Assembly (NCBI GenBank): GCA_017390475.1
Contig: JAFPBO010000030.1
Coordinates: forward strand, 62,001-126,000
DNA from: Loktanella sp.
Lineage (GTDB): Bacteria > Pseudomonadota > Alphaproteobacteria > Rhodobacterales > Rhodobacteraceae
Length of the DNA stretch: 64,000 bases
Direction: 5' to 3'
The notes beneath the pieces were generated by a model. It saw nothing but the letters and a program-made list of their open reading frames with translations, was not told the DNA's origin and made no database searches. The first letter of the stretch is position 1. The number at the start of each line of letters is the position of its first letter. Both the position numbers and the translations under genes were made by a program. Below are positions 1-64,000 of this stretch, one piece after another.

Positions 1-184
1 CCCACCTCTGCAAGAAATATGACTTGCCCGTTCCCCAACGCCCATCAAGGGCGATAACTAGCGGATCCTCAATTCGATCAAGCAAAGCGGACAATGACTT
101 GCTGACCTTTTTGCGATCAAGAATGTCGCTATCAAAAACGGTATCGTAGAGTTTGACCTCTGCCTCGGGGGGGAGAAAACGCAT
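1..184 (-). CDS. KAP-type P-loop NTPase, N-terminal part only
   Basis: Only the first 61 codons are in the window; the gene runs off the left edge. The ATG at 184 opens a frame with a Walker A motif, GRWGTGKS, at residues 48-55, preceded by a hydrophobic strand (PLVIALD). A Walker A with Trp two residues after the Gly, close to the N-terminus, is typical of KAP family NTPases, which often carry membrane segments inside the ATPase domain and occur sporadically in bacteria, also in defence and mobile regions. The upstream DNA is much richer in A+T than the rest of the window, with a TATAAT box on the minus strand at 216-221. The family call rests on one motif and its context; another AAA/STAND-like ATPase is possible. 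Confidence 0.6.
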   Translation of the reverse strand, partial: MRFLPPEAEVKLYDTVFDSDILDRKKVSKSLSALLDRIEDPLVIALDGRWGTGKSYFLQRW

Positions 185-458
185 TTTGGACCTATAAGTT
201 GTTAAGATACTTAGAATTATAGCGCATATAAAATGAATAAACTGAGAATATCTCATTTATTCACATACCGAACAGTGTTTTTCCTAGTCGTCTGTTCGGG
301 CCAGCACTCACCGCCTCACCCCCGCCCCCCTGTTGCCTTTTCGCCATCATCTGCCGACAATCACCGCCGGAACTCGCTTTTGCCGTGTGCGCCCCTTGAC
401 CGGTGCCACCCACAGCGCTAATCAGCCCGCAATGACACCGCTTGCCAGGAGGACGCAT
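185..458. other. AT-rich intergenic stretch between divergent genes
   Basis: No convincing gene is seen. The first 100 bases are clearly AT-rich compared with the neighbouring genes. There is a minus-strand TATAAT (216-221) suitable for the KAP gene and an 8-bp inverted repeat CCGAACAG/CTGTTCGG (268-275 and 292-299) separated by 16 bases. An open frame from 233 lacks a ribosome binding site and resembles no known protein. Confidence 0.4.
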
Positions 459-518
459 ATGACTATCGCTGATCGCTTCCTCCGCGGACGCAACCGTATT
501 GGTGCGCCCCGCATCTGA
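459..518 (+). CDS. possible 19-residue leader peptide or small protein
   Basis: The sequence AGGAGG (447-452), the best Shine-Dalgarno in this part of the window, sits six bases before an ATG that encodes MTIADRFLRGRNRIGAPRI and then stops. The peptide is basic and has no hydrophobic segment. It ends 108 bases before the likely start of the ABC exporter, which itself has no good ribosome binding site, so a translated leader influencing the exporter is conceivable. No run of a single amino acid or clear attenuator hairpin supports classical attenuation. The function is unknown and the coding status is uncertain. Confidence 0.3.
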   Translation: MTIADRFLRGRNRIGAPRI

Positions 519-626
519 CACGCAGCGGCGGTTCCCGCCCTTTGCGTGCTGGTCATTCGGGTCCTGAAACGGACCCTCCCATTACATTTCTTCGCAAGGC
601 ACAGCACCAAAGTCTGTGAAATTGTC

Positions 627-2384
627 ATGCTTCTTCATCCCAAAAACGGCGCGTTCACCCGCGTCTTTGCGTTCACTTTCCGGCTCTGGTTCCGGCGGCC
701 CGGCACCATTGCGATGATCCTGACCTTGGTCCTGATCTCGACCGCCGCCGATATCGCGGTGCCGGTGATCACCGGCCGTCTGGTCGATGCCGTGGCCGGC
801 GGACAGGCACCATGGGCGGCCTTTGCCGCGCTTCTGGCAGCAGGGGCGCTGTCGGTCGCGGCCAAAATCCTCAGCTATGTCTGCATCATCGACCTGACCA
901 TCCCGACCATGCGCGACGCAGAGGCAGAGGCTTTCGCCCATGTCCAGCGTCTGCCTGCGGATTGGCATGCCAATGCCTTTGCCGGGTCCACCGTGCGCAA
1001 GATCACGCGCGGGGCCTGGGCGCTGGATGACATGGGCGATCTGCTGTTGCTGGCCTTGCTGCCTTCGGCGCTGATCCTGTTGGGCACCATCGGCACCCTG
1101 TCCCTGTTCCGCTGGGAGGTCGGGCTGGTCGCCGGTCTGGGCGCTGCGGCCTTTCTGGCAGTCTCGCTCTGGCTGACGCTGTATTGGGTGGCCCCGGCTG
1201 CCCGGCTGGCCAATGCGCAGGATAGCCGGGTGTCGGGGGCTTTGGCCGATGCCATCACATCGAACAGCGTGGTGCGGGCCCATGCCGGTGAACGGCGCGA
1301 AGACGCGCGGCTGGACAAGGTGTTGGCCAAATGGGCCAACCGGACCCGGCGCACCTGGCGGCGCGGCACCTGGTCGGGTCTGGCGCAGGATATGACGATC
1401 TGGAGCTTGCGGGCCGCGGTTCTGGGCGGCGCGCTGATCGCCTATACCCGTGGTCTGGCCGATGCGGGCGAGATTGCCTTTGTCGTCTCGGCGCTGGGTA
1501 TGCTCGACGGCTATCTGCGGCAGATGGGCAATCACGTGCGTAACCTGCAACAGGCGGTGAATGATGCCGAAGAACTGGTTGAGATGATGAAGGTCCCGCA
1601 GGAACAATCCATCGCTGGCGCGGGCGCCACTGCCCTGCCCCCACAAGCGGCAGCGCTGGCCTTTCATCATGTCGATTACGGCTATCATGGCGCGGCAACC
1701 CCGCTGTTCACCGATCTGCAGGTCTCGATCCCCAAGGGACAGAAAGTCGGGCTGGTCGGGCGGTCCGGGTCGGGCAAATCAACCTTCGTCAAGCTGATCC
1801 AGCGGATCCATGAGATCAACGGCGGCACGATCACGCTCGATGGCATCGATATCGCGCAGGTGCCTTTGCATATCCTGCGCCAGCATATCGCGATCGTGCC
1901 GCAGGAACCGGTGCTGTTCCACCGTTCGCTGGCCGATAACATCGCCTATGCCCGGCCCAATGCGACGATGGATGATATCCGTCAGGCAGCAGCGCGGGCC
2001 GGTGCGGCGGATTTCATCGCTCGGATGCCCAAGGGCTTTGGCACGATTGTCGGCGAACGCGGCGTCAAACTGTCGGGCGGTGAACGTCAGCGGGTCGCCA
2101 TCGCGCGGGCCTTCCTGTCCGAAGCCCCGGTGCTGATCATGGACGAAGCGACATCATCGCTGGATTCCGAGGCCGAGGCAAAAGTCGCCGAAGCCGCCGA
2201 ACGGCTGATGCAAGGCCGCACCACGCTGGTGATCGCGCACCGGCTGGCGACGGTGGAACGGATGGACCGGATCCTGGTCTTCGACAGCGGGCGGATCGTC
2301 GAAGACGGCACCCCCGCCACACTGCTGGCGCGCAAGAACGGGCTCTACAGCGCCCTGCACGCCAGACAAGCGCTGGCAGGTTAA
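627..2384 (+). CDS. ABC exporter, fused permease and ATPase
   Basis: This is a half-transporter of 585 residues that would act as a dimer in the inner membrane. The N-terminal half (about residues 15-315) is a six-helix ABC membrane domain and the C-terminal half is the ATPase: Walker A GRSGSGKST at 378-386, signature LSGGE at 482-486, Walker B VLIMDE at 502-507, followed by a switch His in VIAHR. This arrangement is that of the MsbA/multidrug and lipid exporter group; the substrate cannot be read from the sequence. The frame stays open upstream to a GTG at 546, but the ATG at 627 matches the usual length of the family better. Neither start has a strong ribosome binding site. A 12-bp hairpin follows the stop codon. 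Confidence 0.88.
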   Translation: MLLHPKNGAFTRVFAFTFRLWFRRPGTIAMILTLVLISTAADIAVPVITGRLVDAVAGGQAPWAAFAALLAAGALSVAAKILSYVCIIDLTIPTMRDAEAEAFAHVQRLPADWHANAFAGSTVRKITRGAWALDDMGDLLLLALLPSALILLGTIGTLSLFRWEVGLVAGLGAAAFLAVSLWLTLYWVAPAARLANAQDSRVSGALADAITSNSVVRAHAGERREDARLDKVLAKWANRTRRTWRRGTWSGLAQDMTIWSLRAAVLGGALIAYTRGLADAGEIAFVVSALGMLDGYLRQMGNHVRNLQQAVNDAEELVEMMKVPQEQSIAGAGATALPPQAAALAFHHVDYGYHGAATPLFTDLQVSIPKGQKVGLVGRSGSGKSTFVKLIQRIHEINGGTITLDGIDIAQVPLHILRQHIAIVPQEPVLFHRSLADNIAYARPNATMDDIRQAAARAGAADFIARMPKGFGTIVGERGVKLSGGERQRVAIARAFLSEAPVLIMDEATSSLDSEAEAKVAEAAERLMQGRTTLVIAHRLATVERMDRILVFDSGRIVEDGTPATLLARKNGLYSALHARQALAG

Positions 2385-2391
2385 GCTACCC

Positions 2392-2419
2392 GCAGGGTGC
2401 GCAGCATTGCGCACCCTGC
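2392..2419 (+). terminator. hairpin after the ABC exporter
   Basis: A perfect 12-bp inverted repeat (GCAGGGTGCGCA / TGCGCACCCTGC) with a four-base loop lies eight bases after the stop codon. There is no T tract after it, so it may be an RNA-stabilising hairpin rather than an intrinsic terminator. Confidence 0.5.
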
Positions 2420-2556
2420 CCCACGACGCTGGAATCAGTGATGGATGTACCTTGGGTGAACGCCACAGATCGTTTTGACGTTTTTGTCAGGGAAATGTGT
2501 TGGGGGATGTCCCTCGGCATGCGGCTGAACGGCAACGGTGTGGACGCAGCCTACAT

Positions 2557-3033
2557 TCATTTTGATGTCAGAACATCCGGCGCATACGCTTGCGCCCAGT
2601 CGCGAAGGCGGCGTTGCAGCGTCGGAACGGCATGAGAGTGATTCAGAAAGTCGCCAATCTGCATCGCCTCCCAACATTCGCCTTCGCTCCCAAAGCACAC
2701 CTCACTAAGACGTGCGGGATCAAGCGGTGCGGCAAGGAAGTAGCTGTATCGAGCGCCAGTCATCGCACTGGCATAAGGCCGGCACCACTGGACAGACGCC
2801 GGATCAATGATGAGGCCAAACTCTTCCTCAACTTCACGAAGAGCACACGCGATTGGTGTTTCATCACCTTCCCGGCCACCGCCCGGAAGATCCCACATGC
2901 CGGGTGAAGGTATAGTAGGAATGTCGTCGCGCTTGTATGCGACAATACGGTTCCCGAATGTCAGCGCTATCTTCGCCCCGTGAAAATTCCGACCATCGAA
3001 CATGGCATTGACCCTAACATGAAGGCCAGACAT
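2557..3033 (-). CDS. Nudix hydrolase
   Basis: The protein of 158 residues carries a full Nudix box at residues 52-74 in the pattern G-x5-E-x7-REVEEEFG, which binds the divalent metal and cleaves a nucleoside diphosphate linked to another moiety. A WDLPGGG stretch leads into the box, as in many MutT-like enzymes. The C-terminal part (about 85-130) resembles the substrate cap of Nudix proteins annotated as 8-oxo-dGTP or general dNTP hydrolases, but the substrate cannot be assigned. The gene stands alone, convergent with the ABC exporter, and follows the end of the sugar operon on the same strand. A second Met at residue 11 is an alternative start. Confidence 0.85.
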   Translation of the reverse strand: MSGLHVRVNAMFDGRNFHGAKIALTFGNRIVAYKRDDIPTIPSPGMWDLPGGGREGDETPIACALREVEEEFGLIIDPASVQWCRPYASAMTGARYSYFLAAPLDPARLSEVCFGSEGECWEAMQIGDFLNHSHAVPTLQRRLRDWAQAYAPDVLTSK

Positions 3034-3113
3034 GGCAACGTCATTCTGGCGACCTTCCCCCCTCCCGCACCACCGGTGCGCAAGGGCGTCAGATCAGCTA
3101 CGCAACAAGGCAC

Positions 3114-3938
3114 TTACCCCTTCACCCCTGACGAGATCATCACCGCCTCGGTCACGCGGCGCTGGAAAATCAGATAGGCCAGCACCACCGGCAGGGCCGC
3201 CAGCAGCGCCACCGACATCAGCCGCGCATAGGCCAGACCAAAGGCGTCATTGACCTGGGTGATCCCGACCGGGATCGTCATCATGTCTTCGGATGTGATG
3301 ACCAGGAAAGGCCAGAAAAACGCGTTCCACACGCCGATGAACGTCACGATGGCAAGCGCGGTGGTAATTCCCCAGTTCAGCGGCAGATAAAGCTTGAACA
3401 GGATCGTGTAATCACCGCCGCCATCCAGCACCGCCGCTTCGCGCATCTCTTTGGGCACAGCGTCGAAGAATTGTTTGTAGACGATGATCGCCACCGGCAC
3501 GATCAGCTGCGGCAGGATGATGCCGCCCCAGGTGTTGATCAGGCCAAAATCATTCATCAGGATGAACTGCGTCACGACCAGCGCCTGCGACGGGATCATG
3601 AAACTGGCCAGCACCACAAGATACAGCAACCGGCGGCCCGGAAATCTGATCTGCGACAGCGCATAGGCGCACATCATCGACATGACGATCACCACCACAG
3701 TGACGATCACCGCCGTCCCGATCGAATTGAAATACCATGTCAGCAGATTGGTGTTGAACAGGGCATCGTAATAGGATGAAAAGTTGAACTCATCCGGCAA
3801 CAGCCCGGGCCGGGACACCACCCGGCTTTCTGACCGCAGCGATGTGACCAGCGCCCAATACAGCGGGAAAATCCACAAAAGCGCCACGATCACCGTAAAG
3901 CATGTGATCACGCCATTCTCGATCCGACGCATATTCAT
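3114..3938 (-). CDS. sugar ABC transporter permease, MalG type
   Basis: This is an integral membrane protein of 274 residues with six predicted helices and the cytoplasmic EAA loop (EAAVLDGGGDYTILFKLYLP, about residues 167-186) that docks onto the ATPase. It belongs to the MalG-like permeases of carbohydrate importers and would form the channel together with the partner encoded just upstream. The start codon overlaps the stop of that partner by four bases (ATGA), so the two are translationally coupled. It is the last gene of the arabinoside operon. Substrate specificity is inferred from the GH51 enzyme in the same operon, not from this protein. Confidence 0.93.
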   Translation of the reverse strand: MNMRRIENGVITCFTVIVALLWIFPLYWALVTSLRSESRVVSRPGLLPDEFNFSSYYDALFNTNLLTWYFNSIGTAVIVTVVVIVMSMMCAYALSQIRFPGRRLLYLVVLASFMIPSQALVVTQFILMNDFGLINTWGGIILPQLIVPVAIIVYKQFFDAVPKEMREAAVLDGGGDYTILFKLYLPLNWGITTALAIVTFIGVWNAFFWPFLVITSEDMMTIPVGITQVNDAFGLAYARLMSVALLAALPVVLAYLIFQRRVTEAVMISSGVKG

Positions 3939-4822
3939 CGCCGCCGCCCTCCGATACGCAATAGCTGGAACTGGAATACCGACACCACCGCGATGATCAC
4001 GAACAGCACAGTGGCAATCGCCGATGAATAACCGCCATTGTTCAGCTGAAACGCCTCGCGGTAGACCTGCATCAGCAGAACATAGGATGAATTGAACGGC
4101 CCGCCCCCGCTCAGCAGATAGATCTGGTCAAATATCTTGAGCTGCAGGATCAGCTGCAATGTCAGGATCAGCGCCGTGACTGGCCACAACAAGGGCCAGG
4201 TCACACGCCAGAACATCTGCCCACGGGTCGCCCCGTCCAGGGCAGCCGCTTCATATAATTCGGACGGAATGTTACGCAGCCCGGCAATGAACAGCAGCAC
4301 GTTAAAACCATTGGTCCACCAGATCGTGATCGCCGCAATCATCGGCATGACCCAGTCGGGATTGCGAAACACCGCAACAGGTCTGCCGGTTATCGCTGCG
4401 ATCACCGGTTGCAGAACGCCATATTGGAAATCCAGCATCCAGGCCCAGATCTGCGTCACGACAGACACCGGCAGCACATAGGGCAGAAAGAACAGCACCA
4501 TGACAAAGGCCTGCATGCCGCCTTTCAGCCGGTTGATCGCCAGCGCAACACAGAGCGCGATCACCGTGGTCGGGATCACCGTCAGCAGAATGAAATAAGC
4601 GTTGTTCCACAAAGACGTCTTGAACAACCGGTCGCCAAGCAACCGGGTGTAATTGTCCAGACCAACCCAATTCCCATCACCAATCAGCGGCGCATCGGTA
4701 AAGCTGAGCTGCACCATTTTCACGGTCGGGTAGAAAAAGAACACCAGAAACACGATCACGAAAGGCGCGATCAGTGACAGCGCCACAAGGTTCTTTTTCC
4801 GACGGTTCTCGATCATCGCCAT
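3935..4822 (-). CDS. sugar ABC transporter permease, MalF type
   Basis: This membrane protein of 295 residues, with six helices, pairs with the MalG-type permease. The EAA loop is visible as ELYEAAALDGATRGQMFWRV. The ATG at 4822 was chosen because GGAG lies about nine bases before it; an upstream TTG in frame at 4852 lacks such support. The gene lies between the solute-binding protein gene (about 70 bases upstream) and the second permease. The pair of permeases, the binding protein and the separate UgpC/MsmX-type ATPase make up a complete CUT1 carbohydrate importer. Confidence 0.93.
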   Translation of the reverse strand: MAMIENRRKKNLVALSLIAPFVIVFLVFFFYPTVKMVQLSFTDAPLIGDGNWVGLDNYTRLLGDRLFKTSLWNNAYFILLTVIPTTVIALCVALAINRLKGGMQAFVMVLFFLPYVLPVSVVTQIWAWMLDFQYGVLQPVIAAITGRPVAVFRNPDWVMPMIAAITIWWTNGFNVLLFIAGLRNIPSELYEAAALDGATRGQMFWRVTWPLLWPVTALILTLQLILQLKIFDQIYLLSGGGPFNSSYVLLMQVYREAFQLNNGGYSSAIATVLFVIIAVVSVFQFQLLRIGGRRR

Positions 4823-4894
4823 GGGGCGGTCTCCGGTGCTGGTCAGGATCAAAGGCAGTCCCGGCCACGCTGCGGCAGCCGGGACAAGGGCGTT

Positions 4895-6169
4895 TTACCG
4901 CAAGGCGCTGGTCAGATCTTCCTGCATTTGCGCCACGGCGTCCTCGGCACCGAAATAGCCGTGGATCGCCGGGCCGATGATGTTCAGCGCGGCATCATAG
5001 GCGGGCGATGCCACACCCGTCACCGTGGTCTGCGGATCAAAGGCGGCATTGTCAGCCAGCGATGCATAGGTCGCATTCGGTTCCATCGCGGCATAGGCCT
5101 CGCTTTCGGCGACCGGCAGATAGGCCGGAATATGGCCCGCATCGGCCCAGCCGATGGCGTTTTCAGCCATCCAGGCGATCACCGTCATCACCGCAGCCCG
5201 TTTTTCGCCTGCAACCGTATTGTCACCCTGGTTCGGGATCGCAAAGGCATGGCTGTCCGCCCAGGTCGCAGGCTGGCCCATCAATGGCGGAATTTCCACC
5301 GCGCCCCATTCAAACCCCAATGTCCCGGCCTCGGCCGCATCGGTATAGGTCGGCACTTCCCAGACACCATTGATCTGGAACGCAGCCTCGCCCGAGGAAA
5401 ACAGCGCGACAGAGGCTTCATATTCCGCCTGTTCCGGGCCAAAGCCCATCTCTTGCCAGCGGGTCATGGTTTCGATGGCAGTTACCGCCTTTTCGGCATT
5501 GTCGCCGGGCAGCACCTCGCCATCAACGATGAACTCGCCGCCCTGCTGCTGCAAAAGCGTGTAGAACACGCGCCACAGCCCGCCTTCACCACCGGTCTGA
5601 TAGGTCAGCGGACCCGAGACGCCATTCTCCTGCAACGTGGCCATCGCGGTCTCGAAATCCTCCAGGGTTTCGATGCCGGTCAGATTCCCGTCGGCATCCA
5701 GATAATCTGTGCCTTCCAGAAGGTTCTTATTATAGTACAACACGACGGCATGAATATCGAACGGCACGGCATAAAGCGTGTCATCCGCCGTGGCCGCCCC
5801 GACTGCCGCGGGGAAAAACGCCTCGGTTGACAGACCGGCACCGGCAAGATCCTCATCGGTGATCGGGCTCAACACGCCTTCGTCGATACCCAGCGGCACC
5901 CGTGACAGGTGATAGGTCATCACATCCGGGCCTTGCCCGACAGCGGCAGAGGTGCGGGCCTTGGTATAGAACGGCACACCCCATTCCAGCGTGGTGCTGC
6001 TGATCTGGATATCAGGATGTTCGGCATTGAACGCATCGATCAGCGTCTTCATCCGCACGCCGTCACCGCCGCTCAGAAAATCCCACCAGACCACCTGCTG
6101 CTGCGCGAATGCCGGAACCGACAGCAGCGACAATGCGCTGGCTGACATCAACGTCTTGAAAATATTCAT
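4895..6169 (-). CDS. extracellular sugar-binding protein of ABC importer
   Basis: A periplasmic solute-binding protein of family 1, 424 residues. It starts with a classical signal peptide (MNIFKTLMSASALSLLSVPAFA, cleavage expected after AFA at residue 22), followed by a mature sequence opening with VVWWDFLSGGDG, typical of maltose/oligosaccharide-binding proteins. The start at 6169 was chosen over a longer frame because it places the signal peptide at the N-terminus and GGAGG precedes it. It would capture the sugar and deliver it to the two permeases encoded downstream. The closest functional analogy is AraN of arabino-oligosaccharide importers, inferred from the neighbouring GH51 gene. Confidence 0.92.
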   Translation of the reverse strand: MNIFKTLMSASALSLLSVPAFAQQQVVWWDFLSGGDGVRMKTLIDAFNAEHPDIQISSTTLEWGVPFYTKARTSAAVGQGPDVMTYHLSRVPLGIDEGVLSPITDEDLAGAGLSTEAFFPAAVGAATADDTLYAVPFDIHAVVLYYNKNLLEGTDYLDADGNLTGIETLEDFETAMATLQENGVSGPLTYQTGGEGGLWRVFYTLLQQQGGEFIVDGEVLPGDNAEKAVTAIETMTRWQEMGFGPEQAEYEASVALFSSGEAAFQINGVWEVPTYTDAAEAGTLGFEWGAVEIPPLMGQPATWADSHAFAIPNQGDNTVAGEKRAAVMTVIAWMAENAIGWADAGHIPAYLPVAESEAYAAMEPNATYASLADNAAFDPQTTVTGVASPAYDAALNIIGPAIHGYFGAEDAVAQMQEDLTSALR

Positions 6170-6247
6170 TGTATCCTCCCTGTGCTTTTCCGGCCCGGGG
6201 TTCGGTGCCGGTCTCCTCTGGCTTGCGTCCACCGCCGGACGGGTCGC

Positions 6248-7321
<1,074 letters not shown>

Positions 7322-7330
7322 AATCTTCCC

Positions 7331-8842
7331 TCAGCTCACATCGACGCGGATGACATGATAGGACAGCGGGGCAAGCTTGCCGCGCAGCTTGCCATCCTCG
7401 ACCGCGACACCCTTGCCTTTGGTCGGCACGATCCGGTCGGGATTGGCCGCATCATTGGTGGCGCGCAGATCATGCCCTTCCATCGCCAGATGTTCGACCA
7501 CTTTGGCACCGGCAAACCCGGTCAGGCTGACGTCCAGATCGGCAGACTCGGTCAGGTGACGGTTCAGGATGAACAGCGTGACAATCGTGCCTGACTGGTC
7601 CAGCACCCCGGCGACATCCAGATATTTGACGTCATCGGCGACCCGGCAATCATAGGTCGGCGCATCGACCGCGACATTCAGCGCCGTGCCACGGCCATAA
7701 AGCGACGCGAACTGATACGGATAATAGATCGTCTGCCGCCAGGCCGGGCCGTTCTTTTCAGCGCGGATCGGCGCGATCACATTCACCAATTGCGCGATAC
7801 AGGCGATCTTGACCCGGTCAGACCGGCGGATGAATTCGTTCATCAGGCCAGCGACGAACAGTGCATCCTCGAAATTATAGGTTTCTTCCAGCAGCGCCGG
7901 CGCCTCTGGCCAATCCCAAGTCTTGACGTTTTCGCCATCCTGTTCGCGGATGTGATACCAGACATTCCATTCGTCAAAACAGATATGCACATCGTTCTTG
8001 GCGCGCTTTTTCGATTTCACATAATCGATCACGCCACCGATGGTTTGGATATAGCGCCCCGTCTCTTCGATCTTGCCAAAGAAATTCAGCGTGTCGCGGC
8101 TGTTGTTGCCGTAATATTTATGCAGCGAGATGTAATCGACATTCTCATAACATTCTTCCAGCACCTGCCGTTCCCATTCAGGATAGGTCGGCATCGCGTC
8201 ATTCGAGCTACCGCAGACCACGGTTTCGATGCTTGAATCAAAGCCTTTGAACGCTTTGGATGTCTCATTGGCCAAGCGGCCATATTCTGTCGCTTTCTTG
8301 TGGCCGATCTGCCAGGGGCCGTCCATCTCATTGCCCAGACACCACATTTTGACATCATAGGGGTCCTGCACCCCATGTTCACGGCGCAGATCGCTCCAGG
8401 TCGTGCCGCCCTTGAAATTGCTGTATTCAAGGAAATTACGCGCATCTTCCAGCCCGCGTGACCCCAGATTGACCGCCAGCATCATTTCGATCCCGGCCAT
8501 TTCGGCCCATTTGCCAAATTCATTGATGCCGACCTGATTGGTCTCTTTCGACCGCCAGGCAAGGTCCAGCCGGACCGGCCGGTTTTCCTTCGGGCCAATC
8601 CCGTCTTCCCAATTATAGGCAGATACGAAATTGCCGCCGGGATAGCGGATTGCCGGAATTTTCAGGTCCTGCACGAATTTCAGCACATCGGTGCGAAAGC
8701 CGTCGGCATCGGCACTAGGATGGCCGGGCTCATAGATACCGCCATAAATCGCGCGGCCCATATGCTCGATGAAAGCCGAATAAAGCCGGTCGTCAATCCG
8801 GGAAATGTGAAAGTCCCGGTGGACAGCAACGCGTGTTTTCAT
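7331..8842 (-). CDS. GH51 alpha-L-arabinofuranosidase
   Basis: A cytoplasmic glycoside hydrolase of 503 residues (no signal peptide) that releases terminal alpha-L-arabinofuranosyl groups from arabinosides. It has a TIM barrel with the GH51 acid/base Glu in WCLGNEMDG (Glu172) and the nucleophile Glu in CFDEWNVWY (Glu291), then a C-terminal beta-sandwich. The start at 8842 has AGGAG seven bases upstream; two ATGs further upstream are in frame but lack this. It is followed within ten bases by the transporter ATPase. Import of short arabinosides and intracellular cleavage is the inferred job of the operon, similar to AbfA with AraNPQ in Bacillus. Confidence 0.93.
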   Translation of the reverse strand: MKTRVAVHRDFHISRIDDRLYSAFIEHMGRAIYGGIYEPGHPSADADGFRTDVLKFVQDLKIPAIRYPGGNFVSAYNWEDGIGPKENRPVRLDLAWRSKETNQVGINEFGKWAEMAGIEMMLAVNLGSRGLEDARNFLEYSNFKGGTTWSDLRREHGVQDPYDVKMWCLGNEMDGPWQIGHKKATEYGRLANETSKAFKGFDSSIETVVCGSSNDAMPTYPEWERQVLEECYENVDYISLHKYYGNNSRDTLNFFGKIEETGRYIQTIGGVIDYVKSKKRAKNDVHICFDEWNVWYHIREQDGENVKTWDWPEAPALLEETYNFEDALFVAGLMNEFIRRSDRVKIACIAQLVNVIAPIRAEKNGPAWRQTIYYPYQFASLYGRGTALNVAVDAPTYDCRVADDVKYLDVAGVLDQSGTIVTLFILNRHLTESADLDVSLTGFAGAKVVEHLAMEGHDLRATNDAANPDRIVPTKGKGVAVEDGKLRGKLAPLSYHVIRVDVS

Positions 8843-8898
8843 CGAATTCTCCTGCATGTTCATATCCAAATACTCGATCTAGAACGAGCTTGCCGATA

Positions 8899-8926
8899 TG
8901 ATTACGCAGCGGAACTAACCTGTCAA
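8899..8926 (-). promoter_or_regulatory. sigma70-type promoter of the arabinoside operon
   Basis: On the minus strand a perfect -35 TTGACA (8926-8921) is followed after 16 bases by TAATCA (8904-8899), about 57 bases before the arabinofuranosidase ATG. It lies in the gap between the regulator gene and the operon, so the enzyme and importer genes may be transcribed independently of the regulator. Confidence 0.5.
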
Positions 8927-8956
8927 CATTTTGCTTAAATATCTCGCAATGCCCTG

Positions 8957-9892
8957 TCAGGACTTGGATTTGGTGTGCAACCGCATGACGATATCCTGGT
9001 CATAATTGCCGAATCCGCGTCCGAAAACATTGATTCCACCCGGATGACGGGCATCTGGCTTGACCGCGATTCGCAACCGGACCGACCGGTGATCCCCCAG
9101 CGCCAGATCGCTCAGACTGATGTCGGAAATCCGCCGGCCATCGACAAATGACCCGTCATGCGTCACCTGCCAGGTCTTCAGCAGGCCATATTGCGACCCG
9201 GCCATCTTCCACCAATCGGGGGTATAGACACCGCGCTTGTCGCCAAAATCACCCGGCGAGGTCCAGACCCCCAGCTCGGTCCCGTTGATCGCGACAGAAA
9301 TGTCAGAGGGCCAGTCGGTATGCGTGCCCGGCACCTCGGAACTGACCTCCATCGCGAATTCGACACGGTCAATATCCAGCCCGGTCAGCAGCGCATTATT
9401 GGGGAACTGATATTCAACGAAGCCACTGGTAAACCACAATAAAGAGGCTTTCATCCGCTCGGGATCCAGAAATGTGGTCGGCACATCCAGCAGGCCGATG
9501 ATCCCCTCGGGCGAACAGATCCCGCAGGGCCCGGCGACCGATGCATTGGTAAACAGGCCCAGCGGCATATTGACCTCGATCACGTCATCCGGCCTATGCG
9601 CTACCGGTTTGTGAAACGACACGACGATCTCGTCATAGACAGCATAACAGATTTTCTGGCTGCCCTTGCGCGCCTTCACCGCCTCGGTCCGGATCAGCCC
9701 GGCCTGTTCCAGCGACTGCACGTGGTTCGACACCGATGATTGCGGCTGGCCCAGCCGTTCGGCGATCTGATTCACGTTCAACCCACCCGCCTGATGCAGC
9801 AGTTTCAGGATTTTCACCCCGCCGCGGGAGGCGGCGCTTTTCAGCACCTCAAAATTATCCTCGGCATCTATCAGTAAATAGTTATTTCCCAC
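8957..9892 (-). CDS. ArsR-like winged-helix regulator with long C-terminal domain
   Basis: The protein of 311 residues has an ArsR-type winged helix at about 18-75 (RGGVKILKLLHQ...NQIAERLGQPQSSVSNHVQSL) and an unusual 220-residue C-terminal domain with the motif GPCGICSPEG (Cys123, Cys126). Classical metal-sensing ArsR proteins are only about 100 residues, so the extra domain probably senses a ligand; a sugar or arabinoside is suggested by the adjacent GH51/importer operon. The domain architecture recalls the predicted regulators of COG4189. The start is a GTG with GGAG about six bases upstream. The gene is read in the same direction as the operon and is divergent from lexA. Confidence 0.8.
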   Translation of the reverse strand: MGNNYLLIDAEDNFEVLKSAASRGGVKILKLLHQAGGLNVNQIAERLGQPQSSVSNHVQSLEQAGLIRTEAVKARKGSQKICYAVYDEIVVSFHKPVAHRPDDVIEVNMPLGLFTNASVAGPCGICSPEGIIGLLDVPTTFLDPERMKASLLWFTSGFVEYQFPNNALLTGLDIDRVEFAMEVSSEVPGTHTDWPSDISVAINGTELGVWTSPGDFGDKRGVYTPDWWKMAGSQYGLLKTWQVTHDGSFVDGRRISDISLSDLALGDHRSVRLRIAVKPDARHPGGINVFGRGFGNYDQDIVMRLHTKSKS

Positions 9893-9906
9893 GCGATCTC
9901 CGATCG

Positions 9907-9938
9907 GAACAGAGGTTCTGTATCATATATTCTGATAC
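9907..9938. promoter_or_regulatory. two inverted repeats before the ArsR-like gene
   Basis: The intergenic region holds GAAC-AGAG-GTTC (9907-9918) and, one base on, GTATCA-N7-TGATAC (9920-9938). The second is a typical winged-helix or HTH operator in size and lies 28-46 bases before the regulator's GTG. Autoregulation by the ArsR-like protein is the simplest reading. A sequence with the shared core ATCATAT occurs on the minus strand near the -10 of the downstream operon, but is not a full match. Confidence 0.4.
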
Positions 9939-10011
9939 GAACTGGCATAAATCAATTACCAATTTCAAGATTTTGCTCGCGCCGTCGCCCGATCAGACAG
10001 CGGCAGGGTAA

Positions 10012-10040
10012 TTGACACAAAACGGGAACAGGGATAGAAC
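10012..10040 (+). promoter_or_regulatory. lexA: lexA promoter with SOS box
   Basis: TTGACA (10012-10017 region) and TAGAAC (10035-10040) are 17 bases apart. The SOS operator GAAC-AGGGATA-GAAC (10026-10040) covers the spacer and the -10 box. GAAC-N7-GAAC (GTTC-N7-GTTC on the other strand) is the LexA site of alphaproteobacteria. This placement is ideal for LexA repressing its own gene. Confidence 0.85.
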
Positions 10041-10068
10041 ATAAAGAAAACCAGCCAAGGATTCCGCC

Positions 10069-10752
10069 ATGTTGACGAAAAAACAGCTCGACCTTCTGGC
10101 CTTCATCCACACCAGGGTGAAGCGCGACGGTGTGCCGCCCAGTTTCGATGAAATGAAAGAAGCGTTGGATCTGCGGTCCAAATCCGGCATCCACCGGCTG
10201 ATCACCGCTTTGGAAGAACGCGGTTTCATCCGCCGTCTGGCGCATCGGGCCCGCGCGCTTGAAATCCTCAAACTGCCCGACAGCATGACCAGAACCGGCT
10301 TTACCCCCCGCGTCATCGACGGCGACAAACCTGATCAGATCCCACCGGCCGCCATGGCCGTGGAAGGCGGGTCCATGTCGCTGCCGGTCATGGGCCGCAT
10401 CGCCGCCGGTGTCCCGATCGAAGCAATTTCTGAAGTGTCACATCACGTCCACGTCCCGCAAAGCATGCTGGGCAAGGGCGACCATTACGCGCTGGAGGTC
10501 AAAGGCGATTCAATGATCGAGGCCGGGATCAATGACGGCGACGTCGTGGTGATCCGCGAAACCAGCGTCGCCAATAACGGCGATATCGTCGTGGCCCTGG
10601 TCGAAGGGCAGGAAGCGACGCTGAAAAAATTCCGCCGCAACGGCAGCACCATCGCGCTAGAGGCGGCGAACCCCGCCTATGAAACCCGCATGTTCCGCGA
10701 TGATCAGGTCAAGGTGCAGGGCCGTCTGGTCGGGCTGATCCGCACCTACTGA
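10069..10752 (+). CDS. lexA: LexA repressor, SOS response
   Basis: LexA, 227 residues, represses DNA-damage genes and cleaves itself when RecA filaments form. The N-terminal winged helix spans about 1-70. The self-cleavage bond is in [10 protein letters not shown] (Ala113-Gly114), the catalytic Ser148 is in [10 protein letters not shown] and the catalytic Lys186 in ATLKKF. The length is that of alphaproteobacterial LexA, which has a longer linker than the E. coli protein. The start has AAGGA upstream, and an SOS box lies in the promoter. The 3' end overlaps comEC, on the opposite strand, by seven bases. Confidence 0.97.
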
Positions 10753-12806
10753 CGGGTCAGCACCATGGCAGGCGGGGGCGCGCCAGCGCGCCCGTTCCAG
10801 GGCCGGTTACCCGCCGTCTGCTGTGCTGTGGCAATGACCAGCCCACCCTGCGCATCAAGATCCAGCGCCAGCGCGCCCGTCTCGCGCAACCGGATCATGT
10901 CAAAAACCGCACAGGGCCGCGCCACCTCATCGCGCTGATTGACGACCAGCACATCCGCACCGCCGCAGCCTTGTAGATTGGCCAGCGCCGTCTTGCCCGA
11001 TACCTGCATCACCCGCCAGTCGCCCAGCATCGCCGTCACGACCCGGCCATCGCGCGCCAACCCGGCGCGCAGGGCAGCAATATCCTGCGGCACCGGCGCG
11101 CCGTCATTTTCCAGCCAGATGCCCGCGACAAAACTGCCGCCTGCCGGTTTTGACAGCGCTCGCCCCTCTGCCCCCAGCAGCCCGATCAGCGCGCCATCAT
11201 CCGCCACCAGCAACGCCGGTCGCGTGCTGCCCTGCCAGATCACAAACCCCAGCGCCGCCACTGCCAGCCCTGCAAACCGCGCCCGCCCCTGCCACAGGAT
11301 CAGCCACAGCAATCCCAGCGTCAGCAGCGCTAGCACCCCTCCTGCGGGGGCCACGACATGGCTGACCGCCCCCGGCTGCGCCGCCACCTGTCCGGCCACG
11401 AATAATATCCAGCGCAACCCCGCCTGCATCAGCGCGAAACCGATCCCTTCCAACCCGACAGGCGCCAGACAGGCCGCCAGCACTGCGGCAGGCATCACCA
11501 GCATGCCCATCAATGGCACGCTGGCCAGATTGGCGATCAACCCGTAATGCGACACCATATTGAAATGCGCCGCCGCATAGGGCGCGGTCGCCACCCCCGC
11601 CACCAGTGACGACACAAACACCGACAGGGCAGGCCGCGACCAGCGCGGCACCCGTTGCAGATCGACCCCGCGCAAGGCCCGGAACACCGCGATCAGCGCG
11701 ACAGTGGCGGAAAATGACATCTGAAACCCCGGCCCGGTCAGCGCCTCTGGCTGCCAGATCAGCACGATCAGCGCCGCCATCGCCACTGCGCGCAGGGTCA
11801 GCGCCCGCCTGCCCAGCAAAACCGCGACCAGCACCACCGCGACCATGATGAACGCGCGTTCCGTCGCCACATTGCCGCCCGACAAGGCCAGATAGAACGC
11901 CCCCACGATCAAGGCGGTGACGGCGGCGATTTTCTTGACCGGCCAGCGCAGCGCGATGAAAGGTATCAGCGCCAGGCCATAGCGGATCACCGCAAAGACA
12001 AACCCGGTCAGCAACCCCATATGCAGCCCCGAAATCGCCAGCAAATGCGCAAGGTTCGCCGCGCGCAACGCATCCAGACTCGCCTGCCCGATGCCGGATC
12101 TGTCCCCCGTCATGATCGCCGCGGCAAAGGCACCGGGTTCCCCCGGAATCGCGGCCTGCACCGCGCGCGAAATCGCCATGCGCAGCGCGAAAATCCGCAT
12201 CCGCCAATCCGGCGCATCAGGGCTGTCCAGCCGCAACACCGGATTGCGTGTATAACCCACCGCGCCCAATTGCTGATAATAGGCATGGCGCTGAAAATCG
12301 AAACCGCCCGGTTCCGCAGGGCCAGCGGGCGGCGACAGATGCCCGGTCATGATCAGCACATCACCGGGGCGAAAATCATCCAGAACCTGCGCCCCATGCA
12401 GCGATACGCGCACCCGTTCCGGCGTGCGGTCCGGTGCCATCCGTTCCAGCACAACGCGGTCCAGCGTCAGGCGCAATGCCTCGCTGGCGGATCGGTCGAT
12501 ATTCACCACCCGCCCTTCAATCGCGACGTAATAGCGAAAACCCAATGCCGGGGCCGCCACTGCCTCTGTCCGGTATTTCGCCAGACCAGCGCCCAGCAAG
12601 GCCACCACCAGCGCCAGCACCAGCGGCCGATATGCATCAGCAACAAACCGCGCCGCAGACAGCAAAACCACCGCCACCCCGGCGCCAGCCCATAAAACCG
12701 CCCCCGGTTCCTGCCCCTGCGCGAAATACCACCCGATCCCCAGCGCCAGACAGACCGGCACCCAGCACAGCAGGCCGCCACGCTGCGCCAAAAGAGCGTC
12801 TGACAT
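10746..12806 (-). CDS. comEC: ComEC/Rec2 family DNA uptake channel
   Basis: An inner-membrane protein of 686 residues. Hydrophobic helices are seen at about 10-75, then a soluble OB-like DUF4131 region (about 80-190) and the polytopic competence domain with the conserved motif [10 protein letters not shown] at 256-265. ComEC imports single-stranded DNA during transformation. The C-terminal 130 residues do not show the HxHxDH motif of the metallo-beta-lactamase domain found in many ComEC proteins. The start is at 12806, 94 bases from the divergent gltX. The frame stays open far upstream, antisense to gltX, but this is a by-product of GC-rich codon use. Confidence 0.9.
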
Positions 12807-12899
12807 CACCTGTCGCACTTGTCCTTCGTCCTTTGGCTGGCTATCCCCATGAGGCACCGGCAATCTACCATTGCCGCGTGAACGAAAGGTTAAAATCCC

Positions 12900-14300
12900 A
12901 TGTCCGTCGTCACTCGTTTCGCCCCTTCGCCCACTGGCGCGCTGCATATCGGGGGCGCGCGCACTGCCCTGTTCAACTGGCTTTACGCACGCGGACGCGG
13001 CGGCAAATTCCTGCTGCGGATCGAAGATACCGACCGGGCCAGATCGACGCCGGAAAACGCGCAGGCGATCCTGGACGGGCTGACATGGCTGGGGCTGGAT
13101 TGGGACGGCGAACCCGTCAGCCAGTTCAAGTCTGCAGCGCGCCATGCCGAAGTCGCGCATCAGATGCTGGCCGCAGGCAAAGCCTATAAATGCTTCAGCA
13201 CGCTGGAAGAAATCGAAGCCTTCCGCGAACAGGCCCGCGCTGACAAGACATCCACACTCTTCCGCTCCCCCTGGCGCGACAGCGACGCCGCGACCCATCC
13301 AGATGCCCCCTACGTCATCCGCCTGAAAGCCCCGCGTGAAGGCACCACCACCCTGCATGATCAGGTGCAAGGCGATGTCACATGGTCCAATGACCAGCTT
13401 GACGATATGATCTTGCTGCGGTCTGACGGCAGCCCGGTCTATATGCTGGCCGTTGTGGTCGATGACCATGATATGGGCGTCACCCATGTGATCCGGGGCG
13501 ATGACCATCTGGCCAACGCCTTCCGCCAGAACCTGATCTATGAGGCGATGGGCTGGCCCAAACCCACCCTCGCCCATATCCCACTGATCTACGGCCCCGA
13601 TGGCAAGAAATTGTCGAAACGCCACGGCGCGACAGGGGCTGCGGAATATCAGGCGCTCGGCTATCCGGCGGCGGGGATGCGCAATTATCTGGCACGTCTG
13701 GGCTGGTCGCATGGCGATGACGAATTCTTCACCGATGCACAGGCGCGCGACTGGTTCGACCTGCCCGGCATCGGCAAATCCCCGGCAAGGTTCGACACCA
13801 AGAAGCTGGAACACCTTTGCGGCCAGCATATCGCGCAGGCCGATGATGCTGCGCTGCTGCATGAATTGCAGGGTTACTTGGCGGCAACAGATGCTGCCCC
13901 CCTGACCGACACGCAGAATGACCTGATGCTGCGCGGTATGTATTGCCTCAAAGAACGGGCGAAGATATTCCCGGAACTTATTGAAAAAGCACAGTTTATC
14001 CTCATCAACCGCCCCATCGCCCTGGACGAGAAAGCCGCCGCACAACTGACCGATGTATCCCGTGGTATACTGACGGAATTGACGCCGCAGTTGCAAAATG
14101 CTAGCTGGACGAAGGAAACTCTGGAAGGCATCATCGCAGCCATCGCCGAGGCGCATGATACCAAGCTCGGCAAATTGGCAGGACCGTTGCGCGCCGCATT
14201 ATCAGGGCGCTCTGTCTCGCCAAGTGTGTTTGATATGATGCTGGTTCTGGGGCAGGCAGAGACGATTGCCCGCCTGACGGATGCCAGCAAGGAAACCTGA
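12900..14300 (+). CDS. gltX: glutamyl-tRNA synthetase
   Basis: Class I aminoacyl-tRNA synthetase of 466 residues that charges tRNA-Glu, and in alphaproteobacteria usually also tRNA-Gln before amidation by GatCAB. The HIGH-type motif is [11 protein letters not shown] (about 11-21) and the KMSKS-type motif is KLSKRHG at 237-243. The start codon follows directly after a GC-rich divergent promoter region shared with comEC. Length and both signature motifs are standard. It is followed by gltA after 87 bases without an obvious terminator, so some co-transcription is possible. Confidence 0.97.
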
Positions 14301-14387
14301 TCGTCACATTGCGTGGCTATCAGGATGTAGGGAACAAGGACCGGCAGGCAGCGTCCGCGCTGCGCCACCGCTGATAGGGAAAGCATC

Positions 14388-15683
14388 ATGGCTGAAAACA
14401 CCGACACCGCGAAACTGACATTGAAGGGCAAAACCTACGACCTGCCCGTCCATTCCCCGACCAATGGCCCGGATGTCATCGATATCCGTAAACTTTACGC
14501 CCAAGCCGATGTGTTCACCTATGACCCCGGTTTCACCTCGACCGCTGCCTGTGACAGCACGATCACCTTTATCGATGGTGAAAAAGGTGAACTGCTGCAC
14601 CGGGGTTACCCGATTGACCAGTTGGCAAGTGAATCCCATTACCTCGAAGTCTGCTATCTGCTGCTTTACGGTGAACTGCCCTCTGCGGCCGAACTGGAAA
14701 AGTTTGAATCGCTCGTGACCAATCACACGATGATCCACGAACAGATGCACAACTTCTTCCGTGGTTTCCGCCGCGACGCGCATCCGATGGCGACGATGGT
14801 TGGCGTGGTCGGCGCAATGTCCGCGTTTTATCACGACAGCACCGACATCAACGACCAGCACCAGCGCGAGGTCGCCTCGATCCGCCTGATCGCCAAGATG
14901 CCGACGATTGCCGCGATGGCCTATAAATATTCGATCGGCCAGCCTTTCGTCTATCCGCGCAACGATCTCGATTATGCGGCCAATTTCCTGCATATGTGTT
15001 TCGCGGTCCCGGCAGAGCAATATAACGTCAATCCGATCCTCGCCCGCGCGATGGACCGGATTTTCACGCTCCATGCCGATCACGAACAGAACGCATCCAC
15101 CTCGACCGTGCGTCTGGCATCGTCATCCGGTGCAAACCCGTTCGCCTGTATCGCCGCCGGCATCGCGTGCCTCTGGGGTCCGGCGCATGGTGGTGCGAAC
15201 CAGGCCTGTCTGGAAATGCTGAAAGAAATCGGCACGCCGGACCGTATCCCCGAATTCATCGCACGCGCCAAGGACAAGGACGATCCTTACCGCCTGATGG
15301 GTTTCGGCCACCGGGTTTACAAAAACTTCGACCCCCGCGCGACCGTGATGAAACAATCCGCGCATGAGGTGTTGGATCTGCTGGGGGTAGAGGATAACCC
15401 GATCCTCCAAGTCGCGATGGAGCTGGAAAAGCAGGCGCTGGCCGATCCCTATTTCGCGGACAAGAAACTGTTCCCCAACGTGGATTTCTATTCCGGCATT
15501 ATTCTGGAAGCGATGGGTTTCCCCACCTCGATGTTCACCCCGGTCTTCGCCGTGGCGCGGACAGTGGGCTGGATTTCGCAATGGAAAGAACAGCTTGCCG
15601 ATCCACAGCTGAAAATCGGTCGGCCCCGCCAATTGTATCTGGGCGAAACACTGCGCGATTACGTGGATATCGAAAAGCGTTAA
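14388..15683 (+). CDS. gltA: citrate synthase
   Basis: Hexameric type II citrate synthase of 431 residues that condenses oxaloacetate with acetyl-CoA at the entry of the TCA cycle. The catalytic residues are seen in [14 protein letters not shown] (His), [14 protein letters not shown] (His) and [12 protein letters not shown] (Asp). An N-terminal beta domain (about 1-60), present in NADH-sensitive Gram-negative enzymes, is found here. The gene has AGGGAAAG before its ATG and ends in a strong intrinsic terminator. Confidence 0.97.
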
Positions 15684-15687
15684 CGAT

Positions 15688-15717
15688 AAAAGGGCTGCCT
15701 ACGGGCGGCCCTTTTTA
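15688..15717 (+). terminator. intrinsic terminator of gltA
   Basis: The stem AAAGGGCTGCC with a TACG loop and the arm GGCGGCCCTTT (one G-T pair) runs into a T tract, five bases after the gltA stop codon. Confidence 0.9.
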
Positions 15718-15762
15718 TTTGGCAAAGTGCAGAGCGAAGGTAAAGCAGCCGCTACGACAGTC

Positions 15763-16040
15763 CTAAGCCACTGCCTCCGCAACCATATCCGGGTGCTGCC
15801 CGATCACGCGCACATAGGCTACGGCGAAATCCGGTGCGGTCGCACGTGCCTGTTCCCAATCCCGCAAGGTCCCGACCGGCACGCAAAAGCGCCGCGCGAA
15901 CTCGGCCTGCGACAGTCCAAGCCCGGTGCGTGTCTGCGGATCAGCCGGGCGCGCTGGCCACGGTCCAGCGCCTCTTGCGCAGTGCTGAAATCCTCCGGGT
16001 CCGCCGGATCAGCAGGCAGAATGATAGGCTCTTTGTTCAC
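15763..16040 (-). pseudogene. broken HTH antitoxin partner of BrnT
   Basis: The GTG at 16040, with AGGAG eight bases upstream (16049-16053), opens a frame reading NKEPIILPADPADPEDFSTA. The helix-turn-helix part, LGLSQAEFARRF...VPVGTLRDWEQARA, lies in another frame. Moving from one to the other needs one extra base near 15934-15938, where the coding strand reads CTGATCCGCAGACA: restoring one C gives LIR-QTRTGLGLSQ. With that base the gene has 93 codons including the TAG stop. This is an XRE-like antitoxin of the kind found after brnT-type toxins in Roseobacter relatives (recalled, not searched). A single base deletion has split it, so no full DNA-binding domain can be made. Confidence 0.7.
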
Positions 16041-16292
16041 CTGTATTGCTCCTTCATACGGAAATGAAACGCGGGAACGCGGCCCGCCAGACGAAAACGT
16101 CTGTAAACAGTTTTTCCCCCACCAAACCCACCACTTTGAACCGCTCTTCACCGTCGATTCACCGTCGATGGCCCGGATCGAGGGGATAATCAGATGATTG
16201 TCATCATCGAAGATGCCGTCGCCAAAGGCCAGAGATAGCTGATGTTTCCTTTGATTAGCCGCATCTTTCGCCGGGTCGAATCTGTCTTCCAT
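16009..16292 (-). pseudogene. brnT: broken BrnT-type toxin gene
   Basis: The ATG at 16292 starts with EDRFDPAKDAANQRKHQLSL, the typical BrnT N-terminus (D-P-x-K-x-x-x-N-x-x-K-H). After IDGE the frame is lost because an 11-base unit is present twice in tandem (TTCACCGTCGA on the plus strand, 16147-16157 and 16158-16168). Skipping one copy restores IDGEERFKVVGLVGEKLF, then FVWRAAFPRFISV and a TGA (16056-16054) where the family has the Arg of ISVRRSN; RSNTGEQRAYHSAC follows in frame before the next stop. Repaired, the protein would have 90 residues, as usual for BrnT ribonuclease toxins. Its 3' end overlaps the antitoxin start by 32 bases. Frameshift and nonsense lesions together make it inactive. 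Confidence 0.8.
16147..16168. repeat. 11-bp tandem duplication inside brnT
   Basis: TTCACCGTCGA occurs twice head to tail. Eleven is not a multiple of three, and removing one copy restores the BrnT reading frame exactly, so this looks like a recent replication-slippage duplication. Confidence 0.85.
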
Positions 16293-16302
16293 TTGGCGAT
16301 CA

Positions 16303-16351
16303 TACGGAAAACCCGTACAGCTGGCAAAGAAAATATACGGGTATCCCGTAT
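16303..16351. promoter_or_regulatory. paired operators before the toxin-antitoxin remnant
   Basis: A perfect 7-3-7 palindrome ATACGGG-TAT-CCCGTAT (16335-16351) and a second imperfect copy TACGG-AAAAC-CCGTA (16303-16317) lie 11-60 bases before the toxin start. The shared TACGG/CCGTA half-sites and tandem layout fit an autoregulated toxin-antitoxin promoter. The operators seem intact although both genes are broken. Confidence 0.55.
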
Positions 16352-16560
16352 GACTATCGCCTGTCCGTCTTCCCGCTTGCCACCCCCACCCCGGCCACGC
16401 TATCAATCTTGCAGGGTCATCAGTTCACCCAGGCGTCGCCGGTCCGCAAAGACCACGCTGAACCTGATATTGGCAAACGACCCGCTGACCTTTCCAGCCG
16501 GATGACAAAGGCGACCATCGCACCCGCACCACGGGTCCGGCGTTCAATAGAGGCCAGATC

Positions 16561-17067
16561 ATGCCACGCGATATTCATGCGATCACCATCCCCGACCTGT
16601 CGGCTTTTACCAAAACACTGCGCGCGGAATTACTGCGCGCCGATGCGATCCCCGGCCATGCCGCGATGCTGGGGCTGGTCGCCAAGGCGGCGGGCTATAC
16701 CAATTTCCAGCATCTCAAAGCCACCGCACCCAAGCGCCGGTCAGTCAAGCCGTCGCAACAATTAGACCGGGCCTTGCGGGTGTTTGACGGCGGTATCATG
16801 ACCCGCTGGCCGAAACAGACCGCCGTGCAGGGGCTGTGCCTGTGGGTGTTCTGGGCGCAATTGCCAGCGCGGCAGGATATGACGGAAAAAGACGTCAATG
16901 CCGTGCTGAAATCCGGGCACAGCTTTGGCGATCACGCGCTGCTGCGCCGGTCGCTGATTGATCACCGGCTAGTCACCCGCACGATTGATGGCAAGATCTA
17001 TCGCCGCATCGAACAGGCCCCGCCGCCCGATGCGCTGGCATTGTTGGCGGCGGTTCACCGCCCCTGA
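16561..17067 (+). CDS. DUF2087 domain protein
   Basis: A soluble protein of 168 residues. The C-terminal half (about 75-155) matches the DUF2087 pattern: RWPKQ...LWVFWAQLPARQDMTEKDVNAVLKSGHSFGDHALLRRSLID..VTRT..G.IYRR. This is a small helical domain of unknown biochemical role, often attached to DNA-binding regulators. The N-terminal 55 residues (KTLRAELLRADAIPGHAAMLGLVAKAAGYTNFQHLKA) resemble the short helical segment found in some glyoxalase-related proteins. GAGG lies seven bases before the ATG. It is convergent with the enoyl-CoA hydratase gene and divergent from the broken toxin-antitoxin genes. Function unknown. Confidence 0.75.
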   Translation: MPRDIHAITIPDLSAFTKTLRAELLRADAIPGHAAMLGLVAKAAGYTNFQHLKATAPKRRSVKPSQQLDRALRVFDGGIMTRWPKQTAVQGLCLWVFWAQLPARQDMTEKDVNAVLKSGHSFGDHALLRRSLIDHRLVTRTIDGKIYRRIEQAPPPDALALLAAVHRP

Positions 17068-17831
17068 TAGGCCGGTTTGCGCTTTTCCAAAAAGGCGGTG
17101 ACCCCTTCGCGGAAATCCTCGGTTTCGCCGCAGCGGCCCTGCAGTTTTGCCTCCAGCGCCAGTTGGTCATCCAGCGAATTTTCGAACGATCCCCGGATCG
17201 CCTTTTTCAACTGCCGGTAAGCGACTGTCGGGCCTTGCGCCAGTTGCCCGGCGCGGGCGGCGATATGGGCGGCGAAATCTGCATCCGGTGCAACCTCGTA
17301 GATCATGCCCCAATCACAGGCCTGTTGCGCAGAAATCTTATCGGCGAATAACGCCGCCCCCATCGCCCGCGCGGCCCCCACCTGACGCGGCAGCCAATAG
17401 GTGCCACCCGCGTCAGGGATCAGCCCGATCCGGGTGAAGGCTTGCACAAAATAGGCCGCGTCGGAGGCGATCACCACATCACAGGCCAGCGCCAAATTGG
17501 CCCCTGCCCCCGCCGCCGGGCCGTTCACGGCGGCGATTGTGGGGATGCGGCAGTCAAAGATCGCTTTCAGCATCGGGACATATTCGTCGCGCAGAACCGC
17601 CTCCAGATCCAGCTTCGCGGCATTGCCGCCATCGGCGAGGTCCTGGCCGGAACAAAAGGATGTGCCCGCACCGGTCATGACCAAAACCCGTGCGTCCTTT
17701 TCTGCCGCTTGCACGGCATGGGCGATCTCTGCCCGCATCTGGGTGTTCAGCGCATTCATCACCGCCGGACGGTTCAATGTCAGCGTGGCGACATCGTTGC
17801 GGATGTCCAGAGTGATGGCTTGATAGTGCAT
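17055..17831 (-). CDS. enoyl-CoA hydratase/isomerase, PaaG-like
   Basis: Crotonase-fold enzyme of 258 residues acting on acyl-CoA esters. The oxyanion-hole regions are GAGTSFCSGQDLADGG and NGPAAGAGANLALACD. The sequence RIGLIPDAGGTYWLPRQVG resembles PaaG, the ring-opening isomerase of phenylacetate degradation, in which the Asp of this motif is catalytic. No other paa gene is nearby, so the substrate is uncertain and a general 2,3-dehydroacyl-CoA isomerase or hydratase is possible. The ATG at 17831 has AGGAAAG upstream; longer in-frame starts do not. It could be the last gene of the ccm transcript, 70 bases after ccmH. Confidence 0.88.
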   Translation of the reverse strand: MHYQAITLDIRNDVATLTLNRPAVMNALNTQMRAEIAHAVQAAEKDARVLVMTGAGTSFCSGQDLADGGNAAKLDLEAVLRDEYVPMLKAIFDCRIPTIAAVNGPAAGAGANLALACDVVIASDAAYFVQAFTRIGLIPDAGGTYWLPRQVGAARAMGAALFADKISAQQACDWGMIYEVAPDADFAAHIAARAGQLAQGPTVAYRQLKKAIRGSFENSLDDQLALEAKLQGRCGETEDFREGVTAFLEKRKPAYQGR

Positions 17832-17900
17832 GGCGGCTTTCCTTGTGCGATTTGGCACCAGCCTAAGCTTTGGCCGCATGTAGCAAAGTCGGACATTGCG

Positions 17901-18341
17901 TCACGAACGCAATATTTTCTCCAGCTCCGCCTTTTCATGGTCCGACAACGCCTCTGGCGCGGGGGCGCGCCTGCGGATCGTGGCCCAGCCGATGCCAAGC
18001 GCGATGATCAGCATCGCTGGGGCGGCATACCACAGGATCACATTGACCCCGCTGGTATCAGGTCGCAGCAGGACGAATTCGCCATAGCGCGCGACAAGAA
18101 AATCCACCGCTTGTTGGTCGGTGTCACCATCGACCAGCCGTTCGCGCAGAAGAATGCGCAATTCGCGCGCCAGTTCGGCATTGGATTCGTCGATGCTTTC
18201 GTTCCGGCAGACCGGGCAGCGCAGGCCTTGCGACAATTCCCGCGCGCGCTGTTCCAGCGCCGGGTCATCCAGAATTTCATCCGGCTGCACCGCAAAGGCC
18301 GATGAGGCGACCAGCAGGAAAATGGCGACAAGCCGGATCAT
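17901..18341 (-). CDS. ccmH: cytochrome c maturation protein CcmH
   Basis: A 146-residue membrane-anchored thiol oxidoreductase that reduces apocytochrome c before haem ligation. It has an N-terminal signal or anchor helix (about 1-18), the active site LRCPVCRNESI (Cys42 and Cys45) and a C-terminal membrane helix near 105-125, as in CcmH/CycL proteins. The CcmI-like TPR part of the E. coli protein is absent, as is usual in alphaproteobacteria. The start overlaps the ccmF stop by four bases. Confidence 0.95.
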   Translation of the reverse strand: MIRLVAIFLLVASSAFAVQPDEILDDPALEQRARELSQGLRCPVCRNESIDESNAELARELRILLRERLVDGDTDQQAVDFLVARYGEFVLLRPDTSGVNVILWYAAPAMLIIALGIGWATIRRRAPAPEALSDHEKAELEKILRS

Positions 18342-20314
18342 TCCGCAGGCACCGCAGGCGCGCGCACCGGTTTGGCCGAGGCCGCACCAACCCGCAACCG
18401 CCGGTCAGACAGTGACAGACAGCCGCCCAGGGCCATCAAGATACAGCCGCCCCAGATCCAGTTGGCGAAAGGCTTGTCATAGGTCCGCACAGCCCAGCCG
18501 CCCTGCACCTGCGGATCGCCGATCACGACATAGACGTCGCGGATGAAACCATTGCTGATCGCCGCCTCTGTCGTGGGCATATTGGCAACCGGATAGAACC
18601 GTTTTTCCGGTTGCAAGGTGTAAAGTTCGCGGTCACCGCGCCAGATCGACATATCGGCCATGGTGGTGACGTAATTCGGTCCTTGTAGCTGGTTCACAGC
18701 GTCAAGCTGCACCGAAAACGCGCCCATATCCCAGCGGTCGCCGATATCGGCGATGCGGATATCCTCTTTTTCCCAGGCCAGCATCGCGGCGATGGCAAAG
18801 ACGGTAACACCCATACCCATATGCGCCACGGCCTTGCCCCAATCGGCGCGCGGCAGGTTGCGCAGCCGCCGCAGCCTGCTGCGCAGATCATCGCGCCCCG
18901 CCCGCAGCCACAGATCGGCAAACGCCCCACCGACGACCCAGACGCCCAGGGCAACGCCAATCGGGCCGAGCGCGGAATTGCCGCTTTGGATCGCATAGGC
19001 CAAGGCGGCCAAGGCCACGGCCAGCACCAGCCAGCCTGCCATCGCCTTTGTCATCCGGTCGAAAGAGCCGCGTTTCCATGCCAACATTGACCCCAGCGGC
19101 AGTGCAATCGCCAGCGCCACCATGAAGGGGGTGAAAGCCGCATCAAAGAAGGGCGGCCCGACCGACAGGGTACGGTCAAACAGCATTTCGGTGACCAAGG
19201 GCCACATCGTGCCGATGAAGACCACAAAACAGGCAACAGCCAGCAGGATATTGTTCAGCACCAGCGCGCTTTCGCGGCTGACCGTCGAAAACACGCCCTG
19301 TGCCTGCATCGCCGAGGCGCGGAAGGCATAGAGCGTCAGCGACCCGCCCACGAAAAAGCCCATGATCATCAACAGCAGCATGCCGCGTTCGGGGTCCACC
19401 GCGAAAGCATGGACCGAGGTCAGCACGCCGGAACGGACGATAAAGGCACCCAGCAATGAGAAACCAAAGGCAAGGATGGCGAGCAGGATAGTCCAGCTTT
19501 TCAAAGCCTCGCGTTTTTCCACCACGACGGCGGAATGCAACAGGGCAGTGGCGATCAGCCATGGCATGAAGCTGGCGTTTTCGACCGGGTCCCAGAACCA
19601 GAATCCGCCCCAGCCCAGTTCATAATAGGCCCACCATGACCCCAACGCGATGCCCACGGTCAGGAACATCCATGCAGCAAGGGTCCATGGCCGGACCCAG
19701 CGGCCCCATGCGGCATCGACCCGCCCTTCGATCAGGGCGGCGACAGCAAAGGAAAACGCCATGCTGAGCCCGACATAACCGAGGTAAAGGAAAGGTGGGT
19801 GAAAGGCGAGGCCCGGGTCCTGCAACAGCGGGTTCAGGTCGCGCCCGTTCAGCGGTGGCAGTTCCAGCCGCAGAAACGGGTTTGAGGTAAAGATGATGAA
19901 GGCCAGAAAGGCCACGCAGATCGAGGATTGCACGGCCAGTACCCGCGCACGCAGCCGCATCGGCAGATTGCCCCCGAACCACCCGGCGCAGGCGCCGAAC
20001 AGCGTCAGGATCAGGATCCAGAGCAGCATCGAGCCTTCGTGATTGCCCCAGACGCCGGTGATTTTATAGATCATCGGCTTGTCGGTATGGGAATTCATGA
20101 ACACCAGCTGCAGCGAGAAATCCGACACCACAAAGGCCCAGGTCAATGCGGCAAAGGAAAACCCGACCAGCAGAAACTGGATCGTTGCGGCGGGTTCGCC
20201 CACCGCCATCCAGGCGGCATTGCCCCGATGTGCCCCGATCAGGGGCACGATCATCTGTATGATGGCCACGCCAAGGGCCAGAATCAAAGCGAAATGCGCG
20301 AGTTCATTTAACAT
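18338..20314 (-). CDS. ccmF: haem lyase subunit CcmF
   Basis: A polytopic inner-membrane protein of 658 residues that ligates haem, received from CcmE, to apocytochrome c. The WWD domain is seen as WGGFWFWDPVENASFMPW at about 235-252, with conserved His-containing segments GVWGNHEGSM (87-96) and HPPFLYLGY (172-180). The start at 20314 gives a normal family length. The gene lies 74 bases after the XhlA-like gene of the lysis cassette and is translationally coupled to ccmH. CcmA, B, C, D and G are not in the window. Confidence 0.95.
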   Translation of the reverse strand: MLNELAHFALILALGVAIIQMIVPLIGAHRGNAAWMAVGEPAATIQFLLVGFSFAALTWAFVVSDFSLQLVFMNSHTDKPMIYKITGVWGNHEGSMLLWILILTLFGACAGWFGGNLPMRLRARVLAVQSSICVAFLAFIIFTSNPFLRLELPPLNGRDLNPLLQDPGLAFHPPFLYLGYVGLSMAFSFAVAALIEGRVDAAWGRWVRPWTLAAWMFLTVGIALGSWWAYYELGWGGFWFWDPVENASFMPWLIATALLHSAVVVEKREALKSWTILLAILAFGFSLLGAFIVRSGVLTSVHAFAVDPERGMLLLMIMGFFVGGSLTLYAFRASAMQAQGVFSTVSRESALVLNNILLAVACFVVFIGTMWPLVTEMLFDRTLSVGPPFFDAAFTPFMVALAIALPLGSMLAWKRGSFDRMTKAMAGWLVLAVALAALAYAIQSGNSALGPIGVALGVWVVGGAFADLWLRAGRDDLRSRLRRLRNLPRADWGKAVAHMGMGVTVFAIAAMLAWEKEDIRIADIGDRWDMGAFSVQLDAVNQLQGPNYVTTMADMSIWRGDRELYTLQPEKRFYPVANMPTTEAAISNGFIRDVYVVIGDPQVQGGWAVRTYDKPFANWIWGGCILMALGGCLSLSDRRLRVGAASAKPVRAPAVPAE

Positions 20315-20388
20315 GGTCTGTCCATATCTTATCACTGTGGTTGATGAAATAGCGGTGCCGATCAAAACGGCGATACAAATTGACACGC

Positions 20389-20592
20389 TCACAGCGTCAA
20401 CCCGCCCTGCACTGCATAGCTGACGGCCGCCATCAGCATGCCGCCGATGATCAGCCGGACCAGCCATTTGAGCGTATCCTCGATCGCGCCCAGTCTGGTT
20501 GCGACATTGTCGCGATGCACGGAATCCACCGCGTTGCGGGTTTCCAGCGCGCGCAGCCGTCCGTCAAAACTGTCGGTCATGCTATTGTCCAT
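20389..20592 (-). CDS. small XhlA-like lysis-associated membrane protein
   Basis: A protein of 67 residues (63 if translation starts at the second ATG, 20580). It has an amphipathic helical part (DGRLRALETRNAVDSVHRDN.., GAIEDTLKWL) followed by a single membrane helix, LVRLIIGGMLMAAVSYAVQG. This is the layout of XhlA/haemolysin-XhlA family proteins, which work with phage holins at the cytoplasmic membrane. It overlaps the end of the holin gene by 11 bases from the first ATG, which has an AGG-type ribosome site, or follows it by one base from the second. It is the third gene of a compact lysis cassette. Confidence 0.7.
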   Translation of the reverse strand: MDNSMTDSFDGRLRALETRNAVDSVHRDNVATRLGAIEDTLKWLVRLIIGGMLMAAVSYAVQGGLTL

Positions 20593-21091
20593 GCGACACC
20601 TGCCATTCCTGCAAGGCGGGGTTGCCATTGGGTGGCAATCCCGGGTCCTGTTGCGGTTTTCGGCTGGCCGTAGTGGCGGCGTTAGCGGCCAGAATGCGCT
20701 GGAAATCCTGTTCCTTGGCCTGATGCCGCGCGCCGAAATAGAAACTGACAATCGCCCCCATCAACCACCAGAGCGGTTCCGGCACCAGGGCCAGCCCATT
20801 CATCCCGGCGGCGAAACTGTCAGGGTCCAGCATCGCCATGATGAAAAGCCAGATCGTCCCCAGCGCCAGCATCGGCCTTGGCAGCCGGTTCAGCGCATCG
20901 ACCAGCCGGTCGAACAGCCCTTGGCGCGCATGGGCAAATTCGGCGGCGAATTGTTGCAGGCTTTCGCTTTTGGCATCGGCGTCGCGCGTCGCGGCATTCT
21001 CGGCATTGGGGCGAAAGACCTGCGCGGTTTCGACCAGCACATTGCGGCTGTTGCCGAACAGAAACCCCATCAATCCTGTGATCAAGCCCAT
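20582..21091 (-). CDS. holin, gene-transfer-agent 3TM type
   Basis: A 169-residue membrane protein with hydrophobic segments at the N-terminus (GLITGLMGFLFG), near 74-90 (MLALGTIWLFIMAMLD) and near 107-122 (LWWLMGAIVSFYFGAR). The order and the FGNSRN...RPNAENAATRDADAK stretch fit the GTA_holin_3TM family. In Rhodobacter capsulatus a holin of this kind releases gene transfer agent particles together with the endolysin. The start lies within the last ten bases of the endolysin gene. The C-terminal tail is polar and cytoplasmic in the expected topology. Confidence 0.8.
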   Translation of the reverse strand: MGLITGLMGFLFGNSRNVLVETAQVFRPNAENAATRDADAKSESLQQFAAEFAHARQGLFDRLVDALNRLPRPMLALGTIWLFIMAMLDPDSFAAGMNGLALVPEPLWWLMGAIVSFYFGARHQAKEQDFQRILAANAATTASRKPQQDPGLPPNGNPALQEWQVSHGQ

Positions 21092-21693
21092 GACGCGGTC
21101 CTTTGCTGATGTTGTGCCGGGGTCAGGTGATAGCGCGGGGCGATGAATTCCTCGGCCCTTGTGATCCAGCCGCCTTTGCCGCCATCGCGCCTGCGGGCAT
21201 ATTTGCGGCTGGCGGGCCTGCGGTCGGCAAGATCATAGTAATAATTGCGCCGCGCGATGCCGTAGGCATCGGCCAGATGGTCGGGCGCGGCCTCTGCGGC
21301 GCGGTTGGCGGCGGCAATGGTCTGCGGGCCGATGACGCCATCGGTGCTGACATTGATCCGCATCTCGACCAGCAGGCGTTGCAGGATGCGCACCGCATTG
21401 GCCCCGGCGTTGACATACATGTCAAACACGCTGGGCTGGATGAGCTGCGGCAGGCGGTTGACACCGGGTTTGACGAAGTAATGGTCGATGAATATCTGCA
21501 CCGCCTGCGCGCGGTCCAATTGCTGCACATCCTGCGCATCGACCCGGCCATCGCCGTTCAGATCAAGGCCGAGGCGGCGCATGGTATGGATCGTGACGCC
21601 ATGGTTGGTCGCCCCGCCGGGATCGTCGGGGTCGTTTACATAGCCGCCTTCGCGGGCAACGATGTCATTGGCGATTTTTGTGATATCTGGCAT
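21082..21693 (-). CDS. GH108 endolysin (N-acetylmuramidase)
   Basis: A 203-residue peptidoglycan hydrolase. The GH108 signature with the catalytic Glu is EGGYVNDPDDPGGATNHG (Glu15), followed by a region with a calcium-binding-like LDLNGDGRVDAQD loop and, at about 95-175, the conserved NAGANAVRILQ...DGVIGPQT part typical of the C-terminal peptidoglycan-binding segment of this family. There is no signal peptide, so it would need the adjacent holin to cross the membrane. It matches the type of endolysin that Rhodobacterales use for gene transfer agent release. It follows ccmE by 45 bases. Confidence 0.87.
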   Translation of the reverse strand: MPDITKIANDIVAREGGYVNDPDDPGGATNHGVTIHTMRRLGLDLNGDGRVDAQDVQQLDRAQAVQIFIDHYFVKPGVNRLPQLIQPSVFDMYVNAGANAVRILQRLLVEMRINVSTDGVIGPQTIAAANRAAEAAPDHLADAYGIARRNYYYDLADRRPASRKYARRRDGGKGGWITRAEEFIAPRYHLTPAQHQQRTASWA

Positions 21694-21738
21694 TTTCCTG
21701 TCCTCTGCTGCGGGAGAAAACAGGATAGAATAAAAAGG

Positions 21739-22206
21739 TTAATGCGAGATTCGAGCACCGTTCGGGTCTACATAGACACCCTGCGCCTTAAGTGCATCAA
21801 GCACCTCTGTCGGCATGTAGGTTTCGTCGTGTTTGGCAAGGATTTCAACGGCTTCGAACCTGCCGTTAATCAGATTCCCCTGTGCCACGACACCTTCGCC
21901 TTCGGAGAAAAGGTCAGGCAGAATGCCTGCATAGACGACAGGAATAGACGCACCGCCATCCGTGACGGCAAAGCTGATTTCCTGCCCCTGACCGCGCACC
22001 AATGTGCCCGCCTCGACCAGACCGCCAAGGCGGAACCGTTCATTCGGCATTGGCGGCGCTTCTGCCACTTCGGATGGCGAGCGGAAGAATTGGAAACTGT
22101 CGGCAGGCAGGAACCACAGCAGCACCAGCACCAGCGCCACGCAGGCACCGGCGATGGAAATCACCTGCACGCGGCGGCGTTTCTTGAGGCTTTTCAGACC
22201 GCTCAT
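21739..22206 (-). CDS. ccmE: haem chaperone CcmE
   Basis: A 155-residue periplasmic haem chaperone with an N-terminal membrane anchor (about 14-33) and an OB-fold domain. The covalent haem attachment site [10 protein letters not shown] holds His126 and Tyr130. It takes haem from the CcmABCD complex and passes it to CcmF. The start overlaps the end of argC by four bases, so the gene is in one transcription unit with argC. The lysis cassette lies between ccmE and ccmF, which are usually adjacent. Confidence 0.95.
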
Positions 22207-23231
22207 GGGAAGACAGGCACCAGCATCAGACCCTCTGTTTCGTTCAGACCCAGCATCAGGTTGGCGTTTTGCAACGCTTGCCCCGATGATCCCTTACATA
22301 GGTTGTCGAGGGTAGACACGACAAGGGCGCGGCCTGAAATGCGGTCCGATGTCACGCCGATATGACAGAAGTTTGACCCCATGACATGGCCGGTGCCGGG
22401 CATTTGCCCGAAAGGCAGGACATGGATGAAAGGTTCATCGGCATAGGCAGCGGTCAGGGCGGCATGGATCGCTGTCGCATCACCGCGCAGATAGCAGGAC
22501 GCAAGGATGCCCCGGCTGACGGGAACCAGATGCGGGGCGAACTGGATTTCGACCTTGCGACCGGCGAGGGCGCTGAATTCCTGATCGAATTCGCCCAGAT
22601 GCCGGTGCTTGCCGCCTTGGGCATAGCCCTGCACATCGGTCGCGCGTTCGGTGAACAGCATGTTTTCCTTCAGCGACCGCCCTGCCCCGGTGATGCCGTT
22701 TTTCAGATCGCAGATGATGTCGTCAAGGTCGATCAGGTCGGCGCTGATCAGCGGCCGCAGCGCGAATTGCACGGTGGCGGCGTTGCAGCCGGTGCCGGCG
22801 ACCAGCCGCGCGGATTTGATATCGTCGCGGTAGAATTCGGTCAGGCCATAGACAGCGGTTTTCTGCAATTCCGGGGCGACATGGGGCGCGCCATACCATT
22901 TTTGATATTCCGCAGGATCACGTAGCCGGAAATCAGCGCCCAGATCGACGACTTTTACCGTTTCCGGCAGATCGCGGACAAGTGCCTGCGACAGGCCATG
23001 CGGCAAGGCGGCGAAGACGAGGTCGATGGTGGAAAAGTCGATTTCATCCACCTTGACCAATGTCGGCAGGTTCAGGTGGCGCAGATGCGGAAAGACTTCG
23101 GCCATCTGCTGGCCTGCCTTGCGGTCGGCGGACAGGGCAGCGATGCGCAGCTGCGGATGGGTCGCGATCAGCCGGATCAATTCAGCACCGGTATAGCCGG
23201 ATGCGCCCAGAATGGCGATGTTATAGGTCAT
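22203..23231 (-). CDS. argC: N-acetyl-gamma-glutamyl-phosphate reductase
   Basis: The third enzyme of arginine synthesis, 342 residues, reducing N-acetylglutamyl phosphate to the semialdehyde with NADPH. The nucleotide-binding loop [10 protein letters not shown] is at about 9-18 and the catalytic Cys149 is in [11 protein letters not shown]. Length and motifs are standard for the type 1 enzyme. It is the first gene of an apparent argC-ccmE-lysis-ccmF-ccmH unit; murI ends ten bases upstream on the same strand, so the unit may begin still further upstream. Confidence 0.96.
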
Positions 23232-23241
23232 AATGCCCTCT

Positions 23242-24054
23242 TCAAGCGGCGGTAAAGGTGATCTGGCGGCGCAGGAATTGCGTCGCGCGGTTGGACACGC
23301 GGGCCGGGTCGCCGGTGGTCAGGAACATGTTGTCAAGGCCGGGCCCGATCATTTCCGGGCGGCGGTCAAGGTAATCGGCCAGGCTTGCCGCGACCAGATT
23401 GGCCTGGGAAAACACCTGCACATCGGGGCCCAGCGCATCTTGAAAGATATCGGCCAGCAGCGGGTAATGCGTGCAGCCTAGGACAGCGGCATCGGGGCTG
23501 GGCATCTTGCGGCGCAGCGCATCGACATGGGAGCGCACCAGTGCTTCGGCCAATATCATATCGCCTTCTTCGATCGCATCGACGACACCGCCGCAGGCTT
23601 GCGCCTCCACATCCACGCCGATCGCGCGGAAAGCCAGTTCACGCTGAAAAGCGCGGGTGGCGACAGTGGCGGGGGTCGCGAAAAGGGCCACGTGTTTCAC
23701 GGCGACTTCACGTGGCGGGGAATTGTCGCCCCATTGCCGTTCAGTCAGCGCCTCGATCAGCGGCACGAAAACGCCGAGGACGCGCTTGCCCGGTGGCACC
23801 CAGCTTTCCTGCATCCGGCGCAGGGCGGCAGCACTTGCGGTGTTGCAGGCAAGGATCACCAGATCGCAGCCCGCGTCGAACAGGCGCTGGGTGGCGGCGG
23901 TGGTCAGGTTGTAGATGTCGTCGGGCGTACGGACGCCATAAGGCGCATGGGCATTGTCGCCAAAATAGACCAAAGGCACATGCGGCAGCCGCGTGGCGAC
24001 CACATCCAGCACCGTCAATCCACCCAATCCGCTATCGAATATCCCTACGGCCAT
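23242..24054 (-). CDS. murI: glutamate racemase
   Basis: A cofactor-independent racemase of 270 residues that makes D-glutamate for peptidoglycan. The two catalytic cysteines are in [12 protein letters not shown] and [10 protein letters not shown], and the N-terminal motif is [13 protein letters not shown]. The ATG at 24054 places this motif at the start as in other MurI proteins; a frame extending ten residues further lacks a ribosome site. Its start overlaps the end of the acyltransferase gene by 23 bases, and argC follows after ten bases. Confidence 0.95.
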
Positions 24055-24940
24055 CGCGCACCTTATATTTATCCTCAAACTCATGCCCGATCTCGGTCGG
24101 ATCGCGCAGGTCTGGGCTTAACTCATAGGTGGCTTTGCGCAGGAAATCCATGCATGCTTTGGGGTCTTTTTTCAGCCCCTGCAATGTGTCGGCGGGAATG
24201 GGCTGGCCCACGACCACGCGCACCGGTTTGTTGATGCGGGATTTGAATTCGCGGATCAAAAGCCCCATCCGCAAGGTGTAATGCAGGTGGCTGGCCAGTT
24301 GAAACAGGCGGCTGTTGCGCCCGTCGAAAAAGATCGGGACGACGGTGGCATCAGATTTCGCGATCATCTTGGCAGTGAAGTTGCGCCATGACGGGTCAAG
24401 CGGGTGCGAAAACGGCTTGGCCGAGGTGGACACCGTACCGCCGGGGAAAATGCCGATGGCACCGCCTGCGGTGAGGTAACGCACGGCTTCGGCGCGTGTC
24501 TCTAAGTTCAGTTTCGCGGCTTCCTTTGTTTCATCGAACGAAATCGGCAGGATCACCTTTTCCAGATCGGGCGAGGCGCGGAAGATCTGATGCGCGAGGA
24601 CCTTGAAATCGCCGCCGCGCCGTTTGGACAGGATCAGCCCCATCATCAAACCGTCAAGGATGCCGTAAGGGTGGTTGGACACAAGGATCAGCGGGCCGGT
24701 GGCGGGGATATTGTCGAGTGATCCGCCCATGACTTGCAGGTCCAGCCCATAGCGCTGCGTCATCACCTGCCAGAAATCGGCGCCATTCGCGACCTCGCGG
24801 TCATAGCCGCGCGCCTTTTTGATCAGGTGCAGACGGCCTGTGGCGTTTTCCAGCATGCGGATGATGACCCGCCCGCCCCGGCCTTTGGCCGAGGTGGCAT
24901 AGGTGATGTCGCGCGCGACCTGTCGTTCGTTCCCCGGCAT
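24032..24940 (-). CDS. lysophospholipid acyltransferase family protein
   Basis: A PlsC-like acyltransferase of 302 residues. The catalytic motif NHPYGILDG gives H90-x5-D96, the variant spacing seen in OlsA/haemolysin-like acyltransferases, and a second motif is [11 protein letters not shown]. Such enzymes transfer fatty acids from acyl-ACP or acyl-CoA to lysophospholipids or to lyso-ornithine lipids at the inner membrane. Ornithine lipids are common in this group of bacteria, but olsB is not in the window, so the acceptor is open. The 3' end overlaps murI by 23 bases. Confidence 0.82.
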
Positions 24941-25018
24941 ATGCCCTGCCTCAATTTCCCCGGCCTGTCATAGCAAGGTCATGCAACCGTTACATGACAA
25001 AGATGAAGGGCGCGTTAA

Positions 25019-28000
25019 TCACTCCGCCGCCTGATGCAGCGGAGACGCATTGAGGGTGGCCAGCAGTTCCGCGCGCCGTTTGGCCGCTTTGCGGGCGTTG
25101 GCGTCCTTGACCGGACCGAAACCGCGGATATCGAGCGGCAGGCGGGCCAGCGCGATAGCGGCGTCCATCGTATCGGGGCGGGCAAGGCGCAGGATATCAT
25201 CCATATCGCGTTCATATTCCGCGATCAGGGCGCGTTCCATGCGCCGTTCGGCTGTGCGCCCGAAGGGGTCAAATGCGGTGCCGCGCAGGAATTTCAGCCG
25301 CGCCAGCAGCGGGAAGGCGCGCGCGATCCAATCGCCAAAGGCGCGTTTGGCGGGGCGTCCGTCGCTGCCCATGCGGGTCAGGAACGGCGGGGCCAGGTGA
25401 TAGGTCAGTTTCAGATCGCCGGTGAATGTGTCCTGCATCTTTTGCCGGGATTGGGTCAGCAGGCGGGCGACCTCGTATTCATCCTTGTAGGACAGGAGTT
25501 TATGATAGCCCAAGGCGACCGCCTCACGCAGCGCCGGATCGCTGAAACGGGCGGTCATGGCGCGGTAGCGTTGCGCCAGCGCCTTGCCCTGATAGACGGT
25601 CAGGTGATCGGCGCGGAAGGTGATTTTTTCGTCCAGCGTCTGCGGCAGGGCCACGACATTGGGGGCGAGGATTTTCGCCGCCTGATCGGGGTGCAGATAG
25701 GCCCAGCGGCCATAGTCGAAGGCTTGAATATTGCGTTTGACGGCAGCCCCGTTCAGTTCAATCGCGCGCAGGATCGCGGCGTGGGACAGCGGGATCGCGC
25801 CCATCTGCCAGACCGCGCCAAAGATCATCATGTTGGAATAGATGCTGTCGCCCATCAGTGCCTTGGCCAGATCAGAGGCATCGAACAGCGACAGGTTGTC
25901 GCCCAGACGCGCCTGAAGCGACATTTGCAGCTGGTCAATCGGCAGGGTGAATTCCGTGTTGCGGGTAAATTCGCCGGTGATGATTTCGTGGCTGTTGACG
26001 ACGCCGCGCGTCCGGCCCTGCCGCATCAGGCCGAGGGTTTTGGCACCGGCAGAAACCACCAGATCGCCACCGATCAGCGTGTCGCATTCGCCGGTGGCGA
26101 CGCGGATGACGCTGATGTCTTTCGGTTTTTCAGCGATGCGGCAATGGATATGCACGGCACCGCCCTTTTGCGCGAGACCGGCCATTTCCATCATGCCCGC
26201 ACCCTTGCCGTCGATATGGGCAGCCATGGCCATGACCGCGCCGATGGTCACGACGCCGGTGCCGCCGACGCCGGTGATGACGACGTTATGGGTGCCGTTG
26301 ATGGCGGGCAAAACGGGTTGTGGCATGTCGGGCAGATCAATGCTGGTGCTGGCATCCTTGCGGATCTGCGCGCCAGAGACTGTGACGAAGGACGGACAGA
26401 AGCCTTTGACGCAGGAGAAATCCTTGTTGCAGGACGATTGGTCAATGGCGCGTTTGCGGCCGAATTCGGTTTCGACGGGCACGATAGAGACGCAGTTGGA
26501 TTGCACGCCGCAATCGCCGCAGCCTTCGCAGATGTCGGTGTTGATGAAGACGCGTTTGTCCGGGTCGGGGAATTGGCCGCGCTTGCGGCGGCGGCGTTTT
26601 TCCGCGGCGCAGGTCTGGACATAAACAATAGCAGAGACGCCTTTGTATTTGCTGAATTTCTCTTGCACCGCCTGCATGTCGGCGCGTTCATGCACATCCA
26701 GTCCCTTGGGGAAGACCGAGAGGTCGAGGTCTTCCTTTTCGTCATGCACCAGCGCGATATTGCGCACCCCCATCGCCTGCAATTCGCGGCAGATCTGGTC
26801 GGCGGTCAGGCCACCATCGTTCCCCTGCCCGCCGGTCATGGCGACAGCGTCGTTATAGAGGATTTTATAGGTGATGTTGGTTTTCGCCATCAGCGCGAAG
26901 CGGATCGCCTGCACGCCGGAATGGTTATAGGTGCCGTCGCCAAGGTTCTGGAACACGTGGTCGCGGGTGGAAAACGGGGCCTCGCCCACCCAATTGGCAC
27001 CCTCGCCGCCCATCTGGGTGAAACCGACGGTATCGCGGTCCATCCATTGCACCATGTAATGACAGCCGATCCCTGCATAGGCGCGGGACCCTTCGGGGAC
27101 GCGGGTGGATGAATTATGCGGACAGCCGGAGCAGAAATAGGGCAGCCGTGCCGCCAGTTCCGGGGCGTTATCGGCGCGCCGGGTTTCTGCCAGTTGCGCA
27201 AGGCCCGCGCTGATGCCGTCTGATCCGCAGCCTTCTTCGGTCAGGATGTCGCCAATTTTCTCGGCGATCCAGATCGGGTCGAGGGCGGCGCGGGTGGGAA
27301 AGATTTCCTCGCGCCGCCCTTCGGAATGTTCGTCACCTTTGTGCCAGCCATAGACGCGGCGGCCTCCCCTGTCGTCAAACAGGGCTTCTTTGACCTGGAC
27401 TTCGATCAGCTTGCGTTTTTCTTCGACCACGATGATCAGGTCCAGCCCTTCGGCCCAGTCGTGGAAAGAGGCCATATCCAGCGGCCAGACCTGCCCGATC
27501 TTATAGGTGGTCAGGCCAAGGCGTTCGGCCTCGGCCTCGTCTATATTCAACAGGGCCAAGGCATGTTGCAGGTCGAGCCAGTTCTTACCCGCCGCGACGA
27601 AGCCGATCCGCGCGCCGGGTTTGCCCCATTTGCGTTGGTCCATCTTGTTGGCGCGGCTGAAGGCCTCTGCGGCGAAGCGTTTGTGGTCAATCATCCGCGC
27701 CTCTTGCAGCTGCGGGGTGTCCACCACGCGGATGTTCAGCCCGCCCTCGGGCAGGTCGATATCGGGCGTGACGAAGGGACGGTAAGGGTCAGCATCGACG
27801 ACGGATGTGACCTCGATCGTGTCTTTCATGGTTTTCAGGCCGACCCAGACACCGGCATAGCGCGACAAGGCCCAGGCATAGAGCCCATATTCAAGGATTT
27901 CCTGCACGCCTGCGGGAGATACGATAGGCATATAGGCATCGACCATCGCCCAGTCAGATTGGTGCAGTGTGGTAGAGCTTTCGCCGGTATGGTCATCGCC

Positions 28001-28432
28001 CATCGCCATGATCACACCGCCATGGGGCGAGGTGCCAGCCATATTAGCATGGCGCATCACATCGCCGGAACGGTCCACGCCGGGGCCTTTGCCGTACCAT
28101 AGGCCGAAGACGCCGTCATATTTGCCTTCACCACGCAATTCGGCCTGCTGGCTGCCCCAGAGGGCGGTGGCGGCAAGGTCTTCGTTCAGGCCCAGTTGAA
28201 AGGTGATATCGGCGGGTTCAAGGACATTTTTGGCCTTCGTCATCTGCATATCGACCGCACCCAAGGGCGAACCGCGATAGCCGGTGACGTAACCGGCGGT
28301 GTTCAGACCAGCGCGCTGGTCACGCGCCTTTTGCATCAGCATCAGCCGGACCAAAGCCTGCGTGCCGTTCAACAGCACCGGGGTTTTATCCAGATCGTAA
28401 CGGTCGTTGAGTGATATATCCTGATGGCTCAT
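25019..28432 (-). CDS. indolepyruvate ferredoxin oxidoreductase, fused subunits
   Basis: A 1137-residue oxidoreductase of the 2-oxoacid:ferredoxin type. The N-terminal part holds pyrimidine-binding and TPP-binding domains (RLPYFCSGCPHNSST; TQMGGEGANWVG), the middle carries iron-sulphur ligands (CEGCGDCGVQSNC near residue 640 and CNKDFSCVKGFC near 670), and the C-terminal third is the gamma subunit (NVVITGVGGTGVVTIG). It would decarboxylate aryl or branched 2-oxoacids from amino acid breakdown with CoA and ferredoxin. The fused arrangement is common in proteobacteria. The ATG at 28432 has GGGAGG about seven bases upstream. It is divergent from a LysR gene, with a LacI-type palindrome between them. 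Confidence 0.93.
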   Translation of the reverse strand: MSHQDISLNDRYDLDKTPVLLNGTQALVRLMLMQKARDQRAGLNTAGYVTGYRGSPLGAVDMQMTKAKNVLEPADITFQLGLNEDLAATALWGSQQAELRGEGKYDGVFGLWYGKGPGVDRSGDVMRHANMAGTSPHGGVIMAMGDDHTGESSTTLHQSDWAMVDAYMPIVSPAGVQEILEYGLYAWALSRYAGVWVGLKTMKDTIEVTSVVDADPYRPFVTPDIDLPEGGLNIRVVDTPQLQEARMIDHKRFAAEAFSRANKMDQRKWGKPGARIGFVAAGKNWLDLQHALALLNIDEAEAERLGLTTYKIGQVWPLDMASFHDWAEGLDLIIVVEEKRKLIEVQVKEALFDDRGGRRVYGWHKGDEHSEGRREEIFPTRAALDPIWIAEKIGDILTEEGCGSDGISAGLAQLAETRRADNAPELAARLPYFCSGCPHNSSTRVPEGSRAYAGIGCHYMVQWMDRDTVGFTQMGGEGANWVGEAPFSTRDHVFQNLGDGTYNHSGVQAIRFALMAKTNITYKILYNDAVAMTGGQGNDGGLTADQICRELQAMGVRNIALVHDEKEDLDLSVFPKGLDVHERADMQAVQEKFSKYKGVSAIVYVQTCAAEKRRRRKRGQFPDPDKRVFINTDICEGCGDCGVQSNCVSIVPVETEFGRKRAIDQSSCNKDFSCVKGFCPSFVTVSGAQIRKDASTSIDLPDMPQPVLPAINGTHNVVITGVGGTGVVTIGAVMAMAAHIDGKGAGMMEMAGLAQKGGAVHIHCRIAEKPKDISVIRVATGECDTLIGGDLVVSAGAKTLGLMRQGRTRGVVNSHEIITGEFTRNTEFTLPIDQLQMSLQARLGDNLSLFDASDLAKALMGDSIYSNMMIFGAVWQMGAIPLSHAAILRAIELNGAAVKRNIQAFDYGRWAYLHPDQAAKILAPNVVALPQTLDEKITFRADHLTVYQGKALAQRYRAMTARFSDPALREAVALGYHKLLSYKDEYEVARLLTQSRQKMQDTFTGDLKLTYHLAPPFLTRMGSDGRPAKRAFGDWIARAFPLLARLKFLRGTAFDPFGRTAERRMERALIAEYERDMDDILRLARPDTMDAAIALARLPLDIRGFGPVKDANARKAAKRRAELLATLNASPLHQAAE

Positions 28433-28541
28433 CTGACACCCTCCCAAGCGCTGATAGGGTCAGTATAGGTCAAAGCTACTGACCTACAAAGAAGAAAAAT
28501 GACAGGGCAACCTTTTGCTGCGCCCGCATCATAATTAGTGT

Positions 28542-28557
28542 ATGTCAGCGTTAACAT
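28542..28557. promoter_or_regulatory. LacI-type operator, central-carbon motif
   Basis: ATGTCA-GCGT-TAACAT is a near-perfect palindrome with a central CG, matching the sites before both gap genes. It lies 19 bases before the LysR gene and about 110 bases before the oxidoreductase start. It resembles the sites bound by CceR-like LacI repressors of alphaproteobacteria. Confidence 0.5.
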
Positions 28558-28575
28558 TCGCAACGAAAGCGTCAG

Positions 28576-29481
28576 ATGGACTGGGACAAGCTAAGAATAT
28601 TTCACGCAGTGGCCGATGCCGGATCGCTGACGCATGCCGGTGACATGCTGCATCTGTCGCAATCTGCGGTCAGCAGGCAGATTCGTGCGCTGGAAGAATC
28701 GCTTAACACGACGCTGTTTCACCGCCATGCGCGGGGCTTGATTCTGACCGAACAGGGCGAATTGCTGTTCGATGCGACGAAATCGATGAACAAACGGCTG
28801 GAAACTGCCTCTGCCCGCATCCGCGACAGCGAAGAAGAAGTGTTCGGCGATCTGCGGGTCACCACAACCACAGGTTTTGGCACGTTGTGGCTGGCCCCGC
28901 GCCTGCCAAAATTGTTCGAGGCCTATCCCGATCTGAAAATCGACCTGATGCTGGAAGAACGCGTGCTGGACCTGCCGATGCGCGAGGCTGACGTGGCGAT
29001 CCGGATGAAGGAACCGTCACAGGCCGATCTGATCCGCAAACGGCTGATGTCGGTGCGGATGCGGCTTTACGCCTCGCCGCAATATCTGGAAAAGAACGGC
29101 ACGCCGGACAGCCTGCCTGATCTGTCCGATCACCGGCTGATCTGCCAAAGCCTGAATTCGGTGCAGGTATCCGCAGGGGCGACGCTGGTGCAGCACCTGC
29201 TCAGCGCCGATATTCAGCATCTGTTTACGGTCAATAATTACTTTGGCGTGTTGCAGGGTGTGCTGAACCATATCGGCATCGGCGTGCTGCCCGATTATGT
29301 GATCGAGGATTTCCCCTTTCTGGTGCGGGTCCTGCCGGAACTGGAAAGCGGCGAAGTACCGGTTTTCCTCGCCTATCCTGAAGAATTGCGGCAGTCGAAA
29401 CGGATTTCGGCATTCCGCGATTTCGTGCAGGACGAGATTTTCGCCCATCGCCGCAAGATCCGCGAAGCTCTGGCAGAGTGA
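28576..29481 (+). CDS. LysR family regulator beside indolepyruvate oxidoreductase
   Basis: A LysR-type regulator of 301 residues. The winged helix at about 1-60 reads DAGSLTHAGDMLHLSQSAVSRQIRALE, and the effector domain covers about 90-295. The gene is divergent from the indolepyruvate oxidoreductase gene, so control of amino acid or 2-oxoacid catabolism is plausible; the effector is unknown. It is clearly different from the second LysR gene near 40.3 kb. No terminator is seen immediately after it, the next one being at 29631. Confidence 0.9.
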   Translation: MDWDKLRIFHAVADAGSLTHAGDMLHLSQSAVSRQIRALEESLNTTLFHRHARGLILTEQGELLFDATKSMNKRLETASARIRDSEEEVFGDLRVTTTTGFGTLWLAPRLPKLFEAYPDLKIDLMLEERVLDLPMREADVAIRMKEPSQADLIRKRLMSVRMRLYASPQYLEKNGTPDSLPDLSDHRLICQSLNSVQVSAGATLVQHLLSADIQHLFTVNNYFGVLQGVLNHIGIGVLPDYVIEDFPFLVRVLPELESGEVPVFLAYPEELRQSKRISAFRDFVQDEIFAHRRKIREALAE

Positions 29482-29543
29482 AGCTGCGCTGAGCTATGCG
29501 TGCAACACATAGCGGCTTTGCACAACCATCAGGGGATTTTTTC

Positions 29544-29572
29544 TTGAACGCTTAAAAAACGCACCCTATCTG
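29544..29572 (+). promoter_or_regulatory. promoter of the candidate small RNA before purL
   Basis: TTGAAC (29544-29549) and TATCTG (29567-29572) are spaced by 17 bases, a good sigma70 pattern placed between the LysR stop codon and an intrinsic terminator with no open frame between them. Confidence 0.45.
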
Positions 29573-29579
29573 TTCACTC

Positions 29580-29656
29580 GAAGGCGGTGATGCACAATTG
29601 CTTATCACCTTCACCTCCCTGTTGGACTTCGCCGGGCCTTTGTGCCCGGCTTTTTT
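29580..29656 (+). ncRNA. candidate small RNA with anti-Shine-Dalgarno segment
   Basis: A promoter-like pair at 29544-29572 and an intrinsic terminator at 29631-29656 bracket about 77 bases without a reading frame. The predicted RNA has a first hairpin (GGTGAT with ATCACC, loop of 12), a single-stranded linker containing CACCTCCC, which could pair with Shine-Dalgarno sequences, and a terminator hairpin with a U tract. This layout resembles the alphaproteobacterial small RNAs that expose CUCCUCCC-type motifs, such as CcsR of Rhodobacter. The alternative is a late terminator of the LysR transcript or part of the purL leader. Confidence 0.45.
29631..29656 (+). terminator. intrinsic terminator upstream of purL
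   Basis: GCCGGGC and GCCCGGC form a 7-bp GC-rich stem closing a short loop (CTTTGT), followed by six T residues. It ends 150 bases after the LysR gene and 83 bases before purL. Confidence 0.9.
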
Positions 29657-29739
29657 CTGCGCAACAGCTTGCGGAATTGCGGCTTTTCCCCGCGCGGCTG
29701 ATCGCGTAAGACAGGCCAAGTTTCCGGGGGACCATACCG

Positions 29740-31902
29740 ATGTCGCAAGAACCACAGATCACCGATGACCTGATCGCCGCTCATGGGCTCAAGCCTGACG
29801 AATATCAGCGCATTCTGGATATCATCGGGCGGGTGCCCAGCTTTACCGAGTTGGGGATCTTTTCGGCGATGTGGAATGAACATTGTTCTTACAAATCATC
29901 GAAAAAGTGGCTGCGCACCCTGCCCACCACCGGCCCACAGGTGATCTGCGGCCCCGGTGAAAATGCCGGTGTCGTCGATATCGGCGATGGTCAGGCCGTT
30001 GTGTTCAAGATGGAAAGCCACAATCACCCCAGCTATATCGAACCCTATCAGGGTGCCGCGACCGGCGTCGGGGGTATCCTGCGCGATGTGTTCACCATGG
30101 GCGCGCGCCCGATTGCGGCGATGAATGCGCTGTCTTTCGGCGAACCGGACCATCCCAAGACCCGCCAACTGGTCAATGGCGTCGTCGCCGGTGTCGGCGG
30201 CTATGGCAATGCTTTCGGCGTGCCGACTGTCGGGGGCGAGGTGCGGTTCCATGCCGCCTATAATGGCAATTGTCTGGTGAATGCCTTTGCCGCCGGTCTG
30301 GCGGATACGGATAAGATTTTCTATTCCGCTGCTTCTGGTGTCGGCATGCCTGTAGTCTATCTGGGTGCCAAGACCGGCCGTGACGGTGTCGGCGGCGCGA
30401 CGATGGCGAGCGCCGAATTCGACGATACAATCGAGGAAAAACGCCCCACGGTGCAGGTCGGTGACCCGTTCACTGAAAAGCGCCTGATGGAAGCGACGCT
30501 GGAACTGATGGCGACCGGGGCGGTGATTTCGATTCAGGATATGGGCGCTGCTGGTCTGACCTGTTCGGCGGTGGAAATGGGCGACAAGGGTGGCCTTGGC
30601 GTCCGGCTGAACCTTGATGATGTGCCGCAGCGCGAAACCGGCATGACAGCCTATGAAATGATGCTGTCGGAAAGCCAGGAACGGATGCTGATGGTGCTGC
30701 GCCCGGAAAAAGAGGCCGAGGCGCGGGCGGTTTTCGTCAAATGGGACCTCGATTTCGCAATTGTCGGCGAAACAATTGCCGAGGATCGGTTCATCGTCAT
30801 GCACAAGGGTCAGGTCATGGCCGATCTGCCGCTGGCGACCCTGTCAGGGTCTGCCCCCGAATATGACCGGCCCTGGGTGCCGACCCCGGCGCAGGACCCG
30901 TTGGGCGATGTGGTGGGTGTCAACCCGATTGACGGGCTCAAGGCGCTGATCAGCAGCCCGAATTATGCGGGCAAGCAATGGGTCTATGAACAATATGACA
31001 GCCAGGTGATGGGCGATACCGCGCGTATTCCGGGCCTTGGCGCAGGGATCGTGCGGGTGCATGGCACCGATAAGGCGCTGGCCTTTACCAGCGACGTGAC
31101 CCCGCGCTATGTGATGGCCGACCCGGTGGAAGGCGGCAAACAGGCGGTGGCAGAGGCCTATCGCAACCTGATCGCGGTCGGGGCAAAACCGCTGGCGACC
31201 ACCGATAACATGAATTTCGGCAATCCCGAAAAGCCAGAGATCATGGGCCAGTTCGTCGGTGCCATCCAAGGGATTGGTGAGGCCGTGAAGGCGCTGGATA
31301 TGCCCATCGTGTCGGGCAATGTCTCGCTCTATAATGAAACCGACGGCAAGGGCATTCTGCCCACCCCCACCATCGGCGCTGTCGGCATCATCACCCATCC
31401 CGATCAGATCATCGCCGGGCATCTGCGTGACGGGCATGTCCTGCTGCTGGTCGGCGAAACCACCGGCCATTTGGGCCAATCCGCCCTGCTGGCCGAAGTG
31501 TATCACCGCGCCGAAGGGCCGCCGCCCCCGGTCGATCTGGCGGCTGAAAAGCGCCACGGCGATTTCATCCGCGCCAATGCGCAACTGATCACTACCTGCA
31601 CCGATCTGGGCGATGGCGGGCTGGCGCTGGCCGCGTTTGAACTGGCCGAATCCGCAGGCGTCGGCATCCAGTTGGACGCCAGCGACACCCCGACCCTATT
31701 CGGCGAGGATCAGGCGCGGTATCTGATCGGCTGCAATTTCGACAAAGCCGAGGCGCTGATGATTGCCGCAGGTCAGGCCGATGTACCGATTGCCATGGTC
31801 GGCAAGGTGACCGGCGATCAGGTCAGTTTCGGCAGCGATGCTGCCCCCCTCGCCGATCTTGCCCGCATCTATCGCGACAGTTTTGAAAATGCGCTGGCCT
31901 GA
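29740..31902 (+). CDS. purL: phosphoribosylformylglycinamidine synthase subunit PurL
   Basis: The synthetase subunit of the fourth step of purine synthesis, 720 residues. It is the short PurL form that works with separate PurS and PurQ (glutaminase) proteins, unlike the 1300-residue E. coli enzyme. It has two repeated AIRS-type ATP-binding halves; the N-terminal motif [18 protein letters not shown] and [19 protein letters not shown] are diagnostic. GGGGG lies eight bases before the ATG. PurS and PurQ genes are not in the window. The first intergenic repeat begins three bases after the stop codon. Confidence 0.97.
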
Positions 31903-31904
31903 TG

Positions 31905-31938
31905 TTTTCTTTTTTCCAAAAATACTCCCGCCGGAGGC
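31905..31938. repeat. intergenic repeat with core ACTCCCGCCGGAGGC, copy 1
   Basis: A T tract followed by CCAAAAATACTCCCGCCGGAGGC begins directly after the purL stop. Nearly identical copies occur at 37644-37676 (inverted) and 45893-45925. The CTCC/GGAG arms form a small hairpin and, read from the other side, are followed by a T run, so each copy can act as a terminator for one direction. Confidence 0.8.
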
Positions 31939-31999
31939 AGCGCCTTGTTTGCCGCCCGGATCAGACCTAGCTTAGAGACACCACCCAAAAGGACGCCCC

Positions 32000-32236
32000 A
32001 TGCCCATCACCCCCCATGAGATTGAGACGCTGTTGCGCGCCGCTTTTCCGCAGGCGAAGATCACCGTGCAAGGCGATGACGGCACCCATTTCGCCGCCGA
32101 AGTCATCGACGAAAGCTTTCGTGGCCAGAACCGGGTGCAACAACAACGCGCTGTTTATGCAGCACTCAAAGGCCGGATGGACGGCAGCCATGGCGATTTG
32201 CATGCCCTGGCGCTGACCACCAAAGCGCCTGATTAA
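32000..32236 (+). CDS. BolA family protein
   Basis: A 78-residue BolA/IbaG-like protein with the class-II-KH-like fold. The invariant His-containing C-terminal motif is seen around GSHGDLHALAL, and the nucleic-acid or iron-sulphur binding core is RVQQQRAVYAAL. It lies 22 bases before the monothiol glutaredoxin gene. BolA and CGFS glutaredoxins form [2Fe-2S]-bridged heterodimers in iron-sulphur trafficking and iron signalling, and the gene pair is conserved in alphaproteobacteria. AAAAGGA precedes the ATG. Confidence 0.93.
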   Translation: MPITPHEIETLLRAAFPQAKITVQGDDGTHFAAEVIDESFRGQNRVQQQRAVYAALKGRMDGSHGDLHALALTTKAPD

Positions 32237-32258
32237 AACCGAAGTTTAAGGATAGATT

Positions 32259-32618
32259 ATGACCGCCACCGACCAGATCAAACAGACCGTGACCAGCAAT
32301 GATGTCGTGCTGTTCATGAAAGGCACCAAATCCATGCCGCAATGCGGGTTTTCATCCCGCGTCGCAGGTGTGCTGAATTTCATGGGTGTGGATTTCACTG
32401 ATGTGAACGTGCTTGCCGATGAAGAGATCCGTCAGGGGATTAAGGATTATTCCGACTGGCCGACGATCCCGCAGCTTTACGTTAAAGGCGAATTCGTCGG
32501 CGGCTGCGATATCATCACCGAAATGACCCTGTCGGGCGAGCTGGACACGCTTTTTGCCGAAAAAGGCGTGGCCTTCGATAAAGATGCTGCCGAGAAAATC
32601 CGCGAAGCCAACGCCTAG
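32259..32618 (+). CDS. grxD: monothiol CGFS glutaredoxin (Grx4)
   Basis: A 119-residue monothiol glutaredoxin with the active site [10 protein letters not shown], the CGFS motif that binds a bridging [2Fe-2S] cluster with glutathione. Other family motifs are [19 protein letters not shown]. It forms a functional pair with the BolA protein encoded just upstream, in iron-sulphur cluster delivery. The gene is convergent with zapA, whose stop codon lies about four bases away, without room for a long terminator. Confidence 0.95.
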
Positions 32619-32621
32619 GCG

Positions 32622-33014
32622 TTAGGCCACGTCGGCATCGACCTGATCTGCCAGAGCTTCGGCTCTGGCGGCGATTTCGGCCAAAGTATCAATCACATCC
32701 GATGGCACCACCGGCACCTCGACCCGCTGTGGTTCGGGGATCGGACGTGACCTGAGTTTGTCCAGTTCGGCGCGTAGTTCCGCCAGCTCTGCCTCGGCCT
32801 TGCTGTATTTTTCGTCCAGTCCGACGGTTTTATCAGCCAGCAGCAAGCCCGCCATCAACAACATCCGCGATTCCGGCAGACGGCCGATCTGTTCGGCCAA
32901 TGTCGCCGCTTCGGCGTCCAGCATGGCGGCGGCGGAATGCAGGAAATGTTCCTCGCCTTCCTGACAAGCGACTTCAAAGGTCCGGCCGCCGATAAAAATT
33001 TCAATCTGCGGCAT
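32622..33014 (-). CDS. zapA: cell division protein ZapA
   Basis: A 130-residue FtsZ-ring stabiliser. The N-terminal domain (QIEIFIGGRTFEVACQEGEE) is the ZapA globular head; the following MLDAEAATLAEQIGRLPESRMLLMAGLLLAD and the coiled coil KYSKAEAELAELRAELDKL are typical of the family. A Pro/Val-rich tail follows, with an acidic C-terminus. Its start overlaps the end of the upstream coiled-coil gene by 14 bases, so the two are probably translated together. Confidence 0.92.
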   Translation of the reverse strand: MPQIEIFIGGRTFEVACQEGEEHFLHSAAAMLDAEAATLAEQIGRLPESRMLLMAGLLLADKTVGLDEKYSKAEAELAELRAELDKLRSRPIPEPQRVEVPVVPSDVIDTLAEIAARAEALADQVDADVA

Positions 33015-33453
33015 GGGTCGCTTCCTCGATCAGGGGTGTGAGTTCGGCCAGAATGGCATTAACCTCGGCGACATCGGCAGCGCGCAGCGCCTGCAGCGCG
33101 TCGATTTCGGCCTGCATCGCCTCGTTCAGCAGTTCGGGTTCCAGCCCGATGGTCAACGCGCCACGTAGTTTCGCGTTCATGTCGCGCAATTGTTCGTTCG
33201 AGGCCCGCAATCGTTGCAGATGCACATCCAGCGCCTGCAATTCGGCCTGTTGCGCCACGACGCGATCCTCTGCATCGCCGCGTTGCAGCTGTGCCAGCTG
33301 CGCCTTGAGCGTTTTGGTCTGGGCGCGTTCTTCCTGCAGGGCATCGAACAGCGATTGTTCAGCCGCCTGTGATTTGCCCTGCGCATCCATACCGCGCCGG
33401 ATCCGGTCCAATGCCACGGTGATCCGATCACCTAATTGCTGCACATCGCTCAT
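33001..33453 (-). CDS. coiled-coil protein upstream of zapA, ZauP-like
   Basis: A protein of 150 residues that is almost wholly helical and rich in Gln, Ala and Leu, with long heptad-like stretches (ALQEERAQTKTLKAQLAQLQ; LQRLRASNEQLRDMNAKLRG). In Caulobacter a coiled-coil partner of ZapA called ZauP is encoded in the same operon; position, size and structure fit that role here, though the sequence itself is too low in complexity to prove it. A GTG three bases upstream is an alternative start. It overlaps zapA by 14 bases. Confidence 0.65.
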   Translation of the reverse strand: MSDVQQLGDRITVALDRIRRGMDAQGKSQAAEQSLFDALQEERAQTKTLKAQLAQLQRGDAEDRVVAQQAELQALDVHLQRLRASNEQLRDMNAKLRGALTIGLEPELLNEAMQAEIDALQALRAADVAEVNAILAELTPLIEEATHAAD

Positions 33454-33719
33454 CACCTGCCCTTTTTATTGTCGTTTTGGTGTCCCCCGCTTGCCCCAAA
33501 CCGGGCGGCACGCGCAAGCACCAAGATCATTCCCGCCAGCGATTTCCCGCCGTTTGCGCGAATCGTCGCTTTGTTTCCAAAGCGTAAGCGATCCGTGGCA
33601 GCGCAGCAAACGGGATGAGGCCAAGGATCAGAGAGACTTAGCCGTCACGCTTGATCTTGGGGGCGACCCTGATATGACGCTGGCAAGAGTTTCAACACCT
33701 TTGCCTGAAGGAATGCCCC

Positions 33720-35738
33720 TTGGATATTGCTGCCCTGCGCACTGCGCACCCTGATCATTGGATGAAAGCCACCGCCATCCGTACCCTGACACTGGATGCG
33801 GTCGCTGCCGCCAATTCCGGCCATTCGGGGATGCCGATGGGCATGGCCGATGTGGCGACGGTGTTGTTTGAAAAGCACCTGAACTTTGATCCCAAAAAGC
33901 CGGAATGGCCCGACCGTGACCGGTTCATCCTGTCGGCAGGCCATGGATCGATGCTGCTGTATTCCCTGATGTATCTGACCGGCTATGAGGATATCACGCT
34001 GGATCAGATCAAGGATTTCCGCCAATGGGGCGCGAAAACCGCCGGCCACCCCGAATATGGCCATGCGCGCGGGATTGAAACCACCACTGGCCCGCTGGGT
34101 CAGGGCATCGCCAATTCCGTCGGTTTCGCCATTGCCGAGGAAATCCAGCGCGCCCATTGGGGCAGCAAGATCGTCAACCACCACACCTATGTCATCGCCG
34201 GTGACGGTTGCCTGATGGAAGGCGTCAGCCACGAAGCCATCGGTCTGGCAGGCATGCAGAAACTGGGCCATCTGGTCGTGTTCTGGGACAATAACAACAT
34301 CACCATCGACGGCACCGTCGATCTGGCCGATATCACTGACCAGCCGGCCCGCTTTGCCGCTGCTGGCTGGCATGTCCAGTCCATCGACGGCCATGACCCT
34401 GTGGCGATTGATGCCGCGATCACGGCAGCCAAGGCCGATCCGCGCCCCTCGATGATTGCCTGCAAGACCCATATTGCACTGGGTCATGCGGCGCAGGACA
34501 CCTCCAAGGGTCATGGCGCGCTGACCAATGCCGAACAGCTGACAGCCGCCAAGACCGCCTATGGCGCGCCGTTGGGTGCGTTTGAAGTGGCCGCCGATGT
34601 GCTGGAACAATGGCAGGCGATCGGCGCGCGTGGGGCAGAGACTCGTGCGGCTTGGGAAGAACGGTTTGCCGCGCTGTCTGCCAGCAAACAGGCCGAGTTC
34701 AACCGCGCCTATGCCGGGGAAGCCCCCAAGAAACTGTCCGCCACGATCCGGGCGCTGAAAAAGCAGATCAGTGAAAGCCAGCCATCGGTGGCGACCCGCA
34801 AATCATCCGAGATGACGCTGGAAGTGATCAACCCGATCATGCCGGAAACCATTGGTGGTTCGGCTGATCTGACCGGGTCGAACAATACCAAGACCAGCGA
34901 TATGGGTGTGTTCCATCCTGACAGCCGCAAGGGGCGTTATGTCTATTACGGTGTGCGCGAACATGGCATGGCCGCCGCGATGAACGGCATGGCGCTGCAT
35001 GGTGGCGCGCGCGCCTATGGCGGCACCTTCATGTGTTTCACCGATTACGCGCGCGGCGCGATGCGTCTGTCGGCGCTGATGGGCGTGCCGGTGACCTATG
35101 TCATGACCCATGACAGCATTGGTCTGGGCGAAGACGGCCCGACGCATCAGCCGGTCGAACATCTGGCGATGCTGCGCGCCACACCCAATATGCATGTGTT
35201 CCGCCCTGCCGATACGATTGAAACGGCAGAGGCGTGGGAATGCGCGCTGACCAGCATGACCACACCTGCGGTGCTCGCCCTGTCGCGGCAGAACCTGCCG
35301 ACGGTGCGGACCACGCATACCAACAAGAACCTGGTGTCGCAGGGGGCCTATGTGCTGGCCGATGCCGATGGCAAGCGTCAGGCGATCATCATGGCGACGG
35401 GGTCGGAGGTCGAGATTGCACTGGCCGCGCGCGATCTGTTGCAGGCCGAAGGGATCGGCACCCGCGTTGTGTCAATGCCCTGCTGGGAATTGTTCGCAGA
35501 ACAGGATGAAAACTATCGCCGCAAGGTGCTGCCCGCCGGTCCGGTGCGGGTCGCGGTCGAGGCCGGGGTCCGTTTTGGCTGGGATCAATGGCTGTCGGGC
35601 GAGCGTGGCCGTCGCGAAAAGGCGGCTTTTGTGGGGATGGAGGGCTTTGGCGCCTCGGCCCCGGCAGAGCGGTTGTATGCGGAGTTTGGGATCACGGCGC
35701 AGAATGTTGCGGATCAGGTGAAAGCATTGATCAGGTGA
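33720..35738 (+). CDS. tkt: transketolase
   Basis: A TPP enzyme of 672 residues that exchanges two-carbon units in the pentose phosphate pathway. TPP-binding [18 protein letters not shown]...[10 protein letters not shown] is in the N-terminal half, the substrate loop [10 protein letters not shown] near residue 35, and the pyrimidine domain with [13 protein letters not shown] in the middle. The likely start is TTG, with AAGGA upstream, because no ATG in frame precedes [16 protein letters not shown], the usual N-terminus in this group. Central carbon genes (gap) follow beyond doxX. Confidence 0.95.
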
Positions 35739-35746
35739 GCATGGCG

Positions 35747-35902
35747 GGGCGGGGAAATCCCCGCCCTACGTAGGTCGGGGTTCTCCCCGACCACCACCAC
35801 AATCACGTCAGTCGGGGTTAACCCCGACCACCAACAGCGCCAAGTAGGTCGGGGTTAACCCCGACCGCCAACACCACCACGTCAGTCGGGGTTAACCCCG
35901 AC
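35747..35902. repeat. array of GC-rich palindromes between tkt and doxX
   Basis: One hairpin (GGGCGGGG/CCCCGCCC, 35747-35766) is followed by four palindromes built on GTCGGGG-TTAA-CCCCGAC: 35773-35792 (loop TTCT), 35811-35828, 35847-35866 and 35885-35902. They start about 37-38 bases apart and are separated by CACC/CAAC-rich spacers with alternating GTAG or TCAG leads. The array lies between convergent genes, so it can terminate both; the regular spacing resembles REP/BIME-type repeats. Confidence 0.85.
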
Positions 35903-36257
35903 CTACGCGCCACTGCCCTGCCCCGGCAACGGCCAAGGCAAGGCACCCCCCGGCAATCGCCCAGTTTTTCACGAAGATCGACATCTGCCAGGGATCGGCA
36001 GGGATGAAGTGAAACACGCTCGTCACCGCGCAGTAAAGGGCCAGCGACAAAGCCACCGGCCTGACGGCCAACCCCGTCACCAAGGCAAGCCCGGCCAGCG
36101 CATTGTAAGCCAGCGCCAGCCAGATCAGCGCCACAGGCAGGCCGAACCCCGCCAACAGGGCCGCAGCATCGCCGGGGCTGACCGCCTTTTGCACGGCACC
36201 GCCCAGAAACAAAGCCCCGATCAGCACCCGCGCCAGCAGCAGCAAGAGATCATTCAC
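35892..36257 (-). CDS. DoxX family membrane protein
   Basis: A membrane protein of 121 residues with four predicted helices. The N-terminal LLLARVLIGALFLGGAVQKAVSP with G-x-x-K is the DoxX signature, followed by LLAGFGLPVALIWLALAYNALAGLALVTG. DoxX-like proteins are quinol-oxidase-related or redox-stress membrane components of poorly known role. The start is GTG with AAAGGA upstream. The gene is convergent with tkt and its end overlaps the last palindrome of the array. It is divergent from gap. Confidence 0.75.
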   Translation of the reverse strand: MNDLLLLLARVLIGALFLGGAVQKAVSPGDAAALLAGFGLPVALIWLALAYNALAGLALVTGLAVRPVALSLALYCAVTSVFHFIPADPWQMSIFVKNWAIAGGCLALAVAGAGQWRVGRG

Positions 36258-36338
36258 AGCCCATCCTTTCCAAATCGATTCCCCCTGCAAGGTGATCGCA
36301 TCGCGGCGCGGCGGCAAGCCCGCGCTGTTGGCGCAAAC

Positions 36339-36383
36339 GTTTAGCGCTAGCAGGTCACACAGCCCAGATGTTATCGTTAACAT
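36339..36383 (+). promoter_or_regulatory. operator region of the first gap gene
   Basis: ATGTTA-TCGT-TAACAT (36368-36383) is a 16-base palindrome with a central CG. A weaker site, GTTTAGCGCTAGC (36339-36351), lies 17 bases upstream. They resemble the site before the second gap gene and the one at 28542, and the motif known for CceR-like LacI repressors. Confidence 0.55.
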
Positions 36384-36459
36384 ACTGACATTAATCCATT
36401 TTTTCTGGACACGGCAGTATACAACCGGCAGGACAAGCGCAGATAGCAAGGGGTGCCAT

Positions 36460-37458
36460 ATGACCATCACCATCGGGATCAACGGATTTGGCCGCATCGG
36501 GCGTTGCACGCTCGCGCATATCACCGAAGCCGCGCGCAATGACGTCCAGGTCGTCAAGATCAACGCCACCGGGCCGATTGCCACGAATGCGCATCTGCTG
36601 AAATATGATTCAGTGCATGGCCGTTTCGCACATCCGGTCAGCGTGAAGGGCAACAGCCTTGACCTGGGACGCGGGCCGATTGAGGTGATGTCGAGCTATG
36701 ATCCATCCACCCTCGATTGGGATGGTGTCGATGTCGTGCTGGAATGCACCGGCAAGTTCAACGACGGCCACAGGGCGGCGGTCCATCTGGAACGGGGCGC
36801 GCGCAAGGTGCTGATCTCTGCCCCGGCAAAAAATGTGGATCGGACTGTCGTCTACGGCGTCAATCACCGGGATCTACTGGCAAATGAACGTCTGGTATCG
36901 AACGGGTCCTGTACCACCAATTGTCTGGCTCCTTTGGCCAAGGTACTGAACGACGCCATCGGGATCGAGGCCGGGATCATGACCACGATCCATTCCTATA
37001 CCGGAGATCAGCCGACGCTGGACCGCCGCCATGATGATCTGTACCGCGCCCGCGCTGCGGCCATGGCGATGATCCCGACATCGACCGGGGCGGCGAAAGC
37101 CTTGGGCGAGGTCCTGCCGGAACTGGCAGGCAAGCTGGATGGCACCGCGATCCGGGTGCCGACGCCGAATGTCAGCGCGGTGGATTTGACCTTTCAGGCC
37201 GGGAAATCGGTGAGCGTGGAGGATGTGAATGCGATCGTCGCCACGGCGGCGGGTGGCTATATGGGCATGGTCATGGCCTATGATGCCGAGGCCAAGGTCA
37301 GCATCGATTTCAACCATACCACGCAAAGCTGCATCTTTGCCCCCGATCAGACCAAGGTTGTGGGCCGCATGGTCCGGGTGCTAGCCTGGTACGACAATGA
37401 ATGGGGCTTTTCGGCGCGGATGGCCGATGTTGCGGCCACAATGGGCCGCTTGCACTGA
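36460..37458 (+). CDS. gap: glyceraldehyde-3-phosphate dehydrogenase, GapB-like
   Basis: A GAPDH of 332 residues. The Rossmann loop [10 protein letters not shown] (6-15) and the catalytic Cys in SNGSCTTNCLAP are intact. At the end of beta-strand 2 it reads VKINATGP: Ala36 stands where the neighbouring paralogue has Asp36. In Bacillus GapB the same Asp is lost (INAS) and the enzyme prefers NADP and works in gluconeogenesis, so an NADP-linked or gluconeogenic role is inferred. An unusual feature is a second paralogue 321 bases downstream. A LacI-type operator lies about 80 bases before the ATG. Confidence 0.93.
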   Translation: MTITIGINGFGRIGRCTLAHITEAARNDVQVVKINATGPIATNAHLLKYDSVHGRFAHPVSVKGNSLDLGRGPIEVMSSYDPSTLDWDGVDVVLECTGKFNDGHRAAVHLERGARKVLISAPAKNVDRTVVYGVNHRDLLANERLVSNGSCTTNCLAPLAKVLNDAIGIEAGIMTTIHSYTGDQPTLDRRHDDLYRARAAAMAMIPTSTGAAKALGEVLPELAGKLDGTAIRVPTPNVSAVDLTFQAGKSVSVEDVNAIVATAAGGYMGMVMAYDAEAKVSIDFNHTTQSCIFAPDQTKVVGRMVRVLAWYDNEWGFSARMADVAATMGRLH

Positions 37459-37485
37459 ACAAGCCCCGCGCGGTAAAGCTGCGGC

Positions 37486-37629
37486 ATGACGAATGGTTTG
37501 GCGGTATTTCTGGGTTTGGTGATTGTCGGCGCGCTGGCCTATGATGGCGCGGCCAATGACTGGCAGGCCTTTATGTTCCTGATGCGCAGATTTGTCGATC
37601 TGACCGAATACTTGGCCTTCTGGCGGTAA
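37486..37629 (+). CDS. 47-residue single-helix membrane protein
   Basis: An ATG 28 bases after the first gap gene opens 47 codons: a hydrophobic helix GLAVFLGLVIVGALAY followed by an amphipathic part ending in DLTEYLAFWR. It has the codon use of a real gene and is followed by an inverted copy of the intergenic repeat that can terminate transcription. Small membrane proteins of this form are found beside gap in related bacteria (recalled, not searched). Function unknown. Confidence 0.55.
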   Translation: MTNGLAVFLGLVIVGALAYDGAANDWQAFMFLMRRFVDLTEYLAFWR

Positions 37630-37643
37630 CCTTGTGGGGCCGC

Positions 37644-37676
37644 GCCTCCGGCGGGAGTATTTTTGGAAAAAAGAAG
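37644..37676. repeat. intergenic repeat, copy 2, inverted
   Basis: GCCTCCGGCGGGAGTATTTTTGG continuing into an A tract is the reverse complement of copy 1. In this orientation the CTCC/GGAG hairpin is followed by five Ts on the plus strand, so it can end the gap/small-protein transcript. Confidence 0.8.
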
Positions 37677-37717
37677 CTGCTAAGAAGATTGGAGGCAAGT
37701 CGCATTTCAGTCTGCGG

Positions 37718-37756
37718 TTGACCTTTTGCGATAAATCGCAATGTTAGCGCCAACAT
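37718..37756 (+). promoter_or_regulatory. promoter and operator of the second gap gene
   Basis: A -35-like TTGACC (37718-37723) is followed by a perfect inverted repeat TTGCGA-TAAA-TCGCAA (37726-37741) and by the LacI-type palindrome ATGTTAGCGCCAACAT (37741-37756), which would cover the -10 region. This fits repression by a LacI-type regulator. Confidence 0.5.
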
Positions 37757-37779
37757 TCATCCCCAAGGAGGATAGCCCC

Positions 37780-38781
37780 ATGGCCGTCAAAGTAGCGATC
37801 AACGGATTTGGCCGGATTGGCCGCAATATCTTGCGCGCGATCATCGAATCTGGCCGCACAGATATCGAAGTTGTGGCGATCAATGATCTGGGCCCGGTGG
37901 AAACCAATGCGCATTTGCTGCGCTTCGATTCGGTGCATGGCCGGTTTCCCGGCACGGTGATCACGACCGAGGATACGATTGACGCAGGGCGTGGCCCGAT
38001 CAAAGTGACCGCGATCCGCAACCCTGCCGACCTGCCCTGGGGCGATGTCGATGTCGTGCTGGAATGCACCGGGATTTTTACCTCCAAGGATGCCTGCCAG
38101 GCGCATTTGTCCACCGGCGCGAAACGCGTGCTGATTTCCGCCCCGGGCACCGATGCGGATAAGACCGTGGTATTCGGCGTGAACCATCAGTCGCTGACTG
38201 TGGATGATATCGTCGTGTCGAACGCATCCTGCACCACCAATTGCCTGTCGCCCGTCGCCAAGGTGCTGAATGATGCGGTGGGCATCACCAAAGGGTTCAT
38301 GACCACGATCCATAGCTATACCGGCGATCAGCCGACGCTGGATACGATGCACAAGGACCTTTACCGCGCCCGTGCTGCGGCTTTGTCGATGATCCCGACA
38401 TCAACCGGGGCGGCCAAGGCTGTGGGGCTGGTGCTGCCGGAACTGAATGGCAAGCTGGACGGTGTGGCGATCCGGGTGCCGACGCCGAATGTATCGGTTG
38501 TCGATCTGACCTTTGAGGCCAGCCGCGATACCACTGTGGAAGAGATCAATGAGGCGATCATCGCCGCTGCGGATGGCCCGTTGAAGGGTATTCTGGGCTA
38601 TACCGCCCTGCCGATGGTCAGTTCCGATTTCAACCATGATCCGCATTCGTCGATCTTCCATCTGGATCAGACCAAGGTGCTGGACGGCAATATGGTCCGC
38701 ATTCTGTCCTGGTATGACAATGAATGGGGCTTTTCCAACCGGATGGCGGATACCGCCGTCGCGATGGGCAAATTGCTGTAA
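37780..38781 (+). CDS. gap: glyceraldehyde-3-phosphate dehydrogenase, NAD type
   Basis: A GAPDH of 333 residues, clearly paralogous to the gene 0.3 kb upstream. INGFGRIGR (7-15), catalytic Cys in [12 protein letters not shown] and, after strand 2, VAINDLGP with Asp36, the residue that selects NAD. It should be the glycolytic enzyme. AAGGAGG lies nine to fifteen bases before the ATG, a much stronger ribosome site than that of the first paralogue. A LacI-type operator lies in the promoter and an intrinsic terminator follows the gene. Confidence 0.95.
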
Positions 38782-38804
38782 ACCAGCCGCTGCGCATGGA
38801 AAGG

Positions 38805-38832
38805 CCGGTCCGTTTGGGGCCGGTCTTTTTTT
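38805..38832 (+). terminator. intrinsic terminator after the second gap gene
   Basis: CCGGTCC and GGGCCGG pair (with one G-T pair) around a GTTTG loop and are followed, after TC, by seven Ts. Confidence 0.85.
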
Positions 38833-38849
38833 GTGCTTTGTGCAAAAAT

Positions 38850-38872
38850 CGCTATGCAGGGACCGCATAGCG
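38850..38872. repeat. inverted repeat before the DUF1127 gene
   Basis: CGCTATGC and GCATAGCG form a perfect 8-bp stem with a 7-base spacer, 84-106 bases before the DUF1127 start. It may be an operator or an RNA hairpin in the leader. Confidence 0.4.
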
Positions 38873-38955
38873 GGACGACCGTTCCGTCAGTTGTGCTGCA
38901 GCGCGGCATTGCTATTTATGGGTCAAGATCAACGCAAAGCCAAAGGAGCACGCAT

Positions 38956-39114
38956 ATGAAAGTCTTGACCAAAGTCCGCACCGCCGTGCAGAAACGCGCT
39001 GCCTATCTGCGCCTGAAAAACGAATTGGCGACAATGCCGCAGGATGTGGCGATTGATCTGGGTCTGTTCCGCGAAGATGCCGCCAAGATCGCCAGCAAGG
39101 CAATTTATGGCTGA
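38956..39114 (+). CDS. DUF1127-like small basic protein
   Basis: A small basic protein of 52 residues, MKVLTKVRTAVQKRAAYLRL at the start and IDLGLFREDAAKIASKAIYG at the end. The second half is the DUF1127 (YjiS-like) pattern L-x-x-[ML]-x-x-x-[VL]-x-x-D-[IL]-G-[IL]. DUF1127 proteins in Rhodobacter and Agrobacterium bind RNA and act in stress and small-RNA networks. AAAGGAG lies eight bases before the ATG and a terminator hairpin follows the stop codon, so it is a single-gene unit. Confidence 0.75.
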   Translation: MKVLTKVRTAVQKRAAYLRLKNELATMPQDVAIDLGLFREDAAKIASKAIYG

Positions 39115-39133
39115 AACCCGGCCCGATGATGAA

Positions 39134-39160
39134 TAAGCCGCGCCTTCGGGGGCGGCTTTT
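39134..39160 (+). terminator. terminator of the DUF1127 gene
   Basis: AAGCCGC and GCGGCTT pair around a GCCTTCGGGG interior and are followed by TT. It can also serve coaD, which converges on it. Confidence 0.7.
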
Positions 39161-39166
39161 GCATGT

Positions 39167-39661
39167 TTAGCGCCGCAGCCTGTCTACCAGCGCCCGATTG
39201 ACCGCAGGGGTGACGAATTTCGACACATCGCCGCCCAGCCGCGCGATTTCCTTGACCAGTTTCGATGCAATCGCCTGATGTTCGGCTTCTGCCATCAGAA
39301 AGACGGTTTCGATTGAATTATCCAGAATGCGGTTCATGCCGACCATCTGATATTCATATTCGAAATCGGCAACAGCACGCAGGCCACGGATGATCAGCCC
39401 GGCGCCGACATCGCGGGCGCAGTCGATCAGTAGGTTTTCAAACGGATGGGCGACGATTTCGCAGCCAACAGCGGCCCCCAGCGGGACGCATTCCGCCTCG
39501 ACCATGGCGACACGTTCTTCCAATGAGAACAGCGGGCCCTTGTCGCGGTTGATCGCGACGCCGATGACCAGCCGGTCCACCAAACTTGCTGCGCGCCGCA
39601 CGATATCGATATGCCCCAGGGTCACCGGATCGAATGTGCCGGGGTAAAGTCCTATACGCAT
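39167..39661 (-). CDS. coaD: phosphopantetheine adenylyltransferase
   Basis: A 164-residue nucleotidyltransferase for the fourth step of coenzyme A synthesis. The N-terminal PGTFDPVTLGHIDIVRRA holds the (T/H)xGH nucleotide-binding motif, and the second motif is in VKEIARLGGDVSKFVTP. The ATG at 39661 gives the standard N-terminus MRIGLYPGTFDP; longer frames upstream are not supported. The gene stands alone. Confidence 0.96.
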   Translation of the reverse strand: MRIGLYPGTFDPVTLGHIDIVRRAASLVDRLVIGVAINRDKGPLFSLEERVAMVEAECVPLGAAVGCEIVAHPFENLLIDCARDVGAGLIIRGLRAVADFEYEYQMVGMNRILDNSIETVFLMAEAEHQAIASKLVKEIARLGGDVSKFVTPAVNRALVDRLRR

Positions 39662-39817
39662 GACGCACCTCTTGAAATATTGTTGCGCGCTAGAAACAGC
39701 ATCGCGTGGAAAGATGCAACGGGGCACAGCATTTCGGCAAAAACCTGGATCGTTTTTCGCTGCCTTTCGCCTTGTTCGAGCGCGAAAAGCGGTGCGTCAC
39801 CTATGTCCCGAAACGCC

Positions 39818-40252
39818 TTAGTGCCCCATGATCATACCTTCGAGGGCATCTTTTTCCATCGACAGTTCCGCCAGCCGGGCCTTGACCACATCACCGATGG
39901 AGATCAGGCCAATCATCTGGCCGTTGTCCATCACCGGCAGGTGACGGAATCGCCCTTCGGTCATCATTTGAAGCACTTTATCAGCGCTGTCAGACGTGGT
40001 GCAGGTGGTCAGTTTCGCTGTCATCATCTCTGACACGGGGGCAGACAGAACCTCGACCCCGCGCTTGCCCAGTTCACGCACGATGTCGCGTTCGGACAGG
40101 ATACCGTCCAGCGTTTGCCCATCGCCAGAGACAACGACGGTGCCGATCCGCTTTTCCGACAGCAAAGCCACGGCAGAGGAGACGCGATCTGTCGGCTTGA
40201 CCGAGACCACGCCCATATCGAGCTTGGATTTGAGGATTTGTGCCACGATCAT
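39818..40252 (-). CDS. CBS-domain pair protein
   Basis: A 144-residue cytosolic protein composed of two CBS domains (about 8-65 and 75-130), a Bateman module that binds adenine nucleotides. Motifs are GTVVVSGDGQTLDGILSERDIVRELGK and RFRHLPVMDNGQMIGLISIGDVVKA. Such stand-alone proteins are of unknown target in most cases. GGGAGG lies eight bases before the chosen ATG. It lies between coaD and a LysR gene, both on the same strand, but with gaps that suggest separate transcription. Confidence 0.9.
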   Translation of the reverse strand: MIVAQILKSKLDMGVVSVKPTDRVSSAVALLSEKRIGTVVVSGDGQTLDGILSERDIVRELGKRGVEVLSAPVSEMMTAKLTTCTTSDSADKVLQMMTEGRFRHLPVMDNGQMIGLISIGDVVKARLAELSMEKDALEGMIMGH

Positions 40253-40308
40253 GATGCTGCCTCCCTGCAATACCGGTTTCTTAGCGTGTCAAACCAAGGG
40301 GCTGTCTG

Positions 40309-41190
40309 TCAAGCGGCCATGGCTTCGAGCCGCGCGACCTCTGCCCTGATTCCGTCGCTGATCGCGGTGGCGATCCGGGTCAGCCGGTCGGATTGCCGCG
40401 CCGATCTATGCCGCACCAGATAGAAGGACCGGGTCAGCGCCAACTGATCAATCAGGATCCGCTGCAGTTCCGGCGCAAAGGGCAGCGCGAAATCATGCAC
40501 GATACCGACACCGGCCTGCCGGATCATCTGCAATTGCACGGCAACAGAATTAGAGGCTAGTTGCACACCCCCTGCCCCAAGCTGTCCCAGATAATCCAGT
40601 TCCTTGTCGAAAATCATATCGGGGATATAGCCGACCATGGCGCGGGTTTTCAGATCGTCCAGGCTGTTGACCGGTGGCGCGTCTTTACGCATCGCCAGAT
40701 GCAGCTGATAATCGGTGATTTTCTGCACAATCAATTGCCCGGCGGCGGGCAGGCTGACGGTGATCGCCATATCCGCCTCGCGTCGCGACAGGTTGACGAC
40801 GCGGGGCAAGGCCAGCACCTGTAATTCCAGATCGGGGTTGTTGCGTTGCAAGGCGGCACAGACCTGCGGCAGCAGGAAATTCGCCGCCCCGTCCGGCGCG
40901 CCGATACGGATCTGCCCGGTCAGGGCGTTGGTTGCGCCACGCGATTCCTCGACCGCCAGCGCCAGTTGTGTTTCGGCATCGGCGGCGCGGTCGCGCATCC
41001 GTTCGCCCAGATCGGTCAGCGCATAGCCTTGCGGGGATTTTACGAAAAGAGCCGCGCCCAGATGCCGTTCCAGCCGTGCGATCCGGCGGCCCAAAGTGGC
41101 CGGGTCCATTTTCGTCAACGGCGCAGCAGCAGACAGGCTTTCGGCACGGGCCACCGCCAGAAACACCCGCATGTCATCCCAATTATCCAT
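40309..41190 (-). CDS. LysR family regulator divergent from the valine operon
   Basis: A LysR-type regulator of 293 residues with the winged helix at about 1-62 (AESLSAAAPLTKMDPATLGRRIARLERHLGAALFVK). It is divergent from mmsA with 96 bases between the start codons, which makes it the likely controller of valine breakdown genes. LysR regulators commonly bind in such a shared promoter; no T-N11-A site stands out clearly. The effector-domain ligand is unknown. Confidence 0.9.
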   Translation of the reverse strand: MDNWDDMRVFLAVARAESLSAAAPLTKMDPATLGRRIARLERHLGAALFVKSPQGYALTDLGERMRDRAADAETQLALAVEESRGATNALTGQIRIGAPDGAANFLLPQVCAALQRNNPDLELQVLALPRVVNLSRREADMAITVSLPAAGQLIVQKITDYQLHLAMRKDAPPVNSLDDLKTRAMVGYIPDMIFDKELDYLGQLGAGGVQLASNSVAVQLQMIRQAGVGIVHDFALPFAPELQRILIDQLALTRSFYLVRHRSARQSDRLTRIATAISDGIRAEVARLEAMAA

Positions 41191-41286
41191 CAGCGTCCTG
41201 CATTATTGCAAAATGGTTTTGATAACTTGGCCCTGTTACCTGCAAAAACGCAAGCCTATAGTCACGGCAACCAATGGAGGTATCTT

Positions 41287-42786
41287 ATGCAAGAACTGAC
41301 TCATTATATCGACGGCGCGCATGTCAAAGGCACGTCTGGCCGTTTTGCCGATGTCTACAACCCCGCCACCGGCGAAGTGCAGGCGCGTGTGCCGCTGGCC
41401 AATGCCGCCGAGATGGACAAGGCCGTGCAGATTGCTGCCGAGGCGCAGCCGAAATGGGCAGCCGTAAACCCACAACGCCGGGCGCGGGTGATGATGGCTT
41501 TTGTGGGGCTGTTGAACCGTGACATGGACAAGCTGGCCGAGGCCCTGTCCCGCGAACATGGCAAGACCATCCCCGATGCCAAAGGCGATGTGCAGCGCGG
41601 GCTGGAGGTTGTCGAATATTGCATCGGCGCGCCGCAATTGCTGAAAGGTGAATTCACCGACAGCGCTGGCCCCGGCATTGATATGTATTCGATGAAACAG
41701 GCGCTGGGTGTGACGGCTGGCATCACGCCGTTCAACTTTCCGGCCATGATCCCGATGTGGATGTTCGCCCCGGCGATTGCCTGTGGTAATGCGTTTATTC
41801 TGAAACCATCCGAACGTGATCCGTCGGTGCCCCTGATGCTGGCCGAATTGATGGAAGAGGCAGGCCTGCCCAAGGGCATCCTGCAGGTCGTCAATGGCGA
41901 TAAAGAGGCCGTGGATGCGATCATCGACCATGATGTGATCCAGTCGATCGGCTTTGTCGGCTCGACCCCGATTGCGGAATATATTTATGGCCGTGGCTGT
42001 GCCGCAGGCAAGCGCGTGCAGGCCTTTGGCGGCGCGAAAAACCACATGATCATCATGCCGGATGCCGATCTGGATCAGGCCGCCGATGCGCTGATCGGTG
42101 CCGGTTACGGGGCGGCGGGCGAACGCTGCATGGCGATTTCCGTGGCCGTGCCAGTGGGCGAAGAAACCGCCGACCGTCTGATCGCAAAGCTGGTGCCCCG
42201 GATCGAGGCGCTGAAGGTCGGCCCCTATACATCGGGCAATGACGTGGATTACGGCCCTGTCGTGACGGCGGCGGCCAAGGCCAATATCCTCAAGCTGGTG
42301 GAAAGCGGTATCGCGCAGGGTGCCGAACTTGTCGTCGATGGCCGTGATTTCAAATTGCAGGGCTATGAGGATGGGTTCTTTGTCGGCCCGCATCTATTCG
42401 ACCATGTCACTAAGGATATGGATATTTACACCAAGGAGATCTTTGGCCCGGTCCTGACCTGCGTGCGCGCCCAGACCTATGAAGAGGCTTTGGGTCTGGC
42501 GATGGATCACGAATACGGCAATGGCACTGCGATCTTTACCCGCGATGGCGATGCGGCGCGTGACTTTGCGAACCGGGTGAATATCGGCATGATCGGCATC
42601 AATGTGCCGATCCCGGTGCCTTTGGCCTATCACACCTTTGGCGGCTGGAAGAAATCCATGTTCGGCGATCTCAACCAGCATGGGCCGGATGCGTTCAAAT
42701 TCTACACCCGCACCAAAACGGTCACCTCGCGCTGGCCATCAGGGATCAAAGAGGGTGGCGAATTTTCGATCCCCTTGATGGAATAA
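41287..42786 (+). CDS. mmsA: methylmalonate-semialdehyde dehydrogenase, CoA-acylating
   Basis: An aldehyde dehydrogenase of 499 residues that converts (methyl)malonate semialdehyde to propionyl- or acetyl-CoA in valine and inositol breakdown. The substrate loop ITPFNFPAMIPMWMFAPAIA and the catalytic Cys281 in AGERCMAIS are diagnostic of MmsA; the usual general-base Glu of other aldehyde dehydrogenases is replaced (QAFGGAKNHMII), also typical. GGAGG lies nine to thirteen bases before the ATG. It is the first gene of a four-gene valine operon. Confidence 0.96.
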   Translation: MQELTHYIDGAHVKGTSGRFADVYNPATGEVQARVPLANAAEMDKAVQIAAEAQPKWAAVNPQRRARVMMAFVGLLNRDMDKLAEALSREHGKTIPDAKGDVQRGLEVVEYCIGAPQLLKGEFTDSAGPGIDMYSMKQALGVTAGITPFNFPAMIPMWMFAPAIACGNAFILKPSERDPSVPLMLAELMEEAGLPKGILQVVNGDKEAVDAIIDHDVIQSIGFVGSTPIAEYIYGRGCAAGKRVQAFGGAKNHMIIMPDADLDQAADALIGAGYGAAGERCMAISVAVPVGEETADRLIAKLVPRIEALKVGPYTSGNDVDYGPVVTAAAKANILKLVESGIAQGAELVVDGRDFKLQGYEDGFFVGPHLFDHVTKDMDIYTKEIFGPVLTCVRAQTYEEALGLAMDHEYGNGTAIFTRDGDAARDFANRVNIGMIGINVPIPVPLAYHTFGGWKKSMFGDLNQHGPDAFKFYTRTKTVTSRWPSGIKEGGEFSIPLME

Positions 42787-42873
42787 TGACGCAGGGCAAG
42801 GCCGTATCAACGGCCTTGCCAAACCGATCCGCCGCGCGGCATAATTAAACGTGCGTTCATTTCCGGGAGGGGC

Positions 42874-44013
42874 ATGATGGATTTTGCGTTGAGCGAGGAA
42901 CAGACCGCGATCTATGATATGGCGCTGGCCTTCGGGCAGGATCATATCGCCCCTTTCGCACGGGATTGGGAGGCGCAGGGCACGATTCCGAAAGAGCTGT
43001 GGCCAAAGCTGGCAGAGCTGGGTTTCGGCGGCCTTTATGTGTCCGAAGACAATGGCGGCGCTGGTCTGTCACGGCTGGATGCGACATTGGTGTTCGAGGC
43101 TTTGTCATACTCCTGCGCCTCGGTTGCGGCATTTTTATCAATCCACAACATGTGCGCCAAGATGATCGACAGCTATGGCTCCGACGATCTGCGTGCCCGT
43201 CTGTTGCCGCCTGCCTTGTCGATGGAGCTGATCCTGTCCTATTGCCTGACCGAACCGGGGTCGGGCTCTGACGCGGCGGCGCTGAAAACCCGCGCCAGCC
43301 GCAGCAATGAAAACTATCGGCTGAACGGAACGAAAGCTTTCATTTCCGGCGCAGGTTATTCCGATGCCTATATCATCATGGCCCGCACCGGCGACGCCGG
43401 CCCAAAGGGCATCAGCGCGATTATTGTCGAAAGCGACGCCCCCGGCCTGTCCTTTGGCGGGTTAGAGGACAAGATGGGCTGGCGGTCGCAACCCACAAGG
43501 CAGGTGCAACTGGATGATTGCGCTGTGCCTTTGGGCAATCTGCTGGGCGAAGAAGGCCGCGGGTTCACCTATGCCATGGCCGGGCTGGACGGCGGGCGGT
43601 TGAACATCGCGGCCTGTTCCATCGGGGCGGCCCAATGCGCGCTGGATCAGACGCTGGCCTATATGAAAGACCGCAAGGCATTCGGGCAGTCGATAGACCA
43701 GTTTCAGGGGCTGCAGTTCCGGCTGGCGGATGCCGAGATTGCCTTGCAAGCGGCGCGGACATTCCTGCGGCAGGCAGCATGGAAGCTGGACACGGGTGCC
43801 CCGGATGCGACGAAATTCTGCGCTATGGCGAAGAAACTTTGCACCGAAACCGGCAGTATGGTCGCTGACCAATGCCTGCAATTACACGGCGGCTATGGCT
43901 ATCTGGCGGATTACGGGATCGAGAAAATCGTCCGCGATCTGCGGGTGCATCAGATCTTGGAAGGCACCAATGAGATCATGCGCCTGATCACCGCCCGCGC
44001 GCTGATCCGATGA
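42874..44013 (+). CDS. acyl-CoA dehydrogenase, isobutyryl-CoA type
   Basis: An FAD-dependent acyl-CoA dehydrogenase of 379 residues. The family motifs AYCLTEPGSGSDA-like (SYCLTEPGSGSDAAALKT) and QLHGGYGYLADYGIEKIVRDLR are present, and the catalytic Glu lies in ILEGTNEIMRLI near the C-terminus. Its place between mmsA and 3-hydroxyisobutyryl-CoA hydrolase makes isobutyryl-CoA, an intermediate of valine breakdown, the likely substrate. GGGAGG precedes the ATG. The stop codon overlaps the next start by four bases. Confidence 0.93.
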   Translation: MMDFALSEEQTAIYDMALAFGQDHIAPFARDWEAQGTIPKELWPKLAELGFGGLYVSEDNGGAGLSRLDATLVFEALSYSCASVAAFLSIHNMCAKMIDSYGSDDLRARLLPPALSMELILSYCLTEPGSGSDAAALKTRASRSNENYRLNGTKAFISGAGYSDAYIIMARTGDAGPKGISAIIVESDAPGLSFGGLEDKMGWRSQPTRQVQLDDCAVPLGNLLGEEGRGFTYAMAGLDGGRLNIAACSIGAAQCALDQTLAYMKDRKAFGQSIDQFQGLQFRLADAEIALQAARTFLRQAAWKLDTGAPDATKFCAMAKKLCTETGSMVADQCLQLHGGYGYLADYGIEKIVRDLRVHQILEGTNEIMRLITARALIR

Positions 44014-45023
44014 GCGATGCGATCATCCGCGCAGAGGGCCGCGCCGGGCGGATCACGCTGAACCGGCCAAAGGCGCTGAACGCGCTGACCTGGGACATGT
44101 GTCTGGCGATTGAGACCGCGCTGGACCGGTGGCGCGATGACCCCGCTGTCGTGCTGGTGCTGATCGACGGTGCCGGTGACCGCGCCTTTTGCGCAGGTGG
44201 CGATATCGCAGAGATGTATGCGACGGCGAAACGTGGTGATTACGCCTATGGCCAGCGCTTCTGGCGCGATGAATACCGGCTGAACCGGAAAATCCATCAC
44301 TATCCCAAACCTGTCGTGACTTTCCTGCATGGTTTCACCATGGGCGGCGGTGTCGGCATCGGCTGCCACGCCAGCCACCGGATCGTGGGCGAGGATAGCC
44401 GGATCGCGATGCCGGAATGCAGCATCGGTCTGGTCCCGGATGTGGGCGGGTCGCTGCTCCTCGCCCGCGCGCCGGGGTTTGTGGGCACCTATCTGGGGCT
44501 GACCGGGGATCGGATGGATGCGAGCGATGCGATATTCGCGGGGTTCGCGGATCATTATGTTACCGCACAGGACTGGGATGCGGTAAAGGCCGGGTTGGTC
44601 GCGGGTGATCTGGATGCGATCAAGGCGCGCCCTGCCCCGCACAGCGATCTGGCCGCATGGCAGGACGCGATTGATACAATCTTCAGCGGTGCGACGATTG
44701 ATGACATTCACCGCGCCTTGGCTGCTGCGCAAGGTCCTGCCGCTGAAAAGGCGCGCAAATTGATCGGTGCGAATGCCCCGCTGGCGATGGCGGTGGCGGT
44801 GCAGATCATCGCAACGGTCAGGGCAGACCCACGGATCGAAACCGCCCTTGACCATGAATACCGCTACACGCACCGCGCCGCCGCACAGGGCGATTTCATC
44901 GAAGGCATCCGCGCCGCGATCATCGACAAGGACCGTGCGCCGAAATGGCAGGATTACGGGTCAGAGGATGTCGCCAGAATGACCGCCCCCTTGGGCACAG
45001 ATGCATTGATCTGGGAGGATTGA
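44010..45023 (+). CDS. 3-hydroxyisobutyryl-CoA hydrolase
   Basis: A crotonase-fold hydrolase of 337 residues that frees 3-hydroxyisobutyrate from its CoA ester. The oxyanion-hole motif GAGDRAFCAGGDIAEMY and the conserved HGFTMGGGVGIGCHASHR, followed by AMPECSIGLVPDVGGS with the catalytic Glu, are typical of HIBCH proteins, which are longer than enoyl-CoA hydratases by 70-80 residues at the C-terminus. It is coupled to the acyl-CoA dehydrogenase gene by an ATGA overlap and followed two bases later by mmsB. Confidence 0.93.
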   Translation: MSDAIIRAEGRAGRITLNRPKALNALTWDMCLAIETALDRWRDDPAVVLVLIDGAGDRAFCAGGDIAEMYATAKRGDYAYGQRFWRDEYRLNRKIHHYPKPVVTFLHGFTMGGGVGIGCHASHRIVGEDSRIAMPECSIGLVPDVGGSLLLARAPGFVGTYLGLTGDRMDASDAIFAGFADHYVTAQDWDAVKAGLVAGDLDAIKARPAPHSDLAAWQDAIDTIFSGATIDDIHRALAAAQGPAAEKARKLIGANAPLAMAVAVQIIATVRADPRIETALDHEYRYTHRAAAQGDFIEGIRAAIIDKDRAPKWQDYGSEDVARMTAPLGTDALIWED

Positions 45024-45025
45024 AT

Positions 45026-45892
45026 ATGAAAATCGGCTTTATCGGGCTGGGCAATATGGGCGCACCGATGGCGGCCAATCTGGCAGGCCAGCATGACGTC
45101 GTGGCGTTTGACCCGGCGGCAAAACCCGCCGGGCTGACACTGGTGGACAGTGCCGAAGATGCCGCGCGGGACGCCGATGTGGTGATCACCATGCTGCCCG
45201 ATGGCAAAATCCTGCGGGCGGTGGCGGCGCAAATTCATCCGGCGATGAAACAAGGCGCGGTTCATCTGGATTGTTCGACCGTGGATGTGGACAGCGCCCG
45301 GGCGGTCGCGGCACAGGCAGAGGCACATGGGCTGCTGGCCGTGGATGCGCCGGTCTCTGGCGGGACTGTGGGGGCAACCAATGGCACGCTGACCTTCATG
45401 GCAGGTGGGCCGCTGGCGGGTTTCGATCAGGTCAAACCCCTGTTCGAGATCATGGGGCAAAAGGCGGTGCATTGTGGGGCCGCAGGCAATGGGCAGGCGG
45501 CGAAAATCTGCAACAACATGATCCTCGGCGTCACGATGATCGCAACCTGCGAGGCGTTTGCCCTGGCTGATAAACTCGGGCTGGACCGGCAGGCCATGTT
45601 CGACGTCGTCAGCACATCATCCGGCGCGTCATGGTCAATGAATACCTATTGCCCCGCGCCGGGGATCGGGCCGCAAAGCCCAGCGGATAATAACTACAAA
45701 CCCGGTTTTGCCGCAGAATTGATGCTCAAGGACCTGCGCCTGAGCCAGATCGCCGCCGAAGTCGCAGATGCCGATACGCCGATGGGGCAAGCCGCAACAG
45801 CCCTCTACACAGCTTTCGTCGAAACCGAAGACGGGCGTGGCCGCGATTTTTCGGCGATGCTGCCACGGTTCACATCGCGGCAGCGCCAGTAA
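45026..45892 (+). CDS. mmsB: 3-hydroxyisobutyrate dehydrogenase
   Basis: An NAD-dependent dehydrogenase of 288 residues making methylmalonate semialdehyde, the substrate of MmsA. The Rossmann loop GFIGLGNMGAPMA is at the N-terminus, the substrate-binding DAPVSGGTVGATNGTLTFM lies in the middle and the catalytic Lys in GNGQAAKICNNM. It closes the valine operon; together with the upstream genes it covers the steps from isobutyryl-CoA to propionyl-CoA except the hydratase. The third intergenic repeat begins at its stop codon. Confidence 0.95.
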   Translation: MKIGFIGLGNMGAPMAANLAGQHDVVAFDPAAKPAGLTLVDSAEDAARDADVVITMLPDGKILRAVAAQIHPAMKQGAVHLDCSTVDVDSARAVAAQAEAHGLLAVDAPVSGGTVGATNGTLTFMAGGPLAGFDQVKPLFEIMGQKAVHCGAAGNGQAAKICNNMILGVTMIATCEAFALADKLGLDRQAMFDVVSTSSGASWSMNTYCPAPGIGPQSPADNNYKPGFAAELMLKDLRLSQIAAEVADADTPMGQAATALYTAFVETEDGRGRDFSAMLPRFTSRQRQ

Positions 45893-45925
45893 CTTCTTTT
45901 TTCCAAAAGTACTCCCGCCGGAGGC
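45893..45925. repeat. intergenic repeat, copy 3
   Basis: CTTC, a T tract, CCAAAAGT and ACTCCCGCCGGAGGC lie directly after mmsB, with one base different from copies 1 and 2. On the minus strand the hairpin followed by CTTTT can help terminate uvrA. Confidence 0.8.
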
Positions 45926-45929
45926 CCGT

Positions 45930-45946
45930 CCCATCCAAAGGATGGG
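45930..45946. terminator. hairpin between mmsB and uvrA
   Basis: CCCATCC-AAA-GGATGGG forms a perfect 7-bp stem extended by further GC pairs. It lies five bases after the uvrA stop codon (minus strand) and, together with the adjacent repeat copy, makes a bidirectional termination region. Confidence 0.6.
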
Positions 45947-45950
45947 GCGG

Positions 45951-48815
45951 TCATTCCGCCGCGACTTTACGCCCCGCCAGCATCGGTTTCAGGTAATGCC
46001 CGGTGAAACTTTCCGTGACATCTGCGACCTGCTCCGGCGTGCCGACGGCCACGATCCGGCCACCGCCATCGCCGCCTTCGGGGCCGATATCGATGATATG
46101 ATCGGCGGTTTTCACCACATCGAGATTATGTTCGATCACGATCACCGAATTGCCCTGATCGACCAGTTCATGAAGCACTTCCAACAGCTTGCGCACGTCT
46201 TCGAAATGCAGACCTGTCGTCGGTTCATCCAGAATATAGAGCGTGCGACCAGTGGACCGGCGCGCCAGTTCCTTGGACAATTTCACGCGCTGCGCCTCGC
46301 CGCCTGAGAGCGTCGTCGCCTGTTGGCCGACCTTGATATAGCCCAGACCGACGCGCATCAGCGCATCCATTTTTTCGCGGATGGATGGGACGGCGGTAAA
46401 GAAGTCCTGCGCCTCTTCGACAGTCATATCCAGCACATCGGCGATGGATTTGCCTTTGAATTTCACCTCCAACGTTTCGCGGTTATAGCGCGCGCCTTTG
46501 CAGGTTTCGCAGGTGACATAGACATCGGGCAGGAAGTTCATCTCGATCTTCAGCACGCCGTCGCCCTGACAGGCCTCGCACCGCCCGCCTTTGACGTTGA
46601 AGCTGAAACGCCCCGGTTTATAGCCGCGCGCCTTGGCTTCTGGCAGGCCCGCGAACCAATCGCGGATCGGGGTGAAGGCGCCGGTATAGGTCGCGGGGTT
46701 GGATCGCGGGGTGCGGCCAATCGGGCGCTGGTCGATGTCGATGACCTTGTCGAGATGTTCGAACCCCTTGATGGTCTCGCAAGGCGCAGGGGCCTGCCGC
46801 GCGCCATTCAGCTTTTGCGAGGCATTCTTGAACAGGGTTTCAATCGTCAGCGTGGATTTACCGCCGCCAGACACCCCGGTGACACAGACGAACATGCCCA
46901 GCGGGAAATCCACGGTGATATTCTGCAGATTATTGCCGGTCGCCTTGACCACAGTCAGTTTCTTGCCTTTGCCTTTGCGGCGGGTTTTCGGCACGGCAAT
47001 TTCGCGTTTGCCGGTCAGATATTGACCAGTGATGGAGTTTTCATCCGCCATGATTTCGGCTGGCGTGCCTTTGGCCACCACACGGCCCCCATGCACACCG
47101 GCCCCCGGGCCGATGTCGAAGACATAATCGGCCTCGCGGATCGCCTCTTCGTCATGTTCGACGACGATCACGGTATTGCCTTGATCGCGCAGGTTTTTCA
47201 GCGTTGTCAGCAGGCGGTCATTGTCGCGCTGGTGCAAGCCGATGCTGGGTTCGTCCAGCACGTAAAGCACGCCTTGCAGGCCCGAGCCGATCTGGCTGGC
47301 AAGCCTGATGCGCTGGCTTTCTCCCCCCGACAGGGTGCCGGAATTGCGCGCCAAGGTCAGGTAATCCAGCCCGACATTGTTCAGGAACCCCAGCCGTTCG
47401 CGGATTTCCTTGAGGATCGCGACCGCGATCTGGTTTTTCTGATCGCTCAGATGTTCCGGCACCGTCAGGCACCAATCATAGGCTTCCTTGATCGACATCT
47501 GCACGACTTGCCCGACATGCTGCCCCCCGATTTTCACTGCCAAAGCCTCGGCCCGCAGGCGGTAGCCGCCGCAGGTGCCGCAGGGGCGGTTGTTCTGATA
47601 GGCTTCGAATTCTTCGCGAATCCAGTTGCTGTCAGTCTCGCGATAGCGGCGTTCCATATTCGGAATCACGCCTTCAAACGGGCGTTCGACTTGGTAAACC
47701 CGCCCGCCTTCGTCGTAGCGGAACTTGATTTCTTGCTTGCCTGAACCGCGCAGGAACACCTCCTGCACCTTGGGGTCGAGGTCTTTCCAGCGGGCGTTTT
47801 TGTTGAAACCGTAATGTTTGGCGATGGCTTCGATGGTTTGAAGGAAATAGGGCGATTTGCCTTTGCGCCATGGGGCCAGCGCGCCATCGGCGATCTTCAG
47901 TGTCACATCGGGGACGACAAGCTGTTCGTCAAAGAACAATTCCACCCCCAGCCCGTCGCAATCGGGGCAAGCGCCAAAGGGCGCGTTGAAGGAAAACAGG
48001 CGCGGTTCGATTTCAGGGATTGTGAAGCCGGACACCGGACAGGCAAATTTTTCCGAGAATGTGATGCGTTCCGGCTCGCCCTCACCCTCGCCCGGGGCGG
48101 TTTCCAGTACGGTGATGCCATCGGCCAGATCAAGCGCGGTGCGGAATGAATCAGCCAGCCGGGTTTCCAGCCCTTCACGGACGACGATCCGGTCCACGAC
48201 CACGTCGATATCGTGGCGGAATTTCTTGTCCAGGGTCGGCGGTTCGTCCAATTCATAGAATTGCCCATCCACCTTGACCCGCTGAAACCCCTGTTTGCGC
48301 AGGTCGAGGAATTCCTTGCGATATTCGCCCTTGCGGTCGCGGATGATCGGGGCAAGCAGATAGCCACGCGTCCCTTCGGGCAGGGTCATGACGCGGTCGA
48401 CCATATCCTGCACCTGCTGCGCCTCAATCGGCAGGCCGGTGGCGGGGGAATAGGGCGTGCCCGCGCGGGCGAACAAAAGGCGCAGGTAATCGTAGATTTC
48501 GGTGATTGTGCCGACCGTCGAACGGGGGTTCTTGCTGGTGGTCTTTTGTTCAATCGAAATGGCAGGGGACAGGCCGCTGATGTGATCAACGTCAGGCTTT
48601 TCCATCATATCAAGGAATTGCCGCGCATAGGCCGACAGAGATTCGACATAGCGCCGCTGTCCTTCGGCATAGATCGTGTCAAACGCCAGGCTGGATTTCC
48701 CCGACCCCGACAGGCCGGTGATCACCACCAATTGGTCGCGCGGAATGTCCACGTCGATGTTCTTGAGGTTGTGTTCGCGCGCGCCGCGCACTTCGATATG
48801 TTTCAGCTCAGCCAT
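45951..48815 (-). CDS. uvrA: excinuclease ABC subunit A
   Basis: The damage-recognition ATPase of nucleotide excision repair, 954 residues. The first Walker [10 protein letters not shown] is at 34-42; the second is [10 protein letters not shown] in the C-terminal half. Two ABC signatures ([12 protein letters not shown] and [12 protein letters not shown]) and zinc-binding cysteines ([16 protein letters not shown]...[10 protein letters not shown]) are present. UvrA loads UvrB on damaged DNA. The promoter holds an SOS box, so LexA control is expected. Confidence 0.97.
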
Positions 48816-48872
48816 TCTGACCCCCAGGGCAACATTTATGACATAGCAGTGGATGCCGACACTACCAGAGCC

Positions 48873-48901
48873 GCTTTAGAACATTAACGGAACATTTGCA
48901 A
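48873..48901 (-). promoter_or_regulatory. uvrA: uvrA promoter with SOS box
   Basis: On the minus strand TTGCAA and TAAAGC are 17 bases apart, and the spacer is occupied by the LexA site GTTC-N7-GTTC (plus strand GAAC-ATTAACG-GAAC, 48879-48893), 64-78 bases before the uvrA start. Confidence 0.8.
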
Positions 48902-49073
48902 AATTTATTCGACCGGCAAGCATGATGCACGGCGTCACGCGATCATACACGAAGCGTCGCAGCATTTAGTTTCGCGATCACATTAAGTTTTATTACATTT
49001 ACAATCAATGACTTAGACTCCACCTATAGGTCATCCAAGGCGTAATGCCAAGCCAAGTGAAAAGGATCACGCG

Positions 49074-49919
49074 ATGAAAAAGACATTGATGACTGCTTCT
49101 ACCCTCGCCCTGCTGGGTGCGCCTGTTTTTGCACAGGATAACGCCGTGACCGGCTATGCGCTCGGCGCTGACGGGACCAGCCTTGTTACCCTGCCCGGTC
49201 TGATGGAAACCGGCGAGACGGTGACATTGTCCGGCATCCTCGGTGCCATTGCCTATCGTCCGGTGACTGGCGATCTGATCGGGATTGCGCCCAATGGTGC
49301 TGTTTACGAGATCGACACAGCCTCTGGCGAGTTGACACCGACCGAAAACCTGATCGGCGAAAATGTCGGGATCACCGAAGGTGCCATGGTCGGGTTTGAT
49401 TTCAACAACAACATTGATGCCGTGCGGATTGTGGCGACAGACGGGTCGAACCATGTCTATTTCCCCGCAGGTTTCGGCGACAATGACGAACGCGCCAACA
49501 CCGTGCTGCGCTTTACCGACCTGTTCTACGCGGATGGTGACGAGAACGCAGGGATGACGCCTGCCGTCTTTGCCAGCGCCTATACCAACGCGATTGTGGG
49601 CGAGACCGCATCCGCAACAGTGCAATATGTGCTGGATGCCGAAACCAACGCGCTGGCCAATCTGGCCAATAACGAAGGTACGCTGACAACCGTCGCAGCG
49701 CTGACGCTTGATGGCGAAGCTGTCGACATCAGCGCCATGGGCGATCTGGAAATCATCTCTCCGGCCGAGGGCGAGAATATGGCCTATGCGGTGCTGATGA
49801 TGGAAGGTGCCGACACATCGGGCATCTATGCTGTCGATCTGGAAACCGGCGCGCTGACGATGCAGGCCGATCTGGGTGCGATGGGCTATAACGGCTTTGC
49901 TGCCATGCTGGCGAACTAA
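49074..49919 (+). CDS. secreted DUF4394 protein
   Basis: A protein of 281 residues with a clear signal peptide (MKKTLMTASTLALLGAPVFA, cleavage after residue 20). The mature part contains two DUF4394 repeats with motifs GAIAYRPVTGDLIGIAPNG and GFDFNNNIDAVRIVATDGSN, and is strongly acidic. DUF4394 proteins look like beta-propeller-type repeats and are of unknown function; they are often seen in marine and halotolerant bacteria. The upstream region, shared with uvrA, is AT-rich. The gene ends in a strong terminator. Confidence 0.85.
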   Translation: MKKTLMTASTLALLGAPVFAQDNAVTGYALGADGTSLVTLPGLMETGETVTLSGILGAIAYRPVTGDLIGIAPNGAVYEIDTASGELTPTENLIGENVGITEGAMVGFDFNNNIDAVRIVATDGSNHVYFPAGFGDNDERANTVLRFTDLFYADGDENAGMTPAVFASAYTNAIVGETASATVQYVLDAETNALANLANNEGTLTTVAALTLDGEAVDISAMGDLEIISPAEGENMAYAVLMMEGADTSGIYAVDLETGALTMQADLGAMGYNGFAAMLAN

Positions 49920-49962
49920 GTCCCCCTGCCTGATCATCTGTCCCAGGGATCAGGCAAAACGA

Positions 49963-49993
49963 AAATGGCCGCGCCCAAGCGCGGCCATTTTTG
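49963..49993. terminator. bidirectional terminator of the DUF4394 gene and lpd
   Basis: AAATGGCCGCGC and GCGCGGCCATTT form a perfect 12-bp stem with a CCAA loop, followed by Ts. It is flanked by A and T runs on both sides and lies between convergent genes. Confidence 0.9.
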
Positions 49994-51388
49994 TTACATA
50001 TGGATCACGCGATCATAAGCGTCGAGCACGCTTTCATGCATCATTTCCGACAGGGTCGGATGCGGGAAGACGGTGTTCATCAGATCTTCTTCCGTCGTTT
50101 CCAGCTGACGCCCGATCACATAGCCCTGGATCAGTTCGGTGACTTCCGCGCCGACCATATGCGCACCGAGCAATTCGCCGGTTTTGGCGTCAAAGATCGT
50201 CTTGACCATGCCTTCGGGTTCGCCCAAAGCCACCGCCTTGCCATTGCCGATGAAGGGGAAACGGCCGACCTTGATGTCATAGCCAAGTTCTTTCGCCTTC
50301 GCTTCGGTATATCCGACGCTGGCGACTTGCGGGTGGCAATAGGTGCAGCCTGCGATGCTTTCCGGTTTCACCGGATGCGCATGTTTGCCTGCGATCAGAT
50401 CGGCGACCATCACGCCTTCATGGCTGGCTTTATGCGCCAGCCAGGGCGCGCCCGCGATATCGCCGATGGCGTAGAGGCCATCGACGCCGGTGCGGCAATA
50501 TTCGTCCGTCACCACATGGGTGCGGTCGATCTTGACGCCCAGTTCTTCCAGCCCCAGCCCTTCGGTATTGCCGACGATGCCGACAGCGCTGATCACGGTG
50601 TCAAACTCGATCTTCTCAACCTTGCCGCCGGTTTCGATATGGGCGGTCACCTTGTCCTTGCCACGGTCAAGCTGCTTGACCACGGATTTTTCCATGATCT
50701 TCATGCCCTGCTTGACGAACTGCTTTTTCGCAAAGGCCGAGATTTCGGCGTCTTCCACTGGCAGCACACGATCCAGCACCTCGACCACGGTCGTGTCCGC
50801 GCCAAGAGTGTTATAGAAACTCGCGAATTCGATCCCGATCGCACCTGATCCGATCACCAGCAGCTTTTTCGGCATATGTGGCGGCACCAGCGCGTGACGA
50901 TAGGACCAGACGCGTTCGCCGTCTGCTTCCAGCCCCGGCAGGTTGCGGGCGCGGGCGCCGGTGGCCAGCACGATGTTCTTGGCGGTCAACTCTTCGGTGC
51001 CTGCCTCGCTCTTGACGCTGACCTTGCCTTTGGCGGGGATCGTCGCCTCGCCCATGAAGACGGTGACCTTGTTCTTTTTCATCAGATGTTTGATGCCGCT
51101 TTCCATCTGTTTCGCCACACCGCGCGAGCGTTTGACGACAGCATCCAGATCATAGCCGGGCTTTTCAACGGTCAGGCCGAATTCCTTTGCACGGTGCATC
51201 AGGTGGAAAACTTCAGAGGAGCGCAGCATCGCCTTGGTCGGAATACAGCCCCAGTTCAGGCAGATGCCGCCCAGATTTTCGCGTTCGACAATCGCCACGT
51301 TTTTACCGAGTTGCGATGCCCGGATCGCAGCCACATAGCCGCCGGGGCCTGCCCCGATGACGATCAGATCAAAGTTCTTCGCAGCCAT
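49994..51388 (-). CDS. lpdA: dihydrolipoamide dehydrogenase (E3)
   Basis: A flavoprotein disulphide reductase of 464 residues that reoxidises lipoyl groups of 2-oxoacid dehydrogenase complexes. FAD-binding IGAGPGGYVAAIRASQLG is at about 11-28, the redox pair GGICLNWGCIP gives Cys43 and Cys48, and the C-terminal HPHPTLSE-like motif (FPHPTLSEMMHESV) has the active-site His and Glu. No E1 or E2 gene is adjacent in the window, so it may serve several complexes. The upstream DUF924 gene, on the same strand, is 76 bases away. Confidence 0.96.
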   Translation of the reverse strand: MAAKNFDLIVIGAGPGGYVAAIRASQLGKNVAIVERENLGGICLNWGCIPTKAMLRSSEVFHLMHRAKEFGLTVEKPGYDLDAVVKRSRGVAKQMESGIKHLMKKNKVTVFMGEATIPAKGKVSVKSEAGTEELTAKNIVLATGARARNLPGLEADGERVWSYRHALVPPHMPKKLLVIGSGAIGIEFASFYNTLGADTTVVEVLDRVLPVEDAEISAFAKKQFVKQGMKIMEKSVVKQLDRGKDKVTAHIETGGKVEKIEFDTVISAVGIVGNTEGLGLEELGVKIDRTHVVTDEYCRTGVDGLYAIGDIAGAPWLAHKASHEGVMVADLIAGKHAHPVKPESIAGCTYCHPQVASVGYTEAKAKELGYDIKVGRFPFIGNGKAVALGEPEGMVKTIFDAKTGELLGAHMVGAEVTELIQGYVIGRQLETTEEDLMNTVFPHPTLSEMMHESVLDAYDRVIHM

Positions 51389-51464
51389 CTTGGCCCTCCA
51401 CTTGAATTTAGTTGACCATTAAACCATTTCTGCGTCGACCTCTAGTGACCTTGGGTCATAACCG

Positions 51465-52049
51465 CTATCCGGTGGTCGCAGATTGCACCGCGCGCAGCGC
51501 CGCCATATAGCCGCCGTCATTCAGAAATGCTTGTTCTGCTGGTGATGTGCGCCGCCCCAACGCGTCATTGCGGTAAGGAAAGCGCCCGAAATCGCGGATG
51601 ATTGCCCGGTGCGCGCAAGCATGGTCGCGGTTGTTGTGGCCGGTTTCGGGCATCCGCGACCAGATCAGCCGCACGGCGCGATCCTGATCCGACAGGGTTT
51701 CGGAATGCATCAGGGGCAGATAAAAGAACTGCCGCGCGGGTTCTGCAATCTTCATGTCCCAGTGACGGTCAATCGCCATCTTGGCGGCGGCCAGCCCCAG
51801 CAGGTCGGTCGAAAACGCCTTGCCCTGCCCGCGGAACATGTTGCGCGGAAACTGATCAGTCAGGATGATATAGGCCAAGGTCCCAGATGCATGGGTGAGC
51901 CAGAGGCCCAGCGCCCCTTCGGTTGCGGACACCCACATATCGTGGAACTTGTCCCGAATCAGCGCGTCGAAATCAGGATCGACCTTGTACCAATCCGCCG
52001 GGGTGCATTCGTCCAGCCAAAAGCCCAGAACCTCGTCTACCTGCGACAC
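51465..52049 (-). CDS. DUF924 family protein
   Basis: A soluble protein of 194 residues belonging to DUF924. Motifs are VLGFWLDECTPADWYKVDPDFDALIRDKF at the N-terminus, AYIILTDQFPRNMFRG in the centre and FFYLPLMHSE...HRAIIRDFGRFPYRND towards the end. The fold is TPR-like and helical; the biochemical function is unknown. It lies between lpd and an MFS carrier gene on the same strand, without overlap. Confidence 0.9.
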   Translation of the reverse strand: MSQVDEVLGFWLDECTPADWYKVDPDFDALIRDKFHDMWVSATEGALGLWLTHASGTLAYIILTDQFPRNMFRGQGKAFSTDLLGLAAAKMAIDRHWDMKIAEPARQFFYLPLMHSETLSDQDRAVRLIWSRMPETGHNNRDHACAHRAIIRDFGRFPYRNDALGRRTSPAEQAFLNDGGYMAALRAVQSATTG

Positions 52050-52148
52050 TGACTGTTCCTCCCCAGGGTCGTTACGTTAAGATCAAACGAAACAGACAAA
52101 TCGTGACGTGACAAGGCTTTCTTGTCCGATAGCGCTGATTTGCACCGA

Positions 52149-53414
52149 TCAGGCGGCTTCGTTCGGCGCATCGTCGATTTGTGCTTCGATATAGGCCTCT
52201 TGCGCGACCTCGACCGCCACGGCAGAGGAACTGGCAGAGACCGGCGCATAGGGCACCTGATCCAGATCCATCGCACCCCGGTCACGCTGTCGCGCCCGGA
52301 TCATGCCGTAGCCTGCAAGGCTGAGCATCAGCACAGCTGTGAACAGCCAGAACCCGTTATTGCCGATCACATCCATCATCACACCGACAATCAGCGGCCC
52401 CATGACCGCGCCCAGCCCGTTGATGAACAGCAAGCCACCGGAGGCAGCGGCCATATCCTCTTTCTCAAGGTAGTCATTGGTATAGGCGATCAGCAGCGCA
52501 TAAAGCGGGTTCGATGTGCCGCCGACGATGGCCCCGCTGATGACGATCAGCACGAAATAACCCGGCACCAGAAAGGCGATCAGCGATCCCAGCCCGCCGA
52601 ACAGCGCGATCCAGATGATCAGGGTCCGTCGGTCCATCCGGTCTGAAAGCCAGCCGATGGGATATTGCAGCACCAGTGCCGCAATATAGATCGCCGAGAT
52701 AAAGAAAGAGATTTCCCCGACGCTGAGCCCGACCCGGCTGCCGTAAACTGCGGACATGCCGAATTGCGCGGCAAAGACGCCGCCCAGCAGGAACATGCCG
52801 GCGCAGCCCAGCGGTGATGTCTTGATCAGGTCCCTGATCTTCATCGGTTTGGTGGCGGAAAAGGCGGGCATAGGCCGCGCCGACAGCAGCACCGGCGCAA
52901 AGGCGAGCGAGACCAGCACCGAAGGGATGATAAAGATGACATAGCCCGACACATCGCCCTGGCTGACGATATATTGCGCGGTGACGATGCCGCCCATCTG
53001 CACGATCATGTAAAGCGACAGCGCCTTGCCCCGGTTGGCATTGCTGGACGCATCGTTCAGCCAGCTTTCGGCGGTGATGTAGACGCCGCAGAAACAAAAG
53101 CCGATCAGCACGCGCCCGATTGTCCAGGCGATCGGATCCACCAAAGTTGGATAAAGGATCAAAATCGCCGAAATCATCGACCCCATCGCGGCAAAGACCC
53201 GCACATGGCCGACCCGGCGGATCAGTTCAGGCGTGAACCGGGACGAGAACAGAAAACCAAGGAAATAGGCCGACATGACCACAGACAACGCAAGCGTGCT
53301 GAACCCTTCAAGCTCGCCGCGCAGGCCCAGCAGGGTGCCTTGCAGGCCGTTGCCCACCATCAGCAGGAACATGCCCAAGAAAAGCGCCCATGACCCTGTC
53401 AAAACCTGAAACAT
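52149..53414 (-). CDS. MFS transporter
   Basis: A major facilitator superfamily carrier of 421 residues with 12 predicted helices. The cytoplasmic loops hold the MFS-type motifs SRFTPELIRRVGHVRVF (between helices 2 and 3) and GWLSDRMDRRTLIIW (between 8 and 9). It resembles the YcaD/UMF-like MFS proteins often annotated as sugar or multidrug carriers; the substrate is unknown. A polar tail of about 45 residues follows the last helix. No neighbouring gene points to a pathway. Confidence 0.88.
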   Translation of the reverse strand: MFQVLTGSWALFLGMFLLMVGNGLQGTLLGLRGELEGFSTLALSVVMSAYFLGFLFSSRFTPELIRRVGHVRVFAAMGSMISAILILYPTLVDPIAWTIGRVLIGFCFCGVYITAESWLNDASSNANRGKALSLYMIVQMGGIVTAQYIVSQGDVSGYVIFIIPSVLVSLAFAPVLLSARPMPAFSATKPMKIRDLIKTSPLGCAGMFLLGGVFAAQFGMSAVYGSRVGLSVGEISFFISAIYIAALVLQYPIGWLSDRMDRRTLIIWIALFGGLGSLIAFLVPGYFVLIVISGAIVGGTSNPLYALLIAYTNDYLEKEDMAAASGGLLFINGLGAVMGPLIVGVMMDVIGNNGFWLFTAVLMLSLAGYGMIRARQRDRGAMDLDQVPYAPVSASSSAVAVEVAQEAYIEAQIDDAPNEAA

Positions 53415-53495
53415 ATTCTATCCCTTCCGGGCGCTGTCGCCGTTGCCGCCGTCTGACCCTTCCTTAACGAGATTGCAATGTCGCGGGCATGACAA

Positions 53496-54551
53496 TCACG
53501 CATTATTGGGGAGCAAAAGCGACGCATCACCGTAAGAGAAGAACCGGTAGCGTTCCGCGATGGCATGGGCATAGATCGCCTTGATCCTGTCCACCCCCAT
53601 CATCGCCGACACCAGCATCATCAGCGTGGATTTCGGCAGGTGGAAATTGGTCATCAATCCATCGGCAATCTGGAACCGGAAACCGGGGGTGATGAATATA
53701 TCGGTGGGGCCGGTCCAGGGGTGCAGTTGCCCGTCCTTTGCGGCGGATTCGATCAACCGCAATGCCGTGGTGCCCACCGGGATTACGCGCCCGCCTGCGG
53801 TGCGGGTGGCGTTGATCTCGGTCGCAGCCTGTGCTGTGACCTCGCCCCATTCGGCATGCATCTTGTGGTCCGCGATGTCATCGACCTTGACCGGCAGAAA
53901 GGTGCCCGCGCCGACATGCAGGGTGACATAGGTCATTGTGACACCGCCCGCGGCAAGGGCCTGCAACAAAGGGCCATCAAAATGCAACGATGCGGTGGGC
54001 GCTGCGACGGCACCGGCGTGGCGCGCCCAATAGGTCTGATAATCGTCCTTGTCGGCGGCATCGGCGGGCCGTTTGGCGGCGATATAGGGCGGCAGGGGCA
54101 TCGCGCCGACGGCATTCAGCGCGGCGTCGAAATCATCTCCACTGAGGTTGAACGACAGCCGCGCCTGCCCGTCATCACGCCCCGCAACGGTAGCGGACAG
54201 GGCGGCGGAAAAGCGGATCACCTCGCCGTCTTTCACCTTTTTCAACGGCTTGACCAAGGCAGACCACGTGCCATCTGCTTGCGGTTCCAGCAAGGTGACC
54301 TCGATCCGCGCCTCTGTCGCGCCTGCCTCGCCTGACCGCGCACGGCTGCCGGACAGGCGCGCCGGAATCACCTTGGTATCGTTCAACACCAGCCGGTCAC
54401 CGGGTTGCAGGATATCGACAAGATCACTGACCACCCGGTCGGCGATGCTGTCACCCTGCGCCAGCAACAGCCGCGCCGATGACCGGGGCCGCGCCGGGCG
54501 GGTGGCGATCAGATCATCAGGCAGGTCAAAATCGAAATCACTCAGTTTCAT
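53496..54551 (-). CDS. queA: tRNA preQ1(34) S-adenosylmethionine ribosyltransferase-isomerase
   Basis: QueA, 351 residues, transfers and isomerises the ribosyl group of S-adenosylmethionine to preQ1 at tRNA position 34, the penultimate step of queuosine synthesis. Typical motifs are [21 protein letters not shown] at the start, [15 protein letters not shown], and [25 protein letters not shown]. The start overlaps the stop of the large AsmA-like gene by four bases (ATGA), so the two are coupled. Confidence 0.96.
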
Positions 54552-57500
54552 TGGGTCAGTTCCGGTGGCGGGCGGCGGAAAATTTCGCGGAACATGCCCG
54601 GCGTCAGGATCGACAGCGGATTCACACCAACGCTTGGCGCGTCGCTGGTTCCGGCGATGGTGAAGTTGATCCCAACCAGCCCTTCGCCCCGGCGGGTCAG
54701 GAACGACCCGATGCTGTTGATCAGATAAAATGGAGACACGACACCCTGCAGGTCAAATTCTTTGTTGGCCAGCCCATAGATCCCATCGACCGAGATGCCA
54801 AGCCCCGGACCCACCGCAGACGCCTGCGTCACGATGACCTGCGCGGGTGTCAGGCGGAACTGCGCATCGACGGTATCAAAGGCCAGCCCCTGCCCGTCCA
54901 ATTGCTGGATCAGCCCGACGACGCTGATCGCATCCAGCAAGGCGGCGATAGAGGGCGCATCACGCACCCGCAGGCTGCGCACCGCAACAGTGCCGTCAAA
55001 TGTACCTTCGCCACCCGCAGGCAGCAGCGTCAGGTCCAGCGATCCACCAAGCGCGGTGCGGAAAAACCCCGCCGCCTGCAGCACAGCGCCCGCATCATCG
55101 CTGCGCAGCCGCACGGCAGAACGGCCATCGCGCGGCGCAACCGTACCGGTGACGGCGGCCGCGCCATTGACCAAGGCGCTGAACTGGCCGGTAAACCCGG
55201 CCATCGTGGTGAACCCACCGCGGAAATTGGTCAGCGAAATGCCTTCGGTCACGATCAACCGGTCCAGCGCGATCTGCACCGGCCCGCCGCCTGCCCCACC
55301 ATCACCGCCACCCGCGCCAAAACGCGCGCGGCGCAGATCCAGCATGCCGCCGCCGATCTCGACCCCTAACGGCTGCCCGGCACCACGCCCGCGCAGCGTG
55401 ACCGGCGCATCCATCCAGTCGCCGATGCGCAACCGCGACAGGACCGCCCGGTCCAGACCGCCAGAGGCCGCAAGGTCAATCCGCCCTTCGGCCTGCAACC
55501 CGCCGCCGCTGATGGTCAGGCGCGAGATAACAGGCACCGGGCCCAGCGTGCCTTCGATCCGCAGCGCGCCGGTGGTGCCCGGCCCTTTTGACCAGCCCAC
55601 CGCCGGAATCGCGATCCGCAGCCCTTGCAGATCCGATGTCAGCACGAATTGCGGCGGCGCACCAGGTTGTGGGATGACCTGAAGTTGACCGCGCCCTTCG
55701 CCACTGATCATGCCAGGGGGCAGCTGGATATCGAAGGCGCGCAACGCCTCTGCCGACAGGGTCACGTCGGCGGCAAGCTGGCTGCTGGCCTGACCGGGGG
55801 GGCCAAAGCGCTGGGTCCATTGCGCATCTGCCGCCACCCCATCCAGCGACACCGGCCCGGAAATCGACAAGCCGTCGTCATTCACCGCCAGCTGCATCGC
55901 TGCGGCTCGCAATTCGCGCCCGGGGATCAGGATATTGCTGCGCACGCCGTAAAGATCGACATCAAAATCAAACCGCACGGTATCGCGCGGTGGGCGTGGC
56001 AGCAGCGGCCATGTCACCGTGCCGCGGGTGCGCGCCGTCCCATCGGCGAGAGTGACCGGCAGATTGGCCTTATCCATGAACGCAAACGGCGGCTGATTGA
56101 TCATCGACAACAGCGACGGCAGGCTGCTTTGCGATTGCAGGGTCAGGGTGGCGGGACTGGGCCGCTGGCGCAGGTCCTCGATCGCGAGCGTGGTGCCATC
56201 CACCACCACATTGCCGCCTTCGGGTGCGGTCATGGTGCCATGGTCCACCACCACGACAAAGCGGTGATCAATCAGGCTGCCTACGCCGCGCGCATCGGTG
56301 ACCAGCGGCAGGTCGGGCATGGCGATAACATCGGCGGTGTCAAAGGCGAAATTGGCCGCCACCTCTGCCGCTTGCCCCGGCGCGACGCGAAAACCGAAAT
56401 GCAGGTCAGACAAGCGGCCTGCCTTGACGTTATTGCTCATCCAATTGCGGGTGCCGGGCCGGAACCCATTGGGCCAGAGCGCCAGCAGGCGGTCCGGTGC
56501 GATCTCGTCGATGCGGCTGTCCAGCCCGATCCGCCAACCGGCATCGGTGGCGGCCATCTGGCCCTGCAGCAGCAACCGGCTGGGTCCGTCGATCACCACC
56601 ACCTGCCCGATATCGACCACAAAAGGATCCAGCCGCAGCCGCAGATCAACCCGTGCCTCGTCGATCAGGGGCGGCACGTCGAACAGGCCGGGCGGGTTCA
56701 GGGCCACATCTCGCAACCGCAGTTGCGCCAGCAGCGCGCGCGGCAGCCCGGCTTGAAAGTCGCGCAGATAGGCGTCGCCGCTGGCACGCAGGCTGCCCCA
56801 GTCCGATTGAACCGCGATATCGCTGAACCGGATCAGATCCAGCACCGGATCATAGCGCAGGGTCGCCCTGGCGGCGGAAAAGCGGACAGGCTCTGCCGCC
56901 GGGTTGGGTTGCAGCGCGCCTGCGCCGATTTCCAAAGTCGTATCCAGCGGCCCCAGCGCGCCATCGGCATCCAGTTCGGTGCGCAGCACCGCCGACAGCG
57001 GCGCATTCACATCGCGCAGCCAGTTCAGCGCCGGGGATTGTGCGGCGATGTCGCGCGCCTCGATATCGCTGACGGTCAGTGCCAGTTGTGACGCACGGCT
57101 GTTGCGCGGGCTGGTATAGGACATCACGGCAGTCGACACCTCGGCCCGGCCTGACAGCAGCGCGAATTCCGCATCCAGTTGCGTCTGCCCATCGCGCAGA
57201 TCCAGCGCCAACTGGCCGCCATCCACCGTCCAACTGCGCCCGGCGCGCGCATCATCGAAATTCACGATCAGCCCGGTGGCCGTAACGATGCGCAAGGCCT
57301 CCAGCACAGGGGTTTCAAAGAACAAGTCAATCTGGTCCAGCAATTCGGGCAGGTTGCGGGCCCGTTGCGCAGTGCCCGCCCCCAGCGCAAAGCTGAGGCT
57401 ACCGTCAGCGGCCCGGCGCAGATTGACCTGCGCCCCCGTCGCCCGGACCTGTTGCACCAATAGACTGCGTTGCAGGATCAAGCCGCGCGGCGACAGATCA

Positions 57501-57856
57501 GCCTCGATCACTGGGACGCGGGTGACCAGACCGCCGTCGCGATCAAGGACGCTGGTATCGATCAGGCGGATCGCCGGGCGCAGGTCGCGGCTGATCCGCA
57601 CCGAGATCGCCCCAAAGCGCAGGCTGCCGCCATCCAGCACCTCTGCGGCGCGGTCCTGTACCAGTTGCGTGACCCAAGACGGCGCGGTAATGTTGCGTTC
57701 GATCAGCATGATCGCAGCGGCGCCGGCAAAGATCACCGGCATCAGCCCCAGCAACAGCAGCCCACGCAGCACGATCCAGCCCGCGCGCCTGCGCCGCTTG
57801 ACGGGGGCGGGTCCGGTGCTGGCCGCCTGTTCCTGGTCCTGCTGTGGCAATGTCAC
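54548..57856 (-). CDS. AsmA/YhdP-type envelope protein
   Basis: A protein of 1102 residues with a basic cytoplasmic start (VKRRRRAG), one membrane helix (about 27-52) and a very long periplasmic part rich in beta structure, ending in an AsmA-like C-terminal region with [20 protein letters not shown] and [21 protein letters not shown]. This is the layout of YhdP/DUF3971 proteins, which form elongated bridges that move phospholipids between inner and outer membranes. The role here is by family analogy. It overlaps queA by four bases and is divergent from bcp with 86 bases between starts. Confidence 0.85.
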
Positions 57857-57942
57857 TGCGCCTTTAGGGTTATCTGTCCCTTTATCTTTGCCACTATGGA
57901 GCTAAAAAGAACCAAACAAAACCAAAGTATAAAGGATCAGCC

Positions 57943-58410
57943 ATGACCCAGCCTGCAATCGGCGAAACAGCGCCTGACATCAGCCTGCCGCGCGATGGCG
58001 GCGACATCGTAAATCTCTCGGATTTTGCCGGCAAAAAGGTCGTTGTCTATTTCTACCCCAAAGACGACACCCCCGGCTGCACCAAAGAGGCTGTCGGCTT
58101 TACTGATCTTGCCGATGATTTTGCCGCCGCAGGGGCGGTCGTGCTGGGCGTGTCCAAGGATTCCGTCGCCAAACATGACAAATTCATCGCCAAACATGAT
58201 CTGAAAATCGCCCTGCTGTCAGATGAAAACGGCGATGTCTGTGAACGCTATGGCACCTGGGTCGAGAAAAGCATTTACGGCAAGACCTATATGGGCATCA
58301 ACCGCGCCACATTCGTGATCGGGCCGGATGGCAAGATCGCGCAAGTCTGGCCCAAGGTCAAAGTCCCCGGCCATGTCGAGGCGGTGCTTGATGCGGTGCG
58401 CGCACTGTGA
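57943..58410 (+). CDS. bcp: thioredoxin-dependent peroxiredoxin BCP
   Basis: A BCP/PrxQ peroxiredoxin of 155 residues that reduces hydroperoxides. The peroxidatic Cys46 is in DDTPGCTKEAVGF. The resolving Cys usually found five residues later is Val51 here, so the protein may work as a 1-Cys type or use Cys in DENGDVCERYG. The stop codon overlaps the GTG start of the DUF455 gene (GTGA), coupling the two. Confidence 0.95.
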   Translation: MTQPAIGETAPDISLPRDGGDIVNLSDFAGKKVVVYFYPKDDTPGCTKEAVGFTDLADDFAAAGAVVLGVSKDSVAKHDKFIAKHDLKIALLSDENGDVCERYGTWVEKSIYGKTYMGINRATFVIGPDGKIAQVWPKVKVPGHVEAVLDAVRAL

Positions 58411-59216
58411 CTTTGGCAGAAATGGCCGTGGCGGTGCTGACAACCGCCGATGGCCGTGAAAAGACCGCCCTGTCGCGCCGCTATGCCGCGCAGTGGCAGG
58501 CGGCGCGTGCGGCAGGCCATGCGGTGCAGATCGGCAGCGCCGCCCCGCCGCTGCATCCCGCCCGCCCGCCGCTGCCGGAACTGCTGGCCCCCCGCGATGT
58601 GCCGCAGCGCAAATCCGGCACCGCGGCGGGGCGTCTGGCCCTGCTGCATGCGGTAGCGCATATCGAACTAAATGCGGTCGATCTGCATTGGGATATCATC
58701 GCGCGGTTCACAGACGTGAAAATGCCGCTGGGTTTCTGTGATGACTGGGTCAAATCTGCCGACGAAGAATCCAAACATTTCAACCTGATGTGCGATTGTC
58801 TTGAAGCAGCAGGCAGCCATTATGGCGCGATGCCCGCCCATGCCGGGATGTGGCGCGCCGCGACCGATACCGCCGATGATCTGATGGGTCGTCTGGCCGT
58901 CGTGCCAATGGTGCTGGAAGCACGCGGTCTGGATGTCACCCCTGGCATGATCGCGATCTTCGAAAAAGCCGGGCAGCAGGATGCGGTGGACGCCTTGCGG
59001 ATCATCTATGCCGAAGAGGTGCATCACGTCGCCTATGGGTCAAAATGGTTTCACTTTTTATGTGGCCGTCATGATCTGGACCCGGTGGGCGTGTTCCACG
59101 ATCTGGTCCAGCGCTATTTCCATGGCGCGCTGAAACCGCCTTTCAACGAGGAAAAAAGGGCCGAGGCGGGGATACCGCCGGATTTCTATTGGCCGCTGGC
59201 GCAACACCGAAGATAA
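58407..59216 (+). CDS. ferritin-like DUF455 protein
   Basis: A 269-residue helical protein of the DUF455 ferritin-like family. Carboxylate and His residues that could bind two metals are in LLHAVAHIELNAVDLHWDII, DEESKHFNLMCDCL and YAEEVHHVAYGSKWFHF. The family is related to diiron MiaE-like enzymes, but the reaction is unknown. The start is GTG, fused to the bcp stop; co-translation with a peroxiredoxin suggests an oxidative-stress or iron-linked role. Confidence 0.88.
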   Translation: MTLAEMAVAVLTTADGREKTALSRRYAAQWQAARAAGHAVQIGSAAPPLHPARPPLPELLAPRDVPQRKSGTAAGRLALLHAVAHIELNAVDLHWDIIARFTDVKMPLGFCDDWVKSADEESKHFNLMCDCLEAAGSHYGAMPAHAGMWRAATDTADDLMGRLAVVPMVLEARGLDVTPGMIAIFEKAGQQDAVDALRIIYAEEVHHVAYGSKWFHFLCGRHDLDPVGVFHDLVQRYFHGALKPPFNEEKRAEAGIPPDFYWPLAQHRR

Positions 59217-59379
59217 ATCGTGATTTCGGCGGAACTTTGCGCAGGGCGGGCGCGTTTGGCGGATATTCGGGAAAATCCGGCATTCCTTGTTGCGACAAAG
59301 GCTATCTGTGGCTAACAGATGGCGGATGCTGGCTCTCTGGGCAGAGAGACAGCCAGAAACGACTAAAGGCGGATGACTG

Positions 59380-60687
59380 GTGCGTTCTCGACTGATGAAA
59401 CCGATCCATGCCACGCTGGAGCGGTGGTTCCCGGAAAAACGTCTGTTCCTGCGTTCTGACACCGAAACCCGGTTTATCCGTCTGACCTCGGAAACGCAGC
59501 TTGTCGCCTGGACCGGCAGCACCATTGTCGTGGGCTGGACAATCGTGGCGACTGCAATCCTGCTGATGGACAGTATCGGCGCGGGCAATTTCCGGGCACA
59601 GGCGGAACGCTATCAATGGACCTATGAACAACGGCTGAACTCGCTTTCCGTTGACCGTGACAGCAGCGCGGCAGAGGCCGCATCGGCACATGCGCGGTTC
59701 GAGGTGGCACTGGAACAGATCTCGATCATGCAATCCGAATTGCTGGCGACCGAGGAAAAACGTCGCGAACTGGAAACCGGGCTCGAAGTCGTGCAAACTA
59801 CGCTGCGCAATACGATGAAAGCCCGCGAAGAAGCCCGCCAACAGGTCGCAACCCTGACCGAAAACGGCGAAAACGGCGTCGCCAACGGCATGCCGGACGA
59901 GGCGGTAGGCACTGTCAACCTGCTGGCCGAAGCGCTGGCCGAAACCGCTGCTGAACGCGACCAGATCGCGGCTGATGCTGAATTCGCACTGGAACAGGCC
60001 GCCGACATGCAACTGGAACTGCGCCTGCTGCAGGAACGCAACGACCAGATTTTCCGCCAACTGGAAGAGGCGATGCTGGTCTCGGTCGAACCGTTGGACA
60101 ATATGTTCCGCGCCGCAGGACAGAACCCTGACTCGCTGATTGAACAGGTGCGCCGTGGCTATTCCGGCACCGGCGGGCCACTGACCCCCATGCGGTTCAC
60201 CACCAGCACTGGCGAACCAGACCCCGACAGCGAACGCGCCAACGCGATCCTGGCCTCGATGGACCGGATCAACCTGTATCGGCTGGCGGCCAACAAACTG
60301 CCGCTGGCGATGCCGGTGCGGTCCAATTACCGGCTGTCATCCGGTTTTGGCCAGCGCTGGGGCCGCCTGCATGCCGGCACTGATTTTGCAGGGCCGGTCG
60401 GCACACCGGTATATTCCACCGCCGATGGCGTGGTCACGCAGGCTGGCTGGTTGTCCAGCTATGGGCGGCTGATCACGATCCGGCATGACTTTGGCATCGA
60501 GACCCGCTTTGCGCATCTGAACAAGATTGACGTGAAGGTCGGCCAAAGGGTATCGCGCGGCGAGAAGATTGGTGATATGGGGAACTCGGGTCGCTCGACC
60601 GGTCCCCACCTTCACTACGAGGTGCGTGTTAATGGCAACCCCGTCAATCCGATGACTTATATAAGAGCTGGACAGAATGTTTTCTAA
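59380..60687 (+). CDS. M23 LytM-type peptidoglycan endopeptidase, membrane-anchored
   Basis: A 435-residue protein with a cytoplasmic N-terminus, one membrane helix (about 48-68, WTGSTIVVGWTIVATAILLM), a long coiled coil (about 85-240) and a C-terminal M23 domain with HAGTDFAGPVGTPVYS and GNSGRSTGPHLHYEV, which carry the zinc-binding His and Asp and the catalytic HxH. It would cleave peptide cross-links of peptidoglycan. The start is GTG at 59380; ATG at 59395 is an alternative. Its 3' end overlaps the bactofilin gene by 11 bases, the same pairing as LmdC and BacA in stalked alphaproteobacteria. Confidence 0.92.
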   Translation: MRSRLMKPIHATLERWFPEKRLFLRSDTETRFIRLTSETQLVAWTGSTIVVGWTIVATAILLMDSIGAGNFRAQAERYQWTYEQRLNSLSVDRDSSAAEAASAHARFEVALEQISIMQSELLATEEKRRELETGLEVVQTTLRNTMKAREEARQQVATLTENGENGVANGMPDEAVGTVNLLAEALAETAAERDQIAADAEFALEQAADMQLELRLLQERNDQIFRQLEEAMLVSVEPLDNMFRAAGQNPDSLIEQVRRGYSGTGGPLTPMRFTTSTGEPDPDSERANAILASMDRINLYRLAANKLPLAMPVRSNYRLSSGFGQRWGRLHAGTDFAGPVGTPVYSTADGVVTQAGWLSSYGRLITIRHDFGIETRFAHLNKIDVKVGQRVSRGEKIGDMGNSGRSTGPHLHYEVRVNGNPVNPMTYIRAGQNVF

Positions 60688-61189
60688 ATCCAAAATCAAT
60701 GAGCCCGGTCCCAAGGCGACCGAAACCCCTGCACCTGCCACCGCAGATGCCAGCAAGACCGGCAGCATGGCTACGGATTACAAAGCCGCAGCGCCAAAGG
60801 CCAAACCACCGGCATCGGTGCTGTCGTCTGACCTGCTGGTCACCGGGAACCTGAAAACCTCGGGCGATATCCAGGTCGAAGGTCAGGTTGATGGCGATAT
60901 CCGCGCCCATCTGCTGACTGTCGGCGAAGGTGCCACCGTCAAGGGCGAGATTGTCGCCGATGACGTCGTGGTCAATGGCCGCGTGATCGGCCGGGTGCGT
61001 GGGCTGAAGGTCCGCCTGACATCCACCGCGCGGGTCGAGGGTGACATCATCCACAAGACCATCGCCATCGAATCCGGTGCCCATTTCGAAGGCTCCGTGC
61101 AGCGTCAGGACGATCCTTTGTCAGCCAATGGCAAGAAAATGCCGACAATGCCGGTGACCGAGCCCAAGACAGACGCCGACAAGGCCTGA
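60677..61189 (+). CDS. bactofilin cytoskeletal protein
   Basis: A 170-residue polymer-forming bactofilin. The central domain (about 48-140) is a right-handed beta helix with repeats such as SSDLLVTGNLKTSGDIQVEGQVDGDIRA and VVVNGRVIGRVRGLKVRL; flexible polar, Pro/Ala-rich ends flank it. Bactofilins assemble without nucleotide into filaments that recruit wall enzymes. The gene overlaps that of the M23 endopeptidase, its likely partner, and is followed by an intrinsic terminator. Confidence 0.93.
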   Translation: MFSKSKINEPGPKATETPAPATADASKTGSMATDYKAAAPKAKPPASVLSSDLLVTGNLKTSGDIQVEGQVDGDIRAHLLTVGEGATVKGEIVADDVVVNGRVIGRVRGLKVRLTSTARVEGDIIHKTIAIESGAHFEGSVQRQDDPLSANGKKMPTMPVTEPKTDADKA

Positions 61190-61212
61190 TCGGCGATCAC
61201 ATGATGAGACAG

Positions 61213-61235
61213 GGGCGCCTTTCGGGCGCCCTTTT
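61213..61235 (+). terminator. intrinsic terminator of the bactofilin gene
   Basis: GGGCGCC and GGCGCCC form a 7-bp stem with a TTTCG loop and are followed by four Ts, 23 bases after the stop codon. Confidence 0.85.
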
Positions 61236-61302
61236 CGCGTTGGGCATCCAACCGGCGGCAGGCCGCAGCGGCGGTAACCGTGTCATGCCCTGCTTGCTGT
61301 CA

Positions 61303-61342
61303 CAGGATGGGCGGGACCAGTCGTCCTGCCCCGCCGATCCTG
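61303..61342. repeat. long hairpin downstream of the autotransporter gene
   Basis: CAGGATGGGCGGG and CCCGCCGATCCTG form a 13-bp stem with one mismatch and a 14-base loop, 19 bases after the autotransporter stop codon (minus strand). It lacks a clear T tract, so it may act in RNA stability or factor-dependent termination. Confidence 0.5.
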
Positions 61343-61360
61343 TTACTGTTCCAGCCTCGG

Positions 61361-63433
61361 TCAGAAACGCAGCGACACGCTCAGCGCGCTCTGCACCCGG
61401 TCGTCATCGTCATAACGGGCCTCGGCCCTGGCATTCCAGCGGATCGGGCCGCTGATTCCGCCAATATCGGCACCAAGGCTCAGCATCGCGCGATCCGTAT
61501 CTGCGACGCCAAAGCTGGTCGATGCGCCGTTCAGCGACATGGTGACATCGCTATTGGTGTCGCGGATCACATGCGCGCCGACAAACGGACGCACAGTGGT
61601 GGATTGCGTCATGGCATACAGCAGTCCGGCCTCGACCGAGGCAAAGGCAGTGCTGGTATCGCGGCTGTCAAAGCTGGCCCCGCCCAGACCAGAGGCGGCA
61701 AAGCTGTCGAAACTGCTCGCAATGACACCCAGCTGCCCGGACAGGTCATAGCCGAAGGACCCGCCGGTGCTGGCGGCCGGGACCTGATAATCGGCGCGTG
61801 TCGTAAGGCCGTAATGCACGCCATCGCTGTCACCGTTGCCGCTGCCAAGCGCGGGGCTGGTCAGCTCCATCCGGCTGTGCCCGACAAAGGCTGCCCCACT
61901 GATGCTGGTGTTCAGGCCAAAGTTATGGCTGGCGCGCAAACCGATGCTTGTGCCGGTCATGTCAATCTCGTGCTGGTCATCGGCACGATCAGCGTTTGCC
62001 CTGTTGGTGGCAACAAAAACCCCGAAAGGTCCGAAATCACGCCCAAGTGTGACAGCGTTGGCGCGGTCGTCATCCTCGGCCGTGACAGCCCCGGCGACCC
62101 ACCAGCCTGCCCCGTCCTGTTGCGACAAAGCCACCTGTGACAGCGAAAAGGCTGCATCTGAAAACAGCCTGTCCGCAGTGCTGAAAACCTTTGGTTCGGC
62201 GCTGACCAACGTCGTCCCCGAGAACAGCGAAGTGCCCCCCGTCGCGGTCAGATCGATGATCTGCGGTGCGGCTTCAAAGTTGACGACCCCCACACCGGTG
62301 CTGAGAACACGCAAAGTATTGGTACCGCCACCCAGATCGACGGTGCCAAAGATACGCCCGCCGTTCAGTTCAAGCGTATTGTCCCCGCCCCCCAGCGAGA
62401 TCGCAGTGCCAGACCGCCCGCGCAGCGTGCCGCTGTTGCGGATGGTCACCGGCGAGCTATGCGCAGGGTCAACGCCGATGGCATAGAGACCTTCGATATA
62501 GCCTTCGTTGATGATGGTTACCGGACCAGACACGCGGGCCGTTCCCACGGTCGGTTCAAACATCGGATCGATGTCGATGCCGCTGCCGCCGGATCGTGGG
62601 TCATTCGCCGCACCAGTCGAGACTATAACACCAGTTTTATAGTTGTGAATTACGCCTTCGTCGATATCGATGCCGTCATCGGTGCCGAGGATAACACCGT
62701 AATTGTCGACACGGCCGCTTGCGAATTGCACACCATCCTCGTCAGAGGTGGCGCCATTATTGGTCCAGCGCCGGGTGCTGGCATCCCAATCCAGACCGTT
62801 CAGCGCGACTAGGCCGTAATTTTCCAGCGTGAAATCCTCGCGGGCTTCGATGACTTCTTCGCCGCCACGCAGCGTGCCGTGGTTGATCACGGTACCGCCC
62901 GGACCACGGGTCTGGATCGCACGGCCTTCGGTGCTTTGGATCAGGCCGTGATTGGTGATCATGGCGTTGGCCAGCGGGTTGTCTTCGTCCAGCCGCACCG
63001 CTTGCCGAAGTGCGAAAATCTGGCCGGTGGCAAGGTTGTTCAGGGTAAAACCATTCGCATCATTCTGGAGCCGGACGCCCCGGTCGCCGCCACGGATCGT
63101 GCCGGCGTTGGTGATTTTCAGATTTTCGCCTCTGCCACGGATGGCATCATCATTGCCACTTTCGATCAGGCCATTATTGACGACCGACTGATCCGAACCG
63201 GTCAGCTGCACGGGACGACCGTTTGCGCGAACAAGTTCTGCATCGCTGTCAACGGTGATCGCAAGGTTGTCGCGCCCATCATTGATATTGCCACTATCGG
63301 TGGCGGTGCAAGTCAGTGTCGGATTGCTGGCATCGCCGCCAGAGATGCAATTGGCATAGGCTGCTGGTACAACAAAAACCTGCAATGCCGTCACTGCGGC
63401 GGCGATTGCGGTGGTAGTGTGAAGATGCGACAT
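61361..63433 (-). CDS. autotransporter with beta-helix passenger
   Basis: An outer-membrane autotransporter (type Va) of 690 residues. A signal peptide (about 1-28) leads to a passenger (30-430) built of short repeats such as NNGLIESGNDDAIRGRG, NAGTIRGGDRGVRLQ, NHGLIQSTEGRAIQTRG, NSGTLRGRSGTAISLGG, each one coil of a beta helix. The last 260 residues form the beta barrel, ending in the aromatic LSVSLRF required for BAM insertion. No protease or lipase triad is evident, so an adhesin or surface-structure role is possible. The passenger is acidic and poor in Lys. It is not followed by a secretion partner. Confidence 0.9.
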   Translation of the reverse strand: MSHLHTTTAIAAAVTALQVFVVPAAYANCISGGDASNPTLTCTATDSGNINDGRDNLAITVDSDAELVRANGRPVQLTGSDQSVVNNGLIESGNDDAIRGRGENLKITNAGTIRGGDRGVRLQNDANGFTLNNLATGQIFALRQAVRLDEDNPLANAMITNHGLIQSTEGRAIQTRGPGGTVINHGTLRGGEEVIEAREDFTLENYGLVALNGLDWDASTRRWTNNGATSDEDGVQFASGRVDNYGVILGTDDGIDIDEGVIHNYKTGVIVSTGAANDPRSGGSGIDIDPMFEPTVGTARVSGPVTIINEGYIEGLYAIGVDPAHSSPVTIRNSGTLRGRSGTAISLGGGDNTLELNGGRIFGTVDLGGGTNTLRVLSTGVGVVNFEAAPQIIDLTATGGTSLFSGTTLVSAEPKVFSTADRLFSDAAFSLSQVALSQQDGAGWWVAGAVTAEDDDRANAVTLGRDFGPFGVFVATNRANADRADDQHEIDMTGTSIGLRASHNFGLNTSISGAAFVGHSRMELTSPALGSGNGDSDGVHYGLTTRADYQVPAASTGGSFGYDLSGQLGVIASSFDSFAASGLGGASFDSRDTSTAFASVEAGLLYAMTQSTTVRPFVGAHVIRDTNSDVTMSLNGASTSFGVADTDRAMLSLGADIGGISGPIRWNARAEARYDDDDRVQSALSVSLRF

Positions 63434-63488
63434 TGGGCGCCCTTTTTACGCTTACGGTCCCCGTGCCATAGAAAACAAACACAAAAGT

Positions 63489-63507
63489 GATGTGACATTT
63501 TCACATC
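63489..63507. promoter_or_regulatory. TGTGA/TCACA palindrome before the autotransporter
   Basis: GATGTGA-CATTT-TCACATC is a perfect inverted repeat, 56 bases before the autotransporter ATG. It resembles a CRP/FNR-family site but has a 5-base spacer instead of the usual six in CRP sites, so the cognate factor is uncertain. Confidence 0.45.
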
Positions 63508-63530
63508 TGATTACAGCACTGCCATGATAG

Positions 63531-63555
63531 AAAAGGCGGCGGCGTCACAACCGCC
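63531..63555 (-). terminator. terminator of prfB
   Basis: On the minus strand GGCGG and CCGCC pair around an 11-base loop and are followed by TTTT, ten bases after the prfB stop codon. Confidence 0.65.
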
Positions 63556-63564
63556 CTGTGGCAG

Positions 63565-64000
63565 TTAGTCCGCATGGCCGCTGTCGCGGCCCTTGCCGGA
63601 CATGTCCAGCGCCAGTGTCGCGCCCATCAGACCATCCAGATCGCCGTCCAGCACGCCTTTGGTGTCGGAGGTTTCAAACCCGGTGCGCAGGTCTTTGACC
63701 ATCTGGTAGGGTTGCAGCACATAGGACCGGATCTGGTTGCCCCAGCCCGCGTCGCCCGCGTTTTCATGCGCCTCGTTCACCAGCGTCGAGCGTTTGTCGA
63801 GTTCCATCTGGTAAAGCCGCGATTTCAGCGCTTTCATCGCGATATCGCGGTTCTGGTGCTGGGATTTTTCCGATGATGTCACCACGATCCCTGTCGGAAA
63901 ATGTGTGATCCGCACGGCGGAATCGGTCGTGTTGACGTGCTGACCGCCCGCCCCCGATGACCGGTAGGTATCAAGGCGGATATCGCTTTGCTTGACCTCG
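63565..64000 (-). CDS. prfB: peptide chain release factor 2, C-terminal part
   Basis: Only the last 145 codons are in the window; the 5' part, including the tip that reads stop codons and any programmed frameshift site, lies beyond the right edge. The GGQ motif that triggers peptide release is seen in [18 protein letters not shown], and the following [20 protein letters not shown] and the C-terminal [15 protein letters not shown] are typical of RF2. It ends in a terminator hairpin. Confidence 0.95.

Follow-up and report, generated by a model that had tools for sequence, protein, structure and literature searches.

The minus strand of the 64,000-nucleotide stretch of Loktanella sp. DNA analysed here (the window, in whose positions the features below are given) carries a row of seven genes with short gaps between them, in which two genes for cell lysis and a small accessory ORF stand in the midst of genes for housekeeping functions. 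In the order in which they would be transcribed, the features are:

22203..23231, minus strand: argC-like gene of the semialdehyde dehydrogenase family, upstream neighbour of ccmE (PF22698/PF01118; the name argC is presumptive)
21739..22206, minus strand: ccmE, heme chaperone of cytochrome c maturation (PF03100, 107.9 bits)
21738..21764, minus strand: promoter element CGAACG-N16-TTAAC (putative GafA element plus putative CtrA half-site), an exact match overlapping the end of ccmE
21696..21725, minus strand: predicted leader hairpin of 11 bp, with its 3' arm over the endolysin Shine-Dalgarno region (RNA folding of the leader)
21082..21693, minus strand: endolysin of 203 aa, GH108 plus PG_binding_3 (NF040573, PF05838/PF09374)
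20582..21091, minus strand: 3TM holin of 169 aa (PF11351, 93.7 bits)
20389..20592, minus strand: XhlA-like small protein of 67 aa, optional third gene (PF10779, 31.7 bits; phrog_1193, 4.2e-9)
18338..20314, minus strand: ccmF, start set at MLNELAHF (PF16327/PF01578)
17901..18341, minus strand: ccmH-like ORF (same-order homologues in other loci)

The last of these we take to be ccmH-like by eye, from its sequence and position. The ORF listing bears out the first-pass annotation as to the coordinates of the lysis trio and its site between ccmE and ccmF, and the genes do overlap as that annotation had described: endolysin and holin share 10 nt here, and likewise in 68 of 69 loci of relatives.

The family assignments proposed earlier, a GH108 endolysin, a 3TM holin and an XhlA-like protein, have been confirmed by profile scores over the cut-offs for the first two and have fallen short for the third. 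The endolysin matches the Pfam profiles PF05838 (88.4 bits) and PF09374 (79 bits) and, with 367 bits against a cut-off of 240, the NCBIfam family NF040573 of holin-associated N-acetylmuramidases. Residue E15 is the same in all 14 sequences of an alignment. The endolysin is matched by six distinct sequences of proteins with solved structures, including 2nr7 and 2ikb, and its nearest named records come from Loktanella sp. (85% identity) and Yoonia vestfoldensis (81%). It is the single GH108 match in the whole 4.13 Mb genome (56 contigs). The holin exceeds the cut-off of its profile, GTA_holin_3TM, by a wide margin (93.7 against 24.8 bits), and a search of it against the phage record collection gave no match at E 0.01. 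The PF10779 (XhlA) score of the third ORF lies below the curated cut-off of 34.7 bits, and the label is therefore mere resemblance; the ORF also matches phrog_1193, described as 'hemolysin'. Such a gene has been found in only 9 of 69 loci and in 17 of the 80 named loci, which rules out XhlA as a general third part of the cassette and makes it an optional, lineage-specific one. At the same spot after the holin, three loci from other genera (L043, L058 and L097, of g14, g11 and g76) carry no XhlA-like gene and have a different small protein of the HGPWVLLVFYLLYRDLQKDQ type, an unrelated-looking second accessory.

The first-pass annotation had favoured a phage or gene transfer agent (GTA) origin and had proposed to search the rest of the genome for GTA structural genes. 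These have indeed been found, on contig C42, where profile searches detect portal, protease, capsid, head-tail connector, distal tail, hub and NlpC/P60 proteins, together with an RcGTA tape measure (333 bits, cut-off 220) and a megatron protein (1818 bits, cut-off 800); a terminase-like protein gives a weak match below its cut-off. A candidate for the regulator GafA has been located through the only TTAAC-N6-GTAAC site (a CtrA site) of the genome, which lies 85 nt upstream of the candidate gene. The protein shows DUF6456 and weak HTH matches; the DnaA-C profile, tried as a GafA finder, matched one protein strongly, presumably DnaA itself, and two others no better than chance. Two genes near the candidate, recognised by eye from their protein starts, are presumably lipA and guaA. 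These two are the neighbours of gafA named in PMC6363796. A DUF6477 gene (L376:1560-1949) lies divergently beside the candidate and may, by resemblance of position only, correspond to rcc01866. As the genome has a structural cluster of the RcGTA type together with a GafA candidate, and no GH108 gene besides this one, the cassette is to be placed with the RcGTA type, that of rcc00555 and rcc00556.

The gene order at ccmE-ccmF has been compared across relatives, as the annotation had also suggested, in an order-level sample of 196 genomes, all Rhodobacteraceae by family code and spanning 87 genera. The NF040573 endolysin is present in 190 of them, CcmE in 195 and GTA_TIM in 187. Among the 111 genomes that could be scored, being those with both endolysin and CcmE rows among the matches listed, 95, from 47 genera, have the endolysin gene on the ccmE strand within 1 kb downstream of ccmE, and the other 16 do not. 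In a set of 69 loci from 64 genera, which is not a random sample and includes 13 loci without adjoining ccmE and 8 genomes without a GTA_TIM match, ccmF has been detected in 53. Of the 80 named loci, 73 carry a ccmE label; the domain labels of the named, viral, endolysin-less and g36 loci come from an overlap filter that loses some endolysin and holin labels. The order ccmE-lysis genes-ccmF is widely conserved, and since it recurs in many genera the arrangement is not a matter of chance. What had been described as an unusual local insertion turns out to be a general feature of the family sample. The endolysin is absent from six of the 196 genomes, and the ccmE region of four has been compared: argC, ccmE, ccmF and ccmH are directly joined in two (L106, L107), one has no ccmF close to ccmE (L104), and in one ccmE and ccmF stand apart (L105). 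In genus g36 (L168, L169), some 5-6 kb separate an endolysin-ccmF-ccmH block from the GTA terminase, which makes ccm genes, lysis genes and GTA cluster neighbours there. Searches of open-licence full texts have shown no statement on the ccm location of the cassette, and we claim no priority for it.

The annotation had further reasoned that lysis would be placed under the promoter of cytochrome c maturation unless an internal promoter existed. Of 70 sequences, 54 have a TTAAC 38-65 nt upstream of the endolysin start, compared with a shuffle mean of 1.6 (maximum 5), and further upstream CGNACG occurs in 40 of 70 (shuffle mean 5.2, maximum 11), with shuffles that ignore kinship. The two motifs keep a fixed spacing: CGNACG-N16-TTAAC is present exactly in 32 of the 70 sequences of the genus-spread set and in 33 of the 80 named genomes, and with at most one mismatch in 52 and 59 of these host loci, respectively. 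No locus of the three sets (70 and 80 host, 80 viral) contains the reversed pattern. An explanation of the element as a by-product of ccmE coding has been rejected, because it is exact in 13 of the 32 loci in which it lies wholly outside the ccmE codons (21 of 32 with at most one mismatch). In the Loktanella genome the exact element occurs twice, against 18 occurrences of the reversed pattern. The second copy (L179, C9:185742-185768) is followed after about 50 nt by a tail-fibre-like DUF2793 gene, which we take to be of the kind of the rcc00171 tail fibre. In 30 DUF2793 loci of other genomes, some of which may belong to other phage elements, the element is exact in none and present with at most one mismatch in five, 143-170 nt before the domain; the reversed pattern is again absent. 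Of 41 GTA clusters themselves, 26 have CGNACG 335-410 nt upstream of the terminase, compared with a mean of 5.5 (maximum 9) in shuffles that again ignore kinship and with 3-7 occurrences in four other stretches of equal length; it is absent at this usual place in the g1 promoter of Loktanella's own GTA.

For Rhodobacter capsulatus, PMC6363796 reports binding of GafA to the promoter of the lysis cassette and CtrA-dependent transcription of the endolysin, so that an internal promoter is known in principle. Putative CtrA half-sites at late GTA loci, and putative GafA sites at two out of three, have been described in PMC9638019. We infer that CGNACG is the GafA element; accepted as such, the cassette carries a promoter with putative GafA and CtrA signals in a genome that also holds a GafA candidate. 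A conserved CAGNCT after TTAAC may be the -10 box, although in some leaders it is also part of the 5' arm of the leader hairpin. Of the two ways of transcribing the cassette that had been considered, the internal promoter is the one that gains, with a conserved GTA-type element upstream of the endolysin in addition to the published GafA binding. New here is the conserved geometry of the promoter at the ccmE-endolysin junction.

Relatives of the cassette also occur on viral contigs, and one might therefore regard it as part of a recent or active prophage that has landed in the ccm locus. The 80 IMG/VR loci (L291-L370, near-duplicates included) hold endolysins 58-70% identical to that of Loktanella, with a holin label in 72, and in a tree host and viral endolysins are not cleanly separated (35 of 79 inner branches unresolved; p-AU 0.121 for one host clade). 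The immediate neighbours of the cassette, however, are the argC-like gene, ccmE and ccmF, among which a scan has found no phage structural or integration genes, and the same place is occupied in 47 genera. Moreover, none of the 80 viral loci has CGNACG-N16-TTAAC, not even with one mismatch allowed, the genome has its single GH108 match in the cassette, and the GTA cluster lies elsewhere. A prophage at the ccm site is ruled out by the housekeeping neighbours and the conserved place, and for the wider prophage reading we see hardly any room. The cassette is very probably the lysis module of an RcGTA-type gene transfer agent, a guest in the row argC-ccmE-ccmF-ccmH; the GTA cluster on C42, the conserved ccm place and the conserved promoter element all support the GTA side of the original proposal.

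How a lethal cassette could be carried in such a row is suggested by the leader of the endolysin gene. More stable folds than in shuffled sequences are predicted for the 36 nt that precede the endolysin start (mean z -1.78, n=70, and -2.13, n=80, with z < -2 in 32 and 39), compared with mean values of -0.26 and -0.25 for the adjacent upstream segment (z < -2 in 3 and 3). Viral leaders behave similarly, with a mean z of -1.54 and 22 of 58 below -2 (upstream segment -0.59, 9 of 58). In the read-through RNA, the predicted probability that the Shine-Dalgarno sequence is unpaired averages 0.24 (65 leaders), 0.23 (72) and 0.27 (59 viral), against 0.42-0.47 for the control genes ccmE, ccmF, holin and argC of the same loci. 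If the RNA is cut at -23, the endolysin value rises from 0.24 to 0.49, and the controls shift by at most 0.05. The distances of TTAAC and of the hairpin 5' arm to the start covary (Spearman 0.55, 108 leaders, uncorrected for kinship). For an assumed transcription start at TTAAC+27, the centre of the 5' arm is lost in 85 of 108 leaders; for one at TTAAC+7, in 4 of 108. A translational lock with a ribosome-binding site hidden in a long RNA has been reported for gene e of T4 (PMC3014915), and by folding prediction the endolysin ribosome-binding site is likewise buried in the read-through RNA, where the hairpin would block endolysin translation. This predicted burial beside the promoter is apparently new. 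Since the viral relatives share the leader structure, the lock may have been inherited from a phage ancestor and the promoter acquired in the host. Both could be parts of a switch by transcription start: RNA reading through from ccmE would hide the site, and RNA started by GafA and CtrA would begin inside the hairpin and free it, so that the lethal cassette is tolerated in a housekeeping operon. We put this switch forward tentatively and would give it somewhat less than even chances.

The same burial can be read in a plainer way, in which the lysis genes are merely co-transcribed with ccm and kept harmless by low translation, with TTAAC and CGNACG as remnants. The single strand and short gaps of all genes fit this as well. 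It is nevertheless very improbable, as the spacing of the element is fixed and strongly conserved in many genera, rcc00555 and rcc00556 fall into the GTA module by co-expression in R. capsulatus (PMC4158056), and GafA overexpression raises the endolysin transcript 6-fold there (PMC6363796). Under the preferred reading as a GTA lysis module, GafA and phosphorylated CtrA would, in the few GTA-producing cells, fire an internal promoter located between ccmE and the endolysin; the holin, with the XhlA-like partner in the Loktanella lineage, would open the inner membrane, the endolysin would cut the peptidoglycan, and the cell would burst. This sequence of events assumes, by analogy, that GafA binding, CtrA dependence and the role in release known from R. 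capsulatus apply to the Loktanella strain too.

Genomes without particle genes provide a view on what keeps the cassette in place. The RcGTA tape has been found in 171 of the 196 genomes and is missing in 25 (five by absence among the matches listed), of which 24 also lack the hub family. GTA_TIM matches are absent in 9 of these 24, weak in 12 (E 1e-40 to 1e-24) and strong in 3 (G020, G138, G145). All but two of the 24 (G110 and G145) have retained the endolysin, and endolysin and holin frames are open in all 22 of these. In one of them (L109, from G079), the endolysin is shortened to 189 aa and has an altered C-terminus. TTAAC is in place in 19 of the 22, compared with 17 of 22 GTA-positive comparators, and the element with at most one mismatch in 15 compared with 12, where one comparator counted as GTA-positive (G123) lacks the tape and keeps the hub. 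In eight pairs with both genomes tape-less, one including G123, endolysin dN/dS is 0.04-0.14, and holin dN/dS is saturated in four and 0.06-0.35 in the others, values that are to be read with synonymous sites near saturation. GafA has been found in 57 of 57 genomes searched, including all 24 without tape and hub, where gafA contains a stop in G002 and G020 and gives a partial match in G163, as if decay of the regulator had begun. Of the 101 genomes searched for DUF2793 genes, 14 are tape-less and 11 of these have them, as do 82 of the remaining 87. In trees of argC plus CcmE, a GTA-positive genome of genus g7 is nested among GTA-less ones, and in genus g21 the one GTA-less pair consists of G091 and G027; this suggests that the losses are mostly terminal, and therefore perhaps recent.

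The cassette is still there when the particle genes have gone, through either lag or function, and that most genomes lacking tape and hub retain the cassette, and all of them GafA, is apparently a new observation. Accordingly, GTA release may not be its sole reason to stay. One may go further and postulate that cassette and GafA form a lysis programme independent of GTA particles, e.g., a timed death by which kin are fed or DNA is released. The open frames, the promoter element, the low endolysin dN/dS and the ubiquity of GafA described above speak for such a programme. Yet the mostly terminal losses, the damaged gafA copies, the altered endolysin of G079 and the three genomes with a strong GTA_TIM match speak against it, and because DUF2793 genes are kept likewise, it would be enough to assume that the scattered GTA loci all decay slowly. 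We regard an independent programme as unlikely, though it is the most serious competitor of the GTA reading; the retained cassette and GafA do raise the question whether regulated lysis is useful in itself.

The cassette is a module of known type, and its position holds generally across the sampled genomes. At the ccmE-endolysin junction, the most promising part of the locus, a gene for respiratory-chain maturation overlaps at its end with GTA promoter signals and with a possible translational lock. The timing of the burst of a GTA producer becomes a question about this one short DNA stretch, and as the ccm place is widely fixed, many GTA producers of the Rhodobacteraceae can be compared at the same spot.

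Among known systems, the endolysin-holin pairs of IMG/VR contigs resemble the cassette in the endolysin sequence (58-70% identity), the holin and the structured leader over the ribosome-binding site, but differ from it in that no ccm neighbours have been found and the CGNACG-N16-TTAAC promoter is missing. The PBSX lysis module xhlA-xhlB-xlyA likewise combines a holin and a peptidoglycan hydrolase with a small neighbouring protein of the XhlA type; the XhlA similarity of the third ORF here stays below the Pfam cut-off. With the lysozyme gene e of T4 the cassette shares a lysis-gene ribosome-binding site predicted to be hidden in read-through RNA, here with promoter signals near the 5' arm; the setting differs, with early and late phage transcription there and a bacterial operon plus another promoter here. 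For the RcGTA lysis genes of R. capsulatus, disruption of rcc00555 has been reported to leave particles inside the cell (PMC3423380), and according to the same source the study reporting rcc00555/556 gave no direct evidence of lytic activity. Set against the published descriptions of R. capsulatus, the Loktanella lineage differs from that species by its XhlA-like third gene. It agrees with it in an endolysin (rcc00555) beside a holin (rcc00556), away from the structural cluster, in promoter signals of the GafA/CtrA type, and in a GTA cluster and a GafA candidate within the same genome.
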